Shown: positions 1-64,000 of the stretch, piece by piece
How the letters are laid out: the number at the start of each line of letters is the position of its first letter
Numbering within the stretch: the first letter of the stretch is position 1
Assembly: GCA_029564595.1 (NCBI GenBank)
Contig: JAKQPS010000044.1
Location: 1 to 64,000 of the forward strand
Origin: a bacterium
Lineage (GTDB): Bacteria > UBP15 > UBA6099
Direction of reading: 5' to 3'
Length of the DNA stretch: 64,000 nucleotides
Made by a program: the position numbers and the translations under genes
Notes under the pieces: model-generated
Seen by the model: the letters and a program-made list of their open reading frames with translations, nothing else
Databases searched by the model: none
Told to the model about the DNA's origin: nothing

Positions 1-1
1 T

Positions 2-550
2 TCAGGCGGCGTCAAATGTTGGGGAAATAACGACTACGGACAATTAGGCGACGGAACGACCACAGACAGTTATATACCTGTTGACGTTGTCGGCCTTACA
101 AGCGGGATCGCTTCAGTCTCTTCAGGGGTCGACCACACATGCGCGGTCACAACTTCCGGCGGCGTTAAATGCTGGGGAAGCAATTTCATCGGCAAGCTTG
201 GCGACGGCACATCCACAGATAGTTATATGCCTGTTGACGTGGTCGGACTCACAAGCGGCGTCGCCTCAATCTCATCCGTCGGTAACCACACCTGCGCGGT
301 CACAACCTCTGGGGGCGTGAAATGCTGGGGAGATGACTATTACGGCCAACTAGGCGACGGCACAACCACAGATAGTTATACTCCTGTTGACGTTGAAGGA
401 CTTACAAGCGGCATCGCCTCAATCTCTTCCGGCGGTGGCCACACATGCGCGGTCACAACTTCCGGCGGCGTGAAATGTTGGGGAGATAACCTTTCCGGCC
501 AACTTGGCATAAACCCCGGCTGGGTTCCGGTAAATGTGATTGGTTTTTAG
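2..550 (+). CDS. RCC1-repeat surface/secreted protein, 3' end (partial)
   Basis: The open frame enters from the left edge and stops with TAG at 548-550, so only the last 182 residues are seen. They form nearly identical 51-residue units. Each carries a core like [15 protein letters not shown], then [17 protein letters not shown] and [12 protein letters not shown], which is the signature of bacterial RCC1-type beta-propeller repeats. Each unit holds two Cys (HTCAV and KCWG) that could form a disulfide, which fits an exported protein. The last unit is shortened and ends in VNVIGF. Family members are usually large cell-surface or secreted proteins of unknown ligand. The N-terminus, signal peptide and any anchor lie outside the window, so the exact role cannot be given. 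Confidence 0.85.
5..484 (+). repeat. Tandem 153-bp coding repeats
   Basis: The segment reading GGCGGCGT(C/T)AAATG(T/C)TGGGG recurs with starts at 5, 158, 311 and 464, exactly 153 bp apart, which is 51 codons. Sequence between copies is highly similar at the DNA level. This suggests recent duplication or gene conversion and a locus that can change length by slippage or recombination. Confidence 0.9.
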
Positions 551-571
551 ATGCGATTCTGTCTTTAACTC

Positions 572-663
572 GTAGGGGCAATTCACGAATTGCCCTCTTC
601 CTTCTGCGCCTGCCGCTTCCCGAAACGCCTTCCTATTCGGGCGACCCAACGGGTCGCCCCTAC
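572..663. repeat. GTAGGGGC...GCCCCTAC double-hairpin element
   Basis: The left hairpin pairs GGGCAATTC (576-584) with GAATTGCCC (587-595). The right hairpin pairs GGGCGACCC (639-647) with GGGTCGCCC (651-659). The unit is bounded by GTAGGGGC at 572 and GCCCCTAC ending at 663. A second composite of the same plan lies at 36295-36358. This looks like a dispersed, possibly mobile, non-coding repeat. Confidence 0.65.
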
Positions 664-700
664 GGTTTGCGTTTCTATTGTTGCTAATGCGCCAGTCTTT

Positions 701-728
701 ATTCGGGCGATTCGTGAATCGCCCCTAC
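701..728. repeat. Third GCCCCTAC-type hairpin
   Basis: GGGCGATTC (705-713) pairs perfectly with GAATCGCCC (716-724) and is followed by CTAC. It shares the ATTCGGGCGA...GCCCCTAC outer frame with the hairpin at 635-663, but its inner arms differ and still pair. Confidence 0.65.
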
Positions 729-836
729 ACATGAATATCTTTATGGTCATTTATTCCGGTTCTAGGAAAATGGGACATTCAGCGCAGCTTTGCGCGATGG
801 GTGTCCCCTTTTCTTCGCAGACGCGTTTCGGAAAAG

Positions 837-882
837 CGGGTACAGGCATCCGCTGAGACGCGCGTTGCCTGTACCCGTTTTT
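837..882. terminator. Probable bidirectional terminator
   Basis: CGGGTACAGGCA (837-848) and TGCCTGTACCCG (866-877) form a 12-bp perfect stem. It is followed by five T on the plus strand and by a CTTTTC run on the minus strand. It sits between the convergent RCC1 gene and ligA and could end both transcripts. It is 290 bp beyond the RCC1 stop, so it could also be part of a dispersed repeat. Confidence 0.5.
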
Positions 883-984
883 CGCCACTCCGAACACATG
901 TTGTCTATGTCTCCGGTTATACATCAATCGCCGCAGTCTAAATTTGTGCGTGTTTATTTTGCATGCGAGGTTTTAAATTCCGGG

Positions 985-2985
985 TCAGCTTTTTGTAAGC
1001 ATTCGTGCGAGGGCGGCTTCGTCGATGACAGGCACGCCGAGTTTGTTCGCCTTTTCGAGTTTTGATCCGGCGTCTTCGCCGCAGACGAGGTAGCCGGTGT
1101 TTTTAGAGATGGAAGAAAGGACTTTGCCGCCGGCGTTTTCGATGTCGCGTTTGATTTCGTCGCGGGGACGGGAGAGCGCGCCGGTGATGACAAAGGAAAG
1201 TCCGTCGAGAGGCCTCGGGCCGTCCGCGCGCCGTTCTTGTGTCATGTTGACCCCGGCAGCCCGCAGTTTATCTATCACGCTCTTCGCGGCGTCCCTCTCG
1301 AAATATTCTTTGACTGAGGCGGCCACGCGCGGCCCGACATCCGTCACTTGAGTCAGCCGCTCCGCGTCTGCGGACGCTATCTCGTCGAGCGAGCCGAACT
1401 CGTCGGCGAGTTGTTTCGCCGTCCTCGTTCCCACCATAGGGATGCCAAGCCCGAAAATCAGCCTGTCCAGCGGGGCCTTGCGGCTGCGGTCGATTGCCTC
1501 TATCACGTTCGCCGCCGATTTCTCCGCCATTCTGTCCAGCGACTCAAGTTTCTCCCGATTCAGCGCGTACAAGTCTCCGAAATCATGCACAAGCCCTTTG
1601 TCCACAAGCTGGTTAATGAGGCTGGGGCCGGCGTTCTCGATGTCCATAGCCTGACGGGAGCAGAAATGAGCCAGCCGCTCCCGCAGTTGGGCGTCGCAGA
1701 AGGGATTGACGCACCGCACGTCCACTTCCCCCTCCTGCCGCGCCGTTTCCGAACCGCAAACAGGGCATTGCTCCGGAAACGCGAAAGGCTTCTCCGAGCC
1801 GTCGCGCTTTTCCTTCACGACGGCCACTATCTGAGGGATAATCTCCCCCGCCTTGCGAACCAGCGCCCTGTCGCCTTCGCGAATGTCCAGCCGTTCTACT
1901 TCGTCCCGGTTGTGAAGCGTTGCGCGTTTGACGATGGTTCCGGACAGGCGCACCGGCTCAAGGTTGGCGACGGGGGTGAGTTTGCCTGTGCGCCCCACCT
2001 GCACTTCGATGCTAACTACGACGGTCTCTTTTTGTTCGGGGGGATACTTGAAGGCGATGGCAAAGCGGGGGTGACGGCTGGTTCCTCCGAGGGCCTTCTG
2101 ATGCGCCATCGAGTTGACTTTTATCACCATGCCGTCCGTCTCGTAATCAAGCTCGCTTCTGCGGGACTCCCATTTTTCGAGATGAGCCACAAGGGCGTCA
2201 ACGTCGCGCAGCGCCTCCGCGTGCGGCTCAACGGGCAGCCCCATTTCGCGTATCATATCCAGACATCCGGAATGGGAATCCGGCATTATGTTTTCGGCGG
2301 CTCTGAGCCAGTAGATGAAGACGCTGAGCGGCCTTTTGGCGGCCATCTTGGGATCGAGCAGTTTCAGCGAGCCTGCTGTGGCGTTTCGCGGATTGGCAAG
2401 AAGCTGCTCCCCCGCCGCCTCCCGCTCCTCGTTCATTTTCTCGAAGTCGGAGCGCGGGATGTAAACCTCTCCCCTGACTTCTAGCTCCTCGCCGGGGTCA
2501 AACTGCCCTTTCAGCCGGAGCGGAACGCTTTTGATGGTCTTGACGTTTTCCGTTATGTCGTCGCCGACCGCGCCGTCGCCGCGAGTCGCCGCGCGCCAAA
2601 GGACGCCGCCCCTGTATGCGAGGGAAACGCTGACTCCGTCTATTTTCAGTTCCGCAACGTATGACGGGGATTCCTGAGCGGGCAGGCTCTTTCTGACCCG
2701 CGCGTCGAACTCCCGCACATCCTCTATGCTGTACGAGTTGTCCAGAGAAAGCATCGGGACCGCGTGTTCGACCTGAGCGAAACCGTCCACCGGAGCGCCG
2801 CCAACTTTCTGGGTGGGAGAATCGGGAGTTACAAGCTCCGGATGTTCGGCCTCCAGCCGCTTGAGTTTTGCGAACAAGGCGTCATATTCGAAGTCGGAAA
2901 TCTCGGGAGAGGCCTGCAAATAGTACAGGCGGTCGTGCCGGGCGATCTCCGACCTGAGATGTTTGATTTCATTTTTCGCGTCCAT
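985..2985 (-). CDS. ligA: NAD-dependent DNA ligase LigA
   Basis: It seals nicks in duplex DNA during replication and repair, using NAD+ as the adenylate donor. The 666-residue length is typical. The N-terminal Ia and adenylation domains carry the KIDG motif with nucleophile Lys114 and the DGMVIKV motif near 284-290. An OB fold follows, then a four-Cys zinc finger (C407, C410, C425, C430), helix-hairpin-helix repeats (about 430-580) and a C-terminal BRCT domain (about 590-666). The ATG at 2985 is preceded by an AAAGGA ribosome site. It lies 38 bp after the unrecognised gene at 3024-3728, so the two are probably co-transcribed. All key residues seen are intact. Confidence 0.97.
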   Translation of the reverse strand: MDAKNEIKHLRSEIARHDRLYYLQASPEISDFEYDALFAKLKRLEAEHPELVTPDSPTQKVGGAPVDGFAQVEHAVPMLSLDNSYSIEDVREFDARVRKSLPAQESPSYVAELKIDGVSVSLAYRGGVLWRAATRGDGAVGDDITENVKTIKSVPLRLKGQFDPGEELEVRGEVYIPRSDFEKMNEEREAAGEQLLANPRNATAGSLKLLDPKMAAKRPLSVFIYWLRAAENIMPDSHSGCLDMIREMGLPVEPHAEALRDVDALVAHLEKWESRRSELDYETDGMVIKVNSMAHQKALGGTSRHPRFAIAFKYPPEQKETVVVSIEVQVGRTGKLTPVANLEPVRLSGTIVKRATLHNRDEVERLDIREGDRALVRKAGEIIPQIVAVVKEKRDGSEKPFAFPEQCPVCGSETARQEGEVDVRCVNPFCDAQLRERLAHFCSRQAMDIENAGPSLINQLVDKGLVHDFGDLYALNREKLESLDRMAEKSAANVIEAIDRSRKAPLDRLIFGLGIPMVGTRTAKQLADEFGSLDEIASADAERLTQVTDVGPRVAASVKEYFERDAAKSVIDKLRAAGVNMTQERRADGPRPLDGLSFVITGALSRPRDEIKRDIENAGGKVLSSISKNTGYLVCGEDAGSKLEKANKLGVPVIDEAALARMLTKS

Positions 2986-3023
2986 CGCCAGTTCCTTTCA
3001 GCCGCGCGCGCGGGCTGCCGGAT

Positions 3024-3728
3024 TCAATCGCCGCCCGCCTGAGCCGCGGCGTCCCCGCTCCCGCCGAAAATCTTCTCTATCCTGTCAGACTCCCGGCGTT
3101 CGATTGTTTCCATGTAATATTGTAGCCGCTCCCTGTGACATAATAGCGTATTGTAGCCATGAATTCCGAATTCTAACGCGCCCCCCGCAATCTTCAACAG
3201 CGGCGCGGGAACGACTCTGAAGACGTCTCTCAAATTGGGAAACCCCTCGATTAGGAGCCTCGAATAGTTGAACACGTCGATCGCGCATTCCAGACGGCGG
3301 CGGGCGTCTTCCACGCGGGTCGCGGCGCGGCACAACTTAAAATATGCGTCGTCGTCGAGCGGACACGGCGGCGGCGGCGACTTGCGCATCTCCCCGGCTA
3401 TGCGCCTGTTCGCGTCGTTCGTCAACTTGTCGAGTTCAAGCAACTGCCTCGCTGTTTTCACTGTGACCGGATGGAAAACGATTTTGAAGAAAGGATTGCG
3501 GATGATGCGGCGGATGGAACGGTTGCGGCCTTCGAGCGCCGCCCTCTCTTCAGGCGGAGGATATATCTTCTCAAAGAAAAAACTTTTCAATTCGTCGGCG
3601 TCGTCGATATCCGCGTAGTCGCGCTCCAGCCTTCCCCTGTGGTAATCGTAAATCAACGACTCCGCGCGCGGTTCCGCAGGGAACCCGCTCCCCGCGATTC
3701 CACCAATGTTGTCCGCTTCTTCATTCAT
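3024..3728 (-). CDS. Unrecognised soluble protein, about 234 aa
   Basis: I do not recognise a characterised family. The protein is charged and largely helical, without a signal peptide or membrane segment. It contains a stretch reading ELKSFFFEKIYPP near the N-terminus. This is loosely like the FFLEELYG motif of an uncharacterised proteobacterial family, but the match is too weak to use as a name. The ATG at 3728 is preferred over a GTG two codons upstream. A perfect TATAAT lies only 10 nt before this ATG, so the mRNA may be nearly leaderless. It sits just upstream of ligA and downstream of the TPR gene, all on the minus strand. Function unknown. Confidence 0.7.
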   Translation of the reverse strand: MNEEADNIGGIAGSGFPAEPRAESLIYDYHRGRLERDYADIDDADELKSFFFEKIYPPPEERAALEGRNRSIRRIIRNPFFKIVFHPVTVKTARQLLELDKLTNDANRRIAGEMRKSPPPPCPLDDDAYFKLCRAATRVEDARRRLECAIDVFNYSRLLIEGFPNLRDVFRVVPAPLLKIAGGALEFGIHGYNTLLCHRERLQYYMETIERRESDRIEKIFGGSGDAAAQAGGD

Positions 3729-3738
3729 AACCACATTA

Positions 3739-3744
3739 TTATAA
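3739..3744 (-). promoter_or_regulatory. TATAAT -10 box close to start codon
   Basis: On the minus strand a perfect TATAAT lies 10 nt upstream of the ATG at 3728. No good -35 is seen at 16-18 bp. If it is used, the transcript would begin about 4 nt before the start codon. Confidence 0.35.
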
Positions 3745-3817
3745 TCGCCGGGAAGTCTTTAATGCTCCGGCTTCGTTTGAAATCTATTTGGATACGCTTT
3801 TTGATCCAATAATTTCC

Positions 3818-6361
3818 CTAAAAAATATCCTGCAGGCTGCCTGCGCCCTGTCTTGCGAGTTGGCCCCAGTATCCTCTGGGGTCTGCTTCGATGGTTTTCT
3901 GAAAATACACGAGAGCTTCCTTCTGCCGGTTCATGGAAGCGAGGAGAGAAGCCAGCCGCGCGCACGCCTGCGGCTTGAGTTCTTTTGGCTCCGGCGCGTC
4001 TGCCAAGATTAAATAGGCGGCGACAGCTTGCTCAAGCCTGCCTTCTTTTTCGAGGAGAGAGGCGAGCATAAGCGCCGAGTGGTCTTTCATCGCTCCTTCC
4101 GGCAGGGCGACAAGCAGGCCGCGCAACATCGCCTCCGCGCCTTCGGCGTCGCCCGCGAGCGACTTCCTCTCGGCTGCGGTTATCGCCTGAACATGGATCG
4201 GATCGGCGGTCTCCGCGTCCTTTAAAAAGAGCGCGCGGCTGATGGCCTCTCCGACGCTGCGGCTTTCAGGGTATCGTCGCGCAAGATTCAGATAAAGCTC
4301 TACCGCAGCCTCGAACCGAAGCGAGAACCGCTCGATTTCCGCTCTGTAAAAAAGAATCCTGTCGGCGAACCTCTGAGCGCGCGGGTCTGAGGACAACCTT
4401 TCTAAAGCCACTCCGGCGTGTTCGTATTCTCCGAGTTTGAACGCCGCCACAGCCTCTTCCACTTCCGCGAGAGAGCGGTACGGACTTCCGGGATGCTCCG
4501 ACGCGAGCCTCGCGTAGTATCCTCTCGCAGACAACACATCGCCTCGTTCATTGGAAATCCTAGCGATGAGGGCGAGAGCTTCGTCCGCCTGAGGGGCGTT
4601 GTGAAAACCATCAGCGACCTTGCGGAAACAGTTTTCCGCCCTGACGGCCTCGCCGGAGGCGAGCCACGCCCTGCCCGCCTGCATGAGTTTGACGGAAGGG
4701 TCGCCCGGTTCAATTTCGGCGGCGGACTCGAACAGGCGCGCGGCGAGCGCTGGGGCCGACCGGGACATCAGACGTCCGGCGACCTCCGACCTAGCGTCCG
4801 GGCGCGCCTGTGAAATCTTTTCCATCCTCTGCTCGGCTCCGGCTTCGTTCCCGCGCAATATCAGCGCCTCGGCGGACATCAGCCAAAGCTCCGCGATGTC
4901 TGGCCGGGCGTCTGCGGCGCGCTCTATCATCCCGACCCCTTCGCCTTCCGGCCCCTCCGCCTCCAGCAGTTTGAAAACCGCTTCCCGCGCGCCCGAATCT
5001 CCGGGCGTTTCTGCGATGACTTTCAAATACTCATCTATCGCTTCCCTGTTCCTCATCTGCATCTGGAGTATCCACGCCATATCGCGCGCGAAAAGAGACG
5101 GCTGCCCCAGCGCTTCCCGCCCGCGCGTGTACAAATCGATTATCATGTCGTACAGCCGATGCTGCCTGAGGTATCCCGTCATCCGGTAATACGACTGAAC
5201 ATCGGAAGGATTGAACGAAGCGGCGGCCCTCCATGCTTCGAGAGCTTTTTCCATTTCCCCTTCGGCGAACCACAGCGCGCCGAGTTCGCGAAGCGCCGGC
5301 TCGTATCCGGGTTTTATTTCCAGCGCGCGCTCAAGGGTTTCCCTCGCCTTTGTCACCCATTGCTCTTTGTAATACATCTTCGACAACTCGACCGCGTCGG
5401 CGACGCTGCCCGGTTCCGTCTTCAATATGGTTTCCAGTTCCAGCATCGCCTCTATCGTCTTTCCATCCCAAACATACAAATCCTTTAGACGGCGAGCCTG
5501 CTCAAGGTCACCGGGCGCGTTTTTCTTATTCTGTTCGAGCGCGGCGACAAGTTCCTTCATCCGTCCGGCGTCCTTGTAAGCCTTGAACAACAGTTCCCTT
5601 AACCCCCTGTTGTCCGGCTGCTCTTTGGTCAGGCTTTCAATCACCGGAATAGCTTGATCATATTTGGCTCTGTCGAGCAGGATGTTGAACAACTGCAACC
5701 GAACGGAGACATCGCCGGGGCGGACGGACAGGAAGGCCGCAGCCGCCGTTTCGGCTTCGTAAAGCAGCCCCGCCCTCGTGTACATCTGGATGAGTTCGCG
5801 GCCCGCCCTTTCGGCGGATTGCGTTCCGGTTTTCGCCACGAGCGACCGCAGGACAGCCGCCGCCTCTTCCCTCCTTCCCAGACCTTCGTAAAGGAACGCG
5901 ATATCGAACTTCACCCTATCCGCCACGCCGCTGTCGGGATACAAGTCGAGGCAGGCCTCGTAAAGCGCCGCCGCGTCCGCGCTCCTGCCGCTCTTTCTGA
6001 TGATGTCGGCGGCAAACGCGAGAGCCTCCGGCGCGCGCGGATGAGACTGGTTCTCCGTCGCCGCCCTTAAATACGCCGCCTCCGCCTCCGCCGGACGCCC
6101 CATATTCTCATACAAGCGGCCCAGTTGTATCAGCGCCTCGCACGCAAGCTGATCCGCCGGATGTTCATCCGCTATCCGCGCCAGCATCGCCGCAGCTTCC
6201 GCCCGCCTGCCGCCGCTGATGAGGCTCATGCTATCGTTGAACATGTCTGCGGGAGTCTTTGTTTCAGCTCGCGCAACGCCGAGCGCGAAGAGCGGCAAAA
6301 ACATCGCGGCGGCCGCCGCCACCCATGACATCTTTATTCGTCCGGCAAATATTCTTTTCAT
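3818..6361 (-). CDS. Periplasmic TPR-repeat protein
   Basis: The protein has 847 residues. An N-terminal signal peptide runs to about residue 33 (hydrophobic core AAAAAMFLPLFALGVARA). Most of the rest is made of tetratricopeptide repeats: helical pairs with the W/L-G-Y-A-x-A spacing, for example RLYENMGRPAEAEAAYLRA and ALWFAEGEMEKALEAWRAA. TPR arrays bind other proteins, and the signal peptide places this one in the periplasm or at the outer membrane. It lies 35 bp after the DUF4175-like gene on the same strand and is very probably in its operon, so the two products may act together in the envelope. There is no enzymatic domain. The partner is not known. Confidence 0.85.
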   Translation of the reverse strand: MKRIFAGRIKMSWVAAAAAMFLPLFALGVARAETKTPADMFNDSMSLISGGRRAEAAAMLARIADEHPADQLACEALIQLGRLYENMGRPAEAEAAYLRAATENQSHPRAPEALAFAADIIRKSGRSADAAALYEACLDLYPDSGVADRVKFDIAFLYEGLGRREEAAAVLRSLVAKTGTQSAERAGRELIQMYTRAGLLYEAETAAAAFLSVRPGDVSVRLQLFNILLDRAKYDQAIPVIESLTKEQPDNRGLRELLFKAYKDAGRMKELVAALEQNKKNAPGDLEQARRLKDLYVWDGKTIEAMLELETILKTEPGSVADAVELSKMYYKEQWVTKARETLERALEIKPGYEPALRELGALWFAEGEMEKALEAWRAAASFNPSDVQSYYRMTGYLRQHRLYDMIIDLYTRGREALGQPSLFARDMAWILQMQMRNREAIDEYLKVIAETPGDSGAREAVFKLLEAEGPEGEGVGMIERAADARPDIAELWLMSAEALILRGNEAGAEQRMEKISQARPDARSEVAGRLMSRSAPALAARLFESAAEIEPGDPSVKLMQAGRAWLASGEAVRAENCFRKVADGFHNAPQADEALALIARISNERGDVLSARGYYARLASEHPGSPYRSLAEVEEAVAAFKLGEYEHAGVALERLSSDPRAQRFADRILFYRAEIERFSLRFEAAVELYLNLARRYPESRSVGEAISRALFLKDAETADPIHVQAITAAERKSLAGDAEGAEAMLRGLLVALPEGAMKDHSALMLASLLEKEGRLEQAVAAYLILADAPEPKELKPQACARLASLLASMNRQKEALVYFQKTIEADPRGYWGQLARQGAGSLQDIF

Positions 6362-6396
6362 GCGGCACGATCCAGCCGCGCCTTTCGCGCGGCGCT

Positions 6397-9300
6397 CTAT
6401 TCGTCTTTCAGCAATTCTTTGTAGTAGTTTTCTATAATGCCCTCGAAACCTTCGGGGGCCGGCTCGTCCTTCAGCTTTCCGATCTGCCTCAGCACATGTT
6501 CCGGCAGCGAATCGCGCGACACGTCTATCGCCTTGGGAGAAACGGCGGGGGCATAACCCTTCGCCGATTCGGCAACCCTCTTCTCATCAAGCGACTCCTT
6601 GCGCAGAGACAAAGCGGACTCCCTGAGCCTTCGCAGCGCGTTCGACTGCCTCCTCTTCACCTCGACCGTGATCCTGCCCCCCTCCATGTCTTTGCGTATC
6701 ATTTCCATCTCTTCGCTTATTTGTTTAAGCCGCTCCGACATCCCGCCGACGTTTCCCATGTCATCCATGAGTTGTCCGAGGCCGTCTCCAATAAGCTTCT
6801 GCTGCATGGCTAGGCTCTGCATTCCGGCGGACATCTGCGGGATAGGCAGGCCGGAATCGCCGAGCCTTTCCGTGGCCTCGTTGAGCGCCTGTTGACTATC
6901 GGCAAGCTGACGCAGCCTGCCCATGAACGACTCCAGCTCGGACGCGGAAGACTCCATGCCGGCGCGTTTTTCGGCGTCCAGCAGAGAGACCGCAAGCTGG
7001 TTCAGCCGCAGGGACGCCGAGTTCTGGCTCGACGCCGCTTCGTCCAGCTTCATTTCCGAAAAACTCTCCACAGAGCGAGCGAGCGCCCGCGCCGCTTCCG
7101 CCGCGATCAACGGCGCGTTTTGGGACACTGTTAGAGAGAAAGAAGCGAGCGCCGCCGCGTCTTGAGCGAGAGCCTCCGCGGCCAGCCGCGCCGGTTGTTG
7201 CTCATCCGCAGCCTTCTTAAACTCAGGGGCCGAAGGCCGCGCGCCCGTCCTCTCCATCATTTTCTCCGTTCGCGCCCTAGCCGCCTCGTGCGCCGCGGAC
7301 ACATCAAGCGTCCCCCTCAACAGCCTCCTTATCATTTCCTTCTCTTTCGCCGACATCTTTGCCGCAAACTCGCCCGCCGCGCCTTTCAGCTTGTCGTTCA
7401 TCTTGCGCAAAGTCTCCAGCGCCGCCCGCTCGTTGTCCGCCGCTTTCTTTAGAGAGCAACGACCGAGCGAATCCCTCGCGCCCGCCATCTTTCCTTTTAA
7501 CTTTTCAGCGCCGGCCGTCTCCGCCGCCGACTTGAGCGACTCCGCCGTTTCCGGCGACGCCCCTTTCATCTCTTCAGCCAAAGCCTCTATGTAATCAAGC
7601 GCGGAATCCGCGCCGTCGTGTATCCGGGCCTGTTCCCGCGACTGAGCCGCCGCCTCGGAACATTGCGCCGCGTCCGGCTTCCTGTCCCCGGCGGCCTCGT
7701 TCAGAGCCTGCGTCCTGTCAAGAAGGCTCTCCTGCCTATCCTCAAGCTCCTTGAACCGCGCGCTCGCCGCCGCAAGTTTCTGCTCTTCCCGCACGCGCTT
7801 CATCTTCTGGATCGTCCTGTCGAGATTGTCCAGCGCCTCCCTCCGCTCCTTCATCGCCTGCATCATCAGCGCGTCCGTGTTTTCGAATCTCGCGCTCTCC
7901 AACTGCTTCCTGATTTTTTCGACAAGCTCGCGGATTTCGTCCGTCATTATCTCGCTCATGAGCTTGTTCAATTCATTCATTTTCGAAACCGTCTCAAGGT
8001 TGACGAATTCGTTGTTCCTCATGCGCTCGACAGTTTCTTCCAGCCTTTTCGACAGTTGGGCAAGCTCCGAATCGAGCGCGAGCGTCCGCTCTACCGCACG
8101 CTCCGTCTCAGCCTTCCATTTCCTTCCGCCGTCTTCCCTGAGTTCGCGGGAAAGATTCCGCGCCATCTCCTCCGTTCTTTCAGCAAGACTCCGGCCTTCG
8201 CCCAGCAGCGCCTCCAAATTCATTTCGATGTCTTCCTGCGCGGCGAGTATTTCCCTGTAGTCCTCCATCTTCGACAGAACCCTAACGCGCCTGATCTCCG
8301 ACCTCGCGGTTTTCGGCCCCGTCAGCGCGTCGTTGTCGGTGGCGGAAAGAAAATATTCCAGCGTCTCTCCCTCGTAAACTCCCAATTCTTTCAGGTCAAG
8401 CCGGAATTCAAACAGCAACTCTTTTCCCGGCCTCGCGTTTATCTGGACAGTTTCATGCCTCCCGGAATCCGCCGCCCGATAGTGAACCGATACCCGGTCG
8501 ACACGATAGTCGTCCCTCGATTCGCCTCTGACAGTAATAACCGAGTCCTTGTTGGCGTCGATGTCGTTCTCGGGCTTGATTATCGCAATTTCGGGCGGCT
8601 CGTCCGCAACCGACTCAACCACATAACGCGGCGGTTTCGCATTGACGAACCCGTTTTCGTCGGTCAGCAGAATCTCATATCTGCCGCTTCTCTCCACATC
8701 GAAACTGCCTTCCGCGGTCGCGCCGTCAACTATCAATTCCGTCTCGGCCCCGTTATCGAATATAAGTCGCGCGCTTCGCAGAGGCGAAGTAGCTTCCGCA
8801 GATATGAACACTTGAGAACCGAACGGAGCCTTAATATCCCCGCCGCCTGAACGCCTCTCTTCCTTCAAACCCGTGTGGCTTGGATAGATAATCTTCAGGC
8901 TCACCGACCTCACTCCCGGCGGCTCGATAGCCTTTACTGTGTATTTACGCGATTGAAAACTTTTGTATTCAACTGAATAAGACATGTCGCCGGGGAGCGA
9001 GTCTATCTTGAATACGAACGACGATGCGTTTCCGTTAGCCGCGCGCGCCAACTTCATCTTTTCCGCGCGCGGCTCAAGTCCAGACCTCTCAAGAACGACG
9101 ACGGGTGTTCCAGATGAAACGCCCGTAAGTCTCGCTTCTAGCGCCACTTCGCTTCCGACAGGAGCTACAATATCTCCGGTAATCCATTCAAGCTTGATTT
9201 TTTCGCGTACAGGCAAATAAGGGGGAGCCATATAAGAGACAAACCCGGACGGCGAGGCTCCCCCTATCGCGAACGCCGCCGTCACAACCGCCCCTGCCGC

Positions 9301-9789
9301 CCCCAGCGCAATCAGCGATTTTCTCATTCCCGGCATGTTCAGAGCTTCAGAGTATGCGAAATGAGACATCTCCGCAGCCGTTTCTTCCAACAAAGACGAA
9401 AGCCGCCCCAAATCGAAAGCTGCTTTGCCTGTTTCCGCATCCGAGAAAAGCTCGACGCAGTTGACTGCTTTGCCGGATAACGACGGATGCTTTCTTTCAA
9501 CCAGAAGCGCTATGTCCTTCAAAGTCAGAGGCCTGACGAGGGGAACGACGAACAAGCAGACGACGGCAAGAAAAAAAACAACAAGCGCAGAAAAAACAAC
9601 AGCGGCGCGCGGCGCGCCTGTCGCGCCTGCGGCCATTGCGAGCGCTGTAGGAACTGTCAGCGCGATCAAAGCCGCAGCCGCCCCCCGTGCCGCCTCCGTT
9701 GCCCGCCATAATATTATCAGCCGGGCAAGTTTTTCGGAGATTATTCGGAAGTTGTTTATATCTTTTTCATTCATAATCACAGACGCCAT
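6397..9789 (-). CDS. DUF4175-like membrane protein with long coiled coil
   Basis: About 1130 residues. Two hydrophobic segments lie near the N-terminus (AAAALIALTVPTALAMAAG and VVFSALVVFFLAVVCLFVV) and a third follows about 70 residues later. After these come Ig-like beta-rich stretches and then several hundred residues of Glu/Lys/Ala-rich helix, including MKRVREEQKLAAASARF. This is the layout of the uncharacterised DUF4175 family. The C-terminal helix ends in FEGIIENYYKELLKDE, also typical. The start is uncertain: a TTG lies at 9813, an ATG at 9789 and an ATG at 9774, with no clear ribosome site for any, and I take 9789. A TATAAT lies at 9822-9827. It is followed by the TPR gene in one transcript. 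Function unknown; probably an envelope scaffold. Confidence 0.75.
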   Translation of the reverse strand: MASVIMNEKDINNFRIISEKLARLIILWRATEAARGAAAALIALTVPTALAMAAGATGAPRAAVVFSALVVFFLAVVCLFVVPLVRPLTLKDIALLVERKHPSLSGKAVNCVELFSDAETGKAAFDLGRLSSLLEETAAEMSHFAYSEALNMPGMRKSLIALGAAGAVVTAAFAIGGASPSGFVSYMAPPYLPVREKIKLEWITGDIVAPVGSEVALEARLTGVSSGTPVVVLERSGLEPRAEKMKLARAANGNASSFVFKIDSLPGDMSYSVEYKSFQSRKYTVKAIEPPGVRSVSLKIIYPSHTGLKEERRSGGGDIKAPFGSQVFISAEATSPLRSARLIFDNGAETELIVDGATAEGSFDVERSGRYEILLTDENGFVNAKPPRYVVESVADEPPEIAIIKPENDIDANKDSVITVRGESRDDYRVDRVSVHYRAADSGRHETVQINARPGKELLFEFRLDLKELGVYEGETLEYFLSATDNDALTGPKTARSEIRRVRVLSKMEDYREILAAQEDIEMNLEALLGEGRSLAERTEEMARNLSRELREDGGRKWKAETERAVERTLALDSELAQLSKRLEETVERMRNNEFVNLETVSKMNELNKLMSEIMTDEIRELVEKIRKQLESARFENTDALMMQAMKERREALDNLDRTIQKMKRVREEQKLAAASARFKELEDRQESLLDRTQALNEAAGDRKPDAAQCSEAAAQSREQARIHDGADSALDYIEALAEEMKGASPETAESLKSAAETAGAEKLKGKMAGARDSLGRCSLKKAADNERAALETLRKMNDKLKGAAGEFAAKMSAKEKEMIRRLLRGTLDVSAAHEAARARTEKMMERTGARPSAPEFKKAADEQQPARLAAEALAQDAAALASFSLTVSQNAPLIAAEAARALARSVESFSEMKLDEAASSQNSASLRLNQLAVSLLDAEKRAGMESSASELESFMGRLRQLADSQQALNEATERLGDSGLPIPQMSAGMQSLAMQQKLIGDGLGQLMDDMGNVGGMSERLKQISEEMEMIRKDMEGGRITVEVKRRQSNALRRLRESALSLRKESLDEKRVAESAKGYAPAVSPKAIDVSRDSLPEHVLRQIGKLKDEPAPEGFEGIIENYYKELLKDE

Positions 9790-9821
9790 ACGACTATAGT
9801 GAACAGACAGCAATCATAATA

Positions 9822-9827
9822 ATTATA
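9822..9827 (-). promoter_or_regulatory. TATAAT -10 box upstream of DUF4175-like gene
   Basis: A perfect TATAAT on the minus strand lies 32 nt before the ATG at 9789. The candidate -35 at 17 bp (GAGGCA) is poor, so this rests on the -10 only. It sits between the terminator at 9865-9896 and the gene, where a promoter is expected. Confidence 0.4.
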
Positions 9828-9864
9828 ACGAATCCGTCTGCGGATGCCTCAGTCGCGCATTCAT

Positions 9865-9896
9865 AAAAAAACCGCCGGGGTTGTCCGGCGGCTTTT
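9865..9896 (-). terminator. Rho-independent terminator of the giant secreted-protein gene
   Basis: CCGCCGG (9872-9878) pairs with CCGGCGG (9885-9891). Reading on the minus strand the stem is followed by seven T. Five T also follow on the plus strand. It lies 63 bp beyond the stop of the gene at 9959-15568. Confidence 0.85.
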
Positions 9897-9958
9897 TGAT
9901 TCTTCATGTCGCCCGTAGAGCCGATGCCAACTAGCCCGGCAAAACGGTTCCATACCGC

Positions 9959-12900
9959 TTAAGGCGTTGTCGTCTCAGGCAAAGTCCTAGCAGTCTGGCA
10001 AACCTTATTGCTCACATTGCCCAGATGGTTTACGTTTCCTGAATTGTCCACCGTCTGAACGCAAATAGTGAGATCCGTGTCAGGCGTCAAATTCGATAAG
10101 ACGACCACATTGCCGCTAGTCAGAGTGTGTCTGGCGTCGTCTACCAATATGACATAGCCTCCGCCTCTGTCAGGCGGCACTCCCGGCCAACTCAGCGCCT
10201 GCCCCGTGACCGCCGTGCAGTCGCTTGGGTGATCCCACCTGACGGTCACCGAGCGCTCCGCCGCTGTTATCGTGACATTTCTCGGCGCGGGAGGCCGTTT
10301 CAGATAGTTCCATACTTCAGAAAACACCCATGTGTTTCCACAAGTTCCGCCATCGGGCGTTACGCTGGCCCCGACTCTCCAGTAATAAACCACCCCGTTC
10401 GTCATCGGAACATAGTGTCCGTCCTGTATCGATCCTACGAAGCACTGTTGATACGGACACGGGAATGTCCCGTGCATCGGGCTGGCCGAATAATCCGTAA
10501 ACACGATGTTCCTAAAATCATAAGTGTCGGACACATCGATTCTATAACAGGACTTGCCGTGCGCGAACGGTATCGGACTCCAGTAGTAAGACGCGTCCAC
10601 ACAGCTTACGTCCACGCAATTGTCGATTCCCGCCCCGGTCGGGTCAAGCGTCGGGTCGCACGCGCCATTGCCGGGAGGCGACGCCAGAACGACGGCCGGT
10701 ATCAGCACTGTAAACGAGTTGTACGGCGACCAGTCTCCGGGATATCCCGCTCCTGAAACCGTCTGCACTCCCGACGTGTCTCTCGCCCTCACCCTCCAAC
10801 TGAAAATATCTCCATTGGTCACGCTCGTAGTCGACAGATCGCAGAAAGTATTCTGCGTGTTCGTTCGCGGCGGGTCCGGCGGATTCTCTGGCACGTACAG
10901 GAATTGCGGATTGCACAGGAACGGCCTGCCGTTGCTGAGTATTTCTATGTCGTAGCTCGCCGCGCCAATAACGCCAGATATCTGTTCATCGCCCACTTCC
11001 CCGCCGTCCCAGTCGAAATGCAGGCACAACGTCGAGGAAGCTCCGTCGCAGTCGTCAACTAGCATCACCTGCTCGCCATGCATCGGCGCAAACAACCTCG
11101 GCTTGGGAAGCCCGGTGATGAACTCTCTCGAATTGGCGTCGTTGAACGGCGTTCCCTGAACGGTTACGTTCCATCGATATCTGCGACCGGCCATGAACTC
11201 GATATTCTCCGATGTCGAGTTCAGGGAACAGGTTGAAATCGTCTTCTGGAATATTGTCACGTAACTGGCCGTTCCGGGCGGCGACCCGTCGGGAAGCGCG
11301 TCGTCGGACGCCTCGATCGCCTCGATTCTAAAAATATACCCCGGATGCTGGCCCATCGCGGTGCAGATGAAATCAATGTTGTATTTATACGTGGGTTGAC
11401 CGTAGAAAGGATCGAGCACTATTCCGGCGGAAAGGTCCGGGCCTATTATCTCGTTGTTCGCGGGCGAAGTTAATATCGGAGCTTCGTGCCCTGTCACATA
11501 GAATGTCCTTCTGTTCACATTCTGCCATGTGCCGGACACCGCGCCGTAATCGTCGAACGCTCTTACTTCCCACATGTACGTGCCCGACAACGAGCAAGTC
11601 GGGTCGGTCGACAGATTGCACGGATTCAAGTCCACATCCGACATCTCGGCCTCGTTGGATGTCACGTTCATCTGCCAAACTATCGGGAAATAGGTGCAGT
11701 TGTTCCCAGTTCCCTGAACGCTGCACAGCCGCACCGTGTATCCCGCCGCGCCGGGAGTCAACGTCCAACTGAAGTTTATGCGATTTGAGCTGCTAACCGC
11801 TAGGTACTCTCCATTTCCGGGACTGACCGGGTCCGGCGGGAACAGGTTTTTCACAAACTGCGACTGCGAACAGCTTGAGGTGAATACCGTGAACTTGCTG
11901 TTCCCAGAACATACGCGCCACGCATACTCATTGCTCGACCCGGTCTGACTGGGCGACGCCGGGTTTTTAAGAGCCTCTTTCGCCGTGCCGTCCTCGTTAA
12001 AGACAATCGATGTCTCGTTCCCGCTTAAAGTCGTGTTCCAGATATACTTCGCCGCGTTGCCGAAGCCGTCCGATTTCTGAACAAGTTGGAATTGGTAGAA
12101 TTCGGCTCCGTTCTCCTTCAACCAGCGGAACTCGGGCTGTGGCACGTATACCATCTGGTCGTACAGCGGGTAATAAACCGACGGCCCTTTCAGAAGCAAT
12201 GTCACCGACTGCGGAGTCGACGGATTGCTTTCAACGTCATACTCGTCGACAGCCGTCAGATAATAACTATACGTTCTGCCTCTCGGCAAATATGTGTCTT
12301 CGTAACAAACCACGTTTGTTTTTGTTGAGCTGCAAGCCGCGTTCAAAACCTCTGTCAAAAGATTGCTGCAAATCCCGACTCCGTATCCGGCCTCTCCAGC
12401 CACGTCGTGACATCTATATATCCTGAACTTCGTGATGCTCTCCGAAGTCGGTTTCTGCCAATACAACGTTATTGAACTGTTCGAATCATTGGTGGTCGTT
12501 GGGTCTGACTGCTGTGGCGAGCAGTATGCGCCTCCGCACCAGTCCGGCTCGTCGGGTTTGTCCGTGGATTCGTCCTTTGTGAATCTGAACTCAGTGCTCC
12601 ATGGCGATTCGCCCCATTTGCCGACAGCCTGCACCCTCCATCTATAGGTTTTTCCCTTGGCAAGCTTCACAATCGGGGTTGAGGGATATGTTATGCTTAC
12701 CAGCGCCGCGCTAGTGGAGCTGATTTGAGGATCCCATATCAACTCATTGCCGTCAAAAAGATTCAACATATAGCTCGTTGGGGCATTGCTGTTCATTGAG
12801 CGCCAAATAAACGTCGGCTCGTTCGCTTTTACTGTTGTCGCGGTAACAGATCCCGGACTTATTAGGGTGGGCCTCTGCAACTCTGGAATGCCCGACGTGA

Positions 12901-15568
12901 CCACCGAGCGTTGGCTCATCACCCCGCCCGTCGTCACGCTGGCCAACTGATAGTAGTATTTCGTTCCGTTCTTCACATCAATATCGCAATATCCCGGATT
13001 TGATTCGCTGAACGAGTCGGGACAATTAGGGTCTGGTAAAGGAGAGCCAAGTTGGGATTTGAAAACTGTCGCTATCTCGTCAAGCCCTGTCGAAGACTCT
13101 TCCTCGCGAAAAATGCGATACCCTATCACGTTGGGATCCGCAATCTCATACCACCTCAACGACACCACGCCGTTTCCGGTCTTAACCGGTTGAAGGCCCG
13201 CCCCGCTTACCCAAAGGGGTATGGGCAAGTCGGAATCCTCCGACTCGGCGCGTTTGGTGAACTGCACAGTGTTGGCGCTTGTGTACGAGCATCCGTTGTC
13301 GGCAAGAACGTACCAATAGTACGTCATGTCGTTAAGCAATTCTACGCCGTTATATTCGACCGAGTTAGCAGGACTCTCCGGCGTATTGTCCAACATAGTA
13401 AAAAATACGCTTGCGCCATTCTGGTTATAAACGTTGACGACATATTTTTTCGCGCAGGCGTCGCCCTGCCACAAAAAAGTCGGCTTTTCATACAGAATAT
13501 CAGCCCCGCTCGTCGGGCTTATCGTCGCCGGGGCATTCGTAATAGTGCAACACTCTTCTCCGGGATTGACTCCGGTGTATGTGAACTGCCAGCTTACTGA
13601 AGGAATCTCTTTGCCTCTCGCGTTCGTATACCCGTCCACGCGCCATCTGTAAACAGTGTCGCGATAAAGAGTGGAGCCGCCGTATTCAACGGTGTATGAT
13701 TGCCTTTCTCCGCTGCTGGAAGAGCCTTCCCCATCCAGCCTCTCGGAAAATATCACTTCTTTTACCGCAGCTGTGGTCTCAACCGTCAGAATGTAATAGT
13801 CCATCGTCCCCGACCCTGTGAAAATGAACGATGGAGTTGGATTCTGTATGTTTGAGTTGTTGGCAGGCGAAATCAGCGTGATGTCTTCAATTTTGCATAC
13901 CGTTGGGTCTGAGGACGGAATCGTGCACTCAATTGGAGAGACAAGAGCGTCCTGTTCCTGATTGCTGCTGATGCCCTGAATGGCGTAGCAGACCTGCTGG
14001 TCGTTAGTCATATTCGTCAGTTCATAACTCTCGGTGTTTCTACCTTGCACAATCGTCTTCACTGTCGAGCAGGATGTCGGAGAGCAGTCGTATATCTTGT
14101 ATCCGGTCACGTTCGTGCTGTCCAGCGCCTGCCAGTACAGCCCCACGGCGCCATCGCCGCATTGCGCCTTGAAATTGCCCGGCCTCGGAAGCGGCGATTC
14201 CCGGTTGTCTTCCACAACCACATAAGGCGTAAAATGAGTGACGTTGCACGACACGCCGTATCTGTTTCCTATCGCCGTGTGTCTGCCGTATGTCGAGTCG
14301 ATTACTTCCCATGTCCCGAAATCGGTGTTGCAGGTGGCGCAGCTCAACTTGGACGAATCATTGAAAGCTATGTTGGTCATGTCGAAAATAAGCGTGTAGC
14401 CGTTGCCGGGAAGAGTCGAATCTTTTGTGGTGGTCGAAAGCCGAAATTCGTATGCGGTCGTGCTTATCGGCGCTATGCTCGCGCTTGAATTCCAGCATGA
14501 CATCAGCCCGGCGTCCGAAGCCGGATTGGTAATCTTGAACGGCGCGCCGGGTATGTAATCGACGTTAAACGGCGTCGGCGAGTACACCACGGCTTTGTTA
14601 TCCGCGCTTGCCACGGAAGAAGCCCCGACCTGAGCCTGCGCGGACTCCGCTTTGCTGCCGCCTCGCGATACGGCGGCCACAACTCCGACAGCCAACAGCC
14701 CTATGACCAGCGGGCTGAGTTTTTTCTTTTCAGGAACTTTTTTTATGCCGCCCGTCAACTCTTCGTATACCGCCGGCGTGTACACCAGTCTCGCCCTGTC
14801 TCCGGCCTTTATGCTAACGCCTTTTTTCTGCTCTATGATTTTGCCGACCGAGTGCGCTATGCTGACCTCGTCTATCTCTATGGAGGCGACTTGTCGGTCG
14901 CCCCTCATGATGGCAACTTCGGCTCCAACCCTTACGTTGTCTCTCTGAGCAAGGTTAGTGTAAACCTTGTTTCCCTTGAGCATGGTGACAACGCCGAACT
15001 TAGACATGTTTTCGAAAAGGAATCCGACCGCGTTCCTGACGCCGTCCCTAATCGCCATCTCCGCCAACTGTTCCATTGTCCCGGAGAAACCGAGCCTAGC
15101 GACTCTTCCGACTACGACCGCTTCGCTCAACAGATGCCCTTCTGCCACGGAATACATCGACAACCCGACTTCCACCTGAGCCTGTTCAGTTCCAGAATAC
15201 TTGATATCGCTCACGAATCCGACCACGACAGCTTCAGCGCCGACTGCTTCGCCGACGGATATCGCCACGTCAGGATTCGGCTTTAACCCTCGCATCGCCT
15301 CGACTATTTTCGCTCTGGCCGTCAAATCGCAGTTCTCTACATCCGACAGTTCGGCCAACAGCATGTCAATCCCGAAGTTGTCCGCAAGGATGTCGCTTTT
15401 GGTAAGGTTCTCTATGCCGACAGCCGCTATGATGATTTTCTTCTCCGCAGCCTGTTGCGCGAGCGCCGTCCCAGACCCGTCGCCGTATGTAAGCGTCAGC
15501 GTTATCGCCGCCAGCAGATACGACGCCACCCATCTTGTGAGCCTCATCTCCAGTATCTTTCCGAACAT
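9959..15568 (-). CDS. Giant secreted protein: CsgG/FlgT-like head plus fibronectin-type array
   Basis: The protein has 1869 residues. A signal peptide (YLLAAITLTLTYGDGSGTALAQ) is followed by a roughly 230-residue domain with CsgG/FlgT-like features, including IIIAAVGIENLTKSD, VGEAVGAEAVVVGFVSDI and a C-terminal part with VYTNLAQRDNVRVGAEVAI and SIKAGDRARLVY. A second hydrophobic segment, LSPLVIGLLAVGVVAAV, comes near residue 285. The remaining 1500 residues are repeated fibronectin-III-like and Ig-like modules, recognisable by lines such as KTYRWRVQAVG, MYYWRV-like strands and SPANN(S/E)I-type repeats, with many Cys. Such heads bind peptidoglycan or outer-membrane partners and such arrays project or bind polymers. 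The ATG at 15568 has a CGGAGGGAAAGC ribosome site. It lies 80 bp after recO. Exact function unknown. Confidence 0.8.
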   Translation of the reverse strand: MFGKILEMRLTRWVASYLLAAITLTLTYGDGSGTALAQQAAEKKIIIAAVGIENLTKSDILADNFGIDMLLAELSDVENCDLTARAKIVEAMRGLKPNPDVAISVGEAVGAEAVVVGFVSDIKYSGTEQAQVEVGLSMYSVAEGHLLSEAVVVGRVARLGFSGTMEQLAEMAIRDGVRNAVGFLFENMSKFGVVTMLKGNKVYTNLAQRDNVRVGAEVAIMRGDRQVASIEIDEVSIAHSVGKIIEQKKGVSIKAGDRARLVYTPAVYEELTGGIKKVPEKKKLSPLVIGLLAVGVVAAVSRGGSKAESAQAQVGASSVASADNKAVVYSPTPFNVDYIPGAPFKITNPASDAGLMSCWNSSASIAPISTTAYEFRLSTTTKDSTLPGNGYTLIFDMTNIAFNDSSKLSCATCNTDFGTWEVIDSTYGRHTAIGNRYGVSCNVTHFTPYVVVEDNRESPLPRPGNFKAQCGDGAVGLYWQALDSTNVTGYKIYDCSPTSCSTVKTIVQGRNTESYELTNMTNDQQVCYAIQGISSNQEQDALVSPIECTIPSSDPTVCKIEDITLISPANNSNIQNPTPSFIFTGSGTMDYYILTVETTAAVKEVIFSERLDGEGSSSSGERQSYTVEYGGSTLYRDTVYRWRVDGYTNARGKEIPSVSWQFTYTGVNPGEECCTITNAPATISPTSGADILYEKPTFLWQGDACAKKYVVNVYNQNGASVFFTMLDNTPESPANSVEYNGVELLNDMTYYWYVLADNGCSYTSANTVQFTKRAESEDSDLPIPLWVSGAGLQPVKTGNGVVSLRWYEIADPNVIGYRIFREEESSTGLDEIATVFKSQLGSPLPDPNCPDSFSESNPGYCDIDVKNGTKYYYQLASVTTGGVMSQRSVVTSGIPELQRPTLISPGSVTATTVKANEPTFIWRSMNSNAPTSYMLNLFDGNELIWDPQISSTSAALVSITYPSTPIVKLAKGKTYRWRVQAVGKWGESPWSTEFRFTKDESTDKPDEPDWCGGAYCSPQQSDPTTTNDSNSSITLYWQKPTSESITKFRIYRCHDVAGEAGYGVGICSNLLTEVLNAACSSTKTNVVCYEDTYLPRGRTYSYYLTAVDEYDVESNPSTPQSVTLLLKGPSVYYPLYDQMVYVPQPEFRWLKENGAEFYQFQLVQKSDGFGNAAKYIWNTTLSGNETSIVFNEDGTAKEALKNPASPSQTGSSNEYAWRVCSGNSKFTVFTSSCSQSQFVKNLFPPDPVSPGNGEYLAVSSSNRINFSWTLTPGAAGYTVRLCSVQGTGNNCTYFPIVWQMNVTSNEAEMSDVDLNPCNLSTDPTCSLSGTYMWEVRAFDDYGAVSGTWQNVNRRTFYVTGHEAPILTSPANNEIIGPDLSAGIVLDPFYGQPTYKYNIDFICTAMGQHPGYIFRIEAIEASDDALPDGSPPGTASYVTIFQKTISTCSLNSTSENIEFMAGRRYRWNVTVQGTPFNDANSREFITGLPKPRLFAPMHGEQVMLVDDCDGASSTLCLHFDWDGGEVGDEQISGVIGAASYDIEILSNGRPFLCNPQFLYVPENPPDPPRTNTQNTFCDLSTTSVTNGDIFSWRVRARDTSGVQTVSGAGYPGDWSPYNSFTVLIPAVVLASPPGNGACDPTLDPTGAGIDNCVDVSCVDASYYWSPIPFAHGKSCYRIDVSDTYDFRNIVFTDYSASPMHGTFPCPYQQCFVGSIQDGHYVPMTNGVVYYWRVGASVTPDGGTCGNTWVFSEVWNYLKRPPAPRNVTITAAERSVTVRWDHPSDCTAVTGQALSWPGVPPDRGGGYVILVDDARHTLTSGNVVVLSNLTPDTDLTICVQTVDNSGNVNHLGNVSNKVCQTARTLPETTTP

Positions 15569-15648
15569 GCTTTCCCTCCGGGATTGTTTCTTATATTCCC
15601 GATCCGCGTATGCTTCAGGATGCTTTCTCCGCCGCTTCCTCTTTGCGC

Positions 15649-16428
15649 TCAGCGCGCTCTCATTTCAAGTTTAGACATTCCGTCATACAGGTGATAATCG
15701 CAAAACCGGCCGAGCGCGGAAGAAAACTCCGCCGCCGCTCTTGTTCCGGCTTTCTCAAGCGTAGATATCGCCGCCGCATGCGCCGCCGCTTTTTCCCCGC
15801 TCTCTATTTCAATTTCCAGCAAGCCTTTCGCCGCCGTCCTTGCCCCTGTCCCGAAACTCATTGCTCCCGGCATCATCCTCGATCCCACCCCGCAAGCGCC
15901 GCAAACCGTCCCTCCAGATTCCACGCTCCATCCCGCTCCACCGTTCTTTATACCACTCCCGCACTCCGCGCACACATCCATTTCAGGCGCCTGTCCCGAC
16001 GCCAATAGAATACCCCATTTGATAACCGTCATTATTATATCATGCTGTATAGAGAAATGTAAAAGATTCAATATATTTTTTACAAATACATACAATCTTT
16101 GGTCCGGCGAACCCGCAGGGACTGCTTTTGTGACATATCTAGCTAAAAAACCGGCTGCGGCAAGGCTTTCAGGCTTCTTTTTTAGCTCAAAATGACAATT
16201 TATCGCTTCCCATTCCGTCAGGATGTCGGTTCCCCGGCTTTCCGCCAAGAAGAACAAACCTTCAGTAAGAGGTTCTACAGATCCCCTTAATGTGCTTTCC
16301 AATTTCTTTGTGCCTCTTGCGGTCATCCGCATCTTGCCCCGCTCAAGGGTAAAAACTTCCGCTTCGACGTCCCGCTCTCCCTTTAAGTCCGAGTCGAGCA
16401 CAATTCCTGTGACCGTATAATTCGCCAC
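15649..16428 (-). CDS. recO: DNA repair protein RecO
   Basis: RecO works with RecR and RecF to load RecA onto SSB-coated gaps in recombinational repair. The 259-residue protein starts with the OB-fold region (TVTGIVLDSDLKGERD, VFTLERGKMRMTARG). In the C-terminal half it carries a zinc-binding set C153, C156, C176, C179 (CAEC and CGAC), as in the RecO family. The start is GTG at 16428, with a GAGG upstream at a rather long spacing of 11 nt. It is the first gene on the minus strand after the divergent spacer 16429-16625 and is followed by the giant secreted-protein gene, which is unrelated in function. Confidence 0.9.
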   Translation of the reverse strand: MANYTVTGIVLDSDLKGERDVEAEVFTLERGKMRMTARGTKKLESTLRGSVEPLTEGLFFLAESRGTDILTEWEAINCHFELKKKPESLAAAGFLARYVTKAVPAGSPDQRLYVFVKNILNLLHFSIQHDIIMTVIKWGILLASGQAPEMDVCAECGSGIKNGGAGWSVESGGTVCGACGVGSRMMPGAMSFGTGARTAAKGLLEIEIESGEKAAAHAAAISTLEKAGTRAAAEFSSALGRFCDYHLYDGMSKLEMRAR

Positions 16429-16625
16429 TATTTCGCCAACCTCGCATTTCCTTGCGCAATTATATATAAACAGCGCGTTCCAGCCAACACCACGCTTCCC
16501 GAATCATTCATAATGAATCAGGAACAGCCCGCGCTGATTTTTTTTATTCTTCTTTCAGCCGCCGCAACGATTGCGTAGTAGAATATAATTTATTGTTTGT
16601 GAATCTGAGAATTATCTGGCGGAAC

Positions 16626-18086
16626 ATGAAAATAATTACGAACAAGATGGCAGTTGCGCTAACAATCGCGGCGGCGGTATTGGCGGCAGGTTGCGGAGGC
16701 GGCGGCAGGTCCGCGGACCGTTCAAACCAGAATGGCGGAAACACCGGAATGCCTGTCACCGCTCCGCCGTGGTATCCTCCCGCTTTGGACCAGCGAGTCC
16801 GCACCACCGCCGTTTTCGACCATGTAACCTACTACCTTCCCGCTCTTGAATCTTGGTATTTGTATGACGCCACGGCAGGATACACTTGGATATCAGCCAT
16901 AGGTTCGACTCCCGGCCTTTCCGCGTCAATGACCAACCCCTTTTCTAAAGTCGGCGTCATGATCATACCGACAAAAAATTATCAGAACCCCGGCACGGTC
17001 GACTTCTATATCGACGGACAACCGGTTAAAACTCTGGACCTTTCGTCTCCAACCCCTTTTCCGGAATATAAAGAGAACTTTGTCTCTTATTTTGAGATAT
17101 CTTCGGGGCTTCCTGAAACGCCGCATACCGTCACTATGGTGATAACATCCGGAACAGTGGCTTTCGACGGCTGGAGAATGGAATACAAGAATCAGGTTTA
17201 CCACATAGACTGCGGGGACGCGAACACTCTCGAAAGCGACACGATAGAAGCGGCTACTCAGGTTCGCGACGGACTGGAAGCGTACGCAGGCCACGCGGGC
17301 GCATTCCCAGACCCTGTCGACTTCACCGAGCTGTTTTCCTATATGGACAATTATTACGACATCTTTGACGACTATCCTAAGAATCCGTTCACAAAGGATC
17401 CGATGCGCAACAGCTCAGTTTACAGCGCCGGCGACTACGACTATGTTTACGGCTCTGAAACCGAGTACACTTTGAGCGCGTATGGCGGAACCGGAACCCT
17501 CATTACTTTCACAGAGGACTCTGTAGAGACGAATATTTTGCAGATGTCGCTTTCCGCTCCGATGAACCACTTCGCCACCACTTCCGCGTTTATCGTTTTT
17601 GAAGGGGAAACAGCCTATAACGGTTCGGGCGACTGGGGCGGCCCCAACCTTTCAATATGCTGCGGGATGAATGGCAAAGTCAGCTTCCCCGCCACCGGGT
17701 CCTTTTCCATCCCTATCCGCTTGAAGGAAGGGGAAAATCAAATCAGGCTCACTTTGGCCGACCCGTTCGGCCAGAAGGTTTCCCTGCTGCGGGTGATATC
17801 TCTTGACACCACCGCCCCCGACATTATTCTCATTGATCCCTTCCCGCCTGTGGGCGAAGTGGGAGAGCAGATAATCAACGTGTACGATTCTTCCACCATT
17901 GTGAAAGCCTATGTGGAGCCTTTCTCCACCGCCACTCTTAACGGCGACCCGATGACTGTGGACTCTACCGGCGTGTTTCAAATTGAGATGGCGCTGGCCC
18001 CCGGCGCCAACGTCATCACCATCGTCGCGGCGGACAGATTCAACAACACCAACACGAAATCATGGACCATAATGTCGCACCAATAA
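16626..18086 (+). CDS. Lipoprotein with pseudopilin-like segment and Ig-like C-terminus
   Basis: The start at 16626 (ATGAAAATAATT) is preferred because GGCGGA lies 5 nt upstream and a lipoprotein signal follows directly (hydrophobic run, lipobox LAAGC). That gives 486 residues. The N-terminal third is beta-rich and unrecognised. The middle contains DTIEAATQVRDGLEAYAGH, YPKNPFTKDPM and YTLSAYG. These closely resemble the C-terminal globular part of type II secretion pseudopilins (YPKNPFTGKPM, GDYSY, YTLTGYG), but without a pilin N-terminal helix. The last 100 residues look like bacterial Ig-like or glucodextranase-B-like modules (LNGDPMTVDSTGVFQIEM). It is monocistronic between a divergent promoter region and a terminator. 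Its role is unknown. Confidence 0.75.
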   Translation: MKIITNKMAVALTIAAAVLAAGCGGGGRSADRSNQNGGNTGMPVTAPPWYPPALDQRVRTTAVFDHVTYYLPALESWYLYDATAGYTWISAIGSTPGLSASMTNPFSKVGVMIIPTKNYQNPGTVDFYIDGQPVKTLDLSSPTPFPEYKENFVSYFEISSGLPETPHTVTMVITSGTVAFDGWRMEYKNQVYHIDCGDANTLESDTIEAATQVRDGLEAYAGHAGAFPDPVDFTELFSYMDNYYDIFDDYPKNPFTKDPMRNSSVYSAGDYDYVYGSETEYTLSAYGGTGTLITFTEDSVETNILQMSLSAPMNHFATTSAFIVFEGETAYNGSGDWGGPNLSICCGMNGKVSFPATGSFSIPIRLKEGENQIRLTLADPFGQKVSLLRVISLDTTAPDIILIDPFPPVGEVGEQIINVYDSSTIVKAYVEPFSTATLNGDPMTVDSTGVFQIEMALAPGANVITIVAADRFNNTNTKSWTIMSHQ

Positions 18087-18138
18087 TCAGCGTTTCCGAA
18101 CCAAACAATTCATAAACTCATACTCTCGCCAAAAAAGA

Positions 18139-18170
18139 AAACGGGCCCGCTGTTCGGCAGGCCCGTTTTT
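18139..18170. terminator. Bidirectional terminator
   Basis: AAACGGGCC (18139-18147) pairs with GGCCCGTTT (18160-18168). A T-run follows on the plus strand, and an A-run before the stem gives T on the minus strand. It lies between the plus-strand lipoprotein (stop 18086) and the minus-strand PRC-barrel gene (stop 18190) and serves both. Confidence 0.9.
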
Positions 18171-18189
18171 GAAGATTCTGTTGTTTCAA

Positions 18190-19191
18190 TCAGTCTTCTA
18201 TCTCGATGTTCATCGAGAGTTCTAGGAATTTCCCCGAAGCTTTCGCTTTCTGAACAACGCTGTCGGTGATAGTTTCGCCGTGCCCGACCACTAAGGAACC
18301 GTCGTCGCCGACGACATCCTTGCTGACCTTTTTGCCGAGCATATATTTGATCTGTCTGCGTTCAAAAATCTCGCTTAGGCTCTGCTTGCTCTCTTCGCCC
18401 TCGTCCGAAGACGCCGGTTCCTCGACAAGGCCCGCAGACTCGGCTGCGGAATCAAGGTCGAGTAGCTCTTCTATGTCGACGTCGGAGGAAGCGTCGATGC
18501 CTGAACCAGCGACAGGTTCATCTTCGATAGGTTCGGGAATCGGTTCAGGTTCGAACACGGGGGCCGGGGCGGGTTTCGGAGCGGGTTTCGGAGCCGGAGC
18601 CGGGGCGGGTTTCGGAGCGGCGACGGGTCTGGGCTTGGGAGCCGGAACAACGCCGTCCGTGGCCAGCGCCAACGCTTCTTCGTGCGAAGAGCACAACGCG
18701 CTCAATGCGTCTTCTTTCACGATTATAATTTCTTTGCCTATTGTCTCGATGTAGTCCGCAGGGATTACATTTCTATCGGGCGAATCCAGTTTGGCGTCGC
18801 TTCTAAGCTGCATGCCGAGGATTTTGCCTGTGCGCGCCAGTATGCTGTACTCCTTGATTTCTCCTATCAGCTCGCCTTCCTGAGTGATTATTTTCGCGCC
18901 GACGATTGAAAGGCCTTTTTCAAGCAGCTTGGCCTGTTCCTGCATCTCCCCCAACGGCACCACCGACGAGCTGTTCTCGGTGGTTATGCAGAAGTCGCCT
19001 ATGTTCTTTATCAGAGAAAAAGCGATCATCTTCGCTCCGGTGTACCACTTGTCGTCCTTGATCACCATCGACGAAATTGATTTTTGAATCGGGTCGATTA
19101 TGAAATCCTCAACCACCCCGACCTGTTCGCCTTCCTCTATTGAAACTATCTGCAATCCCTTCAGTTCTTGACTCAACCTATAGAGTTTCAT
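18190..19191 (-). CDS. PRC-barrel protein with Pro/Ala-rich linker
   Basis: The protein has 333 residues and no signal peptide. Two PRC-barrel-like domains lie at about 1-90 (LKGLQIVSIEEGEQVGVVED) and 95-165 (GAKIITQEGELIGEIKEYSI). A PKPAPAPAPKP-type linker follows at about 183-215, then an acidic stretch. The C-terminus reads MLGKKVSKDVVGDDGSLVV and ends EIED. PRC barrels are small beta folds that bind RNA, proteins or membranes. Here the gene is the last of the fliA-fapA flagellar operon and is followed by a strong terminator, so a link to motility is likely but not shown. The ATG at 19191 has a GGAGG 9 nt upstream. Confidence 0.75.
   Translation of the reverse strand: MKLYRLSQELKGLQIVSIEEGEQVGVVEDFIIDPIQKSISSMVIKDDKWYTGAKMIAFSLIKNIGDFCITTENSSSVVPLGEMQEQAKLLEKGLSIVGAKIITQEGELIGEIKEYSILARTGKILGMQLRSDAKLDSPDRNVIPADYIETIGKEIIIVKEDALSALCSSHEEALALATDGVVPAPKPRPVAAPKPAPAPAPKPAPKPAPAPVFEPEPIPEPIEDEPVAGSGIDASSDVDIEELLDLDSAAESAGLVEEPASSDEGEESKQSLSEIFERRQIKYMLGKKVSKDVVGDDGSLVVGHGETITDSVVQKAKASGKFLELSMNIEIED
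18562..18650. repeat. Short tandem repeats encoding the PKPAP linker
   Basis: GGGTTTCGGAGC occurs at 18571, 18583 and 18607, within GCCGGGGC-rich surroundings. On the coding (minus) strand this gives the AlaProLysPro-rich linker of the PRC-barrel protein. Confidence 0.7.
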
Positions 19192-19259
19192 CCAACATTC
19201 CTCCGACTCAAGTTAATTTAATATCGCTTCCGGCGGCGAGCCAATTGATATGCCGCGGA

Positions 19260-19595
19260 TTATATTCTAATGTCAATTATGCCCGTGTGCGCCGGAAGCC
19301 TGAATTTTTTTTTCGCGGGGTCTTCCGCCGCCGCTTGAAGCTCTTCTTCCGGCTCGCCTTCCCTCTGTCCCTGTTTCTTCCCTTGGTTCCTTTCCTGATG
19401 CTCCTGAATCTTTCCGGATTCGTTCTCTTGGTCCGACTGCTGTACCTGCGTCTTCTGAATTTCTTTTCCCTTTTGTTCCTCGACCGCTATGTTGTGCTGC
19501 GACATTCTCGCCTGATGCTGTTCGAGCATCTGCGCTTTTTCCACATCCGAGGTCTTGGAAAAAAGCACCATCATGTCCACCGAACGTATTGACAT
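19260..19595 (-). CDS. Small conserved flagellar-operon protein
   Basis: The protein has 111 residues. It begins MSIRSVDMMVLFSKTSDVEK and is followed by a long Gln/Glu/Lys-rich, presumably coiled or disordered region (QHQARMSQHNIAVEEQKGK). The N-terminal pattern, S-x-x-SVDM-x-V-x-x-x-x-T-x-(E/D)-V, occurs in small uncharacterised proteins encoded inside flagellar operons of several phyla. No enzymatic motif or membrane segment is seen. It lies between fapA and the PRC-barrel gene, with an AAAGGAG ribosome site 6 nt from the ATG. Function unknown. Confidence 0.7.
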   Translation of the reverse strand: MSIRSVDMMVLFSKTSDVEKAQMLEQHQARMSQHNIAVEEQKGKEIQKTQVQQSDQENESGKIQEHQERNQGKKQGQREGEPEEELQAAAEDPAKKKFRLPAHTGIIDIRI

Positions 19596-19638
19596 GAGCG
19601 GCTCCTTTCAAGACGACCCTCGGCTGTTCGCCAAGGGA

Positions 19639-21246
19639 TTAACCGTAAACTCCCACTTGCACTTCGCCGTCCTGCTCGTAGAAAACCGTCGAATTGATCT
19701 GGTCCCTTATGTGCAATACGGCTTGTTTGATTATCAGTTTCACGCCGGGGTAAATAGCGTCTGATATCGTCACTTTTCCTTTAAAGGAGGAAGCGAGTAT
19801 CTCTTCTAGTTCTTCTTCCCTTGCCTCCAGCTTTTTCAACTGGCCCATCAGGTTGAACTGGGCGCGGGTGAGCTGAAGCAGAAGGTCTCTCTTGGCGGGC
19901 GGCAGAGTGCCTTGCTTTTCCTGAAGCAACTTCAACGATTTGACGCCTTTTTCAGATCTGTCGAGGTTCAGTTTGAGATTTTTTTTCTGCTCTTCTATCT
20001 GTCTTAGCTCTTCTCTGACCTTGGGGCTTCCGCCTGCTTCCACTTCGGTCGGAGTGGCCATATAATTCCCTATGACTCTGGCTCTGACTTCTTCGCCTGC
20101 GCTGACGCGGCCGCCCACGATGACGCCCTTCTTTCCTTCGGCGACTATGCTCTTTTTGGCGGTCACATTGGAAAGAATCAGCCCGTCGCTGACTTTGATG
20201 TTTCCGCCGGCTTTAACCGTGGTATGCTCTAGAAACTTCGCGATAACATCCTCGCCGGCCACGATGACGCCTTTGTCCTGACCGTGCATGCCTTTGTTTA
20301 GAAAGACGTTGCCGCCCGCCTCGATGACGCATCCGCTCACAGGCCCGTAAACCGAAACGTTAGAGTCGGCTTTCACAACGAATCCTTCTAGTATGCCGCC
20401 CTTGACTATCACGTCGCCGACGAAGCTAATGTTTCCGGTGGAAAAATCCACGTCGCCTTTGACTTCGAACACCGGCAGCACATGAATCTTGCCTTGAACA
20501 AGCCTCGGCTGTCCGGCTATCTGCGAAACTATGAGGTTCGGGTTTTCCTGCGAGAAGGTGACGTTTTTGCCGATAGGAAACGGAGTGTCCTTGCCGGGCC
20601 GCGCCGGAATCTCCTCGCCGAGAACGTTTCTTCCGGCTTTTCCCGTCGTAGGAGGCGTTTTTTCGGCCAGCGGCTCTCCTATGTGAACGTTGCTCACCAC
20701 GCCCAGTTCGTAATAGTCTACATCGCCCTCGTCCGTCATCATAGGCTTGGGCTTTGCGTCCTCGACGTTGAACAGGAACTCTATCTTGCCGTCCTGCCCG
20801 TCTTCCGAAGGAGTCCCCTCCGCCACAACGACCTTCTCGTTGTACCATGCCTGAGCCACTATGTTCTGGATGACGTCTTCCTTCTGTCCGAATCTGACGC
20901 CAGCCATCGCGAGCGCGGCTTTCACGTCGTCAACATCGATTTCCTTGCCGCCCTTCGGGGGTATCATCGTCACAGAGGCTTCCATCTTGTCGGAAGACAC
21001 CGCGACTTCGACGCTGCCGTTGATCTTTCGGGCGATTGCGAACATTTTTCCCGTGCTGCCCTGAGTCTGGATAAGCCGGTCGATCGAGGAGTAGTCGATC
21101 TCGAAGTTCTCCGCGCCTATCTCTTCGAGCGCCATGAGGAACTGCTCGGCGACGACCGGCATTCCGCCCGTCTTCGCTTGGTCGATGTCCGCCATTACTT
21201 CGCGGCCGTCTGAAGAAAACTGAAGTTTTACTGGTGAGTCATGCAA
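19639..21246 (-). CDS. fapA: FapA-family (DUF342) polymer-forming protein
   Basis: The protein has 535 residues. The N-terminal half holds the FapA N-terminal fold, and the middle is a right-handed beta-helix built from Gly- and Val-rich turns (GDVIVKGGILEGFVVKADSN, VSVYGPVSGCVIEAGGNVF, GGNIKVSDGLILSNVTAK). A coiled coil follows (LRQIEEQKKNLKLNLDRSEK). This is the layout of flagellar assembly protein A / DUF342, reported in some bacteria to influence flagellar number or placement together with FlhF/FlhG-type proteins. The start is a TTG at 21246. The next in-frame ATG is 17 codons later and would cut into the conserved start, so TTG is preferred with moderate certainty. It lies downstream of fliA. 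Confidence 0.85.
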   Translation of the reverse strand: MHDSPVKLQFSSDGREVMADIDQAKTGGMPVVAEQFLMALEEIGAENFEIDYSSIDRLIQTQGSTGKMFAIARKINGSVEVAVSSDKMEASVTMIPPKGGKEIDVDDVKAALAMAGVRFGQKEDVIQNIVAQAWYNEKVVVAEGTPSEDGQDGKIEFLFNVEDAKPKPMMTDEGDVDYYELGVVSNVHIGEPLAEKTPPTTGKAGRNVLGEEIPARPGKDTPFPIGKNVTFSQENPNLIVSQIAGQPRLVQGKIHVLPVFEVKGDVDFSTGNISFVGDVIVKGGILEGFVVKADSNVSVYGPVSGCVIEAGGNVFLNKGMHGQDKGVIVAGEDVIAKFLEHTTVKAGGNIKVSDGLILSNVTAKKSIVAEGKKGVIVGGRVSAGEEVRARVIGNYMATPTEVEAGGSPKVREELRQIEEQKKNLKLNLDRSEKGVKSLKLLQEKQGTLPPAKRDLLLQLTRAQFNLMGQLKKLEAREEELEEILASSFKGKVTISDAIYPGVKLIIKQAVLHIRDQINSTVFYEQDGEVQVGVYG

Positions 21247-21366
21247 TTTCGGTTCGCTCTCTTTTTCAGTTTGCGATGTCTGACGCTATCGCGGATATTT
21301 TACCACAACAACCTTTATTTATTAATGTTAATTCAAAATTATTAAGAAATGTCGCCGTCGCCCTCT

Positions 21367-22158
21367 TCAATCGAAAAATATTTCTCGGTCTCTTTCCATC
21401 AGCGCGCTCTTCATCCTGAGCATCGCCTTGGTGTGAATCTGGCAAACTCGCGACTCGGTAACTCCCATCGCCTCGCCTATCTGTTTGAGAGTCATGCTTT
21501 CCACGTAATACAGCCCGACCACCATCTTTTCGTTCTCCGGCAGCTTCTCGACAGCCTTCGTCAGTATCTTTTTGACTTCTTTTTTGACAGTGGTGTCCGA
21601 CGGGTCGGCGGCGGTTTCGTTCTTTACCCTCGCGATGAACGGCAGCGGCTTGTCGTCGTCGGACATCTGAAGCAGCTCTTCGAATGAGAAAACCACCGAT
21701 CCGGCGATGTCTCCGAGCGTCTCGTTCAACTCATCGGTGGAAATGCCCAGTTTTTGGGACACTTCCTCGTCCGTCGCCGGACGCCCCAGTTCCCTCTCCA
21801 CCTCATTGAACGCCGTTTCAATGTCCCTGCTCTTCTGTCTCAACGTCCGGGGAACCCAGTCCATCTGCCTTAACGAATCGAGCACCGCTCCCCTTATTCT
21901 GACTATCGCGTACGTCTCGAACTTGTTTAGCCTCGACATGTCGAACTTGTCGAGAGCGTCTATCAATCCCAGAATGCCTTCGCTTATAAGGTCGTCCCGC
22001 TCAATAAACGCGGGAAGCTTGTACGCTATGCGGTCTATGACATAGCGCACGAGCGGCAAATATCTTTCCGCGAGCCTGCCCCGCGCGTCTTCATTTCCGC
22101 ATTCCTTGAACAGCCTCCAGTCTTCTTCCGCCGGACGCTGTTGTTTTGCCATCGCCAT
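21367..22158 (-). CDS. fliA: Flagellar sigma factor sigma-28 (FliA)
   Basis: The 263-residue protein is a sigma-70-type factor of the FliA/WhiG group that directs RNA polymerase to late flagellar promoters. Region 2 is seen in LISEGILGLIDALDKFD and YAIVRIRGAVLDSLRQMDWVPR. Region 3 follows (GRPATDEEVSQKLGISTDEL). The region 4 helix-turn-helix is MTLKQIGEAMGVTESRVCQI. No anti-sigma FlgM gene is seen nearby. The ATG at 22158 has a GGAAGAG at good spacing. It follows the UBA-like gene and precedes fapA on the same strand. Confidence 0.95.
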   Translation of the reverse strand: MAMAKQQRPAEEDWRLFKECGNEDARGRLAERYLPLVRYVIDRIAYKLPAFIERDDLISEGILGLIDALDKFDMSRLNKFETYAIVRIRGAVLDSLRQMDWVPRTLRQKSRDIETAFNEVERELGRPATDEEVSQKLGISTDELNETLGDIAGSVVFSFEELLQMSDDDKPLPFIARVKNETAADPSDTTVKKEVKKILTKAVEKLPENEKMVVGLYYVESMTLKQIGEAMGVTESRVCQIHTKAMLRMKSALMERDREIFFD

Positions 22159-22191
22159 ATATTTCTCTTCCAGCTTAAAGATCGGCTTCCG

Positions 22192-23307
22192 TCAGCTCAC
22201 CGCGAGAAACGTCGCTATCAACGCCACTATCGACACGAACAGGAAACAAAGACCGTACATTATCTGCCTGCCGAATTTCCTTTCGGAAAACACGGATTCT
22301 TCATTCTGGAACGGGTCGTATATCTCGACATCGCCGTCCTTCGTCTTTATCTTCACTTCGGGGGGAACAAAAAACTGGCCGTATATTCCGGGACCGAACT
22401 CCACGAACGTCTCGACGAATGTGTCGGACATGATGTTGGTCTTAACAACCGGAACGCAGAGCGGAATCAGTTCTCCGTTGATTGTTCCGCCCAGAAGTTC
22501 GGAGAAATAAACGGCGGACTCTCGTCCATCCTTGATTTTGACAATGACCTGATCGCCCTCGCAGAGAGCGCGGGCGGGTTTCCCGTCGAAGGGGGCTATC
22601 TCAGGCTCGGAGATGAGCACGATGCGAGGCAAAGGCTCCTGAGGCGAGGCGCTGGGGAGGTCTCCCAGATCGATGTTCGCCGGCGCGGCTTCCGGACTTC
22701 CGAAAAGCTGGGCGGCCTGTTGCTGGGGAGTCATCGCCGCGCTCTTTGCGCCTCCGATAACCGAAGCTAGTGAATTAAGCGAGTGAGCCCTCGCGGCGTA
22801 CATCGCGGTCACAGCTTCGCCAAGAACGTCTGAAATAATTTTTGCGAACTTCTGAGAGGCTTCGGCGCTCTGCCCCCGGCTGTGAAGCCCGACCACCGTC
22901 TGTATGAAGTTTGAAGAGAATCTTGATTTTATTTGAGCCGCATTGCTTGAGCTGGAAGCGGCGTGCCGGTCGCTAAGCCCGGAGCGAACCGTTTTGAGGC
23001 TCGACGCGAACACTGTGGGCGGCATGTTGACGTCTAATGACTTTTCTTTTTCTGCCGCGAGCGGATACGCCATGTCCGAGTAAATCACGCTGTCGGACTT
23101 CGTGTCGAACATCGCGGCCAAGAATCCGGTTCCGCTTTCTTTGCCGGCCGATTTGAACTTCACTTGAAACGCCATTATCTCCTTGGACACAGCGTCCAGA
23201 AGCTTAAGCGCCGCCGTCACGTTTCCGCCGGCCTCTATCAGCACGTTTTGAGCCTCGGTCTCGGTGCATCCCGTGGCATCCATCAACACCTTCACGTTCG
23301 CGTCCAT
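22192..23307 (-). CDS. Tail-anchored protein with N-terminal UBA/TS-N-like motif
   Basis: The protein has 371 residues. The first 38 (VKVLMDATGCTETEAQNVLI, then a GGNVTAALKLL helix) look like a UBA or EF-Ts N-terminal three-helix motif, a small protein-binding fold. The middle is Ser/Ala-rich and unrecognised. A beta-rich part follows (GDQVIVKIKDGRESAVYFSE). The last 20 residues are a single hydrophobic helix (MYGLCFLFVSIVALIATF), so the protein is probably anchored to the inner membrane with its bulk in the cytoplasm. It lies in the flhA-flhF-flhG-fliA operon. I do not recognise a named family, and the role in motility is inferred from context only. Confidence 0.65.
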   Translation of the reverse strand: MDANVKVLMDATGCTETEAQNVLIEAGGNVTAALKLLDAVSKEIMAFQVKFKSAGKESGTGFLAAMFDTKSDSVIYSDMAYPLAAEKEKSLDVNMPPTVFASSLKTVRSGLSDRHAASSSSNAAQIKSRFSSNFIQTVVGLHSRGQSAEASQKFAKIISDVLGEAVTAMYAARAHSLNSLASVIGGAKSAAMTPQQQAAQLFGSPEAAPANIDLGDLPSASPQEPLPRIVLISEPEIAPFDGKPARALCEGDQVIVKIKDGRESAVYFSELLGGTINGELIPLCVPVVKTNIMSDTFVETFVEFGPGIYGQFFVPPEVKIKTKDGDVEIYDPFQNEESVFSERKFGRQIMYGLCFLFVSIVALIATFLAVS

Positions 23308-23356
23308 TTCAGGCGTTTCCCTTCATGTGTTTTTCCTCCGCGCGTCGGAGGTGTTT

Positions 23357-23653
23357 TCACTCCGGCATGGGCATTTCCGCGCCCTGACTCCAGTCGAGAT
23401 GCCTGCCGATTTCCTTTTCATGGTCTTCTTTCTCTACTCTCGGCTCCAGTTGATTCTCGTCGTGAATTCTGCCGAGTATGCGCGCCGTCACCACTCCCAG
23501 CACGGTGAACAGTATATACACGGCGATTCCGGCGATTAGAAGCCGGGTCAACTCGACATCGGCTATCAGGCCGATTATCATGAAAAATAGGAACGCGAGC
23601 GTTCCAGTTAGCCACTTTATCGAGGATATCACGTTTTCGTAGACGATCTTCAC
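23357..23653 (-). CDS. Small two-helix membrane protein
   Basis: About 98 residues with two hydrophobic helices (WLTGTLAFLFFMIIGLIA and LLIAGIAVYILFTVLGVV) and a charged tail (DENQLEPRVEKEDHEKEI). I choose the GTG at 23653, because a perfect GGAGG lies 8 nt before it. A TTG five codons upstream would overlap that ribosome site. It sits between flhG and the UBA-like gene in the same transcript. No family recognised. A role in the membrane platform of the flagellum is possible but unproven. Confidence 0.65.
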   Translation of the reverse strand: MKIVYENVISSIKWLTGTLAFLFFMIIGLIADVELTRLLIAGIAVYILFTVLGVVTARILGRIHDENQLEPRVEKEDHEKEIGRHLDWSQGAEMPMPE

Positions 23654-23707
23654 TTTCAGAGCCTCCAAGTCGCAGCGCCGTCCGATCTCTTCGGGACGGG
23701 TTTATTG

Positions 23708-24592
23708 TCAACCTTTTTTGAACCGAGACGCCAGCCGTTTCAACTGCCCGGCCAGCCCGCGCTCCGTCACAAAATCCACTTCGTATCCGGCCATCTTCAT
23801 CGCTATCCTGTTTATGTCCCTCGACGCTCTCGACGAAGGGTATAGAAGGGTGAACGGCTGCTGGCGGCGCACCGCCTTAGTCACGTTCGGATCGTATCCC
23901 ACCCATCCTAAGTCCTCGATCTTCAGGTTGAAGAACTGGCGGGTTATCAGCTTCATTGTCTCGGAAACATGCTGAGCGTCCGCCTGATCCTGAGCCATGT
24001 TCACCAGAAGCTTCACCGTTGTCTCTTCCCTCTCCCTCGCCAAGATTCTCAAAGCTCCGTACGAATCCATCATCGAGGTCGGCTCTGGAGTGGTCACCAG
24101 CAGTATCTCGTCGGCCAGCAGCAGAAACTCCACTATCCCGTCCGCCAGACCTCCTCCGGTGTCAATCAGCGCCGTGTCAGCCTTCTCCGCGCTGTTTCTT
24201 ATCGCCTTGATCACGGCGTTGCGCTTGTCGAAGTCCACGCCGTCTGCCATTCTTCCGTGCGAGCTTGCCGGGGCGACTCTCACTCCCGACGGCCCGGTGA
24301 TTATTATCTCCTCCAGCGTCTTGGCTCCGGAGATAACGTGCGACAAGTTGTGTTTCGGCGCTATTCCCAGCAACAGGTCTATGTTGGCGAGGCCCATGTC
24401 GGCGTCCACCACCAGCACCCTGTGGCCGAACCGTGTGAGCGCTATTCCTAGATTGATGGCGATGTTGCTTTTTCCGACTCCGCCTTTGCCGCTCGTCACC
24501 GCTATTATTTTGTTGCCGCCGCCCGCCGGCGCCGGTAATTTCTCCTCGACAGTGTCTTTTATCTCGCGCAACGGCTGCGCCTGATCCGCCAT
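23708..24592 (-). CDS. flhG: Flagellar number regulator FlhG (MinD-like ATPase)
   Basis: FlhG is a MinD/ParA-type ATPase that sets flagellar number and stimulates the FlhF GTPase. The start at 24592 overlaps the flhF stop by one base (TGATG). It gives a 294-residue protein beginning MADQAQPLRE, the DQAxxLR activator-helix motif of FlhG. Longer frames upstream lie inside flhF and are rejected. The deviant Walker A is GKGGVGKS (35-42), followed by VDADMGLANIDLLLG and DTGGG. The C-terminus (GLAGQLKRLASRFKKG) is amphipathic, as expected for membrane targeting. Translational coupling to flhF fits their joint action. Confidence 0.95.
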   Translation of the reverse strand: MADQAQPLREIKDTVEEKLPAPAGGGNKIIAVTSGKGGVGKSNIAINLGIALTRFGHRVLVVDADMGLANIDLLLGIAPKHNLSHVISGAKTLEEIIITGPSGVRVAPASSHGRMADGVDFDKRNAVIKAIRNSAEKADTALIDTGGGLADGIVEFLLLADEILLVTTPEPTSMMDSYGALRILAREREETTVKLLVNMAQDQADAQHVSETMKLITRQFFNLKIEDLGWVGYDPNVTKAVRRQQPFTLLYPSSRASRDINRIAMKMAGYEVDFVTERGLAGQLKRLASRFKKG

Positions 24593-25800
24593 CAGCGCTC
24601 TCTCCCGGCGTTGACTGCCTGTTTGAGCGGCTTGCCCATCACAAGGTTCAACAGCGCGCCGGGCGACGCCGCCTCTATCTCTCCGGGCACGTTCTGCCCG
24701 AAACACAGATACGACACGCCCACGTTCCGGCTCGCTATCAGGTTTATCAGGTTGCCGTATGTCGATGTCTCGTCAAGCTTCGTGAATATCAGATGGTTGT
24801 ACGCCAGCGGCCTGAACTTGTCGGAGATGTCCAGCATGTCTTTGTATCTTATGTGCGCGCTGAGCGTCAGGTGTATCTCCAACGGATAACACACCGCCAG
24901 CAAGTCTCTTATCTCGGATATCCGGGGAGCGTCCCAGTGGCTTCTTCCCGCCGTGTCTATCAGTATCAGGTCGCGGTCCGCGAACGAGTCCACCGCTCTT
25001 TTCATGTCCTCCGCCGTGTACACCACTTTGACGGGAACATCGAGTATCTCGCTGTAAACTTTTATCTGTTCGACCGCGGCTATCCTGTACGTGTCGGCTG
25101 TGATTATCCCGACGCTCTTCTTTTTTTGAAGAGCGAATACCGTGGCGATTTTCGCGATAGTCGTCGTTTTTCCCACGCCCGTCGGTCCTACGAGAGCCAC
25201 TGTTTTCGGTTCCCTGCCGGACAGCGTTATCGCGCCTGAAACCTTGAGCAGCCTCCGCAGTTGGCGCTCCAGCGCCGCCCGCGCAGCTTCTTCGTCATCT
25301 TTGTCTTCTTCCGAAAGCGAGTCGTCCATCGCCCTGATTATGTCTTGAGCCAGCGCGTCGCTAACGTCGTTCTCTATGAGTTGAAGGTACAAAGATCCGA
25401 ATATCGGCGGATACGGGTTGACCGTCTCCTGCTCTTCGGCCCTCGACTTATGCAGCAGAGTCTGGAGCGCATTTTTGACTTCCCGCAACTCCGAGCGCAT
25501 CTCTTCTTCGGCCTTGGGCGAAGCGGATTGCTGAGTCTGGGCGGGTTTTCTGGGAGCGGGAGATTGCGCCGGTCTAGCGGCCGCGCGCGGCTGTTCGCGC
25601 CTCTCCGCGGACGCGCCAGCCGATTCCATGTCCGTCGCCGCCAGCACTTCCACCATCGATTTGCCCAGCAGTCCGAACACTCCTCCTCGGTTGAACTTCC
25701 GGGTCTGTAAAATCACGGCTTCGGAGCCGAGGTCGCGCTTGACGTGCTGCAACGCTTCCTGCAGCGTCGGAGCCTCGTATCTTTTCACCTTCATCGCCAT
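24592..25800 (-). CDS. flhF: Flagellar biosynthesis SRP-like GTPase FlhF
   Basis: FlhF is the third SRP-type GTPase and places flagella, usually at the pole. The N-terminal basic B domain (MAMKVKRYEAPTLQEALQHV) is followed by a Pro/Ala-rich linker. The N and G domains then carry GPTGVGKT (205-212), DTAGRS and TKLDETSTYGN. The start at 25800 (ATGGCGATG) is chosen because GAGGAAG lies just upstream; the longer TTG frame overlaps this site. The length of 402 residues is normal. It lies 34 bp after flhA and is coupled to flhG by overlap. Confidence 0.95.
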   Translation of the reverse strand: MAMKVKRYEAPTLQEALQHVKRDLGSEAVILQTRKFNRGGVFGLLGKSMVEVLAATDMESAGASAERREQPRAAARPAQSPAPRKPAQTQQSASPKAEEEMRSELREVKNALQTLLHKSRAEEQETVNPYPPIFGSLYLQLIENDVSDALAQDIIRAMDDSLSEEDKDDEEAARAALERQLRRLLKVSGAITLSGREPKTVALVGPTGVGKTTTIAKIATVFALQKKKSVGIITADTYRIAAVEQIKVYSEILDVPVKVVYTAEDMKRAVDSFADRDLILIDTAGRSHWDAPRISEIRDLLAVCYPLEIHLTLSAHIRYKDMLDISDKFRPLAYNHLIFTKLDETSTYGNLINLIASRNVGVSYLCFGQNVPGEIEAASPGALLNLVMGKPLKQAVNAGRER

Positions 25801-25834
25801 TCGCGTCTTCCTCAACCGCTCCGTCAGTCCCGCC

Positions 25835-28015
25835 TTACACGCCCACCATTCCGAGCGACCTTACTTTGCAATCGGACGATATCTCGCTGTGCGACAGAAC
25901 CGTCAGCGACGGGAACAACCTTTCTATCAGCCGCCTCACATACATCCTCACCCTCGGCGAACACATGATTATCGGCTGGTAGTTCAACTGCACCGTCTTC
26001 TCCACCATCTTGCTCATGTTCTCCGTCAGCTTGTCTATCACTTCCGGCGGCAGCACGGGATATGACATCGTCCCCGCGTCATGCACCGACTGAAGCACCA
26101 AGTCCTCAAGCTTCGGGTCTATTGTTATAACCGGCAGAGTGCCGTCGTTCATCTGATGCTGTTTGCAAATCTGGCGCGCAAGCGCCGCGCGCACGTACTC
26201 CGTCAGCACGTTCACGTCCTTGCTCAATGTCCCGTAGTCGGCCAGCGCTTCGAGTATCAGAGCCAAATTCCTTATCGAAACTCTTTCTCTCAGAAGGTTT
26301 TGCAGCACTTTCTGGATATCCCCAAGCTCCATCTTGTTCGGTATAAGCTCCTCGACAACGACGGAATGCTTTTCCTTGACGATGTTGACAAGTTCCTGAG
26401 TCTCTTGCCTGCCGAGAAGCTCATAAGCGTGGCTTTTGATTACTTCCGTCAGGTGCGTGGCGACCACCGACGCGGGGTCGACCACTGTGTATCCGAGAAG
26501 TTCGGCCTGTTCCTTGCCGCCCTCTCGTATCCATTTTGCGGGCAGGCCGAATGCCGGCTCCGTCGTGTTTACGCCTTCGATTTCCTGAGTGGCTCCGCCG
26601 GGGTTCATCGCCAGAAAATGATCCACCATCAGAGAGCCGCCGGCGACCTCGACTCCTTTGATTTTTATCGAATAGTCGTTCGGTCTCAGTTGGATATTGT
26701 CTCGTATTCTTATCGGCGGGACGATTATTCCCATCTCAAGCGCTGTCTGCCGCCTTATCATTGTTACCCGGTCGAGAAGGTCTCCCTTTTGATCCGGGTC
26801 CACAAGAGGTATCAATCCATACCCTATCTCAAGTTCCATCGGGTCTACGTAAAGCAGAGCGGAAACAGCTTCGGGAGAAGCGTAAGGCGCGGAGGGCGGA
26901 TGTCCCTGTTGCGTTCCGGCTGACTGAGCCGGGGCTCCCGACATCCCCGATCCCGGCCTGCCGGCTGGAGCCGGTCTTCCTGCCGCCGATTCCTGCTGCC
27001 CCAACCCCAGCTTGTCGAACGCCAGCGCGAACCCGCCGAGTATGAGCGTGATGATGAGTAGCGAAAACACCAAGCCGAATGAACCGGAGAAAACTGAGAA
27101 AATCGTGAACGCGCCCATCACTCCGGCCGCGATCGTAAGCACCCGCTTCTGCCCCAGCATCTGTCTGACTATCTCCGTGCTGAGATTCGCTCCGGAAGCC
27201 GCGTTAGTAACCATCACGCCGGTGGCGGTGGATATGAGAAGCGAAGGTATCGCCGCCGCAAGCCCGTCGCCTATGGTCAGCACGGTATACCTCTGAACGG
27301 CTTCTAACCAGTTCATCTTGTATATCGCCACGCCGAGTATAAATCCGCCAATGATGTTTATACCGACGATAATTAACCCGGCCAGAGCTTCCCGCTGAAC
27401 GAACCGGCTGGCTCCGTCCATAGCCCCGAAATAATCCGCTTCCCTTTCTATGGTTTTGCGCCGCTCTCTCGCCTGCTGGTCGGTTATCAACCCGTTGTTC
27501 AAGTCGGCGTCGATGCTCATCTGCTTGCCGGGCATCGCGTCCAGTGTGAACCTAGCCGCGACTTCGCCTATCCTCTGCGCGCCGTGCGTGATAACCATGA
27601 AGTTTACTATCACTATGATGAGAAAGATTATGACGCCCACCACATAGTTGTTCCCGGTAACGAACGTCCCGAAGGTCGTTATTATCGCCCCCGCAGCCTC
27701 TTCATCCTGATGCGCGTTCAGAAGAATAGCTCTTGTCGTCGTTATGTTCAGCGCGAGCCGGAACACCGTCGAAAACAGGATGACCGACGGAAACGAGCTG
27801 AATTGAAGCGGCTCATTGGCGTGCATCGTCACGAGTATCGTCAGTATCGCTACCGTGAGACTGACCGCCACCAGCATGTTGATTAGGGCGGCGGGCACAG
27901 GTATGACGAACATCGTAATAACGACGATTATCATGACCGGCAAGGCCAGTTCAGGCGATTTCGCCATGTTCGCCAAGAACTGGACGGCCTTTGTTTGTAT
28001 TTGCGCTATGTCCAT
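25835..28015 (-). CDS. flhA: Flagellar export gate protein FlhA
   Basis: FlhA is the large export-gate subunit. It forms a nonameric ring under the basal body, conducts protons and docks chaperone-substrate complexes. The 726-residue protein has about eight transmembrane helices in the first 330 residues. The conserved FHIPEP loop includes ARFTLDAMPGKQMSID, and NLSTEIVRQMLGQKRVL follows. A Gly/Pro-rich linker (about 345-385) is longer than usual. The cytoplasmic domain follows (TEPAFGLPAKWI, VVDPASVVATHLTEVIKSHA). It has its own promoter candidate (28061-28090) in a 174-bp spacer after flhB. Translation starts at ATG 28015. Confidence 0.96.
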   Translation of the reverse strand: MDIAQIQTKAVQFLANMAKSPELALPVMIIVVITMFVIPVPAALINMLVAVSLTVAILTILVTMHANEPLQFSSFPSVILFSTVFRLALNITTTRAILLNAHQDEEAAGAIITTFGTFVTGNNYVVGVIIFLIIVIVNFMVITHGAQRIGEVAARFTLDAMPGKQMSIDADLNNGLITDQQARERRKTIEREADYFGAMDGASRFVQREALAGLIIVGINIIGGFILGVAIYKMNWLEAVQRYTVLTIGDGLAAAIPSLLISTATGVMVTNAASGANLSTEIVRQMLGQKRVLTIAAGVMGAFTIFSVFSGSFGLVFSLLIITLILGGFALAFDKLGLGQQESAAGRPAPAGRPGSGMSGAPAQSAGTQQGHPPSAPYASPEAVSALLYVDPMELEIGYGLIPLVDPDQKGDLLDRVTMIRRQTALEMGIIVPPIRIRDNIQLRPNDYSIKIKGVEVAGGSLMVDHFLAMNPGGATQEIEGVNTTEPAFGLPAKWIREGGKEQAELLGYTVVDPASVVATHLTEVIKSHAYELLGRQETQELVNIVKEKHSVVVEELIPNKMELGDIQKVLQNLLRERVSIRNLALILEALADYGTLSKDVNVLTEYVRAALARQICKQHQMNDGTLPVITIDPKLEDLVLQSVHDAGTMSYPVLPPEVIDKLTENMSKMVEKTVQLNYQPIIMCSPRVRMYVRRLIERLFPSLTVLSHSEISSDCKVRSLGMVGV

Positions 28016-28060
28016 TTATCTTGTCTTTCCTGTCAATATATTATTATTCAGTAATTGAGA

Positions 28061-28090
28061 ATTATATTATCATCAATGGGGGTTTTACAA
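28061..28090 (-). promoter_or_regulatory. Candidate sigma-70-type promoter for flhA
   Basis: On the minus strand TTGTAA (28085-28090) and a perfect TATAAT (28061-28066) are 18 bp apart, 45 nt upstream of the flhA ATG, in the largest gap of this operon block. It probably allows flhA-flhF-flhG-fliA to be transcribed apart from fliO-flhB. Confidence 0.55.
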
Positions 28091-28189
28091 TAGGCGAAAA
28101 ATATTTGGCCCAATGCTCCGGGTGTCGTCCGCGCGCATAAAAACCCCTTCTTCCGCTCGAAAAATCAGCTTTGCGCGGCCGTTCAAATC

Positions 28190-29269
28190 CTAAATTCCGA
28201 ACCTGTGCTTCTTTTTGCTGACTCTGTAAACGTATGCGAGTATCTCCGCCACGGCTTTGAACAGTTGCGGCGGCACGTAATCTCCGACGTCGGTAAGCTT
28301 GAAGAGAGACTGCGCCAGCGGCTTGTCCTCGATTATCGGAACATTGTTTTCTTTCGCGACCTGCTTGATCTTTTCCGCCACCACTCCCCCGCCCTTCGCC
28401 GTCACTTTCGGCGCGTGCATCTCTTCTGCGGCGTATTCGAGCGCAATCGCCAGTTCCACCGGGTTGGTTATCACCACATCGGCGTTCGGAACCGCCGCCA
28501 TCATCCTTCTCATGGCGATCTCTCTCTGCTTCTCCCTTATCCTCCGACGGACAAGCGGGTCGCCTTCCCTCTGCTTGTACTCGTCTTTCACTTCCTGTTT
28601 CGTCATCTTAATGCTTTTCTCGAAGTCGTACTTCTGATACATCATATCGAGGACAGCGAGAACTATCAGGACAAGCCCGATTTTGAGCGCCATTGTCAGC
28701 ATCGTCACGCACATCAATACGAACGCGTGCTCGATGCCCATGTCCGTCATGAGAAGAAATTTCGGGATCGCCGCCTTTATCGAGGCAAATCCCACATATC
28801 CGACAATCGCGATTTTGAATATGCTCTTTAACAGCTCGGTGACCGAACGCATCGAAAACAGTCTTTGGAATCCGTTTATCGGGTTCAGTTTGCTGAACTT
28901 CGGCTTTATCGACTCCAATGACATATGAAAGCCGACCTGCATGAAACCGTTAATCAAGGCCACCGCCACGAGAACCGCCGCGAACGGAGCCATAATCTTG
29001 ATGCTGAAAATCACCATGTTCGACAAAAGGAAACCTATGTTGCTTTCGTTCAGGTCTGAAAGGCGCACGAAAACTTCGGGGGAAAGCGACCATTCCATGT
29101 ACCGCTTCATGTATCCGTACATATAGCGGCCATATAGAGCGAGCATGCATGAGCCAGCCACTAAAATAGCCGCGGAGCCTACTTCCTGACTCCTCGCCAC
29201 TTGGCCCTTTTTCCGGGCCTCCTGCCTTCGCCTCGGCGTTGCAGTCTCTGTTTTTTCCTCGCTCGCCAT
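28190..29269 (-). CDS. flhB: Flagellar export switch protein FlhB, with NPVE in place of NPTH
   Basis: FlhB is part of the export gate and switches substrate class from rod/hook to filament. The protein has 359 residues. The N-terminus is basic (EEKTETATPRRRQEARKKGQ). Four transmembrane helices follow, then a cytoplasmic domain with KMTKQEVKDEYKQREGDP and ADVVITNP. The usual autocleavage motif NPTH reads NPVE here (residues 269-272, bases 28454-28465). The Asn-Pro cleavage pair is kept, but Thr and His are replaced. The rest (KVTAKGGGVVAEKIKQVAKE, PIIEDKPLAQSLFK) is canonical. An AGGAG ribosome site precedes ATG 29269. It lies 31 bp after fliR. Confidence 0.95.
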   Translation of the reverse strand: MASEEKTETATPRRRQEARKKGQVARSQEVGSAAILVAGSCMLALYGRYMYGYMKRYMEWSLSPEVFVRLSDLNESNIGFLLSNMVIFSIKIMAPFAAVLVAVALINGFMQVGFHMSLESIKPKFSKLNPINGFQRLFSMRSVTELLKSIFKIAIVGYVGFASIKAAIPKFLLMTDMGIEHAFVLMCVTMLTMALKIGLVLIVLAVLDMMYQKYDFEKSIKMTKQEVKDEYKQREGDPLVRRRIREKQREIAMRRMMAAVPNADVVITNPVELAIALEYAAEEMHAPKVTAKGGGVVAEKIKQVAKENNVPIIEDKPLAQSLFKLTDVGDYVPPQLFKAVAEILAYVYRVSKKKHRFGI

Positions 29270-29300
29270 TAAGGCTCCTGCCGCACGGAGGCGGCATCGC

Positions 29301-30086
29301 TCACGTCATTCCGGCCATCCGCAGCAGCATTGCCATGTCCTGCATCATCGTCACAAAATAGCCCTTCAACAGATACGCTATCAGCCCTATGGACATCCCC
29401 ATCACCCACAGCCCTATCGATATCTGTATCGGAAGCCCCACTATGAACACGTTCATCTGCGGAACCGTTCTGGCCACTATACCCAGCGCCATCGTCACCA
29501 TCAACAACACGAATATTATCGGCATGCCTATCTTGAACGCTATCACGAACGACTTCGACAGCCAACCGACGACTTCCATGCCCAGCGGCTCCGTAAAAGT
29601 GAAAGACCCCAGCGGCGTATAATCGTAACTCGAAGCGATTATCCCTATCAGATAGTGGTGCATGTTAAGTCCGAGGAAAAGCAATATGCCCACAAGGAAA
29701 AGGAACTGCCCCAGTATGGAGATATGCTCGTCGGTCATCGGATCGATGACGTTCACGATTCCGAATCCGACTTGGATTCCGAACATCTGTCCGGCAAGCT
29801 GTATCGACGAGAACATCAGATTCCCAATAATCCCTATCAGGACGCCGACCATCACTTCCCTCAAGACCAGAATCCAGTACAGAACCATCTCTTGGGGGAC
29901 AGGCGGGAAATGCCGCGACACTATGGGAAAGATGATTATGCTCAAAAGGAAGGAAAAACCCATCTTGAACGTCGGGGGAACGGAGCCGCTGCCGATGACC
30001 GGAGAAAGCGCCACCATCGACGCGATCCGCGCGAACACTAATATGAAATACTGGAACATCACTACGTTGACTTCAAGCCATTCCAT
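29301..30086 (-). CDS. fliR: Flagellar export gate protein FliR
   Basis: FliR is a core membrane component of the FliP5-FliQ4-FliR1 export channel. The protein has 261 residues and about six hydrophobic helices (FILVFARIASMVALSPVIG, GFSFLLSIIIFPIVSRHF, ISILGQFLFLVGILLFLGLN, LMVTMALGIVARTVPQMNVF). The RTxPQxNVF(I/V)xGLPxQI motif is well conserved (RTVPQMNVFIVGLPIQI). It sits in the canonical fliP-fliQ-fliR-flhB order, 25 bp after fliQ. Confidence 0.95.
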   Translation of the reverse strand: MEWLEVNVVMFQYFILVFARIASMVALSPVIGSGSVPPTFKMGFSFLLSIIIFPIVSRHFPPVPQEMVLYWILVLREVMVGVLIGIIGNLMFSSIQLAGQMFGIQVGFGIVNVIDPMTDEHISILGQFLFLVGILLFLGLNMHHYLIGIIASSYDYTPLGSFTFTEPLGMEVVGWLSKSFVIAFKIGMPIIFVLLMVTMALGIVARTVPQMNVFIVGLPIQISIGLWVMGMSIGLIAYLLKGYFVTMMQDMAMLLRMAGMT

Positions 30087-30111
30087 AGCGAAACCGCCGG
30101 CGGGGCCCCGC

Positions 30112-30381
30112 CTACCTCACATAATTCGGAAGATTCATCAGAAGGTCAACAGTAAAATCCTTCGTCATCTGCATCATCCAGTTGCCGAACAGCACCATCG
30201 CAAGTATCACCGCGAGTATCTTCGGTATGAACGTCAACGTCATTTCCTGAATCGAAGTCACCGCCTGAAACACCGCGACCAACAAGCCCGCGATCAGGCC
30301 GAATATGAGCAGCGGGCCGGCTATGTACAACGCCAGCATCACCGCTTTCGTCCCGAGGTCTATGACTATCCCTTCGGTCAT
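30112..30381 (-). CDS. fliQ: Flagellar export gate protein FliQ
   Basis: The 89-residue protein has two transmembrane helices (AVMLALYIAGPLLIFGLIAG and FIPKILAVILAMVLFGNWMM). The family loop between them reads LVAVFQAVTSIQEMTLTFIPK, matching the FliQ QATTQIxExTLxFxPK pattern. It is part of the FliPQR export channel. It lies 21 bp after fliP on the minus strand. Confidence 0.95.
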   Translation of the reverse strand: MTEGIVIDLGTKAVMLALYIAGPLLIFGLIAGLLVAVFQAVTSIQEMTLTFIPKILAVILAMVLFGNWMMQMTKDFTVDLLMNLPNYVR

Positions 30382-30402
30382 CTCCCGCGCTCTCCGTCAG
30401 TC

Positions 30403-31197
30403 CTAATAGAAACTCAGCACAAGCCCGCGCGCGATCAGCGCCCATCCGTCCACAAGTATGAATATCAACAGCTTGAACGGCAACGATATCATTATTGGCG
30501 GCAGCATCAGCATGCCCATCGACATCAGCGTGCTCGCTATCACCATGTCTATCACTAAAAACGGCAGATATATTATGAAGCCCATCTCGAACGCGGACTT
30601 CAGCTCCGACACCAGAAACGCCGGGATCACCACGTGCGTCGGCACGTCCGCCCGCGTCTTCGGCTTCTCCATTCGGGACAGGTTGATAAACAGCGCGAGG
30701 TCTTTCTTCCGCGTCTGTTTCAACATGAATTCCCGCATCGGCTCTTCCGCCTTCTTCAACGCCTCGACGTGGGTTATCTCCTGATTGAGGTACGGCCTCA
30801 GCGCGGTTTCGTTCACCGTCTTAAACACCGGGGCCATTATGAAAAACGTCAGAAACAGCGCGATTCCAACAAGCACCTGAGACGGCGGCATCTGCTGCGT
30901 GCCCAGCGCGTTCCTCGTCAGCGACAACACGATTATTATCCGCGTGAACGACGTCATCATTATGACGATCGACGGCGCCAGCGACAGTATCGTCAGAAGG
31001 AAGATTATCTGAAGCGACAACGCCACATCCTTCGGCGACTCCGCCGGAGACACGCCGAACGTCACTCGCGGAACCACCACCGGGGACTCAGCCGCGATTG
31101 CCGGAACCACGATGAGCGCGAACAACGGCAACAACGCCGGGGACATCCATACCGCCCGCCTCGCTATTCTCTTCATCCGATCAACGCTCTTGTTCAT
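30403..31197 (-). CDS. fliP: Flagellar export gate protein FliP
   Basis: FliP is the main pore subunit of the export channel. The 264-residue protein begins with a cleavable signal peptide ([20 protein letters not shown]), as FliP usually does. The family signatures [20 protein letters not shown] and [20 protein letters not shown] follow, then the long periplasmic loop and [20 protein letters not shown]. The ATG at 31197 overlaps the fliO stop by 4 bases (ATGA), so the two are translationally coupled. Confidence 0.97.
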
Positions 31198-31892
31198 TCT
31201 TCTTCCAGTTTTTTCAATTTGCTTTTCAGCCTGTTCATTATCGGGGCCGCCCCTCCAATTATCTCATCGGCTCTTCTCTCCAACTCCCCTTGAAACCCCA
31301 CTCCCCCATCCGCCGTCGCGCCTTCGCCGGCATAATCCAGAACTTCGTCCTCCCCGACCTCCATCAGATACGTCAACCCCTTCTCCCCAGAACCCAGCAG
31401 CACCCTTCTCTTCCCCACAGACACAAGATACAACTGCCTGTTCAGACCAAGCTGAACGGTGTCCATCACTTTTATGTGCCTTCCCTTAAGCTCAAGCCTC
31501 ATACCCTTCGCCCACAACATCTTCATCACGTACGCGAACGCAAGAATCAGCATTATCACGATGGCCAAGCTTCCCATAACCCGCCACACGCTGACCCCTC
31601 GCGTTCCCGCCTCATCGTCTTCGTCGAAAGCCGGGCGGTAATCCTCCCGCGTCTTCATGTCAGACGGCACGACCGAATCGTCCGCCGACATGTCAACCGG
31701 GGCGTTTTCGCTCCCGGCATTTTCAGCGCCAAGCTTATCCGATGCCGCTACTTGCGCCGCCGGCGGTTCCGCTCCCGGCGCGCGGCTATCAGCCGCCGCC
31801 GCGAAATTCGCCGCAACAATCAACGCTATCGCCAGACAGCACGCCGCAATCCATCGTGCCGGTCTCGTTTTTCCCACAGCGCGTTCTCTCAT
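31194..31892 (-). CDS. fliO: Flagellar export accessory protein FliO
   Basis: FliO helps to assemble and stabilise the FliP ring. The protein has 232 residues. An N-terminal hydrophobic signal ([20 protein letters not shown]) is followed by a low-complexity Ala/Asp-rich periplasmic part and a transmembrane helix at about 107-127 ([19 protein letters not shown]). The conserved cytoplasmic FliO domain then reads [20 protein letters not shown] and [15 protein letters not shown]. Position directly before fliP confirms the call. Its upstream 175-bp spacer holds a palindrome-overlapped promoter candidate. Confidence 0.9.
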
Positions 31893-31974
31893 ATTAAGGC
31901 CTTGTCAGACAGTTTTTTTACGCTCGCGCTCTCCGTTTCGCGCCGATTGCCCGAATATCCCCGCTAAATATAAT

Positions 31975-32009
31975 CTCATATGATATACAACTATTGATTT
32001 TCAATCAAT
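31975..32009 (-). promoter_or_regulatory. Candidate fliO promoter overlapped by a palindrome
   Basis: ATTGATT (31993-31999) and AATCAAT (32003-32009) form a perfect 7-3-7 inverted repeat. On the minus strand it contains TTGAAA (31999-32004), which lies 18 bp from TATGAG (31975-31980). An operator over the -35 box would let a regulator control fliO-flhB. It lies 83 bp before the fliO ATG. Confidence 0.4.
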
Positions 32010-32067
32010 CTTTCGGGAAATAACTTGATTGCGAACATGGTTCAGATTGAGGCGCCGTAAATATCAA

Positions 32068-33072
32068 TTAAAATTCTTCAAGCCTTTTTTTCGGGTCGAC
32101 CAACTGGACTATTCTCACTCCGAGTTTTTCGCCAACCGCTACGATTTCGCCCATTGCCACGTTCTTTTCATTCACGAAAATCTTTACCGGTTTCCTGTTT
32201 GAAGAATCCAATCCCACAACCGAGCCGGGAGTTATGTCGAGCAACTTGCCTCCGGTCACCCTCGCTCTTCCGAGTTCCACCGTCACTGTCACAGGGATGT
32301 CCAGAAGGAGTTCCAGATTTCTTTCTGTTTTATTTGCGGGAGCTTTGGCTTTTTGAGCGGCGGCAGACGTCTTTTTCTTGACTATTCTTGAAGCGTCGGT
32401 CTTGGCGGGAACGTTTGCCGCCGGAGGCTCGAACGCTTCGATTTTCTTTTTTGCCGCAGGAGTCGCAGCGACAGGTTTTGCCGCCTCGCGTCCGGACGCC
32501 GGAGCCGAGGCTCCATCCGCGAACAACGCGTCTATGAACTGCTCAGGAAAAACCAGACGGATGAAAAACTCCGCTCCGTCCATCGACGCGGAAACCGATG
32601 CCGAAAAGTACCTTGAGATTCCCGTAAGCGCGGGCAGACTCCGCAGGTGTCCGCCGATAGTGTTAAGCGCCGCTGCGGGAGTCCCGGTTTTGAAAGGTTT
32701 TCCCAACAGGCCGGACGCGCTTTCCGCCGAGGCCGACCACGCCTGTTCCACAAGTTCAGACACCGCTCCCTTGTGAATATCCGAAAATTCGCCGGGTGGA
32801 ACCGAAGCCCCCGGATTTATTATTCTCTCCGGAATCAAAGCGCCTTGCGGAAGCTGGATGAAAAGGACGGATAATCCGGGAACGGGAGCGGTCGCTGGAA
32901 CGGTGACGGCGACATAGCGGCCTGAGTCGAGCGCGGCGACTTCAGAAGCGTCGAGTCGCTCCGCGGATGGCTTGCCGTATGCCAACTCACAACCGGCGAT
33001 GCCGCTTGCGGCGACGCGAAACCGCTCAAGAAATACGCTTATGAAATCAGTGATTTTTTTAGATTCGCTCAC
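32068..33072 (-). CDS. fliN: Flagellar C-ring protein FliN/FliY type, long form
   Basis: The protein has 334 residues. The C-terminal 85 are a SpoA (FliN) domain: NLELLLDIPVTVTVELGRAR, DITPGSVVGLDSSNRKPVKI, VNEKNVAMGEIVAVGEKLGV. This is the core of the C ring, which receives CheY-P and docks the FliH-FliI export complex. The N-terminal 200 residues resemble FliY-like extensions in layout, but no CheC phosphatase motif is evident. An Ala/Lys-rich linker joins the parts (about 205-250). The start is GTG at 33072 with a weak ribosome site. It lies 51 bp after fliM. A second, short FliN is encoded at 57744-58037. Confidence 0.85.
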   Translation of the reverse strand: MSESKKITDFISVFLERFRVAASGIAGCELAYGKPSAERLDASEVAALDSGRYVAVTVPATAPVPGLSVLFIQLPQGALIPERIINPGASVPPGEFSDIHKGAVSELVEQAWSASAESASGLLGKPFKTGTPAAALNTIGGHLRSLPALTGISRYFSASVSASMDGAEFFIRLVFPEQFIDALFADGASAPASGREAAKPVAATPAAKKKIEAFEPPAANVPAKTDASRIVKKKTSAAAQKAKAPANKTERNLELLLDIPVTVTVELGRARVTGGKLLDITPGSVVGLDSSNRKPVKIFVNEKNVAMGEIVAVGEKLGVRIVQLVDPKKRLEEF

Positions 33073-33123
33073 GGGGCAACCACAGGACGCGCGTCATTTT
33101 TAGGTTCCTGACGCCCGCTGCAT

Positions 33124-34209
33124 TCAGATGTCTTCCCTGTCTTTCACCACCGCGGTCGTCTGCACCGCTATGCTCTTGCCCACTTGGCCGGGGCGGCCTC
33201 TAAACTTAAGCTTGTTGCCCACATACACGTCGATGTCGTCGTCCGTTTTCGTCTGCAACTGCAACACGTCGCCGACGTCGAGGCTGAGAAAATCTTTCAG
33301 GGTTATCTGCGTTTCGCCAAGCTCGGCCGTGACCAGCACGTTCGTCTTGAGAAGCCGTTTGGCAACTTTTATCGGGGTTTCCGGCGAGACCGCCCGCCTG
33401 TATGTCGCGAACCACTGCTGTATGCTTAATTTCGGAAGCACCGTCTCAAGCATCACGTACGGCAGCGCGATATTCATCCTGCCGGTCTTTTCGCCTATCT
33501 CCACTTCGAGGTTGACCAGCACTATCATCTCGTTCGGCGGAGTTATCTGCACAAAGTACGGGTTGCTCTCTATGATTTCGAGCTTCGGACTGAGGGTGAT
33601 AACGTTGCTCCACGCGTCCTTGATGAAGTTGAGAGCGTCCATGATGACGCTTTCCATGATGTTAAGCTCGATGTCGGTCAGTTCGCGCGCTTCCTCTTCC
33701 TCTTCGCCTGAACCGCCCAGAAGCCTGTCCATGAGCGGGAAGCCGATCTGAGGGCTGATGTCCATCACCGCGTTGCCTTCCATCGGGGGAAGACCGAAGA
33801 TGCAAATCATCGACGGGTTGGAAACGGTGTTGATGAAGTCTTCGTAGGTGACTTCTTCGACGGAGACGACTTTGATGCGGGTGAGAGCGCGGATTTTCGC
33901 TGACAGCGTGCTTGAGAGCAGCCGGGCAAAAGTCTCGTGTATCATCTGAATGGTTCGAATCTGGTCTTTTGAGAACTTGGAAGCCCTCGAGAAGTCGTAT
34001 GACTGGACATTCTTTGCGGTGTCGGCGCGAATGATTGTGGATGTTTGAGCCGGCGCGGACGCGCCGCCGCCCATGTCTCCGAGGTCGAAATCGCCGAGGT
34101 CAAGGCCGAGGTCTCCGCCTCCGCCTCCGCCTCCGGACGGACCGCCGGTGTCGTCGCCAAGCTGGTTTATCAAATCATCAATTGCGCTTTGTGACAGAAA
34201 GTCGCCCAA
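33124..34209 (-). CDS. fliM: Flagellar motor switch protein FliM
   Basis: FliM forms the middle of the C ring and binds CheY-P through its N-terminus. The N-terminal segment FLSQSAIDDLINQL corresponds to the CheY-binding EN peptide region. A Gly/Asp-rich linker follows (about 25-50). The CheC-like middle domain includes TFARLLSSTLSAKIRALTRI and IFGLPPMEGNAVMDISPQIG, and the C-terminal SpoA domain ends PGQVGKSIAVQTTAVVK. The start is a TTG at 34209 with an excellent GGAGG upstream. Length 361 residues is slightly above average because of the linker. Confidence 0.95.
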   Translation of the reverse strand: MGDFLSQSAIDDLINQLGDDTGGPSGGGGGGGDLGLDLGDFDLGDMGGGASAPAQTSTIIRADTAKNVQSYDFSRASKFSKDQIRTIQMIHETFARLLSSTLSAKIRALTRIKVVSVEEVTYEDFINTVSNPSMICIFGLPPMEGNAVMDISPQIGFPLMDRLLGGSGEEEEEARELTDIELNIMESVIMDALNFIKDAWSNVITLSPKLEIIESNPYFVQITPPNEMIVLVNLEVEIGEKTGRMNIALPYVMLETVLPKLSIQQWFATYRRAVSPETPIKVAKRLLKTNVLVTAELGETQITLKDFLSLDVGDVLQLQTKTDDDIDVYVGNKLKFRGRPGQVGKSIAVQTTAVVKDREDI

Positions 34210-34262
34210 ATCAGTTTCCTCCGAGGTTCGTCCGCCGCGCCCCTACGCCGGGGCTTTTCTTT

Positions 34263-34916
34263 TTACTGCACTAGGAACGACGTGAAGTACAAATCCTTGA
34301 CGAACCATATTTGGCGTTGCTGGAACATCTGTAGCAGCTCTCCGCGTATCGAGTCCATCCTGCGGGAGAAATCCTGCGGCTCGTCGTCGAATCCTATCGC
34401 CGCCAGATCGTCGTTCGGAGCGACATTTGAAGCTCCGCCCGCCGCCGGGAACAGGTCGCCTTTGGTCAGCCGGGACAGATATTCGTTGCAAACGTAAACA
34501 ACCATGTCCTTCTTTGCATCAAACTCGGCCATCAGCGCGGCTCCGTTCTTTGCGGCTTCCTTCGGGTCCGTGGCTAGGCAAACGGTTATCCCGACGCTCA
34601 TATACGACTGGCCGTCGGCCATGTTGATTATCAGCGGTTTTTCCATCGAGGCGAGCTGAGCGGTCAGAGAACAGTCTTCCATCTTAACGCTGCCGGCCGC
34701 GATCCTTCCGGTCTCGTTCTGCTGTCTGATCTTGCCTATCTGGGACGAGACTTCTTTGTTGATATTGCCCACGCTTCTTTGAATAAGCAGGACTGTTGCC
34801 GCCGTTCCGATAATCAAGAGAACGGCTATAATCGCGAGGTGAACGATTGAGAAACCACCGCCGGAACTTTTTTTCGACGGCGGAGCCGCCTCTGTCAAAA
34901 TTTCCTCTTCTGCCAT
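34263..34916 (-). CDS. fliL: Flagellar basal-body protein FliL
   Basis: FliL is a single-pass protein that surrounds the stator and supports its activation. I choose the ATG at 34916, with AAGGAGGAAG just upstream. The upstream TTG frame would contain that ribosome site. The protein has 217 residues: a short cytoplasmic N-terminus, a transmembrane helix (VHLAIIAVLLIIGTAATVLL) and a periplasmic FliL domain (MEKPLIINMADGQSYMSVGI, ATDPKEAAKNGAALMAEFD). The C-terminal line reads MDSIRGELLQMFQQRQIWFV followed by KDLYFTSFLVQ, a family-typical ending. It lies between flbD and fliM. Confidence 0.92.
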   Translation of the reverse strand: MAEEEILTEAAPPSKKSSGGGFSIVHLAIIAVLLIIGTAATVLLIQRSVGNINKEVSSQIGKIRQQNETGRIAAGSVKMEDCSLTAQLASMEKPLIINMADGQSYMSVGITVCLATDPKEAAKNGAALMAEFDAKKDMVVYVCNEYLSRLTKGDLFPAAGGASNVAPNDDLAAIGFDDEPQDFSRRMDSIRGELLQMFQQRQIWFVKDLYFTSFLVQ

Positions 34917-34973
34917 TTTCGCGCTTCCTCCTTGTTTTTCCTCTTTCAATATGAAAAAAACAGGTTTTCCGTT

Positions 34974-35177
34974 CTATTGAGGCTTTATCGCAAGTCCCTC
35001 GTATATACTGCGGCGATATTCTATCACCTTCCTCACAACTTCGTCAACTTTGTCTTTTACAACTAGTTTTCTTCCCGTCGTCATCGTTATCATCGTGTCG
35101 GGCGTGGCTTCTATGTACTCTATCAAATCCGAATTTAGCACTATCGCTTGGTCATTCAGCTTTATTAATTCAATCAT
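34974..35177 (-). CDS. flbD: FlbD/SwrD family protein
   Basis: The 67-residue protein begins MIELIKLNDQAIVLNSDLIE and continues YIEATPDTMITMTTGRKLVV, the full signature of the small FlbD family found in flagellar operons of Firmicutes, spirochaetes and others. In Bacillus the homologue SwrD raises motor torque. There are no membrane segments. It lies 57 bp before fliL and 45 bp after the DUF115 gene. This is not the sigma-54 activator FlbD of Caulobacter, which shares only the name. Confidence 0.92.
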   Translation of the reverse strand: MIELIKLNDQAIVLNSDLIEYIEATPDTMITMTTGRKLVVKDKVDEVVRKVIEYRRSIYEGLAIKPQ

Positions 35178-35222
35178 TTATCGGCCTCTGTTCCTCTACG
35201 ATATATTTGTTATTATCATACG

Positions 35223-36122
35223 CTATATCATTGAGCGCAATAGAGTATTCAAACTTTTATTGGTTCCTTTATATTGTAAAAGGAATTCCGCCAACGGCAA
35301 TCCCTCGATTTTGTCCGAATACATAATTCCGCCTTCGGTCGAATTGTAAAGCTTCAACCTGCCGGATTTCACGTCCGGGTCAGCGTCAGCAAACTTAATC
35401 AGCCATTCGAACGCCGCCAGAAATCCGGGTATTGAGTATAGTTTCTCGCCGTTTTTTCCTTCTGACTCCATAAGTTTGCCTGAATTTTTTAATTCTTCTG
35501 ACGGTTCAGTCATGGACAAGTCGTTTCCTATGAAGGTTATAGGCGCGCATCCTGCGATTTTCGCGGCGAGCATAGCCATATTTCCAACGACAACGCCTCC
35601 GGGTATCGCCGAAATCCGCCTTTCGGTCATATTTACGGCCGCGCTCTCATATCCCTTGTCAACATCGTCCGTCACATTGTAAAAAACTTTCTTCCTCCAA
35701 TTTAGGCGCAACATCGCGGGAGAGGAATAAGTTGGAGCAATAAGAGTGATTTTTGAGACATCGATATCGTCAAAAAAAGCGACTGTTTCATCCGACGCGT
35801 CCGCCACAACGGCTATCTGCGGGGACACTCCCGCCGCCGTCATCCTTTTCATAGCTCTATCGCAGCAGAAAATCGGATACTTCATCTGAACGTCTTTGAG
35901 CAGTCCCGCGTTTTTTTCCAAGCTCGGCCCCGCGCCCGCCACGATTCCGGGGATACCCGCAAAAACCCCTCTGAGCCGGGAAATGTCCCTGCCCTTTTTT
36001 ATCTCGGCAAGATTCGCGCGGATGTTTTGAAGCCACTGCGCGTGTTGCGACCTCGTGTCGTGCGCGGCCAGTGTCTTTTCAATTGCGTCGTCCTGCCGTG
36101 TATCATTTCCCCTGTCGTCCAT
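35223..36122 (-). CDS. DUF115 / motility-associated factor (Maf-like) protein
   Basis: The protein has 299 residues. The central domain reads GIVAGAGPSLEKNAGLLKDV, then FCCDRAMKRMTAAGVSPQIA and GNMAMLAAKIAGCAPITFIG with NDLSM. This is the DUF115 signature shared by Maf glycosyltransferases, which add nonulosonic acid sugars to flagellin, and by 6-hydroxymethylpterin pyrophosphokinase-like enzymes. The flagellar context favours flagellin glycosylation. At 299 residues it is much shorter than many Maf proteins, so it may be a catalytic core only. It heads the flbD-fliL-fliM operon. Two TATAAT boxes lie upstream on the minus strand (36153-36158 and 36190-36195). Confidence 0.8.
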   Translation of the reverse strand: MDDRGNDTRQDDAIEKTLAAHDTRSQHAQWLQNIRANLAEIKKGRDISRLRGVFAGIPGIVAGAGPSLEKNAGLLKDVQMKYPIFCCDRAMKRMTAAGVSPQIAVVADASDETVAFFDDIDVSKITLIAPTYSSPAMLRLNWRKKVFYNVTDDVDKGYESAAVNMTERRISAIPGGVVVGNMAMLAAKIAGCAPITFIGNDLSMTEPSEELKNSGKLMESEGKNGEKLYSIPGFLAAFEWLIKFADADPDVKSGRLKLYNSTEGGIMYSDKIEGLPLAEFLLQYKGTNKSLNTLLRSMI

Positions 36123-36152
36123 ATTGCGGAACCTGCTCTCTCTTGTGGGAGA

Positions 36153-36195
36153 ATTATAGCGGAAATAAAATCTCCCGCATCTTTTGTTGATTATA
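36153..36195 (-). promoter_or_regulatory. Two TATAAT boxes upstream of DUF115-flbD-fliL operon
   Basis: Perfect TATAAT hexamers occur on the minus strand at 36153-36158 and 36190-36195, 31 and 68 nt before the ATG at 36122. Neither has a strong -35 at 17 bp. One lies in the loop of a GGGAGA...TCTCCC pair (36147-36152 with 36171-36176). This is the first gap upstream of the operon, so at least one is probably used. Confidence 0.4.
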
Positions 36196-36253
36196 GCAAG
36201 GCATAATTGAGTCCGGATTCATCGATAGCCTTACGAACCGAGACGATTTTTAT

Positions 36254-36289
36254 AGCGGCGAACTGCTTCGTTTCCGCCGCTTTTTTTTT
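36254..36289 (+). terminator. Terminator-like hairpin on plus strand without an upstream gene
   Basis: AGCGGCG (36254-36260) pairs with CGCCGCT (36275-36281), and the tract reads T through 36289 on the plus strand. The nearest genes upstream are all on the minus strand. It may end an antisense or small RNA started near 36100-36200, or it may be part of the repeat cluster. Confidence 0.4.
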
Positions 36290-36294
36290 GTTCA

Positions 36295-36358
36295 GTAGGG
36301 GCGCGGTTTCCGCGCCCAATAACTACGATAATTTGGGGCGGGGCAACCCCGCCCCTAC
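36295..36358. repeat. GTAGGGGC...GCCCCTAC double-hairpin element, second copy
   Basis: The left hairpin pairs GGGCGCGG (36299-36306) with CCGCGCCC (36310-36317). The right hairpin pairs GGGGCGGGG (36335-36343) with CCCCGCCCC (36347-36355). The outer ends are GTAGGGG and CCCCTAC, as in the element at 572-663, but the inner arms differ entirely. Confidence 0.65.
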
Positions 36359-36476
36359 TTCAAAAATGCGCCTGCGCCTCGTATTTCATCCTCTCTGAAC
36401 AATCGCTCCCAAATCCTAATGAAGGATTTGCGACCTCTGAAAAACTTTCCGGGTGTTTTTCACGAATGAAAATAAT

Positions 36477-36513
36477 GCCGGTTTTGCCTAGAACAAAGTT
36501 CAGCAAAACCGGC
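36477..36513. repeat. Perfect 11-bp inverted repeat
   Basis: GCCGGTTTTGC (36477-36487) pairs with GCAAAACCGGC (36503-36513) over a 15-nt loop. It has no long T-run on either side, so it is listed as a structural repeat rather than a terminator. Confidence 0.6.
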
Positions 36514-36540
36514 TTATTGAGAGTTTTTTTCGGAAGGGGC

Positions 36541-36580
36541 GCGGGGAAACCTGTTTTTTGCAAAAAAATGGTTTCCCCGC
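36541..36580. repeat. Long near-perfect palindrome
   Basis: GCGGGGAAACC (36541-36551) pairs with GGTTTCCCCGC (36570-36580). The inner TTTTTTGC and AAAAAAA stretches can pair as well, extending the stem almost to the centre. Confidence 0.65.
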
Positions 36581-36630
36581 AAACTCCGGAAAATCTCATT
36601 TAGGCATCAGCATGTGCGAATCCTAGACAT

Positions 36631-36663
36631 AAAAAAACCGGCCCCGGAAAAAAGGGGCCGGTT
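36631..36663 (-). terminator. Terminator of the flgB-flgE operon
   Basis: AACCGGCCCC (36637-36645 region) pairs with GGGGCCGGTT (36654-36662). On the minus strand it is followed by a run of seven T. It starts 34 bp beyond the flgE stop. Confidence 0.9.
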
Positions 36664-36696
36664 CGGATTTCTTCGTTTCCGTCTGAGATCGGCGGA

Positions 36697-39600
36697 TTAA
36701 CGTTTAATGTTCAGCACCTCGACGAGCATTTCGTCCGAGGTGGTGATGATGCGGGAGTTCGCTTGGAACCCGCGCTCGGTGACAATCATGTTGGTGAACT
36801 CGTTGACGATGTCCACGTTGGACTGTTCCAGCGTGCCGCCGACGATCTCGCCCGCTCCGGCGACATAGGCCGGGACAATGTGCGCCGAGCCGGTGTTGGC
36901 CGAAATTGAAAATTCGTTGTCGCCTTCCTTGTTCAGGCCTTCCTCGTTGGCAAACATCGCGAGGGCTATCTGGGCGATGGGCTTAACCACATTGTTGCTG
37001 TATTTGCCCTGAATCACGCCCGACTGGTCCACGCCGAACGTTTCGAGCACGCCCATCTCCCACCCGTTCTGCATGTAGGCGCGGGTGGTAAACTGGGAGG
37101 CGTACTGTGTGACGCCGTCGATGGGGCTGCCGAAGCCGTCGAACACGGCCTCGATGGAGAGGGCTGCCACAGCGCGGCTGCTCGCTCCGTTGGCTCCCAC
37201 CGGGGACGGGTCGAACATTATCGGCCCTTTGTTTCCGCCGAGGCGGGTCGTGTTAATCAGACCGTTGTTGTTGAACACCAGTTCGCCGCTGAGTTTGGCG
37301 GTGGAGGAAATGCCGTCGATGGCGTCCATGCTGTCGAATGCAAAGACATCGTCATAAGGCAACTCCGCTCTCCAGTACCAGCGATTCTGAAAACTGGTAA
37401 GCTCGGTGAGGTCGTAGTTGGAGCCGACGTGAGTGAAAACGAACTGAAGCGTGTGGGCGTCTCCGAGGGAGTCATAAACGTCGATGGATGTCCTGTAGGT
37501 CTCTGCCGAGTTGAAGAGTTTGGAGACCTTGGAGGTTGGCTGTGTGGAAGTGGCCTGATCGTTGATGGCCTGCCCGTTGATGGACGAGAACATGTTGTTG
37601 AATTCTGTCCTAGCGTTGCCCGCGCCGTTCGCGCTCACTTCCTGCCATTCCTGAGCGAAATCCGCCCAGCGGCTGTTCATGATTTCTGCTGGAGGCGTAA
37701 GGCTTCTCTGTTCGGTGGTGTAGTCGGCTGTAAGGCTGATGGTTCCTGTGAAATCCGCGCTTAACGTGCCTGTCGCGTCGAGTGCGCCTAATCCACCGAA
37801 CACTGCGTTCGCCGTCGCGCCGTCCCAAATCAGGGATATGTTCCCAGTCGCGGCGTCGATGGTGTAATGCACGTTCTCAACAAGCTGCAAGTTCGGCGCG
37901 CCGGTCACGCCGTTGGTCTGTGTGCGGTAGCTGAAAGTAATCACATCTGTCGCAGCGGGTTGAACATTGTCAACATTGTTGAAGTACACTCTCGGCGCGC
38001 CTGTCGCGCTCGTCGAGATGTGATACTCGTTGGCAGCTCCCGTAAAGGAGGAGACGTTTCGCCATGTGGTTCCGTTGACGGTCAATTCAGCCGTTCCGTC
38101 TATCATGCCGAGCGTTCCGCCGTTCGTGTATCCCGTCCAGTCGCTTAAATTCATATAAGAGTACATCGTTGTGGGATTCGCCGGGTTGGCTGGGCCGACA
38201 GGCGCGTTTGTCACTCCCGTATTCGTCAGGAAAGACCTTACGACTTGGCCGTAGATCTGAGCGGAGCCGTTGATATCGCCGTAGTCGAGAGTGAGGTTGT
38301 TCGTCTGGTAGTCGAAGTTGCCGACATGCTCGCGGGTCATGGCGTTGCCGAGTCCGCCCTGATTGATGCCGAGGCGGGTTCCGGTCAGCGTCGGGTATGT
38401 GGAATCCTGAAGCATGAACGCCTGCCTTATTCCTGAACCCGACACCGCGTTGATATTCACGGTGATGCTGTTGAAGTTGCCGGTTCCGTCGACTTCATTG
38501 TTGTAGATGTAGAACTTCGCCTCGTCGGAATTGTACTTGACGGTGGCGTTGAGGGTGCCGTTGATATCCGCGGCGTTGAGCGCGTTCTGAATCGCGGTCT
38601 CAAGGTTGCCGATGGTGGTATCGTTAGTCACTTGGAAATAAAGATACTTATCGGCGTTGTAAGGCATTGTGCTCTCGGCGCTCGACTGAGCGTCCCAAGC
38701 AAGGGTGTACCCATTGAGATCGTTAGTTGAGTAAATAACTCCTGAACCCTCGTCTATGGAGTACAAGTTGGCAGTAGTGCCGAGACCTGCCGCGATAGCA
38801 GCTCTATCAGCGAGTTCCTGCGGACTCAAGAAGACGCGTGTCATTGCAGGAAGAATGCCGGAAGGCGTGAGCGTTATGCTCGATGTGTCCATCGGCAGTT
38901 CCGTCGGATCGGCCAGATTGCTGTATTGGATAACATCTCCGACGCCGGCGTACGTGATGGTTGTGCCGCTCGTCAGGATATTCTCGCTAAGGCCTAGGGT
39001 CTGCTGGTTCTGATACAGCGTGTTCACGTTGATTTCTATCCAGTCGCCCTCTCGGATTCCGAGGTGGGTGGGCGAGTACTGGTTGGTGTACGACTCGTAA
39101 AGGTCGACGAGCAGGTCGTTCTTGGTTGCCCAGCCTTCCTTGGGGTCTACGCCGTCCGCGATGAGCGAGCGGGACGTCTCGTCCAAGTTGCAAGCGAGAG
39201 CGACTTGAGTGGTGGCGGCGGCTTCGAGTTTCTCGCCGTAAACGAACGAGATGTCTTCGACCGGGCGCTGTGTGTCGATGGAGAAGTTGTGGTCTTCGTC
39301 CACGAGCACGCGCGACCAGCCCTGAACATACAAGCCGTTGGCGTTCACGAGGCTGCCTTCCTTGTCGAGGCCGAAGGAGCCGTCGCGAGTGTAAACGGTG
39401 CTGCCGGAGCCGTCCTGAAGGACGAACCAGCCGTTGCCGTTGACGGCGACGTCTGTGAGGCGTCCGGTGGTTTCGAGCTGCCCTTGGGTCATGATGTTGG
39501 TGACGGCGGCGGTAGTAACGCCGAGACCGACCTGAAGGGGGTTCGTGCCGCCGCGCCCGTTGCGGGGCGAGGAAGCGGATGAGTATGTGCGGCTCAGCAG

Positions 39601-39729
39601 GTCGGCAAAAGTCGCGCGTCCCATCTTGAAGCCGTAAGTGTTAACGTTGGCGATGTTGTTGCCAATCACGTCCATGCGGGTCTGGTGGTTTTTCAGGCCA
39701 AGCACACCCGTGTAAAACGATGAGTTCAT
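36697..39729 (-). CDS. flgE: Flagellar hook protein FlgE, unusually long
   Basis: FlgE polymerises into the hook, the universal joint of the flagellum. The N-terminal D0/D1 signature is clear (GVLGLKNHQTRMDVIGNNIA followed by NVNTYGFKMGRATFADLL). So are the start of the flg_hook region (QGQLETTGRLTDVAVNGNGW) and the C-terminus (GTLEQSNVDIVNEFTNMIVT, ERGFQANSRIITTSDEMLVE). The protein has 1010 residues, more than twice the usual 400-500. The extra 500-600 residues lie between D1 and the C-terminal rod-like parts and are Thr/Asn/Gly-rich beta modules, presumably surface-exposed D2-D4 domains. A GGGAGG precedes ATG 39729. A 276-bp spacer with GC hairpins separates it from the TIGR02530-type gene. 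Confidence 0.95.
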   Translation of the reverse strand: MNSSFYTGVLGLKNHQTRMDVIGNNIANVNTYGFKMGRATFADLLSRTYSSASSPRNGRGGTNPLQVGLGVTTAAVTNIMTQGQLETTGRLTDVAVNGNGWFVLQDGSGSTVYTRDGSFGLDKEGSLVNANGLYVQGWSRVLVDEDHNFSIDTQRPVEDISFVYGEKLEAAATTQVALACNLDETSRSLIADGVDPKEGWATKNDLLVDLYESYTNQYSPTHLGIREGDWIEINVNTLYQNQQTLGLSENILTSGTTITYAGVGDVIQYSNLADPTELPMDTSSITLTPSGILPAMTRVFLSPQELADRAAIAAGLGTTANLYSIDEGSGVIYSTNDLNGYTLAWDAQSSAESTMPYNADKYLYFQVTNDTTIGNLETAIQNALNAADINGTLNATVKYNSDEAKFYIYNNEVDGTGNFNSITVNINAVSGSGIRQAFMLQDSTYPTLTGTRLGINQGGLGNAMTREHVGNFDYQTNNLTLDYGDINGSAQIYGQVVRSFLTNTGVTNAPVGPANPANPTTMYSYMNLSDWTGYTNGGTLGMIDGTAELTVNGTTWRNVSSFTGAANEYHISTSATGAPRVYFNNVDNVQPAATDVITFSYRTQTNGVTGAPNLQLVENVHYTIDAATGNISLIWDGATANAVFGGLGALDATGTLSADFTGTISLTADYTTEQRSLTPPAEIMNSRWADFAQEWQEVSANGAGNARTEFNNMFSSINGQAINDQATSTQPTSKVSKLFNSAETYRTSIDVYDSLGDAHTLQFVFTHVGSNYDLTELTSFQNRWYWRAELPYDDVFAFDSMDAIDGISSTAKLSGELVFNNNGLINTTRLGGNKGPIMFDPSPVGANGASSRAVAALSIEAVFDGFGSPIDGVTQYASQFTTRAYMQNGWEMGVLETFGVDQSGVIQGKYSNNVVKPIAQIALAMFANEEGLNKEGDNEFSISANTGSAHIVPAYVAGAGEIVGGTLEQSNVDIVNEFTNMIVTERGFQANSRIITTSDEMLVEVLNIKR

Positions 39730-40005
39730 GTGATCCTCCCGTTAGAATTGCCGAAGAGCCTCGCTGGGCGCGCGACGCGCGCTTCGCGCCGGAAACCCGG
39801 GCTTATGCCCTGAGTCCGGAGGTCCTCGCCGCTTGGGAGCTTGTTAAATCGAGTCGAGCGGGTTTGCCACCTTGGAGAGAACAAACCGCTTTGCGCTCCC
39901 TATGCGCGCGTCGGACTGCTATTCGGTTGTTTCGCCGCCTCAGTCATTCGGCGGCATTTCATGGGGGGCTTCCTCGGAGAGGTCCGGCCCCTTGTTGCCG
40001 ATCGA

Positions 40006-40398
40006 CTACGCGAGAACCGCGCTGTCGATGTTCGTTATCACGTTCTCCTTCATGTTTTCCATATCGATCGCCGTAATGACGGTGCGATTGGACACGCTGA
40101 CCACGAAGGCCATGCCGTTAAGGAGAACGAGCGATTCCCTAGCGCCCTTGCTTCCGGCGCGGTCGACGGCCTTTGCCAGACGCTCCATATCGGCGGCGTC
40201 AAGCTCTATTCCGCGTTGTTCAAGGCGTTTCGTCGCGTGCCCCGAAAACTCCACCGCTCCGGTCTTCTGTTCCAATATCCGCTGGAATTCAGTCTTGACG
40301 TCCGACTGACGGCTTGTCTGCGGAGAAGATATCGGAAGCCCGATCTGCTCGACCTGCTGCGGCCTGATTGTCTGAGGCCCGTAAATCTTGGAAACCAC
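40006..40398 (-). CDS. Flagellar operon protein of the TIGR02530 type
   Basis: The 130-residue protein carries the hallmark VEFSGHATKRLEQRGIELDA, then MERLAKAVDRAGSKGARESL and MAFVVSVSNRTVITAIDMEN. This matches the small uncharacterised family called flagellar operon protein TIGR02530, usually found between flgD and flgE, exactly as here. It has no signal peptide or membrane segment. The start is GTG at 40398, with a full AAGGAGGTGA ribosome site. Role unknown; a hook-assembly accessory function is inferred from position. Confidence 0.88.
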   Translation of the reverse strand: MVSKIYGPQTIRPQQVEQIGLPISSPQTSRQSDVKTEFQRILEQKTGAVEFSGHATKRLEQRGIELDAADMERLAKAVDRAGSKGARESLVLLNGMAFVVSVSNRTVITAIDMENMKENVITNIDSAVLA

Positions 40399-40433
40399 TT
40401 AGTTCACCTCCTTCTTTGAAAAATCCAATCGCC

Positions 40434-40850
40434 TTATTCTGTCGGCTTCGTTATGGCGAACACGGTGGAGACATCAACGAGTTCCGTCCCGACGATGAGT
40501 CTCGGTTCGCCGTCTATGACTTCCACTGCTTCAACGAGGCCTTCGCCTGTCGTCCCGTCCGTGTTGTACCATCCGACCTGCTGGCCTATGAACGCGCTCG
40601 CCTGCGCCAACGTCTGCATGACAAGCATCTTCTCGAAGCTCTCGTTCAGATTCATCATCTGTTCGAGAGAGTTGAACTGGGCCAGTTGAGCCACGAAATC
40701 TTCGTTCTTCATCGGGTCCAACGGGTCCTGATACTTCATCTGAGTTACGAGAAGCTGCAGGAACGCGTCTTTGCCGAGTTCGTTCGAAGCAGTTTTGGAC
40801 TGCGCCAATTGGTCTGCTGAAAACTGCTCTATTAGTTCTACTAGACTCAT
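40434..40850 (-). CDS. flgD: Hook-capping scaffold protein FlgD (short form)
   Basis: FlgD caps the growing hook and guides FlgE polymerisation. The 138-residue protein has the family start (ELGKDAFLQLLVTQMKYQDP followed by LDPMKNEDFVAQLAQFNSLE) and the region ASAFIGQQVGWYNTDGTTGE. It lacks the C-terminal fibronectin and tudor-like domains of the about 220-residue enterobacterial protein, a short form also known in Bacillus-type operons. An AAAGGAGG precedes ATG 40850. It lies between fliK and the TIGR02530-type gene. Confidence 0.92.
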   Translation of the reverse strand: MSLVELIEQFSADQLAQSKTASNELGKDAFLQLLVTQMKYQDPLDPMKNEDFVAQLAQFNSLEQMMNLNESFEKMLVMQTLAQASAFIGQQVGWYNTDGTTGEGLVEAVEVIDGEPRLIVGTELVDVSTVFAITKPTE

Positions 40851-40877
40851 GATGTCCTCCTTTCTTCGTTGTTCGCT

Positions 40878-42779
40878 TCAGGCTAGGTAGCTAATGCTTG
40901 CTTGTCCGGCGACCGCGCGGCCCGCTAGGCCGTACGTGCCGGTCGTTTCCGAGTCGAAATCGAGGGTAGCCGCGTAACTGTCGGTCATCTCCATCGCCGC
41001 GGTTCCATAGTCCGCTTGATAGGAGCCGCCCGGGGCTTCTTCGCGCGCGTTCTGCGGTTGGCCTTGGTTTCCGGCGCTCACTTCGACCTCGAACTTGCCC
41101 ACTTTGACGCCCATCTCTTCCAGCGCCTGTTTAAGCTGTCCGAGGTTGTTCTCGATGATCGCCTTGACCTCGTTGCTCTGGGCCGTGAACTTGGCCGTCA
41201 CAACGTCCTGTTCGACCTTCACTTTGAGATAAAGGTCTCCCAGTTCGGCGGGCCGCAGCGCGATACGGATTTCTCCGTTCGCTCCGTTCAGGGCGGTGTA
41301 TGACATCCTGCCCATTACCTGCGACATCACGCTTTCCTGAAGCCGCTGTCCGCTGTGGGTCGCCGCCGCCGTCTCCGCTTTTGAAATCAGAATCTCTTGA
41401 ATAGGATTCTGAATCCGTTCGCGTCCCAAGAACGGGATCCGCGAAGCGTCGTCCGCCGCGTTCGCCGCCGCCTTGCCCGAGCTTTCGCTCAACAGGCTCT
41501 CTGCCCATTCCCGCGGGTTTCGTCCGGCGCCTTCGGAGAACTCTTGCAGCAGGCTCTTGAGAATCGTCGCCGATTCCAGTTTGCCGGCCAGCATCTTCTC
41601 CAAATCGAGCTGCGACTGCTGGTCTCCGAACAGGAGTTTCTGCAGACGTTCGTAAATCTGCACTCTGTCGGAGCCGACTGAGGCAAGCTCTTTCGCCAGC
41701 GCTTCCGCGTCCAACGACTTCAGACTGACGTCCGAAGGCGGGTACAGCGGTTCGGCGGTGAAAATCTTGACTCCGTTCTCGCCTGAACCCTGAGCGGGTT
41801 TGAGCGTGAAGGCCGCTTTCGCCTTTTCGGAGTCCGCCGCTGTCTGGCGGTCGGTTTCGGCGACAACCTTTTCCTCGTTCATCCGGACTTCGGCTTCCTG
41901 CTTGCCGGCCTTCAATTCGGGCAGTTTCGCCAGAATGCTCGACAGTTCTTCGTCGAGCGCCGGTTTCGCCTTTTCAGCCGCCGAAATGTCCAACGGTATC
42001 GTCAGAGCTATTTCGGAGTCCTTCAGAGCCGGGTCGGTCATGTCGACCAGTTGAGCGCTTCTCATGCTGTCGGCGCTCAAAGTCAACTTCAGTTCGACAG
42101 TCTTCGAAGCGTCCGACGCGTCCGTCAGCTTCAGCGCGAGTTTCATCGAGCCTTCCGGCTCTTCCGATTCGGCGTCCGCTTTCATCAGTTCGGACAGAGG
42201 AATCATGATTCCTTTGTCTTCGCCGAGCTTGACCAGAAGGTTCACGCCTTCCAAGTCTTCCGCCGCGATCGCTTCGCGTCCGGCTAGCAGCAAATCAAGG
42301 ATTTCTCCAAGCTTGCCTTCGCCGTCAAGGCTCAGTTCGAGCGCGAGGGCGTTTTCCGCCTGTTCGGGCTGCTGCTGCGCCGCCGCCGCCATGAGCGCTA
42401 GGAGTCTGATAAGAAGCTCCAGCGTCTGTTCGTCCGCCGCGCCTTCGCCTTCTTCGAGTTCCTGTCTCAGCCTCTCAACCAGCGCTTCAAGCTTTCTGTT
42501 GGCGTCCGCCTGTTGCCGAGCGATTTCCGCCGCATCGTTCGCGGTGGAATTCGACTGTTCAGGCCTCGCGGCCTTGTCCGCGTCCGCTCCGCTCGTTTTC
42601 TGAGCTTCGCGCGCGCTTCCGGCTTCCGCCCTTGAAGACTGCTTTCGAGTCGCTTGGTCTAAGACGCTTCGGAACTTGCCCGGCTGCGAATTCTCGTCGA
42701 CCCTTTGAGGAAATGGCTCCGGGGATTTCACGGCGCTTCCGCCTGAAATCAACCCAAGAAACAAATCCGTCGCTTGCAT
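40878..42779 (-). CDS. fliK: Flagellar hook-length control protein FliK
   Basis: FliK is the secreted ruler that measures the hook and triggers the FlhB substrate switch. The 633-residue protein has a long Ala/Glu/Lys-rich N-terminal part of low complexity. The conserved C-terminal switch domain follows (IRIALRPAELGDLYLKVKVE, IENNLGQLKQALEEMGVKVG, KFEVEVSAG). The length is in the upper range for FliK. A near-perfect AAAGGAGGTGATG lies upstream of ATG 42779, suggesting strong translation. It sits in the classical position before flgD. Confidence 0.92.
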   Translation of the reverse strand: MQATDLFLGLISGGSAVKSPEPFPQRVDENSQPGKFRSVLDQATRKQSSRAEAGSAREAQKTSGADADKAARPEQSNSTANDAAEIARQQADANRKLEALVERLRQELEEGEGAADEQTLELLIRLLALMAAAAQQQPEQAENALALELSLDGEGKLGEILDLLLAGREAIAAEDLEGVNLLVKLGEDKGIMIPLSELMKADAESEEPEGSMKLALKLTDASDASKTVELKLTLSADSMRSAQLVDMTDPALKDSEIALTIPLDISAAEKAKPALDEELSSILAKLPELKAGKQEAEVRMNEEKVVAETDRQTAADSEKAKAAFTLKPAQGSGENGVKIFTAEPLYPPSDVSLKSLDAEALAKELASVGSDRVQIYERLQKLLFGDQQSQLDLEKMLAGKLESATILKSLLQEFSEGAGRNPREWAESLLSESSGKAAANAADDASRIPFLGRERIQNPIQEILISKAETAAATHSGQRLQESVMSQVMGRMSYTALNGANGEIRIALRPAELGDLYLKVKVEQDVVTAKFTAQSNEVKAIIENNLGQLKQALEEMGVKVGKFEVEVSAGNQGQPQNAREEAPGGSYQADYGTAAMEMTDSYAATLDFDSETTGTYGLAGRAVAGQASISYLA

Positions 42780-42865
42780 CTACCATCACCTCCTTTCTAT
42801 TAAGTTGTAAGGTTTATCACCCCCAAAGAAATTATCATTATCATACGCGCCGTCGGGCGCGGGTT

Positions 42866-43609
42866 TCAGCCTCTTGCTCTCGCCAGCATTCTGGCAAGTT
42901 GCGCGGATTTCACGGGATCGAACGCGGCGAGTATGTCCGCCACCGTCTTGTCCTTCATTGCCGCTAGTATCCCCACTTTTTCGTCGTCGTTCAAATTGTT
43001 AAGAATATCGACAGTCGTGTCCGCCGGAAGATTTTCAAATATTTTTGCGATAAGCCTGTAGTTCTGGGAGCCGACCGGAGAGACAAGCTCCGGGATGCCT
43101 GCTCCGGGAAGCGCCTGAGGAGCCGTCGCCGCGATCGCCTGCGAAGCCGCCGGAGCTGCCGCGGGCTGCACCTCAATGTCGATCTCGCCGTCTGACAGGC
43201 TCTTCATCCCGGCGGCCATCTTTTCCATGCCGACCTTCATTTCATCTATATCGGCGGCAACCCCGTTGATTTTCCTCGTCGCTTTCTGGAGGTTTTCTAT
43301 CTGACGTTCGGCGCGCTCCAGTTTGGCGTAGAGCTGCTTGACGTCTATGGTCTGCTCCGGGGTCATGATTTCTTTCCAGCTTTCCCTATGCAGAGGCCTA
43401 GTGAAAAAGCTCAACACCGGCACATTCTTGGTTGACCTGTAAATAGCCTCTTCCGGCCCTCTTAAGGCTCCGGACAGATGAAGCACGGCAATGAGCAGCA
43501 GAACCGACACTCCGGCAAGCCCCACCCAAAGCCATGTCGAGCCTCGGCCGGACGCCTCAGGCTGCGCGCGTTCTTCTGTTTTCACCGCTTTCTTCGCCAT
43601 ATCTAGCAT
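42866..43609 (-). CDS. MotE-like (MgtE N-terminal domain) membrane protein
   Basis: The protein has 247 residues. A short basic cytoplasmic tail is followed by a transmembrane helix (LWVGLAGVSVLLLIAVLHLS) and a coiled-coil region (YAKLERAERQIENLQKATRK). The C-terminal helical domain (YRLIAKIFENLPADTTVDIL, NNLNDDEKVGILAAMKDKTV) is like the MgtE N-terminal and MotE-family fold. MotE-like proteins are periplasmic chaperones for stators, or flagellar-operon proteins of similar layout (YlxF). The order fliJ-SLT-motE-fliK supports a flagellar role. Either M1 (43609) or an ATG three codons later could be used. Confidence 0.8.
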   Translation of the reverse strand: MLDMAKKAVKTEERAQPEASGRGSTWLWVGLAGVSVLLLIAVLHLSGALRGPEEAIYRSTKNVPVLSFFTRPLHRESWKEIMTPEQTIDVKQLYAKLERAERQIENLQKATRKINGVAADIDEMKVGMEKMAAGMKSLSDGEIDIEVQPAAAPAASQAIAATAPQALPGAGIPELVSPVGSQNYRLIAKIFENLPADTTVDILNNLNDDEKVGILAAMKDKTVADILAAFDPVKSAQLARMLARARG

Positions 43610-43643
43610 CTCTCTTTCCTATTATTTCCGCTCTGTCTATTCG

Positions 43644-44270
43644 TCATCCGCCTGACAACATATTCAGTATGCGGCCAACGTAATCCTGTGTTTCCTTGTA
43701 TGGCGGAGTTCCGCCGTATGTCTCCACCGCTTTCGGCCCCGCGTTGTACGCTGACAACGCTTTCTTGGTGTCTCCGCCAAACCGATCAAGCATCTGCTTT
43801 AGGTATCTGGCCCCGCCGTCTATGTTCTGCGCCGGGTCGAACGGATCGGACACATTGAGGTCTCTTGCCGTGCCGGGCATCAACTGCATCAGCCCCATCG
43901 CGCCCTTGCTGGACACCGCTCTGGGGTTGAAGTTCGACTCGGCCTTTATCACCGCTTTCAACAGGCTCTGGCTCAAATCGTACTTATCCGCCGCCTGAGA
44001 TATCAGCGGATCGAAAGTCGCCGCTCCGGGAACCGGCCGGGTAAACGTTCCGGGCGCGAACAACTCGTCCCCGCCCCGCTCTTTTATCGATTTCGCCGGG
44101 GCCGTCCCGGCGCTGTTTTCAAGCTCTTTCTGGAAAGCGGAATTGTCCACTTTCGGAAATATATTCGCGCCGAACTTCTGTTGTATATTTTCTATGCGCT
44201 CCATCATGCTGACAATTCCCCAGCCTTCGGCCCGGTTGCTTATCCGTATGATGTTGTCGTTCATCGGCAT
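43644..44270 (-). CDS. Lytic transglycosylase (SLT domain), flagellar rod-region muramidase
   Basis: It cleaves the glycan strands of peptidoglycan, probably to let the rod pass the cell wall. The protein has 208 residues. The C-terminal 125 form an SLT goose-lysozyme-like domain: DLSQSLLKAVIKAESNFNPR with catalytic Glu111, AVSSKGAMGLMQLMPGTARD, YLKQMLDRFGGDTKKALSAY and NAGP. There is no signal peptide, so export may be through the flagellar apparatus, as for FlgJ. The N-terminus contains a rod-type segment (MMERIENIQQKFGANIF). It lies between fliJ and the MotE-like gene. Confidence 0.9.
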   Translation of the reverse strand: MPMNDNIIRISNRAEGWGIVSMMERIENIQQKFGANIFPKVDNSAFQKELENSAGTAPAKSIKERGGDELFAPGTFTRPVPGAATFDPLISQAADKYDLSQSLLKAVIKAESNFNPRAVSSKGAMGLMQLMPGTARDLNVSDPFDPAQNIDGGARYLKQMLDRFGGDTKKALSAYNAGPKAVETYGGTPPYKETQDYVGRILNMLSGG

Positions 44271-44290
44271 CGTCTGTCGTCTCCCGCTAT

Positions 44291-44764
44291 TTACGCCATT
44301 CTGCTTGAAGCGGCGTCCATTCCTTTTTCAGACCTCATGTGCCTTACGGTCCCCATATCGTCCAGCAACTTCTGGTCTTTCACGGCTTCGTCGTATGAAT
44401 ATCTCCCGTAAGCCGACTCTTTCGCTTTCACAAGGACTTCCTTGCTCCTCTTCGCCTCGACCAGAACCTGCTGCGCGGCGGCCATTTTCTTGCTCGTCTC
44501 GAACACCCTTTCCTGCTGTCTTGCTATCTGTTTCTCGATGACGAATATATATGTCTGAAAGAACGCCAGTTTCGTCACCGAAATATCCGTCTGCGCCGTC
44601 TCGTCCCTCATCGCCTCGTGATACCTGTAGCGCATATCCTTGAGCGTGTCCTCTCTTTTTTTCTCTTCGAGGTGCGCCCTTTGTTTTTCCGCAAGCTCCA
44701 TCTTCTTCTGCTCTTCGATGAACTCGCGATATTTGAGAACCGGCTGAAGCCTGAATTTAAACAT
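44291..44764 (-). CDS. fliJ: Flagellar export protein FliJ
   Basis: FliJ is the coiled-coil stalk of the export ATPase that links FliI to FlhA. The 157-residue protein begins MFKFRLQPVLKYREFIEEQK, the typical FliJ start (F-x-F-x-L-x-x-V-L-x-x-R). It is coiled coil throughout (RAHLEEKKREDTLKDMRYRY, EAKRSKEVLVKAKESAYGRY). The position, 2 bp after fliI, is canonical. Confidence 0.93.
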   Translation of the reverse strand: MFKFRLQPVLKYREFIEEQKKMELAEKQRAHLEEKKREDTLKDMRYRYHEAMRDETAQTDISVTKLAFFQTYIFVIEKQIARQQERVFETSKKMAAAQQVLVEAKRSKEVLVKAKESAYGRYSYDEAVKDQKLLDDMGTVRHMRSEKGMDAASSRMA

Positions 44765-44766
44765 AA

Positions 44767-46098
44767 TCAGCCGAATATTCCTTTCAGAGATCTCTTTGCG
44801 TCTTCATATTCTATTTTCTCGAACAACCCCTGCCTGATGTAGTCGTTCATGCGGTCGATGCGCGTGATTGCGTAGTCGATTTTCGGGTTGCTGTCCTTCA
44901 CATAAGCGCCGATGTTGATAAGGTCTTCGGCGTCTCTGTGGGTGGCCATTATCTCGACGAATCTGCGGGAGAGTTGCAGATGCTCCTCGGAGGTGACATC
45001 CGGCATAACACGGCTTATGCTCTGCATGACATCCACCGCAGGATAGATGTTGCGCGCGGCCAACGCTCTGGACAACACTATGTGTCCGTCCAGAATCGAC
45101 CGCACAGTGTCCGCCACCGGCTCGTTCATGTCGTCGGCTTCCACAAGCACGTTGTAAAGGCCAGTGATAGAGCCTTTGCCGGACATCCCGCTGCGTTCGA
45201 GCAGCTTCGGCAGCATGGTGAACAGGGACGGCGGGTATCCGCGCGTCGCCGGCGGCTCGCCAGTGGCCAACCCGAGTTCCCTTTGCGCGTACGCGAATCT
45301 TGTTATTGAATCTATCATTAATAATACGTTCTTGCCCCTGTCCCTGAAATACTCCGCTATCGCGGTCGCCAAATACGCCCCTTTGATTCTCATCAGCGGG
45401 GATTGATCCGACGTCGCAACCACCACTACCGATCTGGAAAGCCCTTCTTCCCCAAGGTCTCTTTCGATGAACTCGCGAACTTCGCGTCCGCGCTCGCCGA
45501 TAAGACCGATTACGTTCACGTCGGCCTTGGTGAACCGGGCAATCATTCCTATGACCGAGCTTTTTCCAACGCCGGAGCCTGAGAAAACGCCCATCCTCTG
45601 GCCTTTTCCCACTGTGAATAGTCCGTCAATCGCCCTTATCCCCAGCGGCATAGGTTCGGTTATCCTGCGTCTTTCGAGCGGCTTGGGCGGCGTCGCGTGA
45701 ACCTGCACCGGGACCGCGTTGGGAATCCTTCCCAATCCGTCGATCGGATTGCCAAGGCCGTCCACCACCCGCCCGATGCTGTCTTCCGAAACCATAACGG
45801 AAAGAGGCTTGCCGGAAGCGTGAACCTCGCATCCGGGACTGATTCCGTGCATATCCGCGAAAGGCATGAGAAGCAGTTTGTCGTCTCTGAAGCCGACCAC
45901 CTCGCACGGGATGGGCGAGTTTCCATTCTGCGGATAGATGACGCAGTATTCGCCCATAGCCGCGCCGGGACCGCGCGATTCGATTATCACGCCGATCACA
46001 TCCGTCACCCGGCCTATCTGCCTGACCAGATTGAGATTGCCGATCAGCTCTTTGAAATCGCTGACCCTGCGGGACGGTTGGGCTGTCTTAATGTTCAT
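44767..46098 (-). CDS. fliI: Flagellum-specific export ATPase FliI
   Basis: FliI is the hexameric F1-beta-like ATPase of the export apparatus. The 443-residue protein has an N-terminal beta barrel, Walker A GSGVGKSS (174-181), Walker B VLLMIDSITRFAYAQRELGL and the conserved GEPPATRGYPPSLFTMLPKL. The C-terminus (DRMNDYIRQGLFEKIEYEDA) is also as expected. It lies 26 bp after fliH, which regulates it, and 2 bp before fliJ. Confidence 0.97.
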   Translation of the reverse strand: MNIKTAQPSRRVSDFKELIGNLNLVRQIGRVTDVIGVIIESRGPGAAMGEYCVIYPQNGNSPIPCEVVGFRDDKLLLMPFADMHGISPGCEVHASGKPLSVMVSEDSIGRVVDGLGNPIDGLGRIPNAVPVQVHATPPKPLERRRITEPMPLGIRAIDGLFTVGKGQRMGVFSGSGVGKSSVIGMIARFTKADVNVIGLIGERGREVREFIERDLGEEGLSRSVVVVATSDQSPLMRIKGAYLATAIAEYFRDRGKNVLLMIDSITRFAYAQRELGLATGEPPATRGYPPSLFTMLPKLLERSGMSGKGSITGLYNVLVEADDMNEPVADTVRSILDGHIVLSRALAARNIYPAVDVMQSISRVMPDVTSEEHLQLSRRFVEIMATHRDAEDLINIGAYVKDSNPKIDYAITRIDRMNDYIRQGLFEKIEYEDAKRSLKGIFG

Positions 46099-46124
46099 AT
46101 CTTAATATACCGGCTCGCGGGCGC

Positions 46125-46997
46125 TTACTCGTCTTCGCCCTCGACCGCCTTCAATACGGCTTCCTGAACTTCTCCGAACTGCCTGTCTATCTGCGCGTCC
46201 ACGACCCCGCTCTCGGTCTGCACGATGCAACCGCCCGGTTCAACCTGCGGCGACGCCTTGAACTTTATCGACTCGTGATTCTGCACGACCGCGCGAATCT
46301 CGTCCGACGACCCCTTCAGAACCTCGATGTCAAGCGGATTGACGTGGATAACGAACTGTTTTTTGAAGCTGACTTTCGACAGCGCGTTCTTCACCACCGC
46401 CAGCACTGTGGTCGGATCGGTCATTATCTCTTTGTGAAGCACTTTTTCGGCGACCGCGAGCGCCATCTTGACTATATCGTTCTGGGATTCCGCGAGTATC
46501 TCGGTGTGGTACATTTTAAGTTGGTCGATGACTTGGCTCATCATGCTGACGGCCCCGGCGGCTTCCTCGGATGCCGCGTTCTTGCCCTTGCCGTAACCGT
46601 CCTCATATCCTTTTTTAAAGCCGTCCTGTTCGCCCGAAGAATAACCGGAGGCGTAAGCCTGCTTCATGTTCTGGTCGGCGTCGGCGGCGGCCTGCGCGCG
46701 CGCCTGCTCGAGTTCGAGAGCGGCGTCCCGGCGCGCCCGTTCCGTCTCGTCAGAGGCTTCCCGGCGCATTCTGGCGGCTTCTTCGCGCGCTACCTGCGTT
46801 ATCTCCGCAGCCTCGCGCTGGGCGGCCTCGAGCGCGGCTTTCGCCGCCCGCGAATGCTCGGCTTCGCGCTCTTGCGAGCCAGCCTCGCCTTCGTCCGGCT
46901 CCTCCGGCATGAACAACTCTTCCGGAAACTCCGAAAATGTCATCAGCCGGATTTTTCCGCCGTTGCTTCCCACTTCAGCTTGTTTGATTATACGCAT
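46125..46997 (-). CDS. fliH: Flagellar assembly protein FliH
   Basis: FliH binds FliI and anchors it to the C ring via FliN. The 290-residue protein has a long Ala/Arg/Glu helical part (AALELEQARAQAAADADQNM) and a glycine-containing helix (YASGYSSGEQDGFKKGYEDG followed by YGKGKN) with GxxxG-type spacing, typical of FliH. The C-terminal domain reads ALAVAEKVLHKEIMTDPTTV and VEPGGCIVQTESGVVDAQID. It lies between fliG and fliI. The start at 46997 has only a weak ribosome site, and an ATG 18 codons later is an alternative. Confidence 0.9.
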   Translation of the reverse strand: MRIIKQAEVGSNGGKIRLMTFSEFPEELFMPEEPDEGEAGSQEREAEHSRAAKAALEAAQREAAEITQVAREEAARMRREASDETERARRDAALELEQARAQAAADADQNMKQAYASGYSSGEQDGFKKGYEDGYGKGKNAASEEAAGAVSMMSQVIDQLKMYHTEILAESQNDIVKMALAVAEKVLHKEIMTDPTTVLAVVKNALSKVSFKKQFVIHVNPLDIEVLKGSSDEIRAVVQNHESIKFKASPQVEPGGCIVQTESGVVDAQIDRQFGEVQEAVLKAVEGEDE

Positions 46998-47019
46998 ATC
47001 AGACTACCGTCCGTTTTTT

Positions 47020-48030
47020 TTAGAGCATCTCTCCGCCCTCGGACCTGTAGTCCGAGATTTCTCCGGATTCGATCATTCCTCTGATGGTGTTCACAATATG
47101 CTGCTGCGCCTCTTCTATTTCCCTGAGCCGCACCGGGCCTGCGAAATCCATGTCTTCCTTCAACATTTCCGCCGCCCTCTTCGACATATTTCCATACACC
47201 TTCTGCTGCACTTCGTCCTTCATGTTCTTCAGCGCGGTGGCAAGCTGCGCGCTCTCCACCTGCCTGAGCACCTGCTGCAAGTCCCTGTCGTTGATCTTCA
47301 CGATGTCCTCGAACACGAACATCCTCTTCTTGATCTCTTCGGCCAGTTCGGGGTCTTCCTCGGACAGCTTGTCCATGATCTCGGACTCCGTCTTCCTGCC
47401 CACCCTGTTGAGGATTTCCACCACGCCGCCGATTCCGCCAGCCTCCGTGTACTCCGGGGACAGCACCATCGATAGCTTTTTCTCCAGCACCTTCTCAACT
47501 TCCTTAATAACTTCGGGGCTGGTTCTGTCCATCAGCGCGATGCGCTTGGTCACCGAAACCTGCAACGCCGGGTCATTGAGGGCCTTCATGATGTATGAAG
47601 ACTGCGCGGGCGACAGATAGGAAAGGACGAGCGCGATAGTCTGAGGATGCTCGTTGCGGATGAAGTTTAACAACTGGTTCGGATCGCTCTTGCGGGCGAA
47701 TTCGAACGGCGCGACGTCCAAGAACGTGGAGAGCCTGTTGATTACGTCCATGGCTTTGCCCGTTCCCAGAGCGCGCTCCAGCACATCCCGCGCGTAATCT
47801 ATGCCCCCGGCCAGTATGTACTCCTTGGCCATCGCCAGATTGTAGAATTCCTCAAGAACTCCCGCCTTGTCCTTAGGCGACAGCTTGTTGAGGCTGGCAA
47901 TTTCCAGAGTCAGCCGCTCGATTTCGTTGTCGGACATGTGCTTAAAAATGTCCGCGGCTATCTCCGGGCCGAGCGCCACCATCATCATGGCGGCTTTTTT
48001 AATTCCGGTGTTCTTTTCGTCCTTTGCCAT
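47020..48030 (-). CDS. fliG: Flagellar motor switch protein FliG
   Basis: FliG transmits torque from the stator to the rotor and sits on FliF. The 336-residue protein shows the N-terminal domain (IKKAAMMMVALGPEIAADIF), the armadillo and EHPQ motif region (LLNFIRNEHPQTIALVLSYL, LSPAQSSYIMKALNDP) and the C-terminal torque helix (LRQVESAQLATALKNMKDEV, YGNMSKRAAEMLKEDMDFAG with PVRL). All are well conserved. A GGGAG precedes ATG 48030. It follows fliF by 51 bp. Confidence 0.97.
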   Translation of the reverse strand: MAKDEKNTGIKKAAMMMVALGPEIAADIFKHMSDNEIERLTLEIASLNKLSPKDKAGVLEEFYNLAMAKEYILAGGIDYARDVLERALGTGKAMDVINRLSTFLDVAPFEFARKSDPNQLLNFIRNEHPQTIALVLSYLSPAQSSYIMKALNDPALQVSVTKRIALMDRTSPEVIKEVEKVLEKKLSMVLSPEYTEAGGIGGVVEILNRVGRKTESEIMDKLSEEDPELAEEIKKRMFVFEDIVKINDRDLQQVLRQVESAQLATALKNMKDEVQQKVYGNMSKRAAEMLKEDMDFAGPVRLREIEEAQQHIVNTIRGMIESGEISDYRSEGGEML

Positions 48031-48081
48031 TTATGCGGCTCCCGTGAGTAGGTCCGGGATATCGGTCCCGGCCCCTTTATG

Positions 48082-49695
48082 TCAGTCGGTGTCTTGGAAC
48101 AGCCATGAGCGCACTATCAAAGCCGCGCCCTCAGGATCGTCATGTATCATCCGAAGCACTTCTTCCTTTATCTTCTCTCTCATCCTCTGCTCGTCCGACA
48201 ACTCAGGCGCAAGCAATTCTTCGACAGGCACAGGCTCTTCGAGAACTTCCTCCTCGAACTCCGGCTCCTGCGGCAACTCCTCGCGCACCACCCACGTCCT
48301 CATCGCCAGCAACGAGATCACCAGCGTCAGTAGAATCAGGAAGATTATCAGCCCAACCCGCGTCCAGTACTTCACCGTCTCCATCTTTTGGTCGAAGATC
48401 CACTCTTCCTTCGGCCCCGGCTCGCCCGGCATGAACCTTATCGGCACCACGCTCACTTTGTCCCCGCGCTGCTCGTTCAGGTTCGCCGCGCTGATGACGT
48501 TCTCCCTGATTTCCATAATTCTTCTTCTCGTCAGGTACGTCTCTTCCCCGACCTTTATGTTCTCGTCGTTCAGCATCACGGCGACCGACATCATCCGTAT
48601 GTCGCCCTGATTCTTCTGCGTCTTGTCCAGTCGACGCGATATCTCGTAGTTCCTTGTTTCTTCTGTCCTGTTGTACTCCGCGTTGCCCTCGGCCAACCCC
48701 TTGTATCCGGGGATGTTCGATGTCGTCCCCGGCACTCCGATTTCAGGAACGGTTCCCGTGCCGAGATATTTCTCATCGATCAGTTGTTCGCTTCGGACTA
48801 TCCCGCTGTCGCCCACCACCGGAGTGTAAATTTCATCCTCTATTTCGTGGGAATCGTAATCAAGTTCGATAGACACCACGACCACCGTGTTGTCCTCGCC
48901 GAACACTTTCGATAGAGCCGCAAAGACTTTCTTCTGGTAGATGTCTTCGAGAATCGCCTTGTGCCTCAACTGAAGCTCGGTCAGCTTCATCTTTTCCTGC
49001 ATTTTTTTCTTTTCATCGAACTCGGAAAGAATATTTCCCTGAGAGTCGACCACTATGACGTTTTTCGGGTCAAGCCCCTCGACAGAGGATGAAACCAACC
49101 GGACGATGCCGCTTACCTGATCCTCCGAAAGAGTCTTCCCTTTCACAAGCTGGACGGCGACCGAGGCCGTAGATTCTTCCGTATCAACAACGAACAGACT
49201 CGGCTCCGGCTGAACCACCATCACCCTCGCCTGCTCGACGGCTTCGAGGCTCATAATCGTCCTTGATATCTCGCCCTCTATCGCCCTCTTGAGGTTGACT
49301 TTCTGCGTGAAGTCCGTCACTCCCAGCCGGGTGGCGTCGAACAGTTCGTAGCCTACCGTGCTCTTCGCCGGAAGCCCCTTGGCCGCAAGCTCGTTCCTCA
49401 GTTCGTAGACCATTTTCTTGTCCACCATGACGGCCTTGCCGCTCTGCTCGATCTTGTACGGAGTTTTTGTCTTCTTCAACTCCTGCACTATCGCGCTGGC
49501 GTCTTCCGGTTCGAGGTTCGTGAAAAGAGGCTCGAAACCCTTCTGTCCGCCACGGACCAAGGCAAACATCAACACAGCGACAGCAAGAAGCGCCACCGCT
49601 CCGGCCGCTCCCGCCGCTATCATCCGCTGCCTTTTGTTCGTCCGGGTCCAGAACTCGACCGCGCTGTCCTTCAGTTTCAAAAAACGCTCTTTCAT
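48082..49695 (-). CDS. fliF: MS-ring protein FliF
   Basis: FliF forms the MS ring, the first structure of the basal body. The 537-residue protein has a transmembrane helix at about 27-47 (AAGAAGAVALLAVAVLMFAL) and ring-building motifs (GFEPLFTNLEPEDASAIVQE, VGYELFDATRLGVTDFTQKV, NLKRAIEGEISRTIMSLEAV). A large periplasmic region follows, then a second transmembrane helix (VGLIIFLILLTLVISLLAMR) and a C-terminal FliG-binding tail ending in LIVRSWLFQDTD. The last part (LVRSWL) is the classical FliG contact. Length normal. Confidence 0.97.
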   Translation of the reverse strand: MKERFLKLKDSAVEFWTRTNKRQRMIAAGAAGAVALLAVAVLMFALVRGGQKGFEPLFTNLEPEDASAIVQELKKTKTPYKIEQSGKAVMVDKKMVYELRNELAAKGLPAKSTVGYELFDATRLGVTDFTQKVNLKRAIEGEISRTIMSLEAVEQARVMVVQPEPSLFVVDTEESTASVAVQLVKGKTLSEDQVSGIVRLVSSSVEGLDPKNVIVVDSQGNILSEFDEKKKMQEKMKLTELQLRHKAILEDIYQKKVFAALSKVFGEDNTVVVVSIELDYDSHEIEDEIYTPVVGDSGIVRSEQLIDEKYLGTGTVPEIGVPGTTSNIPGYKGLAEGNAEYNRTEETRNYEISRRLDKTQKNQGDIRMMSVAVMLNDENIKVGEETYLTRRRIMEIRENVISAANLNEQRGDKVSVVPIRFMPGEPGPKEEWIFDQKMETVKYWTRVGLIIFLILLTLVISLLAMRTWVVREELPQEPEFEEEVLEEPVPVEELLAPELSDEQRMREKIKEEVLRMIHDDPEGAALIVRSWLFQDTD

Positions 49696-49718
49696 TCGGC
49701 GCGCTCCCGTGTGTCAGT

Positions 49719-50027
49719 TTATACGGCGGTTCTCATCAGCGTGTTGAACGCCTCGACCGCCCTGTCTCTTATCTCCAGCGTCAAGCTCATCGCTATGCTG
49801 GCCTTCTCAATCGCTATCATCACCTGATGGATATCTTCGACTTCGCCCAGCGCGAGTTTGAACGCCATCTCGTCGGCGTGAGTCATCATGTCGTTCGTCG
49901 TTCCGACCGCCCTTTGCAACATCTGCGCGAACGTCTCATCCGTTTTCGCGGGCGTGTCCGTCTCGAACGGAAACGGGGAACTCGGCCTTACCGGCCCGAT
50001 CGACTGTACCGGGTCTATCGTCGTCAT
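49719..50027 (-). CDS. fliE: Flagellar MS-ring/rod junction protein FliE
   Basis: FliE links the MS ring to the proximal rod and is the first exported rod protein. The 102-residue protein carries FAQMLQRAVGTTNDMMTHAD and EMAFKLALGEVEDIHQVMIA, then IEKASIAMSLTLEIRDRAVE and AFNTLMRTAV, all family-typical. A GAGG lies upstream of ATG 50027. It is between flgC and fliF, the canonical order. Confidence 0.96.
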   Translation of the reverse strand: MTTIDPVQSIGPVRPSSPFPFETDTPAKTDETFAQMLQRAVGTTNDMMTHADEMAFKLALGEVEDIHQVMIAIEKASIAMSLTLEIRDRAVEAFNTLMRTAV

Positions 50028-50091
50028 GTTCTAATCCTCGTTTTCCTCTAGTCGCCGCGCGGCTTGCGCGCGGCCCTTATGCCGCCCTGTT

Positions 50092-50556
50092 TCAGGCGTT
50101 GCCTATCGATATCGCTTTCATCGCCATCGCTTTGGCGGAATTTATCGCCGTCACGTTCGCCTCGTACGCTCTTGACGCGGATATCATGTCCACCATTTCC
50201 TTGATGACGTCCACATTCGGATACGCCACATAGCCTTCGTTGTTGGCGTCCGGATGCCCCGGCTCGTATCTGAGCCTCGGCGGCGCGGGGTCCTTCATCA
50301 GTTCCAGCACCTTCACTCCTTCGCCGGGATTCTGCATCTCAGTTTTAATCTTCATCGGGAGAAAGGGGAACTTCCTGAAAGTCATGTCCGTCTTTGACGC
50401 GAACACCACCAGTTGCCTCTTGAACGGGCCGCCTTCGGGCGTGCGCGTCGTGTCCACGTTCGCTATGTTTCCCGCGATGACGTCCATCCTCAATCTCTGC
50501 GCCGTCAGCCCCGATGCGCTCGCGTCTATCGATGTGAACATTCCGTTGTTCGTCAT
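50092..50556 (-). CDS. flgC: Proximal rod protein FlgC
   Basis: FlgC is one of the proximal rod subunits. The 154-residue protein begins with MFTSIDASASGLTAQRLRMD and VIAGNIANVDTTRTPEGGPF, the N-terminal rod signature. It ends VAYPNVDVIKEMVDMISASR followed by AYEANVTAINSAKAMAMKAI. A segment of about 10 residues (FRKFPFLPMKIKTEMQNPGE) belongs to the variable middle. It lies between flgB and fliE. Confidence 0.96.
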   Translation of the reverse strand: MTNNGMFTSIDASASGLTAQRLRMDVIAGNIANVDTTRTPEGGPFKRQLVVFASKTDMTFRKFPFLPMKIKTEMQNPGEGVKVLELMKDPAPPRLRYEPGHPDANNEGYVAYPNVDVIKEMVDMISASRAYEANVTAINSAKAMAMKAISIGNA

Positions 50557-50577
50557 GGCCTTATCAACCTTTCTTCA

Positions 50578-50997
50578 TCATCTGCCGGAGATAGCTTTCT
50601 TTATCCCGGCCGTCTTTCTGTCCATAGCCTCTACAACCGCGTTGAACAGCAATTGATTCTTCGCCAACTCCGCCATCTCGACATCGATGTCAACGTTGTT
50701 GTCGTCCGCCCTGCTGAAGGTGTCGTTCTGCCTCCAGATCGTCGGCTTCACCGAATCTATGCTTTTCGAAGGATTGATGGGGATATGTCTGCCGTCCGTC
50801 CTGAAACCGGCCAGCCTGCTCGGAGTTCTTTCTATCGCCGCTTTGAACGCGTCCTCGAAATTGACTTCCGATCTTTTGAAGTGCGGAGTGTCAACATTCG
50901 CTATGTTGTTCGAGATTACTTTCTGCCTGACGGACGCGGTGTCGAGAGCTTTCGTCATCGCCACCATCGGCATACTTTTAAACAATTTATCAAGCAC
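50578..50997 (-). CDS. flgB: Proximal rod protein FlgB
   Basis: FlgB is the proximal rod subunit at the base of the rod. The 139-residue protein carries ALDTASVRQKVISNNIANVD and TPHFKRSEVNFEDAFKAAIE. It ends VDIDVEMAELAKNQLLFNAV and VEAMDRKTAGIKKAISGR, all family-typical. The GTG start at 50997 has a GGAGG 6 nt upstream. It is the first gene of the proximal flagellar operon, after the promoter at 51050-51078. Confidence 0.96.
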   Translation of the reverse strand: MLDKLFKSMPMVAMTKALDTASVRQKVISNNIANVDTPHFKRSEVNFEDAFKAAIERTPSRLAGFRTDGRHIPINPSKSIDSVKPTIWRQNDTFSRADDNNVDIDVEMAELAKNQLLFNAVVEAMDRKTAGIKKAISGR

Positions 50998-51049
50998 GCT
51001 CCGCCTCCGACAATATCAAAAATATAGCTTCGCTCCTAAAATCTTACTT

Positions 51050-51078
51050 AATCTATATTAAATATAGAATACTGTCAA
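51050..51078 (-). promoter_or_regulatory. Promoter of the flgB operon
   Basis: On the minus strand a perfect TTGACA (51073-51078) is followed after 17 bp by TAGATT (51050-51055, 4 of 6 matches to TATAAT) in an AT-rich stretch. It lies 53 nt upstream of the flgB GTG. It looks like a housekeeping sigma promoter rather than a sigma-28 or sigma-54 site. Confidence 0.65.
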
Positions 51079-51092
51079 CATAAAATTCACAT

Positions 51093-51138
51093 AAAAAGGG
51101 ATGTGATTTTCAACACAACGGCTACCGCCTCATCCTTT
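51093..51138 (-). terminator. Weak terminator before the flgB promoter
   Basis: On the minus strand AAAGGATG, at the stop codon of the gene 51130-51576, can pair with CATCCCTTT (one bulge), followed by a T-run. It would separate that gene from the flgB operon. The stem is short, so confidence is low. Confidence 0.35.
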
Positions 51139-51576
51139 CTTGTCGAAAAATTGCGGCGTCTCGTCTGTGGGTTTTTTCACAAATTTGTTGAAGATGTTCT
51201 GCGATTTTCTTACCAGTTCCAACGAATCCTTGCTTGCTTTCATGTCCTTTTGTATAGCATCCATCATCAATCCCTGCACAACCGCCAACTCCTCCACAAG
51301 CGTTATAAGCGTTGGAAAAAGCTCCAGCGCCGCCCTTTTTTCGGCTTCTGACACCTTGCCGGACGGCTTGCCGTCAATGAAAGGAATTTGTGAAAAAATC
51401 GCCTTTACCCGATCAAATTCATCAACAAATTCTATTACATTTGCGGCGAAATCCGTTCCCGCCGCCCCGCTCTCGATTTTTTTCAGAGCCGGCAATGCTT
51501 TCGCCTGAAGGAGTTCCGCCGCGTGGATGCACTCTTCCAGCGACTTCACCAAAGTTGTGTTTTCTTGTTTAGCCAT
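51130..51576 (-). CDS. Small helical protein, possibly a flagellar chaperone
   Basis: About 148 residues, all helical (NTTLVKSLEECIHAAELLQA, AALELFPTLITLVEELAVVQ, DSLELVRKSQNIFNKFVKKP) with the end QFFDKKG. I do not recognise a firm family. The size, all-helical make-up and place directly upstream of the flgB operon recall export chaperones of the FlgN/FliT kind, but this is inference. The ATG at 51576 is preferred over an upstream TTG that would overlap a TATAAT box (51598-51603). Confidence 0.6.
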   Translation of the reverse strand: MAKQENTTLVKSLEECIHAAELLQAKALPALKKIESGAAGTDFAANVIEFVDEFDRVKAIFSQIPFIDGKPSGKVSEAEKRAALELFPTLITLVEELAVVQGLMMDAIQKDMKASKDSLELVRKSQNIFNKFVKKPTDETPQFFDKKG

Positions 51577-51597
51577 TTTAGTCAATTCAACGGACAA

Positions 51598-51603
51598 ATT
51601 ATA
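51598..51603 (-). promoter_or_regulatory. TATAAT -10 box upstream of gene 51130-51576
   Basis: A perfect TATAAT on the minus strand lies 21 nt before the ATG at 51576. The hexamer 17 bp upstream of it is TTTTAT, a weak -35. It sits in the 79-bp spacer after the amidase gene. Confidence 0.4.
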
Positions 51604-51655
51604 TACTAACAAAACGGCGAATAAAATAGTTTTTCAAAAGATGAAAAAAGGCGGA

Positions 51656-53278
51656 TTATTGAGTCTGCTTGAGATATTCGCCTTTGACGTTGGGCATAGA
51701 CGCCGGCTGGGACTTCACAACCCCTCTGGCGGGAACGGCGCGGTTTTCGCTCAGATGGTCATCCATCTCATGCGTCAGACCTTCCTCGCTCAGCTCCCAC
51801 TGTTCGAGAAATTCGCGCAACAACTCTGCTTGTCCGGCAGGCGCTTTGCCGGATTTCGGCTCGACGAGAACATTTCCGGCGGCCGCATAAAAAACCTCGT
51901 CGGGGGCGCGCGTCGCAACCACCGCCGCTCCGCGCCCCTGATGCGCGGCCATCTGCGGAGACAGTTCGAGGGCAGCCAGCATCGCGCCGCGCCCGCCTAG
52001 CTGCTTTTCGATTCCGTTGTACAAGCCTCTCGCCGCGTTCTCTCTAAAAATATCGTCCTTCAATAACTCGAAATCGCTGTGGTGCGTCATGAAACCCAGT
52101 TCGGCAATAATCGCTTTAGCTCTTGTCGCCCGCAATACGGCGAGTTTCTTTCTCTCAACTGTTCCTAGTCCGCCGCATCCGAGCGCGTTCTCCATTTCGT
52201 CGTAAACAGCCTTCGCAAAATCCTTAGTCGTGTCCGAATAATAAAGAGCCATCGCCCCTCTCACATGCTGCTTCTTTTCGTGGTTGGGCAGAGCGTTTGC
52301 GTGAACGCTTATAAACAATTCCGCTCCCGCTCTGTTCGATATCGCCGACCTCTCGTCCAGAGGAATAAAAATGTCGGTTTCGCGCGTCATCACGATTTTT
52401 GCGCCCGCTGCCGACAATATTTCCTTCAGTCTCATTGAAACGTCCAGAACTATGTCCTTTTCGTCCACGCCGTCGTACTGCGCGCCGGGGTCTTTTCCGC
52501 CATGTCCGGGATCGATTGTCACCACTCTGCCGTATACGGACGGTTGCATCACCCTAAGAATCAGCGCTTGGCCGCTCTTTTCTTTTTCTATCTTCACTTC
52601 GGCGGGCAACAAGGTGTCTATAACCACGCGAGCCGCGTCCGTCCCCGCATCCTTGCGCGAGATTCTCACCGCCTTAACAATCCCCTCGCCTACGATTTTC
52701 TCGATCGGCCCTGAGGCCGGCGCGTATCCGGGAAAATCAAAGACATGTTTCGGCGGGTTGTCCGTCGACCATCTGGTGTGCGTGGCGTCTCTATTGAACT
52801 CGAATCTTAATTCGACGCTGTCCTTGAGCTTCTTTACGCTCATTTCGGGGAAAGGAATCCCGCCGCCGGCTGAAGGCTCCTTTACGGTCGCCCTGCCGGT
52901 TGCGCTGTCCGTGGCGATATCTAGTTTTACGGAATGCTTGAGATCGAAAACCACTCTCGCGATTTCGGGGTCCCTGCTGTTCTGCGCGATTCTTATGGTT
53001 TTTATATGTTCGGAATTCACATCTATGGTTTCGTTTAATTTTTCAAAGAAAGCTCCCTGCGCGTCGAGCACGAGGCGATCAGGATTCGACAGGTAGAACG
53101 CCTTGAACACGATGGGGCCGGAAAAAGAAAACTCCGCCGCCGCTCCTGATTGATTTTTCGTCAATGAAACTACGGGGCCGGACACGCTCGAAGCGTATCC
53201 GCGGGAGGTTAGCGCGAGCGCTGAGAGAACCGCTATCAGCGCGGCCCGTTGGAACAGCCGTGTGGCGCGCGTTTTCAT
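51656..53278 (-). CDS. N-acetylmuramoyl-L-alanine amidase with AMIN domains
   Basis: A periplasmic zinc enzyme that cuts the amide bond between muramic acid and the stem peptide, used in cell separation and wall turnover. The protein has 540 residues. A signal peptide runs to about residue 29. Two AMIN-like targeting domains lie at about 35-125 and 145-245. The Amidase_3 domain follows at about 250-425 (VVTIDPGHGGKDPGAQYDG). It has zinc ligands His259, Glu273 and His326 and catalytic Glu393 (IIAELGFM). A roughly 115-residue C-terminal extension is unrecognised. It lies between ssrA and the small helical gene. Confidence 0.92.
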   Translation of the reverse strand: MKTRATRLFQRAALIAVLSALALTSRGYASSVSGPVVSLTKNQSGAAAEFSFSGPIVFKAFYLSNPDRLVLDAQGAFFEKLNETIDVNSEHIKTIRIAQNSRDPEIARVVFDLKHSVKLDIATDSATGRATVKEPSAGGGIPFPEMSVKKLKDSVELRFEFNRDATHTRWSTDNPPKHVFDFPGYAPASGPIEKIVGEGIVKAVRISRKDAGTDAARVVIDTLLPAEVKIEKEKSGQALILRVMQPSVYGRVVTIDPGHGGKDPGAQYDGVDEKDIVLDVSMRLKEILSAAGAKIVMTRETDIFIPLDERSAISNRAGAELFISVHANALPNHEKKQHVRGAMALYYSDTTKDFAKAVYDEMENALGCGGLGTVERKKLAVLRATRAKAIIAELGFMTHHSDFELLKDDIFRENAARGLYNGIEKQLGGRGAMLAALELSPQMAAHQGRGAAVVATRAPDEVFYAAAGNVLVEPKSGKAPAGQAELLREFLEQWELSEEGLTHEMDDHLSENRAVPARGVVKSQPASMPNVKGEYLKQTQ

Positions 53279-53308
53279 ATTCGTCGCTCAGGGGGAGCGT
53301 GGGGTGTA

Positions 53309-53656
53309 TGGAGGCGGCGGGAATTGAACCCGCGTCCGAAGAATCCAACCGGCCCGCGTCTACATGCTTAGTCCACTATTTGATCTCGGACCGCCAACCC
53401 CCTGTGGACCGGGTTTCGGCGTTCCACGTCCCGGAGTTTCTTTCGCGCCCTTACCGGGTATCGGAGCGCGGCATCCGATCGAGCGTCACCCGACCCGTAC
53501 CTGACCGGCAAAAGTCCGGCGGATGTCGCGGAATTAAGCCGCGAGAGCTAGTTCGTTGTTTGCACTTAACTTGTGTTCCCGCCGTTTTTCGAGACTGCGG
53601 GGATCTCGGCATGCTGCAGATCGACTGTAAAAACCCCGTCGAGCCCTTACGCCCCC
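53309..53656 (-). ncRNA. ssrA: Transfer-messenger RNA (tmRNA)
   Basis: tmRNA rescues stalled ribosomes and tags the incomplete protein for proteolysis. The 5' end GGGGGCG (53650-53656) pairs with CGCCTCC near the 3' end, giving a 7-bp acceptor stem with the usual G-U pair. The T arm reads GGACGCGGGTTCAATTCCCG. The tag frame at 53534-53563 reads GCA then codons for NNELALAA and TAA. The added peptide is therefore A-ANNELALAA, ending in the ALAA degron. The 3' CCA is not encoded (TAC follows the discriminator A). It lies 32 bp downstream of smpB on the same strand. Confidence 0.95.
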
Positions 53657-53688
53657 CTTTCTTTTTCTTCATTCCCCCTGAGCGAATA

Positions 53689-54165
53689 CTATTGCGAGCG
53701 AGTCCGCATTTTTACTTCGCGTCTCGCTTCTTTGTCCAACTCTCTTTTAATAATATCATCCTTTTTGTCATATTTTTTCTTGCTTTTCGCAAGTCCTATC
53801 TCAAGTTTAGCCCGATTTCCCTTAATATACATGTATAACGGCAAAATTGTCAGCCCTTTTCTCTGCACTCTCCCTATTATCGAATCAATTTCTCTCCTGT
53901 GCAAGAGCAGTTTCCTATCCCTGAATGGGTCATGGTTGAAATATTCCCCGCTCTGCTTATATGGAGCTATCCGGGTCTGCGTCAGCCACGCCTCCCCCTC
54001 GATAATCTTAACATACCCTTCTTTCAGACTTACTCCGCCGTTTCTGGCGGATTTAATCTCCGAGCCTTTCAATACTAAACCGGCCTCGTACTTGTCGAGT
54101 ATCTCGTAGTCGAAAAACGCTTTTTTGTTTTTCGCGATTAGCTTCGTTTCCGCCTGTTTTGCCAT
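53689..54165 (-). CDS. smpB: tmRNA-binding protein SmpB
   Basis: SmpB binds the tRNA-like part of tmRNA and is needed for trans-translation. The 158-residue protein has the family core (KNKKAFFDYEILDKYEAGLV, LKGSEIKSARNGGVSLKEGY) and KKGLTILPLYMYIKGNRAKL-like strands (read KGLTILPLYMYIKGNRAKLE). The basic C-terminal tail (KSKKKYDKKDDIIKRELDKE) enters the mRNA channel. It lies 8 bp after proA and directly before ssrA, so protein and RNA partner are neighbours and may be co-transcribed. Confidence 0.97.
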   Translation of the reverse strand: MAKQAETKLIAKNKKAFFDYEILDKYEAGLVLKGSEIKSARNGGVSLKEGYVKIIEGEAWLTQTRIAPYKQSGEYFNHDPFRDRKLLLHRREIDSIIGRVQRKGLTILPLYMYIKGNRAKLEIGLAKSKKKYDKKDDIIKRELDKEARREVKMRTRSQ

Positions 54166-54173
54166 AAAGCCCG

Positions 54174-55490
54174 TTATCTGAGTTTCCTGTGCTTGAATTT
54201 TTTAGCGTGCGGCCCCATGTAGTCGTCCACAATCTGGCCCGAACCCCGAAGCAAGTATTTGTAGATGACCAAACCTTCCAGCCCGACCGGGCCGCGCGCG
54301 TGCGTCTTGTTCGTGCTTATTCCTATCTCGGCCCCTTTTCCGAACCGGAATCCGTCCGAAAATCTTGTGGACGCGTTGAGGAACACGCAAGCGGAATCCA
54401 CGTTTTTGAAGAAAAACTCCGACGCTTTATTCGAACCCGTCACTATGGAATCCGTGTGTTTCGAGCCGTGTTTGTTGATGTGCTCCACCGCCGCCTCGAT
54501 TGAATCCACGACCTTCAATGAAACGATAAGGTCGAGGTATTCTGCGTCCCAGTCGGAAGGTTTCGCGGCCTTGAGTCCTTTCGCGAGCCGTCGGGACGCC
54601 GCGCAACCTCTGACTTCTACGTTGTGGTCCGCCAGAGCGCGGGCGAGTTGCGGCAGGAATACCGCAGCTATGTCCTTGTGAACCAGAATCGTCTCCGCCG
54701 CGTTGCAGGCGGCAGGATACTGAGTCTTGGAGTCGATGGCAATCGCCGTCGCCAGATTCCAGTCCGCCCCTTTGTCGATATAGACATGGCAGACGCCGTC
54801 CGCGTGCCCTAGCACGGGAATGCGCGTGTTGTCCTGAATGTACCTTACGAACTCATTGCTGCCGCGCGGAACTAGCAGGTCGATGTATTCGTCCATCGCG
54901 AGCACGCTTTTCACTTCGCGGCGCGTCTCTATCAACTGCGCCCAGCCCGCGGGGACTCCGGGAACCGCCTCTGCGGCGGCGCAGAGCGTGTCTTTAAGAA
55001 CCCTGTTCGTCCTCGCGGCTTCGGAGCCTCCTTTGAGGATGACCGCGTTGCCGGATTTCAAACAGAGGGCGGATATCTGAGGGACGACATCCGGGCGGGA
55101 TTCGAAAACCGCTCCGATAACGCCTATCGGGCACGAGACCTGTTCTAGGATGAGTCCGTCGTCCATTTCTATTTCCGATATCGCGCGGCCCACGGGGTCG
55201 GGCAGTTTCGCAACGCTCTCGACGCCTTCGGCCATGCCCTCTATCTTGACATTGTCCACCATGAGGCGTTTCAGCATCGCCTGAGACAGTTTGCCAGAGG
55301 CTACCGCGCGTCGGGCGTCAGCCACATCCGCCGCGTTCGCTTTCAGAATCGCGTCCGCGTTCGTTCTGAGCGCCGCCGCCATCGCTTTGAGCGCAACTCT
55401 TTTCCGGCTGTCCTTGAGGTTGGCGAGTTCGAGCGCCGCCGCCCGCGCCGCCGCCGCCTTTTTCTTAAGCTCGTTGTCAGTTCCCGCCAT
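54174..55490 (-). CDS. proA: Glutamate-5-semialdehyde dehydrogenase (gamma-glutamyl phosphate reductase) ProA
   Basis: It reduces gamma-glutamyl phosphate with NADPH in the second step of proline synthesis. I take the ATG at 55490, preceded by GGGGGAAA; an upstream GTG frame exists but lacks a ribosome site. The protein has 438 residues. Catalytic Cys262 lies in QYPAACNAAETIL. Other family marks are CPIGVIGAVFESRPDVVPQI, LKGGSEAARTN and ASTRFSDGFRFGKGAEIGIS. It follows proB by 133 bp. The gap holds GC-rich inverted bases and possible promoter-like AT stretches. Confidence 0.96.
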   Translation of the reverse strand: MAGTDNELKKKAAAARAAALELANLKDSRKRVALKAMAAALRTNADAILKANAADVADARRAVASGKLSQAMLKRLMVDNVKIEGMAEGVESVAKLPDPVGRAISEIEMDDGLILEQVSCPIGVIGAVFESRPDVVPQISALCLKSGNAVILKGGSEAARTNRVLKDTLCAAAEAVPGVPAGWAQLIETRREVKSVLAMDEYIDLLVPRGSNEFVRYIQDNTRIPVLGHADGVCHVYIDKGADWNLATAIAIDSKTQYPAACNAAETILVHKDIAAVFLPQLARALADHNVEVRGCAASRRLAKGLKAAKPSDWDAEYLDLIVSLKVVDSIEAAVEHINKHGSKHTDSIVTGSNKASEFFFKNVDSACVFLNASTRFSDGFRFGKGAEIGISTNKTHARGPVGLEGLVIYKYLLRGSGQIVDDYMGPHAKKFKHRKLR

Positions 55491-55623
55491 GTCCGTTTCC
55501 CCCGTCAACGTCAATTCCACGCCGGTTTCATGCGTCCGGCGCGCGCGAAGCCCGCGCTTTGCGTATCCTTATATAATCGGTTATATCCGTGAAATATTCA
55601 ATCGCCCATGTTCTGAATTCGCG

Positions 55624-56733
55624 TTAGAACAGAGTCAGGTCGTCCCTGTGAATCACGTCGTCGGATATCTTGTGTCCGAGTAAATTAATAATATCGGACG
55701 ATTGTCGTCCCATGATTTTTTTAATTTCCTCAGAGGAATAACTGACCAGTCCTTTTGCGAAGCACATGCCGGACTCGCCGCAGACCTGAACGCAGGCTCC
55801 CCGGTCGAATTTTTTCTTTACGGCAACAATGCCGCTCGGAAGCAAGCTTTTGCCTTTCTTCTGAATCATCTCCCGCGCGCCTTCGTTCACAACAATTCTG
55901 CCTTCGGGCAGACATCCGATCAGCCACTTCTTGCGCGCCGAAAGAGGGGTGGGTTGAGGCACGAAGGTAGTGCCGATTTTCTCGCCGTCTATCACTCGCG
56001 ACATTACCGATGGAGTCGAGCCGTCCGCGATAACCATCTTTATGCCTGAGTCCATGCACATCTGGGCTGCTTCAAGCTTTGTGGCCATGCCGCCGGAGCC
56101 TCCTGAGCGCGGCCCGCGCGCTTTCAGGAAGAGTTCTTCAGTTATTTCCGTCACTGTTTCCAGCAGGCGCGCGTCCTCGCACACCGCAGGGTCGTCGCTG
56201 CAAAGCCCGCTGACGTCTGAAAGGTTTATCAGCAGGTCGGCGTCCACTAGTATCGCCGTCATCGCCGCCAGCCGGTCGTTGTCTCCAAACTTAATCTCCT
56301 CTATGGCGACAGTGTCGTTTTCATTGACAATCGGCAAAGCTCTAAGGGCCAGCAGCGCCCTCAGCGTGTTGCGCGCGTTGAGGTATTTCCGCCTGTCGTT
56401 TATCACGTCGGGAGTCAGAAGCGCCTGCGCGGCCACTATGCCGTGAGCCGAAAACAGCTCGCTGTATCTGGCTATGAGCATGCCCTGCCCGACCGCCGCC
56501 GCCGCCTGTTTCTGATTGATGCTTATCTTTGCCGGGTCCAGATTCAGCATCGGCGCGCCCGTCCTTATGGCTCCTGATGACACCACGACGATGTCCAGCC
56601 CGCGCTCATGCAGTCTGGCCGTCTCCTTCACGAAATCCCTCATGTGGGAGCCGTCTATCCTGCCGTCCGGGCCGGTGAGCGTGCGGCTGCCGATCTTTAT
56701 CACTACTCGCTTCGGTTTTTTAATTTTCGACAT
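55624..56733 (-). CDS. proB: Glutamate 5-kinase ProB (with PUA domain)
   Basis: It phosphorylates glutamate in the first, feedback-inhibited step of proline synthesis. The 369-residue protein has an amino acid kinase domain (VVIKIGSRTLTGPDGRID, IVVVSSGAIRTGAPML, NENDTVAIEEIKFGDNDRLA, GSGGMATKLEAAQMCMDSGI). The C-terminal PUA domain starts near 275 (GRIVVNEGAREMIQKKGKSL). The ATG at 56733 overlaps the obgE stop by 14 bases, so the genes are translationally linked. Confidence 0.96.
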   Translation of the reverse strand: MSKIKKPKRVVIKIGSRTLTGPDGRIDGSHMRDFVKETARLHERGLDIVVVSSGAIRTGAPMLNLDPAKISINQKQAAAAVGQGMLIARYSELFSAHGIVAAQALLTPDVINDRRKYLNARNTLRALLALRALPIVNENDTVAIEEIKFGDNDRLAAMTAILVDADLLINLSDVSGLCSDDPAVCEDARLLETVTEITEELFLKARGPRSGGSGGMATKLEAAQMCMDSGIKMVIADGSTPSVMSRVIDGEKIGTTFVPQPTPLSARKKWLIGCLPEGRIVVNEGAREMIQKKGKSLLPSGIVAVKKKFDRGACVQVCGESGMCFAKGLVSYSSEEIKKIMGRQSSDIINLLGHKISDDVIHRDDLTLF

Positions 56734-57694
56734 CTTCAGTCAGTCCTAAAGATTGCGATATCGCGGCTCTCAGGTCTTCAAGCCCTTCTCCCCGCGCCGC
56801 GTCTATTTCGATGTCCCGAGCCGCGCCTTTGAGAGCGCTTTCCGCGTCTCGCCTGTTATACACCACAAGCCGTTTCTTTTCCAGATACTCAGGGTCGTAA
56901 GCGGCAAGCTCTCGCAGCAGCGTTTCCACCTGAGCTTCCGGTTCCGGCGCTCCGGGGCGGGAATCTATCAACAACACGATTAGCTCCACTCTTCGCAGAT
57001 GCCGCAGAAAGAAGTTGCCCACTCCGCGCCCTTCGGACGAGCCGTCGGCTAGCGCTGGCATGTCCAGCATTCTGAAGCTCGCGAACTCCCCTGCGCCGCA
57101 AACGCCTATGTACGGTTTCCTCGTCGTGAAGTCATATTCGCCGACGGGAGTTCGGGAGCCTGTGAGAGCGCGGACGAGAGTGGATTTTCCCGCTCCCGGA
57201 AAACCAATGACGGCCGTTTCGGAGGGTATGCTGTATTCAAGAGAAAGCGCGCGCTCCTCGCTTTCGCCGCCCGGCTCGAATTCGAGCGGAACCCGGTTTT
57301 TGGGAGTCGCGAAATGCATATTGCCTCTGCCGCCGGAGCCGCCGGCGGAGACTATGATTTTGTCGCCGTTAGCAGCAAGGTCGGCCAAAAGTTCGCCTGT
57401 CTCGGCGTCCATAACCGAAGTTCCGGCCGGAACGCGAACGACAAGGTCGGCGCCCGCGCGTCCGTATTTTCCCGATTTTCCGCCGGCCCCTCCGGAGGGC
57501 GCGCGAAAAATAGTTCCGGGTTTGATGTCTCTGAGGGAATTGACTTTGTCGTGGGCCGCTATGATCACGTGACCGCCGCGCCCGCCGTCTCCGCCGTCCG
57601 GGCCGCCGCGCGGCACATATTTCTCTCTTCTGAAACTTGCGCTGCCGTCGCCGCCGCGACCGCCGCGCGCCCTGATGCTTACAGTGTCCCGCAT
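56720..57694 (-). CDS. obgE: Obg/CgtA family GTPase with altered G motifs
   Basis: Obg is a ribosome-biogenesis and stress GTPase acting on the 50S subunit. The N-terminal glycine-rich Obg fold is well conserved (ARGGRGGDGSASFRREKYVP then RGGPDGGDGGRGGHVIIAA). The G domain departs from the family. G1 is GFPGAGKS (164-171) instead of GxPNAGKS. G3 is DMPA (211-214) instead of DxPG. G4 is NRRD (280-283) instead of NKxD. The switch region DFTTRKPYIGV is kept. At 324 residues it has no C-terminal extension. The frame is intact, so these are substitutions, not a frameshift. It heads obgE-proB and follows the short fliN by 49 bp. Confidence 0.92.
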   Translation of the reverse strand: MRDTVSIRARGGRGGDGSASFRREKYVPRGGPDGGDGGRGGHVIIAAHDKVNSLRDIKPGTIFRAPSGGAGGKSGKYGRAGADLVVRVPAGTSVMDAETGELLADLAANGDKIIVSAGGSGGRGNMHFATPKNRVPLEFEPGGESEERALSLEYSIPSETAVIGFPGAGKSTLVRALTGSRTPVGEYDFTTRKPYIGVCGAGEFASFRMLDMPALADGSSEGRGVGNFFLRHLRRVELIVLLIDSRPGAPEPEAQVETLLRELAAYDPEYLEKKRLVVYNRRDAESALKGAARDIEIDAARGEGLEDLRAAISQSLGLTEDVEN

Positions 57695-57743
57695 GTCCGA
57701 CTTCCCATCCGGCGGGCTGTCGCTCGACCGGCGCCTCGACTGC

Positions 57744-58037
57744 TCACGCGCCGATCTTGCGCCCTTCGCTCAACGCCTGCTTCACAGCTTCGGGGATGGA
57801 GCCGACTATGTCCGTGACACGCAACGCGTACTTGCCGTCTATCACCATCACTTCGCCGCGCGCGACGAGTTTCTTGTTCACGAGAAAATCGATCCTGTCG
57901 CCTGTCGACGTGTCCAACTCGATCACCGTCCCCGGCTTCATCTCGAGTATCTCTTTAAACAGCTTCTTCGTCCGCCCCAGCTCCACGCTGACGGTCATAT
58001 CGACATCTCTTATCAGTTCCAGATCTTTCTCCGACAC
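57744..58037 (-). CDS. Second, short FliN-like SpoA-domain protein
   Basis: The start is GTG at 58037, with GGAGG 7 nt upstream. This gives 97 residues: a short N-terminal helix followed by a complete SpoA domain (IRDVDMTVSVELGRTKKLFK, EMKPGTVIELDTSTGDRIDF, VNKKLVARGEVMVIDGKYAL with RVTDIVG). This is the classic size of FliN. A longer frame to 58154 would include the ribosome site and is rejected. It lies just upstream of obgE, away from the flagellar operons, while a 334-residue FliN/FliY is encoded at 32068-33072. The two may share the C ring or work in different states. Confidence 0.85.
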   Translation of the reverse strand: MSEKDLELIRDVDMTVSVELGRTKKLFKEILEMKPGTVIELDTSTGDRIDFLVNKKLVARGEVMVIDGKYALRVTDIVGSIPEAVKQALSEGRKIGA

Positions 58038-58275
58038 GAAACTACCTCCGTCTTCAGCTTCATATCGCTTCGGATAGCTGTCAACGGAATTAACACTACC
58101 ACATTTATAAAGGCAACGCAAGCGCCCCGGTTCATTCAGCGCGCCTGCGACCACCGCCGGTTGACCCGTTTCGACTCCCTGCTTTCATCCAAGACTTTTT
58201 TTGTTTACACTTAATAATATTCTGCGGTCCGGCTTTGCGGTTGCCGCGCCGCCGTTGCCCGAAAGGTTTTCTCTA

Positions 58276-59103
58276 ATGGAACCCACAACAAAACACTTCG
58301 TTCTGAATATCGAAAGCGGCGGACGCAAATCGTCCGGCGTCGATCTTGCCGTCGAGGAGCCTCTGGAAATCAGATTAAACGGAAAACCGTACGCGGTAAT
58401 AATGCGCTCGCCCGGCTGCGAGACCGAGCTTGCTTGCGGTTTCTGCCTGACGGAAGGCATAGTCGATTCGTTCTCCGAAATCGCCGGATGCGGGTTTTGC
58501 GCCGACGCCGCAGACGACGCCTCGAACGTCGTCAACGTCATTCTTGCGGATGCCCGCGGCGCGAAAAACGGCTCGGAATCGGAAGACCTAAGACTATCCT
58601 CCGGGCGCAAATACGAGTCCCGGAGCGGATGCGGAATATGCGGCGTGGAAATGCTTCATGACTTGAGAAAAAAAGTTCGCCCTATCGAAAGCGATATGAA
58701 AGCCGGAGCGGCCGACCTGATGAAAATGCAGCGGCTTATGGTAGAGAATCAGACGCTCGGAGCGAAGACAAGATCGACGCACGCAGCCGGGCTTTTTAAG
58801 CCTGACGGAACGCTCGTCGTTGTCCGCGAGGACGTGGGACGTCACAACGCTCTCGACAAGGTCATTGGTTTTGCCATGATGAACGGGGTGGACGCCGGCG
58901 GGTGCGTCGTATTCCTAAGCAGCAGGATAAGTTTTGAGATGGCGCAGAAAGCCGCCCTCGCGGGAATCCCGATAGTCTGCGCGGTCTCTGCTGCGACTTC
59001 AATGGCCGTCGAGCTTGCCGACTCTCTCAACTGCTGTCTGGCGGGCAGGATGCGGGACGATTCGATGATAGTTTACACCTGCCGCGACCGGATCGTTTTT
59101 TAG
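58276..59103 (+). CDS. fdhD: Formate dehydrogenase accessory sulfurtransferase FdhD
   Basis: FdhD passes sulfur from IscS to the molybdenum or tungsten cofactor of formate dehydrogenase. The ATG at 58276 gives 275 residues. Family marks are SPGCETELACGFCLTEGIVD, the CxxC sulfur-transfer pair Cys119 and Cys122 (SGCGICG), THAAGLFKPDGTLVVVREDV, GRHNALDKVIGFAM and SSRISFEMAQKAALAGIPIV. No formate dehydrogenase or cofactor gene is seen in the window. It is the only gene of its transcript and divergent from the short fliN, with a terminator behind it. Confidence 0.92.
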   Translation: MEPTTKHFVLNIESGGRKSSGVDLAVEEPLEIRLNGKPYAVIMRSPGCETELACGFCLTEGIVDSFSEIAGCGFCADAADDASNVVNVILADARGAKNGSESEDLRLSSGRKYESRSGCGICGVEMLHDLRKKVRPIESDMKAGAADLMKMQRLMVENQTLGAKTRSTHAAGLFKPDGTLVVVREDVGRHNALDKVIGFAMMNGVDAGGCVVFLSSRISFEMAQKAALAGIPIVCAVSAATSMAVELADSLNCCLAGRMRDDSMIVYTCRDRIVF

Positions 59104-59113
59104 ATGTAAAAAT

Positions 59114-59140
59114 AAAAGCGCCCGGTCTCCCGGACGCTTT
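59114..59140. terminator. Bidirectional terminator between fdhD and rpsA
   Basis: AAAGCGCCCGG pairs with CCGGACGCTTT (one internal mismatch), at 59115-59140. A-runs on the left give T on the minus strand. It lies between the convergent fdhD (stop 59103) and rpsA (stop 59169). Confidence 0.65.
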
Positions 59141-59168
59141 GAATGTCAAATCTTCGGTCAATCAGAAT

Positions 59169-60338
59169 TTATTCTTTGTTCTTGTCCAAATCGATCATGT
59201 CTCCTATGCTGATGCCGCTGGAGCCGTTGTCGATGTATTGTTTGAATTCACCGGAAACCTTGGACGATTTCTCTACAGGAAGGCCGAGCTTTATGCGCCT
59301 GCCTTTGGGATCGACGTTTAGGATTTTCACCTTCACTTCGTCGCCAGAATTCAATTTGATGTTCTCGCCGCCGGCCTTTTCCTGTTCCAGTTCGCTGATG
59401 TGGAGAAGACCCTCGAAGCCGTCGCGGAGCATGACGAACGCGCCGAACTTCACCATCTTGACGACTGATCCGACGATTATCTCGCCGACCGCGAAATGCT
59501 CGTCAACCTTGTCCCACGGGTCGCCCGCCGCCTGCTTCATGCTGAGAGATATCCGTTTGCTGTCGGGGTCGAAGTCTAGCACTTTCACTTTGACTTCCTG
59601 CCCACAGGAGAGAGCCTGAGACGGATGCCCGACGCGCGACCACGCGATCTCAGACACGTGAACAAGCCCTTCGACTCCGCCGCCGATATCAACGAACGCC
59701 CCGAAATTGGTGAGACGCGTGACTCGGCCATCTATGATTGAATCCTTTTGCAGGGTCTCGAACGCTTCGCCCTGAGCCTCGTCCTGCTGCTTCTTGAGCC
59801 ATTCCCGGTGCGACACCACGATGTTTTCCGTCTCGGTGTTGAACTCGATGATGTAAACGGGCAGCTTCTTTCCTATAAGCTCGGAAGCCTGCGTCTGGAT
59901 GCCCAGATGAGAGCCGGGGAGAAACGCGTGGCGGGGAAGCCCTATATCCGTTCGGTATCCGCCTTTGACCTGCTGAATTATTTCAGCTTCCACCGGCTCG
60001 CCGTCTTCATGCTTCTTGGCCAGAGTGTCCCACAGCCTTCTTGCGACGACTTTTTCGTACGACAGATAGATATCCTCGCCGGACACCCGGTCGACCATCA
60101 CTTCAACTTCGTCGTCTATCTTCCATTCCTTGTCGGCGTCCGGCCCGCGCCTGAACTCGGCGACGGGTATCCTTCCTTCCGACTTGAACCCGGTGCTGAC
60201 GTACACGAATTCTTCGTCGACCTTGGATATGCGGCCAAGAATAATGTCGCCTACCTCGATAGTGAACGGAACGCTCATCGCCACATTAAGCGGCGTTCCG
60301 AAATAATCCTCATCCAGTTTCCCTTTTTCCACGGTCAT
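59169..60338 (-). CDS. rpsA: Ribosomal protein S1 (four S1 domains)
   Basis: S1 binds mRNA on the 30S subunit and helps initiation. The 389-residue protein has four S1 RNA-binding domains at about 30-100 (GDIILGRISKVDEEFVYVST), 115-183 (GYRTDIGLPRHAFLPGS), 202-270 (IIDGRVTRLTNFGAFVDIGG) and 287-357 (IIVGSVVKMVKFGAFVMLRD). It is shorter than the six-domain enterobacterial form but like that of many other phyla. An AGGAGAAAAGGAA precedes ATG 60338. It is its own unit between the terminator and serA. Confidence 0.93.
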   Translation of the reverse strand: MTVEKGKLDEDYFGTPLNVAMSVPFTIEVGDIILGRISKVDEEFVYVSTGFKSEGRIPVAEFRRGPDADKEWKIDDEVEVMVDRVSGEDIYLSYEKVVARRLWDTLAKKHEDGEPVEAEIIQQVKGGYRTDIGLPRHAFLPGSHLGIQTQASELIGKKLPVYIIEFNTETENIVVSHREWLKKQQDEAQGEAFETLQKDSIIDGRVTRLTNFGAFVDIGGGVEGLVHVSEIAWSRVGHPSQALSCGQEVKVKVLDFDPDSKRISLSMKQAAGDPWDKVDEHFAVGEIIVGSVVKMVKFGAFVMLRDGFEGLLHISELEQEKAGGENIKLNSGDEVKVKILNVDPKGRRIKLGLPVEKSSKVSGEFKQYIDNGSSGISIGDMIDLDKNKE

Positions 60339-60436
60339 TTCCTTTTCTCCTGTTCAGCGTCCATCCGCTTCGTTGTTCAAACATTAAATTGTAAATCAAA
60401 ATAGAAGAATACGCAAACGCAACGCGGTTCACGGCT

Positions 60437-62047
60437 TCAGAACGACACCATCCGCACCGATTTCATCCCGTGTATCGCCCTTATCTGCTTGATGACTTCG
60501 GCGGACGCCTCGTCGTCAATTCCGAGCGCCATTATCGCTTTGCCGCGCACATTTTCCCTGCCTACCACCATTCCGGCGATGTTTATATTGTTCATCCCGA
60601 GGACTGTTCCGACTTTGCCTATCATGCCGGGTTTGTCCAAGTGAGATATCAGAAGCATCCTGCCTTCGGGCACGAGGTTCATCTTCAGCCCGTCGATGCT
60701 CACGATCCGCATCTCTCCTCCGCCTATGAGTGCGGCGGAGGCAGTGTGCGAGCTTTTCGGAGTCTTCACCGAGGCAGTTATTATATTGCCCGACGGAGCT
60801 CCGTAATTCTTCTTGTTCACCGAGACGGCCACGTTCCGGTGAGAGAACATCAGCTCGACGTTCACAATGTTCACAGCGTCGGAGAATCGAGGCTTCATCA
60901 TTCCGAGCAGGAAATAGTTCGTGATGAGCTTGGTCTGCATCTCCGCCGGGTCGCCCTCGAAAGTAAGCTCTATGGAAGACACGGACGAATCCCGGAGGCT
61001 TTCGTGCAGTCTTCCCAGTTTTTCCGCCATCTCGAAATACGGCTGGTGCAGTTTGAGTATTTCAGGTTTGAGCGGAGGAAGGTTCACCGCGCCCGTCACC
61101 GGTTTTCCTTGCAAGAAGTCCCTTATCTGCCGGGCGACGTCCACAGCGACGTTCACCTGAGCTTCTATGGTCGAGGCTCCGAGATGCGGAGTGAGGATGA
61201 CATTCGGCAAATCTCTCAGTTCGCTGTCTTCGAGAGGCTCTTTCTCGAACACGTCAAGCGCGGCTCCCGCCACCTTGCCGCTCTTGACCGCCTCTATCAG
61301 CGCGTCCTCCTGTATGACTCCGCCTCTTGAGCAGTTGACGACTCTCACTCCGTCCTTCATCTTCTTGAACTCGTCTTTGCCGATCATGTGAAAAGTCTCC
61401 GACGACTTCGGCACGTGGAAGGTTATGAAATCTGAGTCTTTGAAAAGTTCCTTTTTGTCGACAAGCTTGCCGCCGATGCGCGCGACCGCCTGCTCGTTGG
61501 TGTACGGGTCCGCCACGAGAACTTTCATGCCAAGCCCGACCGCCCTCTCGGCCACAAGTTTCCCGATTTTTCCGTATCCGACCACGCCGAGCGTCTTTTC
61601 GCCTACCTGACATCCCATGAATTTGCTTTTTTCCCATTTGCCGTCGTGCATGGACCTGTTGGCCTGAGGCACGCAGCGAGCGAGCGACATCATCATTGCG
61701 ATTGTGTGTTCCGCCGCCGACAGGATATTGCCCTCCGGGGAATTGACGACCAGAATGCCGGCCTCGGTCGCCGCGGCGACGTCTATGTTGTCAACTCCGA
61801 CGCCCGCTCTGCCGACGATTTTCAGGCTCTTCCCGGCCTTAATAACTTTCGCGGTCACGCGCGTCGCCGCCCTGACAATCTGAGCGTCGAACCCGGCTAT
61901 GATTTTAACCAGTTCGCTCTCGCCGAGGCCCGTCTTTACCACTACCTCGCACGTCTCCCGCAGTTCGTCTATCCCGCGTTCGTCTATCTTGTCGGAGATG
62001 AGCACGCGGGGTTTCTTCGAGGCCGTTTTCGAAATTTTCTGTTTCAT
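60437..62047 (-). CDS. serA: D-3-phosphoglycerate dehydrogenase SerA (long form, ACT domain)
   Basis: It oxidises 3-phosphoglycerate with NAD+ in the first step of serine synthesis. The 536-residue protein has a Rossmann fold with GYGKIG (157-162) and the catalytic residues Arg241 (NCSRGGVIQED), Glu270 and His288 (PHLGAST). An ASB-like domain follows, then a C-terminal ACT domain (MLLISHLDKPGMIGKVGTVL, GMNNINIAGMVVGRENV), the usual site for serine feedback. Its ATG overlaps the aminotransferase stop by four bases (ATGA), and an upstream GAGGAGG is present. Confidence 0.97.
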   Translation of the reverse strand: MKQKISKTASKKPRVLISDKIDERGIDELRETCEVVVKTGLGESELVKIIAGFDAQIVRAATRVTAKVIKAGKSLKIVGRAGVGVDNIDVAAATEAGILVVNSPEGNILSAAEHTIAMMMSLARCVPQANRSMHDGKWEKSKFMGCQVGEKTLGVVGYGKIGKLVAERAVGLGMKVLVADPYTNEQAVARIGGKLVDKKELFKDSDFITFHVPKSSETFHMIGKDEFKKMKDGVRVVNCSRGGVIQEDALIEAVKSGKVAGAALDVFEKEPLEDSELRDLPNVILTPHLGASTIEAQVNVAVDVARQIRDFLQGKPVTGAVNLPPLKPEILKLHQPYFEMAEKLGRLHESLRDSSVSSIELTFEGDPAEMQTKLITNYFLLGMMKPRFSDAVNIVNVELMFSHRNVAVSVNKKNYGAPSGNIITASVKTPKSSHTASAALIGGGEMRIVSIDGLKMNLVPEGRMLLISHLDKPGMIGKVGTVLGMNNINIAGMVVGRENVRGKAIMALGIDDEASAEVIKQIRAIHGMKSVRMVSF

Positions 62048-63183
62048 GAAAGAAAGACCTCCTCAGCCGCGCGGACGCCCGTCCCAAGCTCGAAGTCGTG
62101 CCCAAGCTCCTTGAGCGACATCTCAAGCGCGGAGATGGCCAGCAGGACGTCGTGGTGCGTCACGTATCCCATGTGGGCTATTCTGACAATCTTTCCCTTG
62201 TACGCGTCCTGCCCGCCTGCCACCCTGCAACCGTACTTGTTGGTGATAAGCGAGGACAGCTTCTTTCCGTCCATGCCTTCGGGGACTTCGAGCACCGTCT
62301 CTACGTACGAAAGATGCTCGGAAAAAAGCTTCAGCCCCAGCGCCTTGACTCCGGCGCGGGTGGCGGCGGCCATCTTCTTGTGTCTCTCGTAAATGCTTTC
62401 CAGCCCTTCCTCAAACATCATCTTTAACGACTCGTCGAGGCTTATCACCAGCGTCACGGGGATTGTGAACGGCGTGTCGCCGCTCTTCTGCATTGATTTC
62501 CTGTACTTCTTGAGGTCGTAATAATATTTCGGAATCTTCGACTCCTCGACCGCTTTCCACGCTTTTTCGCCTCTTACGCCAAGGAAGGAGAGGCCCGGAG
62601 GCAGCATGAGGGCTTTCTGCGAGCCGGCGGCCACCATGTCCACCTTCCACTCGTCCATCTTCATCTCAAGCCCGCCCAGACCGCTCACGGCGTCCACGAT
62701 GAACAACGCGCCGTGCCTGTCTATCACTTCGCCCAACTCGGCGAGCGGATGCATTATGCCTGTGGATGTTTCGCTGTATGTGATGAAAACGGCTTTGATG
62801 TCTTTTTCCTTCGTCAGGACTTCGTCCATCTCTTCGGGAGTCACAATCTTGCCCCATTCGCGGACAAGCTCGACGACTTCGACGCCGTAAACGCGGCACA
62901 ACTGAGCGAAACGCTCGCCGAATTTCCCTGTGTTTCCGACCACAACGCGGTCTCCCGGCGAAAGCGCGTTCACAACGGCCATCTCCATCGCGCCGCTTCC
63001 CGACGAGGCGATAATGAACACATCGCCTTCCGTTCCGTAAACCTTTTTCATTCCAGCCACAGCTCTGGCGAAAATCTCGCCGAACTCGGCCGTTCGGTGA
63101 TGCATGATCGGAGCGGCTCCAGCCGCCGCGACTCTGTGCGGAACCTGAGACGGTCCCGGCGTCAACAACACTTCTTTTTTCAT
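62044..63183 (-). CDS. Class V aminotransferase (serine-pyruvate / alanine-glyoxylate type)
   Basis: A PLP-dependent aminotransferase of fold type I. The 379-residue protein has the PLP Lys190 (AAGSQKALMLPPG), the family start LLTPGPSQVPHRVAAAGAAP and IVDAVSGLGGLEMKMDEWKV, which resemble alanine-glyoxylate and serine-pyruvate aminotransferases. Adjacent serA suggests that it may provide phosphoserine or serine-glyoxylate transamination in the serine pathway, a use reported for this family in several lineages. It overlaps serA by four bases and starts 1 base after the purD stop. Confidence 0.92.
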   Translation of the reverse strand: MKKEVLLTPGPSQVPHRVAAAGAAPIMHHRTAEFGEIFARAVAGMKKVYGTEGDVFIIASSGSGAMEMAVVNALSPGDRVVVGNTGKFGERFAQLCRVYGVEVVELVREWGKIVTPEEMDEVLTKEKDIKAVFITYSETSTGIMHPLAELGEVIDRHGALFIVDAVSGLGGLEMKMDEWKVDMVAAGSQKALMLPPGLSFLGVRGEKAWKAVEESKIPKYYYDLKKYRKSMQKSGDTPFTIPVTLVISLDESLKMMFEEGLESIYERHKKMAAATRAGVKALGLKLFSEHLSYVETVLEVPEGMDGKKLSSLITNKYGCRVAGGQDAYKGKIVRIAHMGYVTHHDVLLAISALEMSLKELGHDFELGTGVRAAEEVFLS

Positions 63184-63184
63184 T

Positions 63185-64000
63185 TTAGTTTATCCTCACA
63201 AGATCTCTTTTTCCTATGTCGTTTCTGTGCCTCTCGCCCTCCCAGCTTATAAGGCGAACCGCCTCGTAAGCCTTGGCGGACGCTTCTTTCAGGTTTGCCC
63301 CTATTCCGGTGACCCCCAGAACTCTTCCTCCGGCCGTGACTATCCGTCCGTCTTTCGCCGCCGTGCCGGCATGAAAAACCACAACATCATCCAACGCGCC
63401 GGCCGCTTCCAGCCCGTTTATCGGTTTGCCCTTTTCGTAACTCCCCGGATACCCCCCGGACGCCATGACGACGCACATAGCAGCCCTGCGCGCTGGCTCC
63501 CACTTCGTTTCCGCCAGTCTTCCTTCCGCGGCGGCAAGACATATCTGCGCTAAGTCTCCCTCTATGAGCGGGAGCACAACCTGCGCTTCCGGGTCGCCGA
63601 ACCTTACATTAAATTCCAGCGTTTTCGGCCCGGCGGCGGTCAGCATCATGCCCGCGTAGATCACTCCCACGAATGGAGTCCCTCGCTTTTTCATCCCGTC
63701 CGCCACCCGTTGCAACACCTGTTCTCTAATCGTTTCTATTAAAGCCGGGGTAACAATCGACACCGGGGAATACGCGCCCATTCCGCCTGTGTTCGGCCCC
63801 TCGTCGTTGTCGTAAGCTCTTTTGTGATCCTGAGACGGGGTGAGAATGACCATGTCGCGCCCGTCGCAGACGGCTAGTATGGAAGTTTCCTCCCCGACAA
63901 GGCATTCCTCGACGACAATCCTCGCGCCCGCGCCGCCGTGCGCTCCGTCCAGCATCAGAGATTTCAGAAAATCCTGCGCCTCGTCTTTGCTCGACGTGAC
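63185..64000 (-). CDS. purD: Phosphoribosylamine-glycine ligase PurD, C-terminal part (partial)
   Basis: PurD joins phosphoribosylamine and glycine with ATP in purine synthesis. The frame runs to the right edge (V-T-S-S-K-D-E-A-Q-D before the first visible Met), so the N-terminus lies outside the window. About 271 residues are seen, with the ATP-grasp signatures GAGARIVVEECLVGEETSIL, SQDHKRAYDNDEGPNTGGMG, PFVGVIYAGMML and FNVRFGDPEAQVVLPLIEGD. The C-terminal GARS_C part follows (FHAGTAAKDGRIVTAGGRVL). It is the first gene seen of an operon with the aminotransferase and serA. Confidence 0.96.
   Translation of the reverse strand, partial: VTSSKDEAQDFLKSLMLDGAHGGAGARIVVEECLVGEETSILAVCDGRDMVILTPSQDHKRAYDNDEGPNTGGMGAYSPVSIVTPALIETIREQVLQRVADGMKKRGTPFVGVIYAGMMLTAAGPKTLEFNVRFGDPEAQVVLPLIEGDLAQICLAAAEGRLAETKWEPARRAAMCVVMASGGYPGSYEKGKPINGLEAAGALDDVVVFHAGTAAKDGRIVTAGGRVLGVTGIGANLKEASAKAYEAVRLISWEGERHRNDIGKRDLVRIN

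Follow-up and report, generated by a model that had tools for sequence, protein, structure and literature searches.

The window analyzed here, a stretch of 64,000 nucleotides of DNA from an uncultured bacterium, carries a flagellar flhB gene whose product reads NPVE in place of NPTH at the autocleavage site. This protein most likely works, because the Asn-Pro pair is kept and the changes are confined to the next two residues, which are often variable. Judged by sequence comparison, it is very probably an ordinary, functional FlhB in which NPVE is an inherited variant and which would cleave itself and take part in the export switch.

RESULTS

The flhB gene and its cleavage site

The gene for the export-gate/switch protein FlhB occupies positions 28190 to 29269 of the window on the minus strand, as an uninterrupted open reading frame of 359 amino acids (aa). 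Residues 4 to 347 of its product match the PF01312 (Bac_export_2) profile from position 1 to 335 of 335 (E = 8.7e-126), and the closest solved relatives are the FlhB chains 6s3l and 8z5s. The plus-strand sequence at 28454 to 28465 is ttccaccgggtt, the reverse complement of which, AAC CCG GTG GAA, encodes Asn269-Pro270-Val271-Glu272 in frame. Alignment with known FlhBs, together with conservation within the clade, identifies these four codons as the counterpart of the NPTH autocleavage site, and by homology Asn269 would be the catalytic residue and Asn269-Pro270 (28460 to 28465, minus strand) the scissile peptide bond. The defining Asn-Pro pair of FlhB is therefore present, although the complete NPTH motif is not. 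The first-pass annotation had identified the protein as FlhB, its site as the autocleavage site, and the four residues as NPVE, numbered 269 to 272 and flanked by ADVVITNP and ELAIALEY; the codons in the intact frame, the full-length profile match, and the alignment to known Asn-Pro sites bear out each of these readings.

The neighborhood is that of a flagellar FlhB. The gene stands in a flagellar cluster between flhA (25835 to 28015; Pfam FHIPEP, E = 4.8e-253) and the series fliR (29301 to 30086; Bac_export_1, E = 7.8e-62), fliQ (30112 to 30381; Bac_export_3, E = 5.1e-27), fliP (30403 to 31197; FliP, E = 7e-85), and fliO, all of which are open frames, with flhA, fliR, fliQ, and fliP on the minus strand like flhB itself. 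The same cluster includes fliM, a gene for a FliN-type protein, fliF, fliG, fliH, fliI, fliJ, fliK, and flgE, and its sigma factor and SRP-type GTPase are, from their domain content and context, probably FliA and FlhF. Membership in the SctU branch of the family finds no support, as the protein scores higher against flagellar FlhB chains and its neighboring genes are flagellar. Elsewhere in the window, an open reading frame of 1,869 aa (9959 to 15568) contains one Ig-like and one fibronectin type III domain, and its product is probably a large exported protein.

Conservation among relatives

The NPVE motif occurs in all three sequences of the genus (the window, in which Val-Glu is encoded by GTG GAA, and two other genomes, which were also recovered as public contigs of bacterium UBP15_UBA6099 and bacterium ADurb.Bin236). 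Another genus of the same family has NPVE with different codons (GTC GAG), and another family of the same order has NPIE (ATC GAG), such that Glu272 accompanied by Val or Ile at 271 is common to the whole order. The motif is thus fixed across the genus and shared by a second genus of the family; fixation across a clade is what the first-pass annotation had named as support for its reading.

These relatives bear directly on the view that NPVE is a sequencing or assembly error, or belongs to a decaying gene whose work is done by a second FlhB with NPTH. The assembly, in 203 contigs, is of draft quality, which leaves room for such an explanation, but the same residues occur in separately assembled genomes amid synonymous differences, the two nearest complete flhB copies differing by 38 synonymous and 9 nonsynonymous codons. 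The retention of NPVE in other genomes of the genus and family indicates that it is not an assembly error, and the relatives do not have NPTH, as a change unique to this genome would require. A search for a full-length second flhB in this genome and its relatives returned at most one copy per genome, and the only paralogue here is short and without Asn-Pro. An error or a decaying copy can accordingly be given almost no credence.

The second FlhB match of this genome (G000, contig 36, 31224 to 31983; locus L002) is a paralogue of the FlhB C terminus, with an open reading frame of 103 aa, that comes immediately after a gene whose FliK-type domain is weak. Two other genomes (G004, contig 68; G006, contig 112) likewise pair such a paralogue with a FliK-like gene. 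These short proteins, which we take to be of the FlhX/YlqH type, resemble the C-terminal fragment of FlhB by homology and differ from FlhB in having neither the membrane part nor the Asn-Pro pair.

Cleavage-site motifs across bacteria

The NPTH motif has been called "strictly conserved" in the family (PMC2615192) and "conserved in all FlhB homologs" (PMC3052322). Of 386 genomes searched, 153 supplied FlhB sequences, as did one named contig, and the site was readable in 158 sequences; this sample was ranked by similarity to the window FlhB, with the weakest matches left out. None of the 158 lacks the Asn or the Pro, but only 97 (61%) have the complete NPTH motif. The first-pass annotation was correct that NPVE departs from NPTH, but the rarity that it implied, and its assumption that the Thr-His pair does not normally vary, are contradicted by the 61 sequences that deviate. 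The most frequent variants are NPVH (10 sequences), NPTE (9), NPTR (7), NPVE (5), NPIH (5), and NPTT (4), followed by NPTF, NPEH, and NPDH (3 each) and further motifs found once or twice. His272 is replaced in 38 of the 158 sequences (15 Glu, 10 Arg, 5 Phe, 4 Thr, 2 Ser, 1 Leu, and 1 Gln), and Thr271 in 34 (16 Val, 9 Ile, and the remainder others). The FlhB chain in 6s3l itself reads NPEH, and a change of the Thr is therefore already present in a structurally studied FlhB.

In a maximum-likelihood tree of 154 of the 158 sequences, constructed with the motif columns excluded, the order to which the window belongs forms a single clade (support, 100), whose nearest neighbors, weakly supported, have NPTH and NPVH. 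The minimum numbers of changes on this tree are 16 between His and non-His, 22 between Thr and non-Thr, 28 between Thr-His and any other pair, and 8 between Glu and other residues. NPVE also appears elsewhere on the tree in an unrelated lineage (L038), beside NPTE and NPTL. Taken together, the survey and tree counts make NPVE one of many variants, each of whose substitutions is common. The motif of flagellar FlhB is NP followed by two variable residues; a complete NPTH does not truly define the protein, and "strictly conserved" overstates its conservation. Our search of the open-licence literature found no paper that catalogues natural FlhB motif variants.

Hook length, FliK, and residue 320

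The first-pass annotation had suggested reading NPVE together with the very long hook protein and the long FliK of the same cluster. The flgE gene (36697 to 39729, minus strand; Pfam Flg_bb_rod, LlgE_F_G_D1, FlgE_D2, and Flg_bbr_C) encodes 1,010 aa, toward the top of a broad bacterial range (262 to 1,138 aa in open frames, some of them cut), and between it and a fliL-type gene lies a gene for an MptE-like protein (PF01973; 35223 to 36122). The FlgE frames of the five clade genomes that have an FlhB sequence span 990 to 1,044 aa; the median over 141 genomes is 597 aa, with 11 frames of at least 1,000 aa, although open frames run slightly longer than the proteins themselves and contig ends truncate a few of them. 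All 11 of the other FlgEs of at least 900 aa for which FlhB could be read are paired with NPTH, and the proposed tie between motif and hook protein fails on this point: outside the clade, no long hook coincides with a variant motif. Among the 125 FlhB sequences from outside the clade, FlgE length likewise did not differ between NPTH and variant motifs (medians, 577 and 643; Mann-Whitney test, P = 0.54). Because FlgE length is unrelated to the motif, the long hook and NPVE are best read as separate traits of one lineage.

The same data make it very improbable that Val-Glu belongs to an FlhB surface that co-adapted, in this lineage specifically, with FliK and the very long FlgE. The clade does have long FlgEs, and the cleaved loop is a proposed contact of FliK (PMC3542141), but long hooks elsewhere go with NPTH, and the FliK of the window (40878 to 42779, minus strand; 633 aa) has a canonical C-terminal switch domain (Flg_hook, residues 497 to 573; E = 4.6e-19). 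Co-adaptation would also fit an association between residue 272 and the helix beneath the cleavage loop, for which LARxLY is the consensus (PMC2615192). The equivalent in the window FlhB is LAQSLF (residues 318 to 323; 28301 to 28318, minus strand), with Gln for Arg at alignment column 320. In raw counts that ignore relatedness, Gln320 occurs in 17 of 37 sequences with a non-His residue at 272 and in 14 of 120 with His (Fisher exact test, P = 2e-5), but the association is lost on independent pairs from the tree (7 comparisons; median P = 0.5). Residue 320 as a partner of residue 272 may be regarded as a lead.

DISCUSSION

The predicted action of the NPVE protein follows from that of its homologues. 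Replacement of the Asn by Ala abolishes cleavage in HrcU, EscU, and Spa40, marking the Asn as catalytic, and replacement of the Pro by Ala leaves partial cleavage in the family (PMC3189125, PMC3542141, PMC3040844). In HrcU, N264A is not cleaved, whereas T266A and H267A still are, with a slight effect that leaves more uncleaved protein than in the wild type (PMC3040844). Structures of cleaved proteins show the residues that follow the bond flipped away and exposed (PMC2615192). From the HrcU mutants and the loop structures, we infer that the NPVE protein would cut itself and switch normally. Asn269 would cyclize and break the Asn269-Pro270 bond, and the C-terminal fragment (about 10 kDa, residues 270 to 359) would stay bound to the remainder, as happens in other members of the FlhB/SctU family. 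Val271 and Glu272, directly after the scissile bond, would be tolerant of substitution and dispensable for catalysis, and could tune the cleavage rate and surface charge; NPVE would have been fixed through descent. A structure prediction for the window FlhB from a four-sequence alignment gave a mean pLDDT of 44 and was discarded.

Slightly slower cleavage than usual is possible, since a small effect is seen with T266A and H267A, the alanine single mutants on record being those of the injectisome homologue HrcU and not of flagellar FlhB. It is quite unlikely, however, that Val-Glu strongly slows or blocks self-cleavage, with the clade switching export without FlhB cleavage or with delayed cleavage. 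The uncleaved protein left by both HrcU mutants, and the simultaneous change of both positions in the window FlhB, are what such a block would build on, but the HrcU effect was termed slight, and non-His residues arise repeatedly in many lineages. The retention of Asn and Pro throughout the clade, as in every FlhB surveyed, also counts against it, because one would not expect both residues to be invariant if cells could do without cleavage. Nothing in the sequences points to an unusual export switch in this clade.

The acidic residue at 272 may alter the affinity of FlhB for its partners, since Glu272 would shift the charge beside a cleft that, in Salmonella FlhB, is positively charged and adjoined by a flexible cleavage loop (PMC3640470). 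A broader role, in which Glu272 paired with Val271 or Ile271 sets another cleavage rate or partner surface, here and independently elsewhere, and thereby tunes the timing of the hook-to-filament switch, seems unlikely.

By itself, an NPVE FlhB matters little, being one further FlhB with an intact Asn-Pro pair. The survey makes a small correction to the motif described for the FlhB/SctU family, limiting what is constant in flagellar FlhB to NP, and the natural variants are ready material for probing the roles of Thr and His.

Compared with flagellar FlhB (PF01312; the Salmonella structure 3b0z and the 6s3l chain), the window protein is alike in its full-length match, the position of Asn269-Pro270, and its gene neighborhood, and differs in having Val-Glu for Thr-His and Gln for Arg in the LARxLY helix. 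The SctU homologues of injectisomes (EscU, YscU, Spa40, and HrcU) belong to the same family and share the Asn-Pro cleavage site; the members studied have NPTH, whereas the window FlhB has NPVE, is encoded in an operon of flagellar genes, and finds its best-scoring matches in flagellar FlhB.

Follow-up and report, generated by a model that had tools for sequence, protein, structure and literature searches.

The obg/cgtA gene of a UBP15 bacterium raises the question of how the sole Obg of a genome, a factor of 50S ribosome assembly, uses GTP when its G motifs depart from the family pattern. The window, meaning the whole 64,000-nucleotide stretch of DNA that we analyzed, is a section of contig C57 in an assembly of 4.40 Mb that is 97% complete; its phylum, UBP15, is entered as 'Candidatus Lagoxiota' with 6 genomes in a taxonomy review (PMC11382960). 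From the window alone, the original prediction had singled out changes in the G1, G3 and G4 motifs of an otherwise intact Obg, and had proposed altered GTP turnover or nucleotide choice on that basis. The three motifs are present exactly as it described them (GFPGAGKS, DMPA and NRRD), in an intact open reading frame (Table 1).

Judged by its domains, its curated-model score and its retained catalytic residues, the window protein is an Obg. The Obg domain profile PF01018 matches it at 1.3e-50 (171.5 bits; cut-off 27), PF01926 matches it at 2.5e-18, and the whole-protein Obg/CgtA model TIGR02729 gives 309.1 bits, above its equivalog cut-off of 280.25. The homologs in two further UBP15 genomes, G005 and G006, also exceed this cut-off (357.9 and 341.3 bits); the half-protein of G004 scores 139.5 bits, below it, because a contig end cuts the gene. 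As regards its docking domain, the protein reads as a working Obg-like factor, and by a residue otherwise invariant in our comparison it is a variant within the family. We use the word 'variant' because the near-invariant G3 glycine is missing, although the curated models do not require that glycine. The gene order obg-proB-proA-smpB, with gene identities assigned by eye, is found in G003, G004 and G005, and the gene downstream of obg differs in G006.

Table 1. Features of the obg locus, numbered along the window
Feature	Position	Strand	Remarks
proB (glutamate 5-kinase)	55624..56733	minus	TIGR01027 410 bits; downstream of obg, overlapping its end by 14 bases
obg/cgtA	56720..57694	minus	ATG start, 324 aa, uninterrupted ORF; sole Obg of the genome
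G domain	56741..57238	minus	residues 153-318; remodeled phylum-wide
G5 region DAA	56795..56803	minus	residues 298-300; S-A-x elsewhere
G4 NRRD	56846..56857	minus	residues 280-283; Lys to Arg at residue 281
G3 DMPA	57053..57064	minus	residues 211-214; Gly to Ala at residue 214
G2/switch I FTT	57122..57130	minus	residues 189-191; unchanged, FTT in 7/7 UBP15
G1/P-loop GFPGAGKS	57182..57205	minus	residues 164-171; Asn to Gly at residue 167
N-terminal glycine-rich Obg domain	57239..57694	minus	residues 1-152; normally conserved; PF01018 spans residues 3-154
FliN-type C-ring protein	57744..58154	minus	upstream of obg; PF01052 84.1 bits; TIGR02480 84.1 vs cut-off 84.05

A PF01018 search recovered exactly one match per genome in all seven UBP15 genomes, three of which are at least 90% complete, and thus revealed no second, canonical Obg. 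Decay, for which the original prediction had also left room, was not found either: pairwise dN/dS over codons 1-322 lies between 0.12 and 0.15 (six pairs among the four members of the window genus), a level that points to purifying selection and not to decay, and the same six pairs give 0.14-0.21 for the G domain alone and 0.00-0.13 for the N domain. The DMPA and NR motifs recur in three more assemblies of the genus (G001-G003), and because all four assemblies carry the same G3 and G4 motifs, a sequencing error in a single one is unlikely. More generally, gene decay, assembly error or contamination is a highly improbable source of the changes. The window assembly is admittedly fragmented, at 203 contigs, and the G004 gene is split over two contigs, but the frame is uninterrupted in the other six genomes and is broken in the seventh by contig ends, and the shared motifs, the low dN/dS, the synteny with proB and the monophyly of the UBP15 Obg proteins with their phylum relatives all argue against such an origin.

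Residue frequencies were taken against 165 other Obg proteins, which are mostly the better-scoring matches in a ranking on similarity to the window protein and do not form a random sample; six of them are named records (L035-L040) that possibly duplicate genomes in the set, and some genomes share a family. Left out of the counts were an Obg with a broken frame (L121), a partial one (L126), duplicate loci of the phylum genomes, the N half of the G004 protein (L042), which lacks the G motifs, and two members of other GTPase families (L045 and L046). The excluded L121 comes from an unrelated genome (G022), where the match covers residues 3-223, the remainder is unaligned and the obg frame is apparently broken. 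Separately, 18 of 290 genomes, nearly all of them at least 90% complete, yielded no Obg-like match to the window protein at 1e-30; some of these may lack Obg, or may hold a divergent or split one.

Against this set, the three predicted changes proved unequal. The G3 change is the strong one: the last position of DxPG is Gly in all 165 other Obg proteins and Ala in all seven UBP15 members (five with DMPA, two with DLPA), so that the Gly-to-Ala substitution is both phylum-wide, bearing out the expectation of a clade-wide pattern, and unique in the comparison. The changes in G1 and G4 weigh less than had been claimed. At the G1 position, Asn occurs in 158 of the 165 and Ser in the other seven, with Gly in six of the seven UBP15 proteins and Asn in G006. 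The change in the window is real, but the family consensus GxPNAGKS from which it was called is too strict, as B. subtilis Obg itself reads GFPSVGKS, and because the position already varies in this way its loss is less telling. The G1 Asn (GxxNxGKS) is a mark of the K+-activated, TEES-type GTPases; it is absent from those six UBP15 proteins and kept in G006.

The G4 Lys, present in all 165 others, is replaced by Arg throughout the window genus (four members) and by Glu in G006, and is retained in G004 and G005, so that the N/T/S-K-x-D pattern gives way to NRRD in the window genus and to NEKQ in G006, and stands as NKTD/NKID in G004/G005. The Asn and Asp of this motif are kept in six of the seven UBP15 proteins; the loss of both Lys and Asp is confined to G006. 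Two further departures had gone unmentioned in the original prediction. The G5 Ser, found in 164 of the 165, gives way to Asp or Asn in all four members of the genus and to Asn in G006, making a fourth change, with Ser retained in G004 and G005; and the segment between G4 and G5 is short in the window genus. In an open frame, the Obg of G006 (L237:4502-5542) carries NEKQ at the NKxD site and NPA at the SA-x site. All seven UBP15 members keep the P-loop Lys and Ser (GKS), the switch I Thr (FTT) and the Asp of G3.

The divergence is concentrated in the G domain. The other Obg proteins define 32 columns of at least 95% conservation in each domain; one or more UBP15 members depart from them at 12 such columns in the G domain (residues 153-324) and at 2 in the N domain (Fisher p 0.005). 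By mean G-domain identity to the others, every full-length UBP15 member and the G004 fragment take the lowest place (rank 0 of 165), while the N-domain identity ranks 9-16 of 165 from the bottom. In separate trees UBP15 is monophyletic for both domains, with support of 0.944 and a stem of 0.25 for the N domain and support of 0.958 and a stem of 0.47 for the G domain. The branches of the N domain are somewhat long too: among 40 sampled tips the largest outgroup distance in the tree is 1.82, and the window protein reaches 2.21. Because of this N-domain divergence part of the signal comes from a generally fast lineage. The sequence itself, its single copy, its clade-wide distribution, the purifying selection on it and the site of its changes are direct observations.

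A genome-wide quirk of all GTPases was rejected, as the other P-loop GTPases of the window genome are canonical wherever a simple motif scan was readable. The scan returned DTAG/NKSD for MnmE, DTVG/NKTD for HflX, DTAG/NKID for HydF, DTPG for a YlqF-type protein, DLPG for FeoB, DTAG for the second domain of Der, and DTPG/NKID for a protein that we take to be IF-2; it had no usable ORF for two loci (L224 and L233) and can miss variant spellings, such as the first G3 of Der. We also dropped a candidate 'Era with lost glycine' in the same genome (L220), which family scans place among the TGS-domain Obg-like GTPases, with DTPP at G3. In this TGS-domain group (L220, L227 and L229 among its members), all 16 sequences, drawn from several lineages, have Pro, Ala or Ser where the G3 glycine would stand. 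YchF is another Obg-superfamily protein of the phylum without the G3 glycine: of the six UBP15 copies (among them the loci L223, L228 and L231 of G000, the window genome, and of G005 and G006), five read DFAP and the sixth has a gap, and outside UBP15 the glycine is present in 21 of 24, mostly as DIAG. Among the scanned ORFs of the seven UBP15 genomes no Era was found, the listed TIGR00436 matches being Der-, MnmE-, HydF- or HflX-like or other known GTPases, and the YsxC/EngB model TIGR03598 scored above its cut-off in none of the seven. RelA/SpoT-type enzymes are encoded in all of them.

The N domain of E. coli ObgE docks at the peptidyl-transferase center of the 50S subunit as a tRNA mimic, and the protein binds 50S more tightly with GTP, GMPPNP or ppGpp (PMC4028186); its intrinsic GTP hydrolysis is very slow (PMC4028186, PMC6982127). 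One mutant study reports no measurable nucleotide binding for ObgE G166V, N283I and D286Y (PMC6982127), of which we place G166V in G1 and the other two in G4. Among other GTPases, the H-Ras G60A mutant reportedly remains in state 1, with a drastic reduction in intrinsic GTPase activity (PMC4867591), and MnmE and FeoB use the G1 Asn to contact K+ (PMC3466195).

Set against this background, the reading that we prefer, at about even odds (roughly 0.5), is that the protein is the single working Obg/CgtA 50S-assembly factor of UBP15, which would still bind nucleotide and whose GTP switch appears altered, probably slower or blunted. For its binding, hydrolysis, switching and ribosome release we infer the following course. 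The G domain would have been remodeled on the UBP15 stem, the Obg domain that docks on the ribosome would have kept its normal form, and the protein most likely docks on the late pre-50S particle through that N domain. Nucleotide binding is most likely preserved, a prediction made likelier because the window protein keeps the P-loop Lys and Ser, the switch I Thr, the G3 Asp, and the G4 Asn and Asp. The Gly-to-Ala change in switch II would make hydrolysis slower and weaken the conformational change that GTP drives, and with a blunted switch release would be slow or nucleotide-independent, making Obg more a placeholder than a switch. Loss of the G1 Asn would remove any potassium contact and leave hydrolysis independent of K+; loss of the G4 Lys in the genus, or of most of NKxD in G006, would loosen the grip on guanine.

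The two halves of the functional proposal are not equally strong. Fixed across the phylum in a sole Obg and absent from 165 others, the G3 change is stronger than the original prediction could tell from the window, and the functional claim is plausible. The absence of a switch glycine, in every sampled relative, from the single copy of a ribosome-assembly GTPase that does not normally vary suggests unusual GTP use. Altered GTP turnover can fairly be drawn by analogy with mutants such as Ras G60A. Altered nucleotide choice is a weak proposition for the window protein and a stronger one for G006 with its NEKQ. The Ras Lys117Arg substitution reportedly speeds nucleotide exchange. A Drosophila study notes K117R as a gain-of-function change in disease (PMC10627255).

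Several points nevertheless tell against the preferred reading. The gamma phosphate is contacted through a backbone NH, which alanine retains, and with that contact kept hydrolysis could be nearly normal; because ObgE is very slow anyway, a further loss of hydrolysis might change little. NRRD keeps its Asn and Asp, and Arg is a mild change. A G3 without glycine is likely tolerable, given that the TGS-domain branch does without it throughout. A rival account is tolerated drift, in which an ordinary but fast-evolving GTPase would compensate for Ala, Gly and Arg within its G domain and keep turnover and guanine choice near normal; we regard it as possible at somewhat worse than even odds. It fits the conservative nature of the changes, the retention of the G4 Asn and Asp in six of seven members, the purifying selection, the joint change of residues 154, 210, 214, 219 and 225, which could be compensation, and the longer branch of the N domain. 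It is harder to square with a G3 glycine that no other Obg in the comparison has lost, with a UBP15 G domain more divergent than any other in the comparison, and with G006, which also lacks the G4 Lys and Asp.

A bolder possibility, which we consider unlikely, is that throughout the phylum the Obg used to build 50S subunits has an effectively disabled GTP switch, state-1-like through the G3 Ala, that the family of G006 also gave up guanine recognition, and that the GTPase control of ribosome assembly was rebuilt as a whole. The last element would be suggested by the failure to find Era and YsxC and by the YchF proteins without a G3 glycine. More improbable again is a pseudo-GTPase, under which the phylum's Obg would be losing its nucleotide-dependent function and becoming a nucleotide-independent scaffold acting through the Obg domain, with G006 as the end state. 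NEKQ and NPA in G006 point in this direction, as do the G4 mutants N283I and D286Y of ObgE with their reported lack of measurable binding (PMC6982127). The conservation of GKS, FTT and the G3 Asp in all seven proteins would be unexpected if nothing were bound, though, G004 and G005 retain NKTD/NKID and the G5 Ser, and G006 is one incomplete assembly (78% complete).

UBP15 is a natural lineage that lives with the G3 Gly-to-Ala change in its sole Obg, and so provides a ready-made test of whether the essential job of Obg requires GTP hydrolysis or binding alone. If the switch is indeed disabled, the essential role of Obg in this phylum would need no GTP cycle, and docking on the pre-50S particle would be its essential act; a ppGpp-sensor role would be absent or different in UBP15, despite the RelA/SpoT-type enzymes of all seven genomes. 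What is new here is the phylum-wide G3 variant, the Obg family itself being well known; among the papers searched, none gave an account of an Obg with an altered DxPG glycine in candidate phyla, and the name 'Lagoxiota' came up in one, a result that does not prove absence from print.

H-Ras G60A shares a Gly-to-Ala change at the last position of DxxG (an equivalence by motif, from our own alignment), but it was made in the laboratory as one substitution in a signaling GTPase of eukaryotes, and its effect may not carry over to Obg. The TGS-domain Obg-superfamily GTPase encoded in the same genome as the window protein (the L220 type) has an Obg-like G domain and likewise lacks the G3 glycine; it differs in having a TGS domain (PF02824) and no Obg domain, and in retaining the G1 Asn. 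YchF/Ola1 is a member of the Obg superfamily as well, and its UBP15 copies also lack the G3 glycine, but its C-terminal domain (PF06071) is different from Obg. The best PDB sequence matches of the window protein are 1udx, 1lnz and 5m04, and the best fold matches of its predicted structure are 1udx, 7o9k_G and 5m04, at a full-length rmsd of 9-17 Å, because of which the fold search supports the overall fold only and says nothing about the switch. The prediction, made from a thin alignment of 10 rows, has a mean pLDDT of 67, with most of the G domain at 70-91, a block near residues 181-190 at 57, the G4-G5 loop at 44 and much of the Obg domain poor (31-42 in places). Relative to characterized Obg/CgtA proteins (B. 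subtilis, 1lnz; T. thermophilus, 1udx; E. coli ObgE, 5m04), the window protein has no C-terminal extension and differs by Gly to Ala in G3, Asn to Gly in G1, Lys to Arg in G4 and Ser to Asp in G5, and it shares with them the domain order, the Obg domain, the P-loop Lys and Ser, the FTT of switch I and the Asp of G3.
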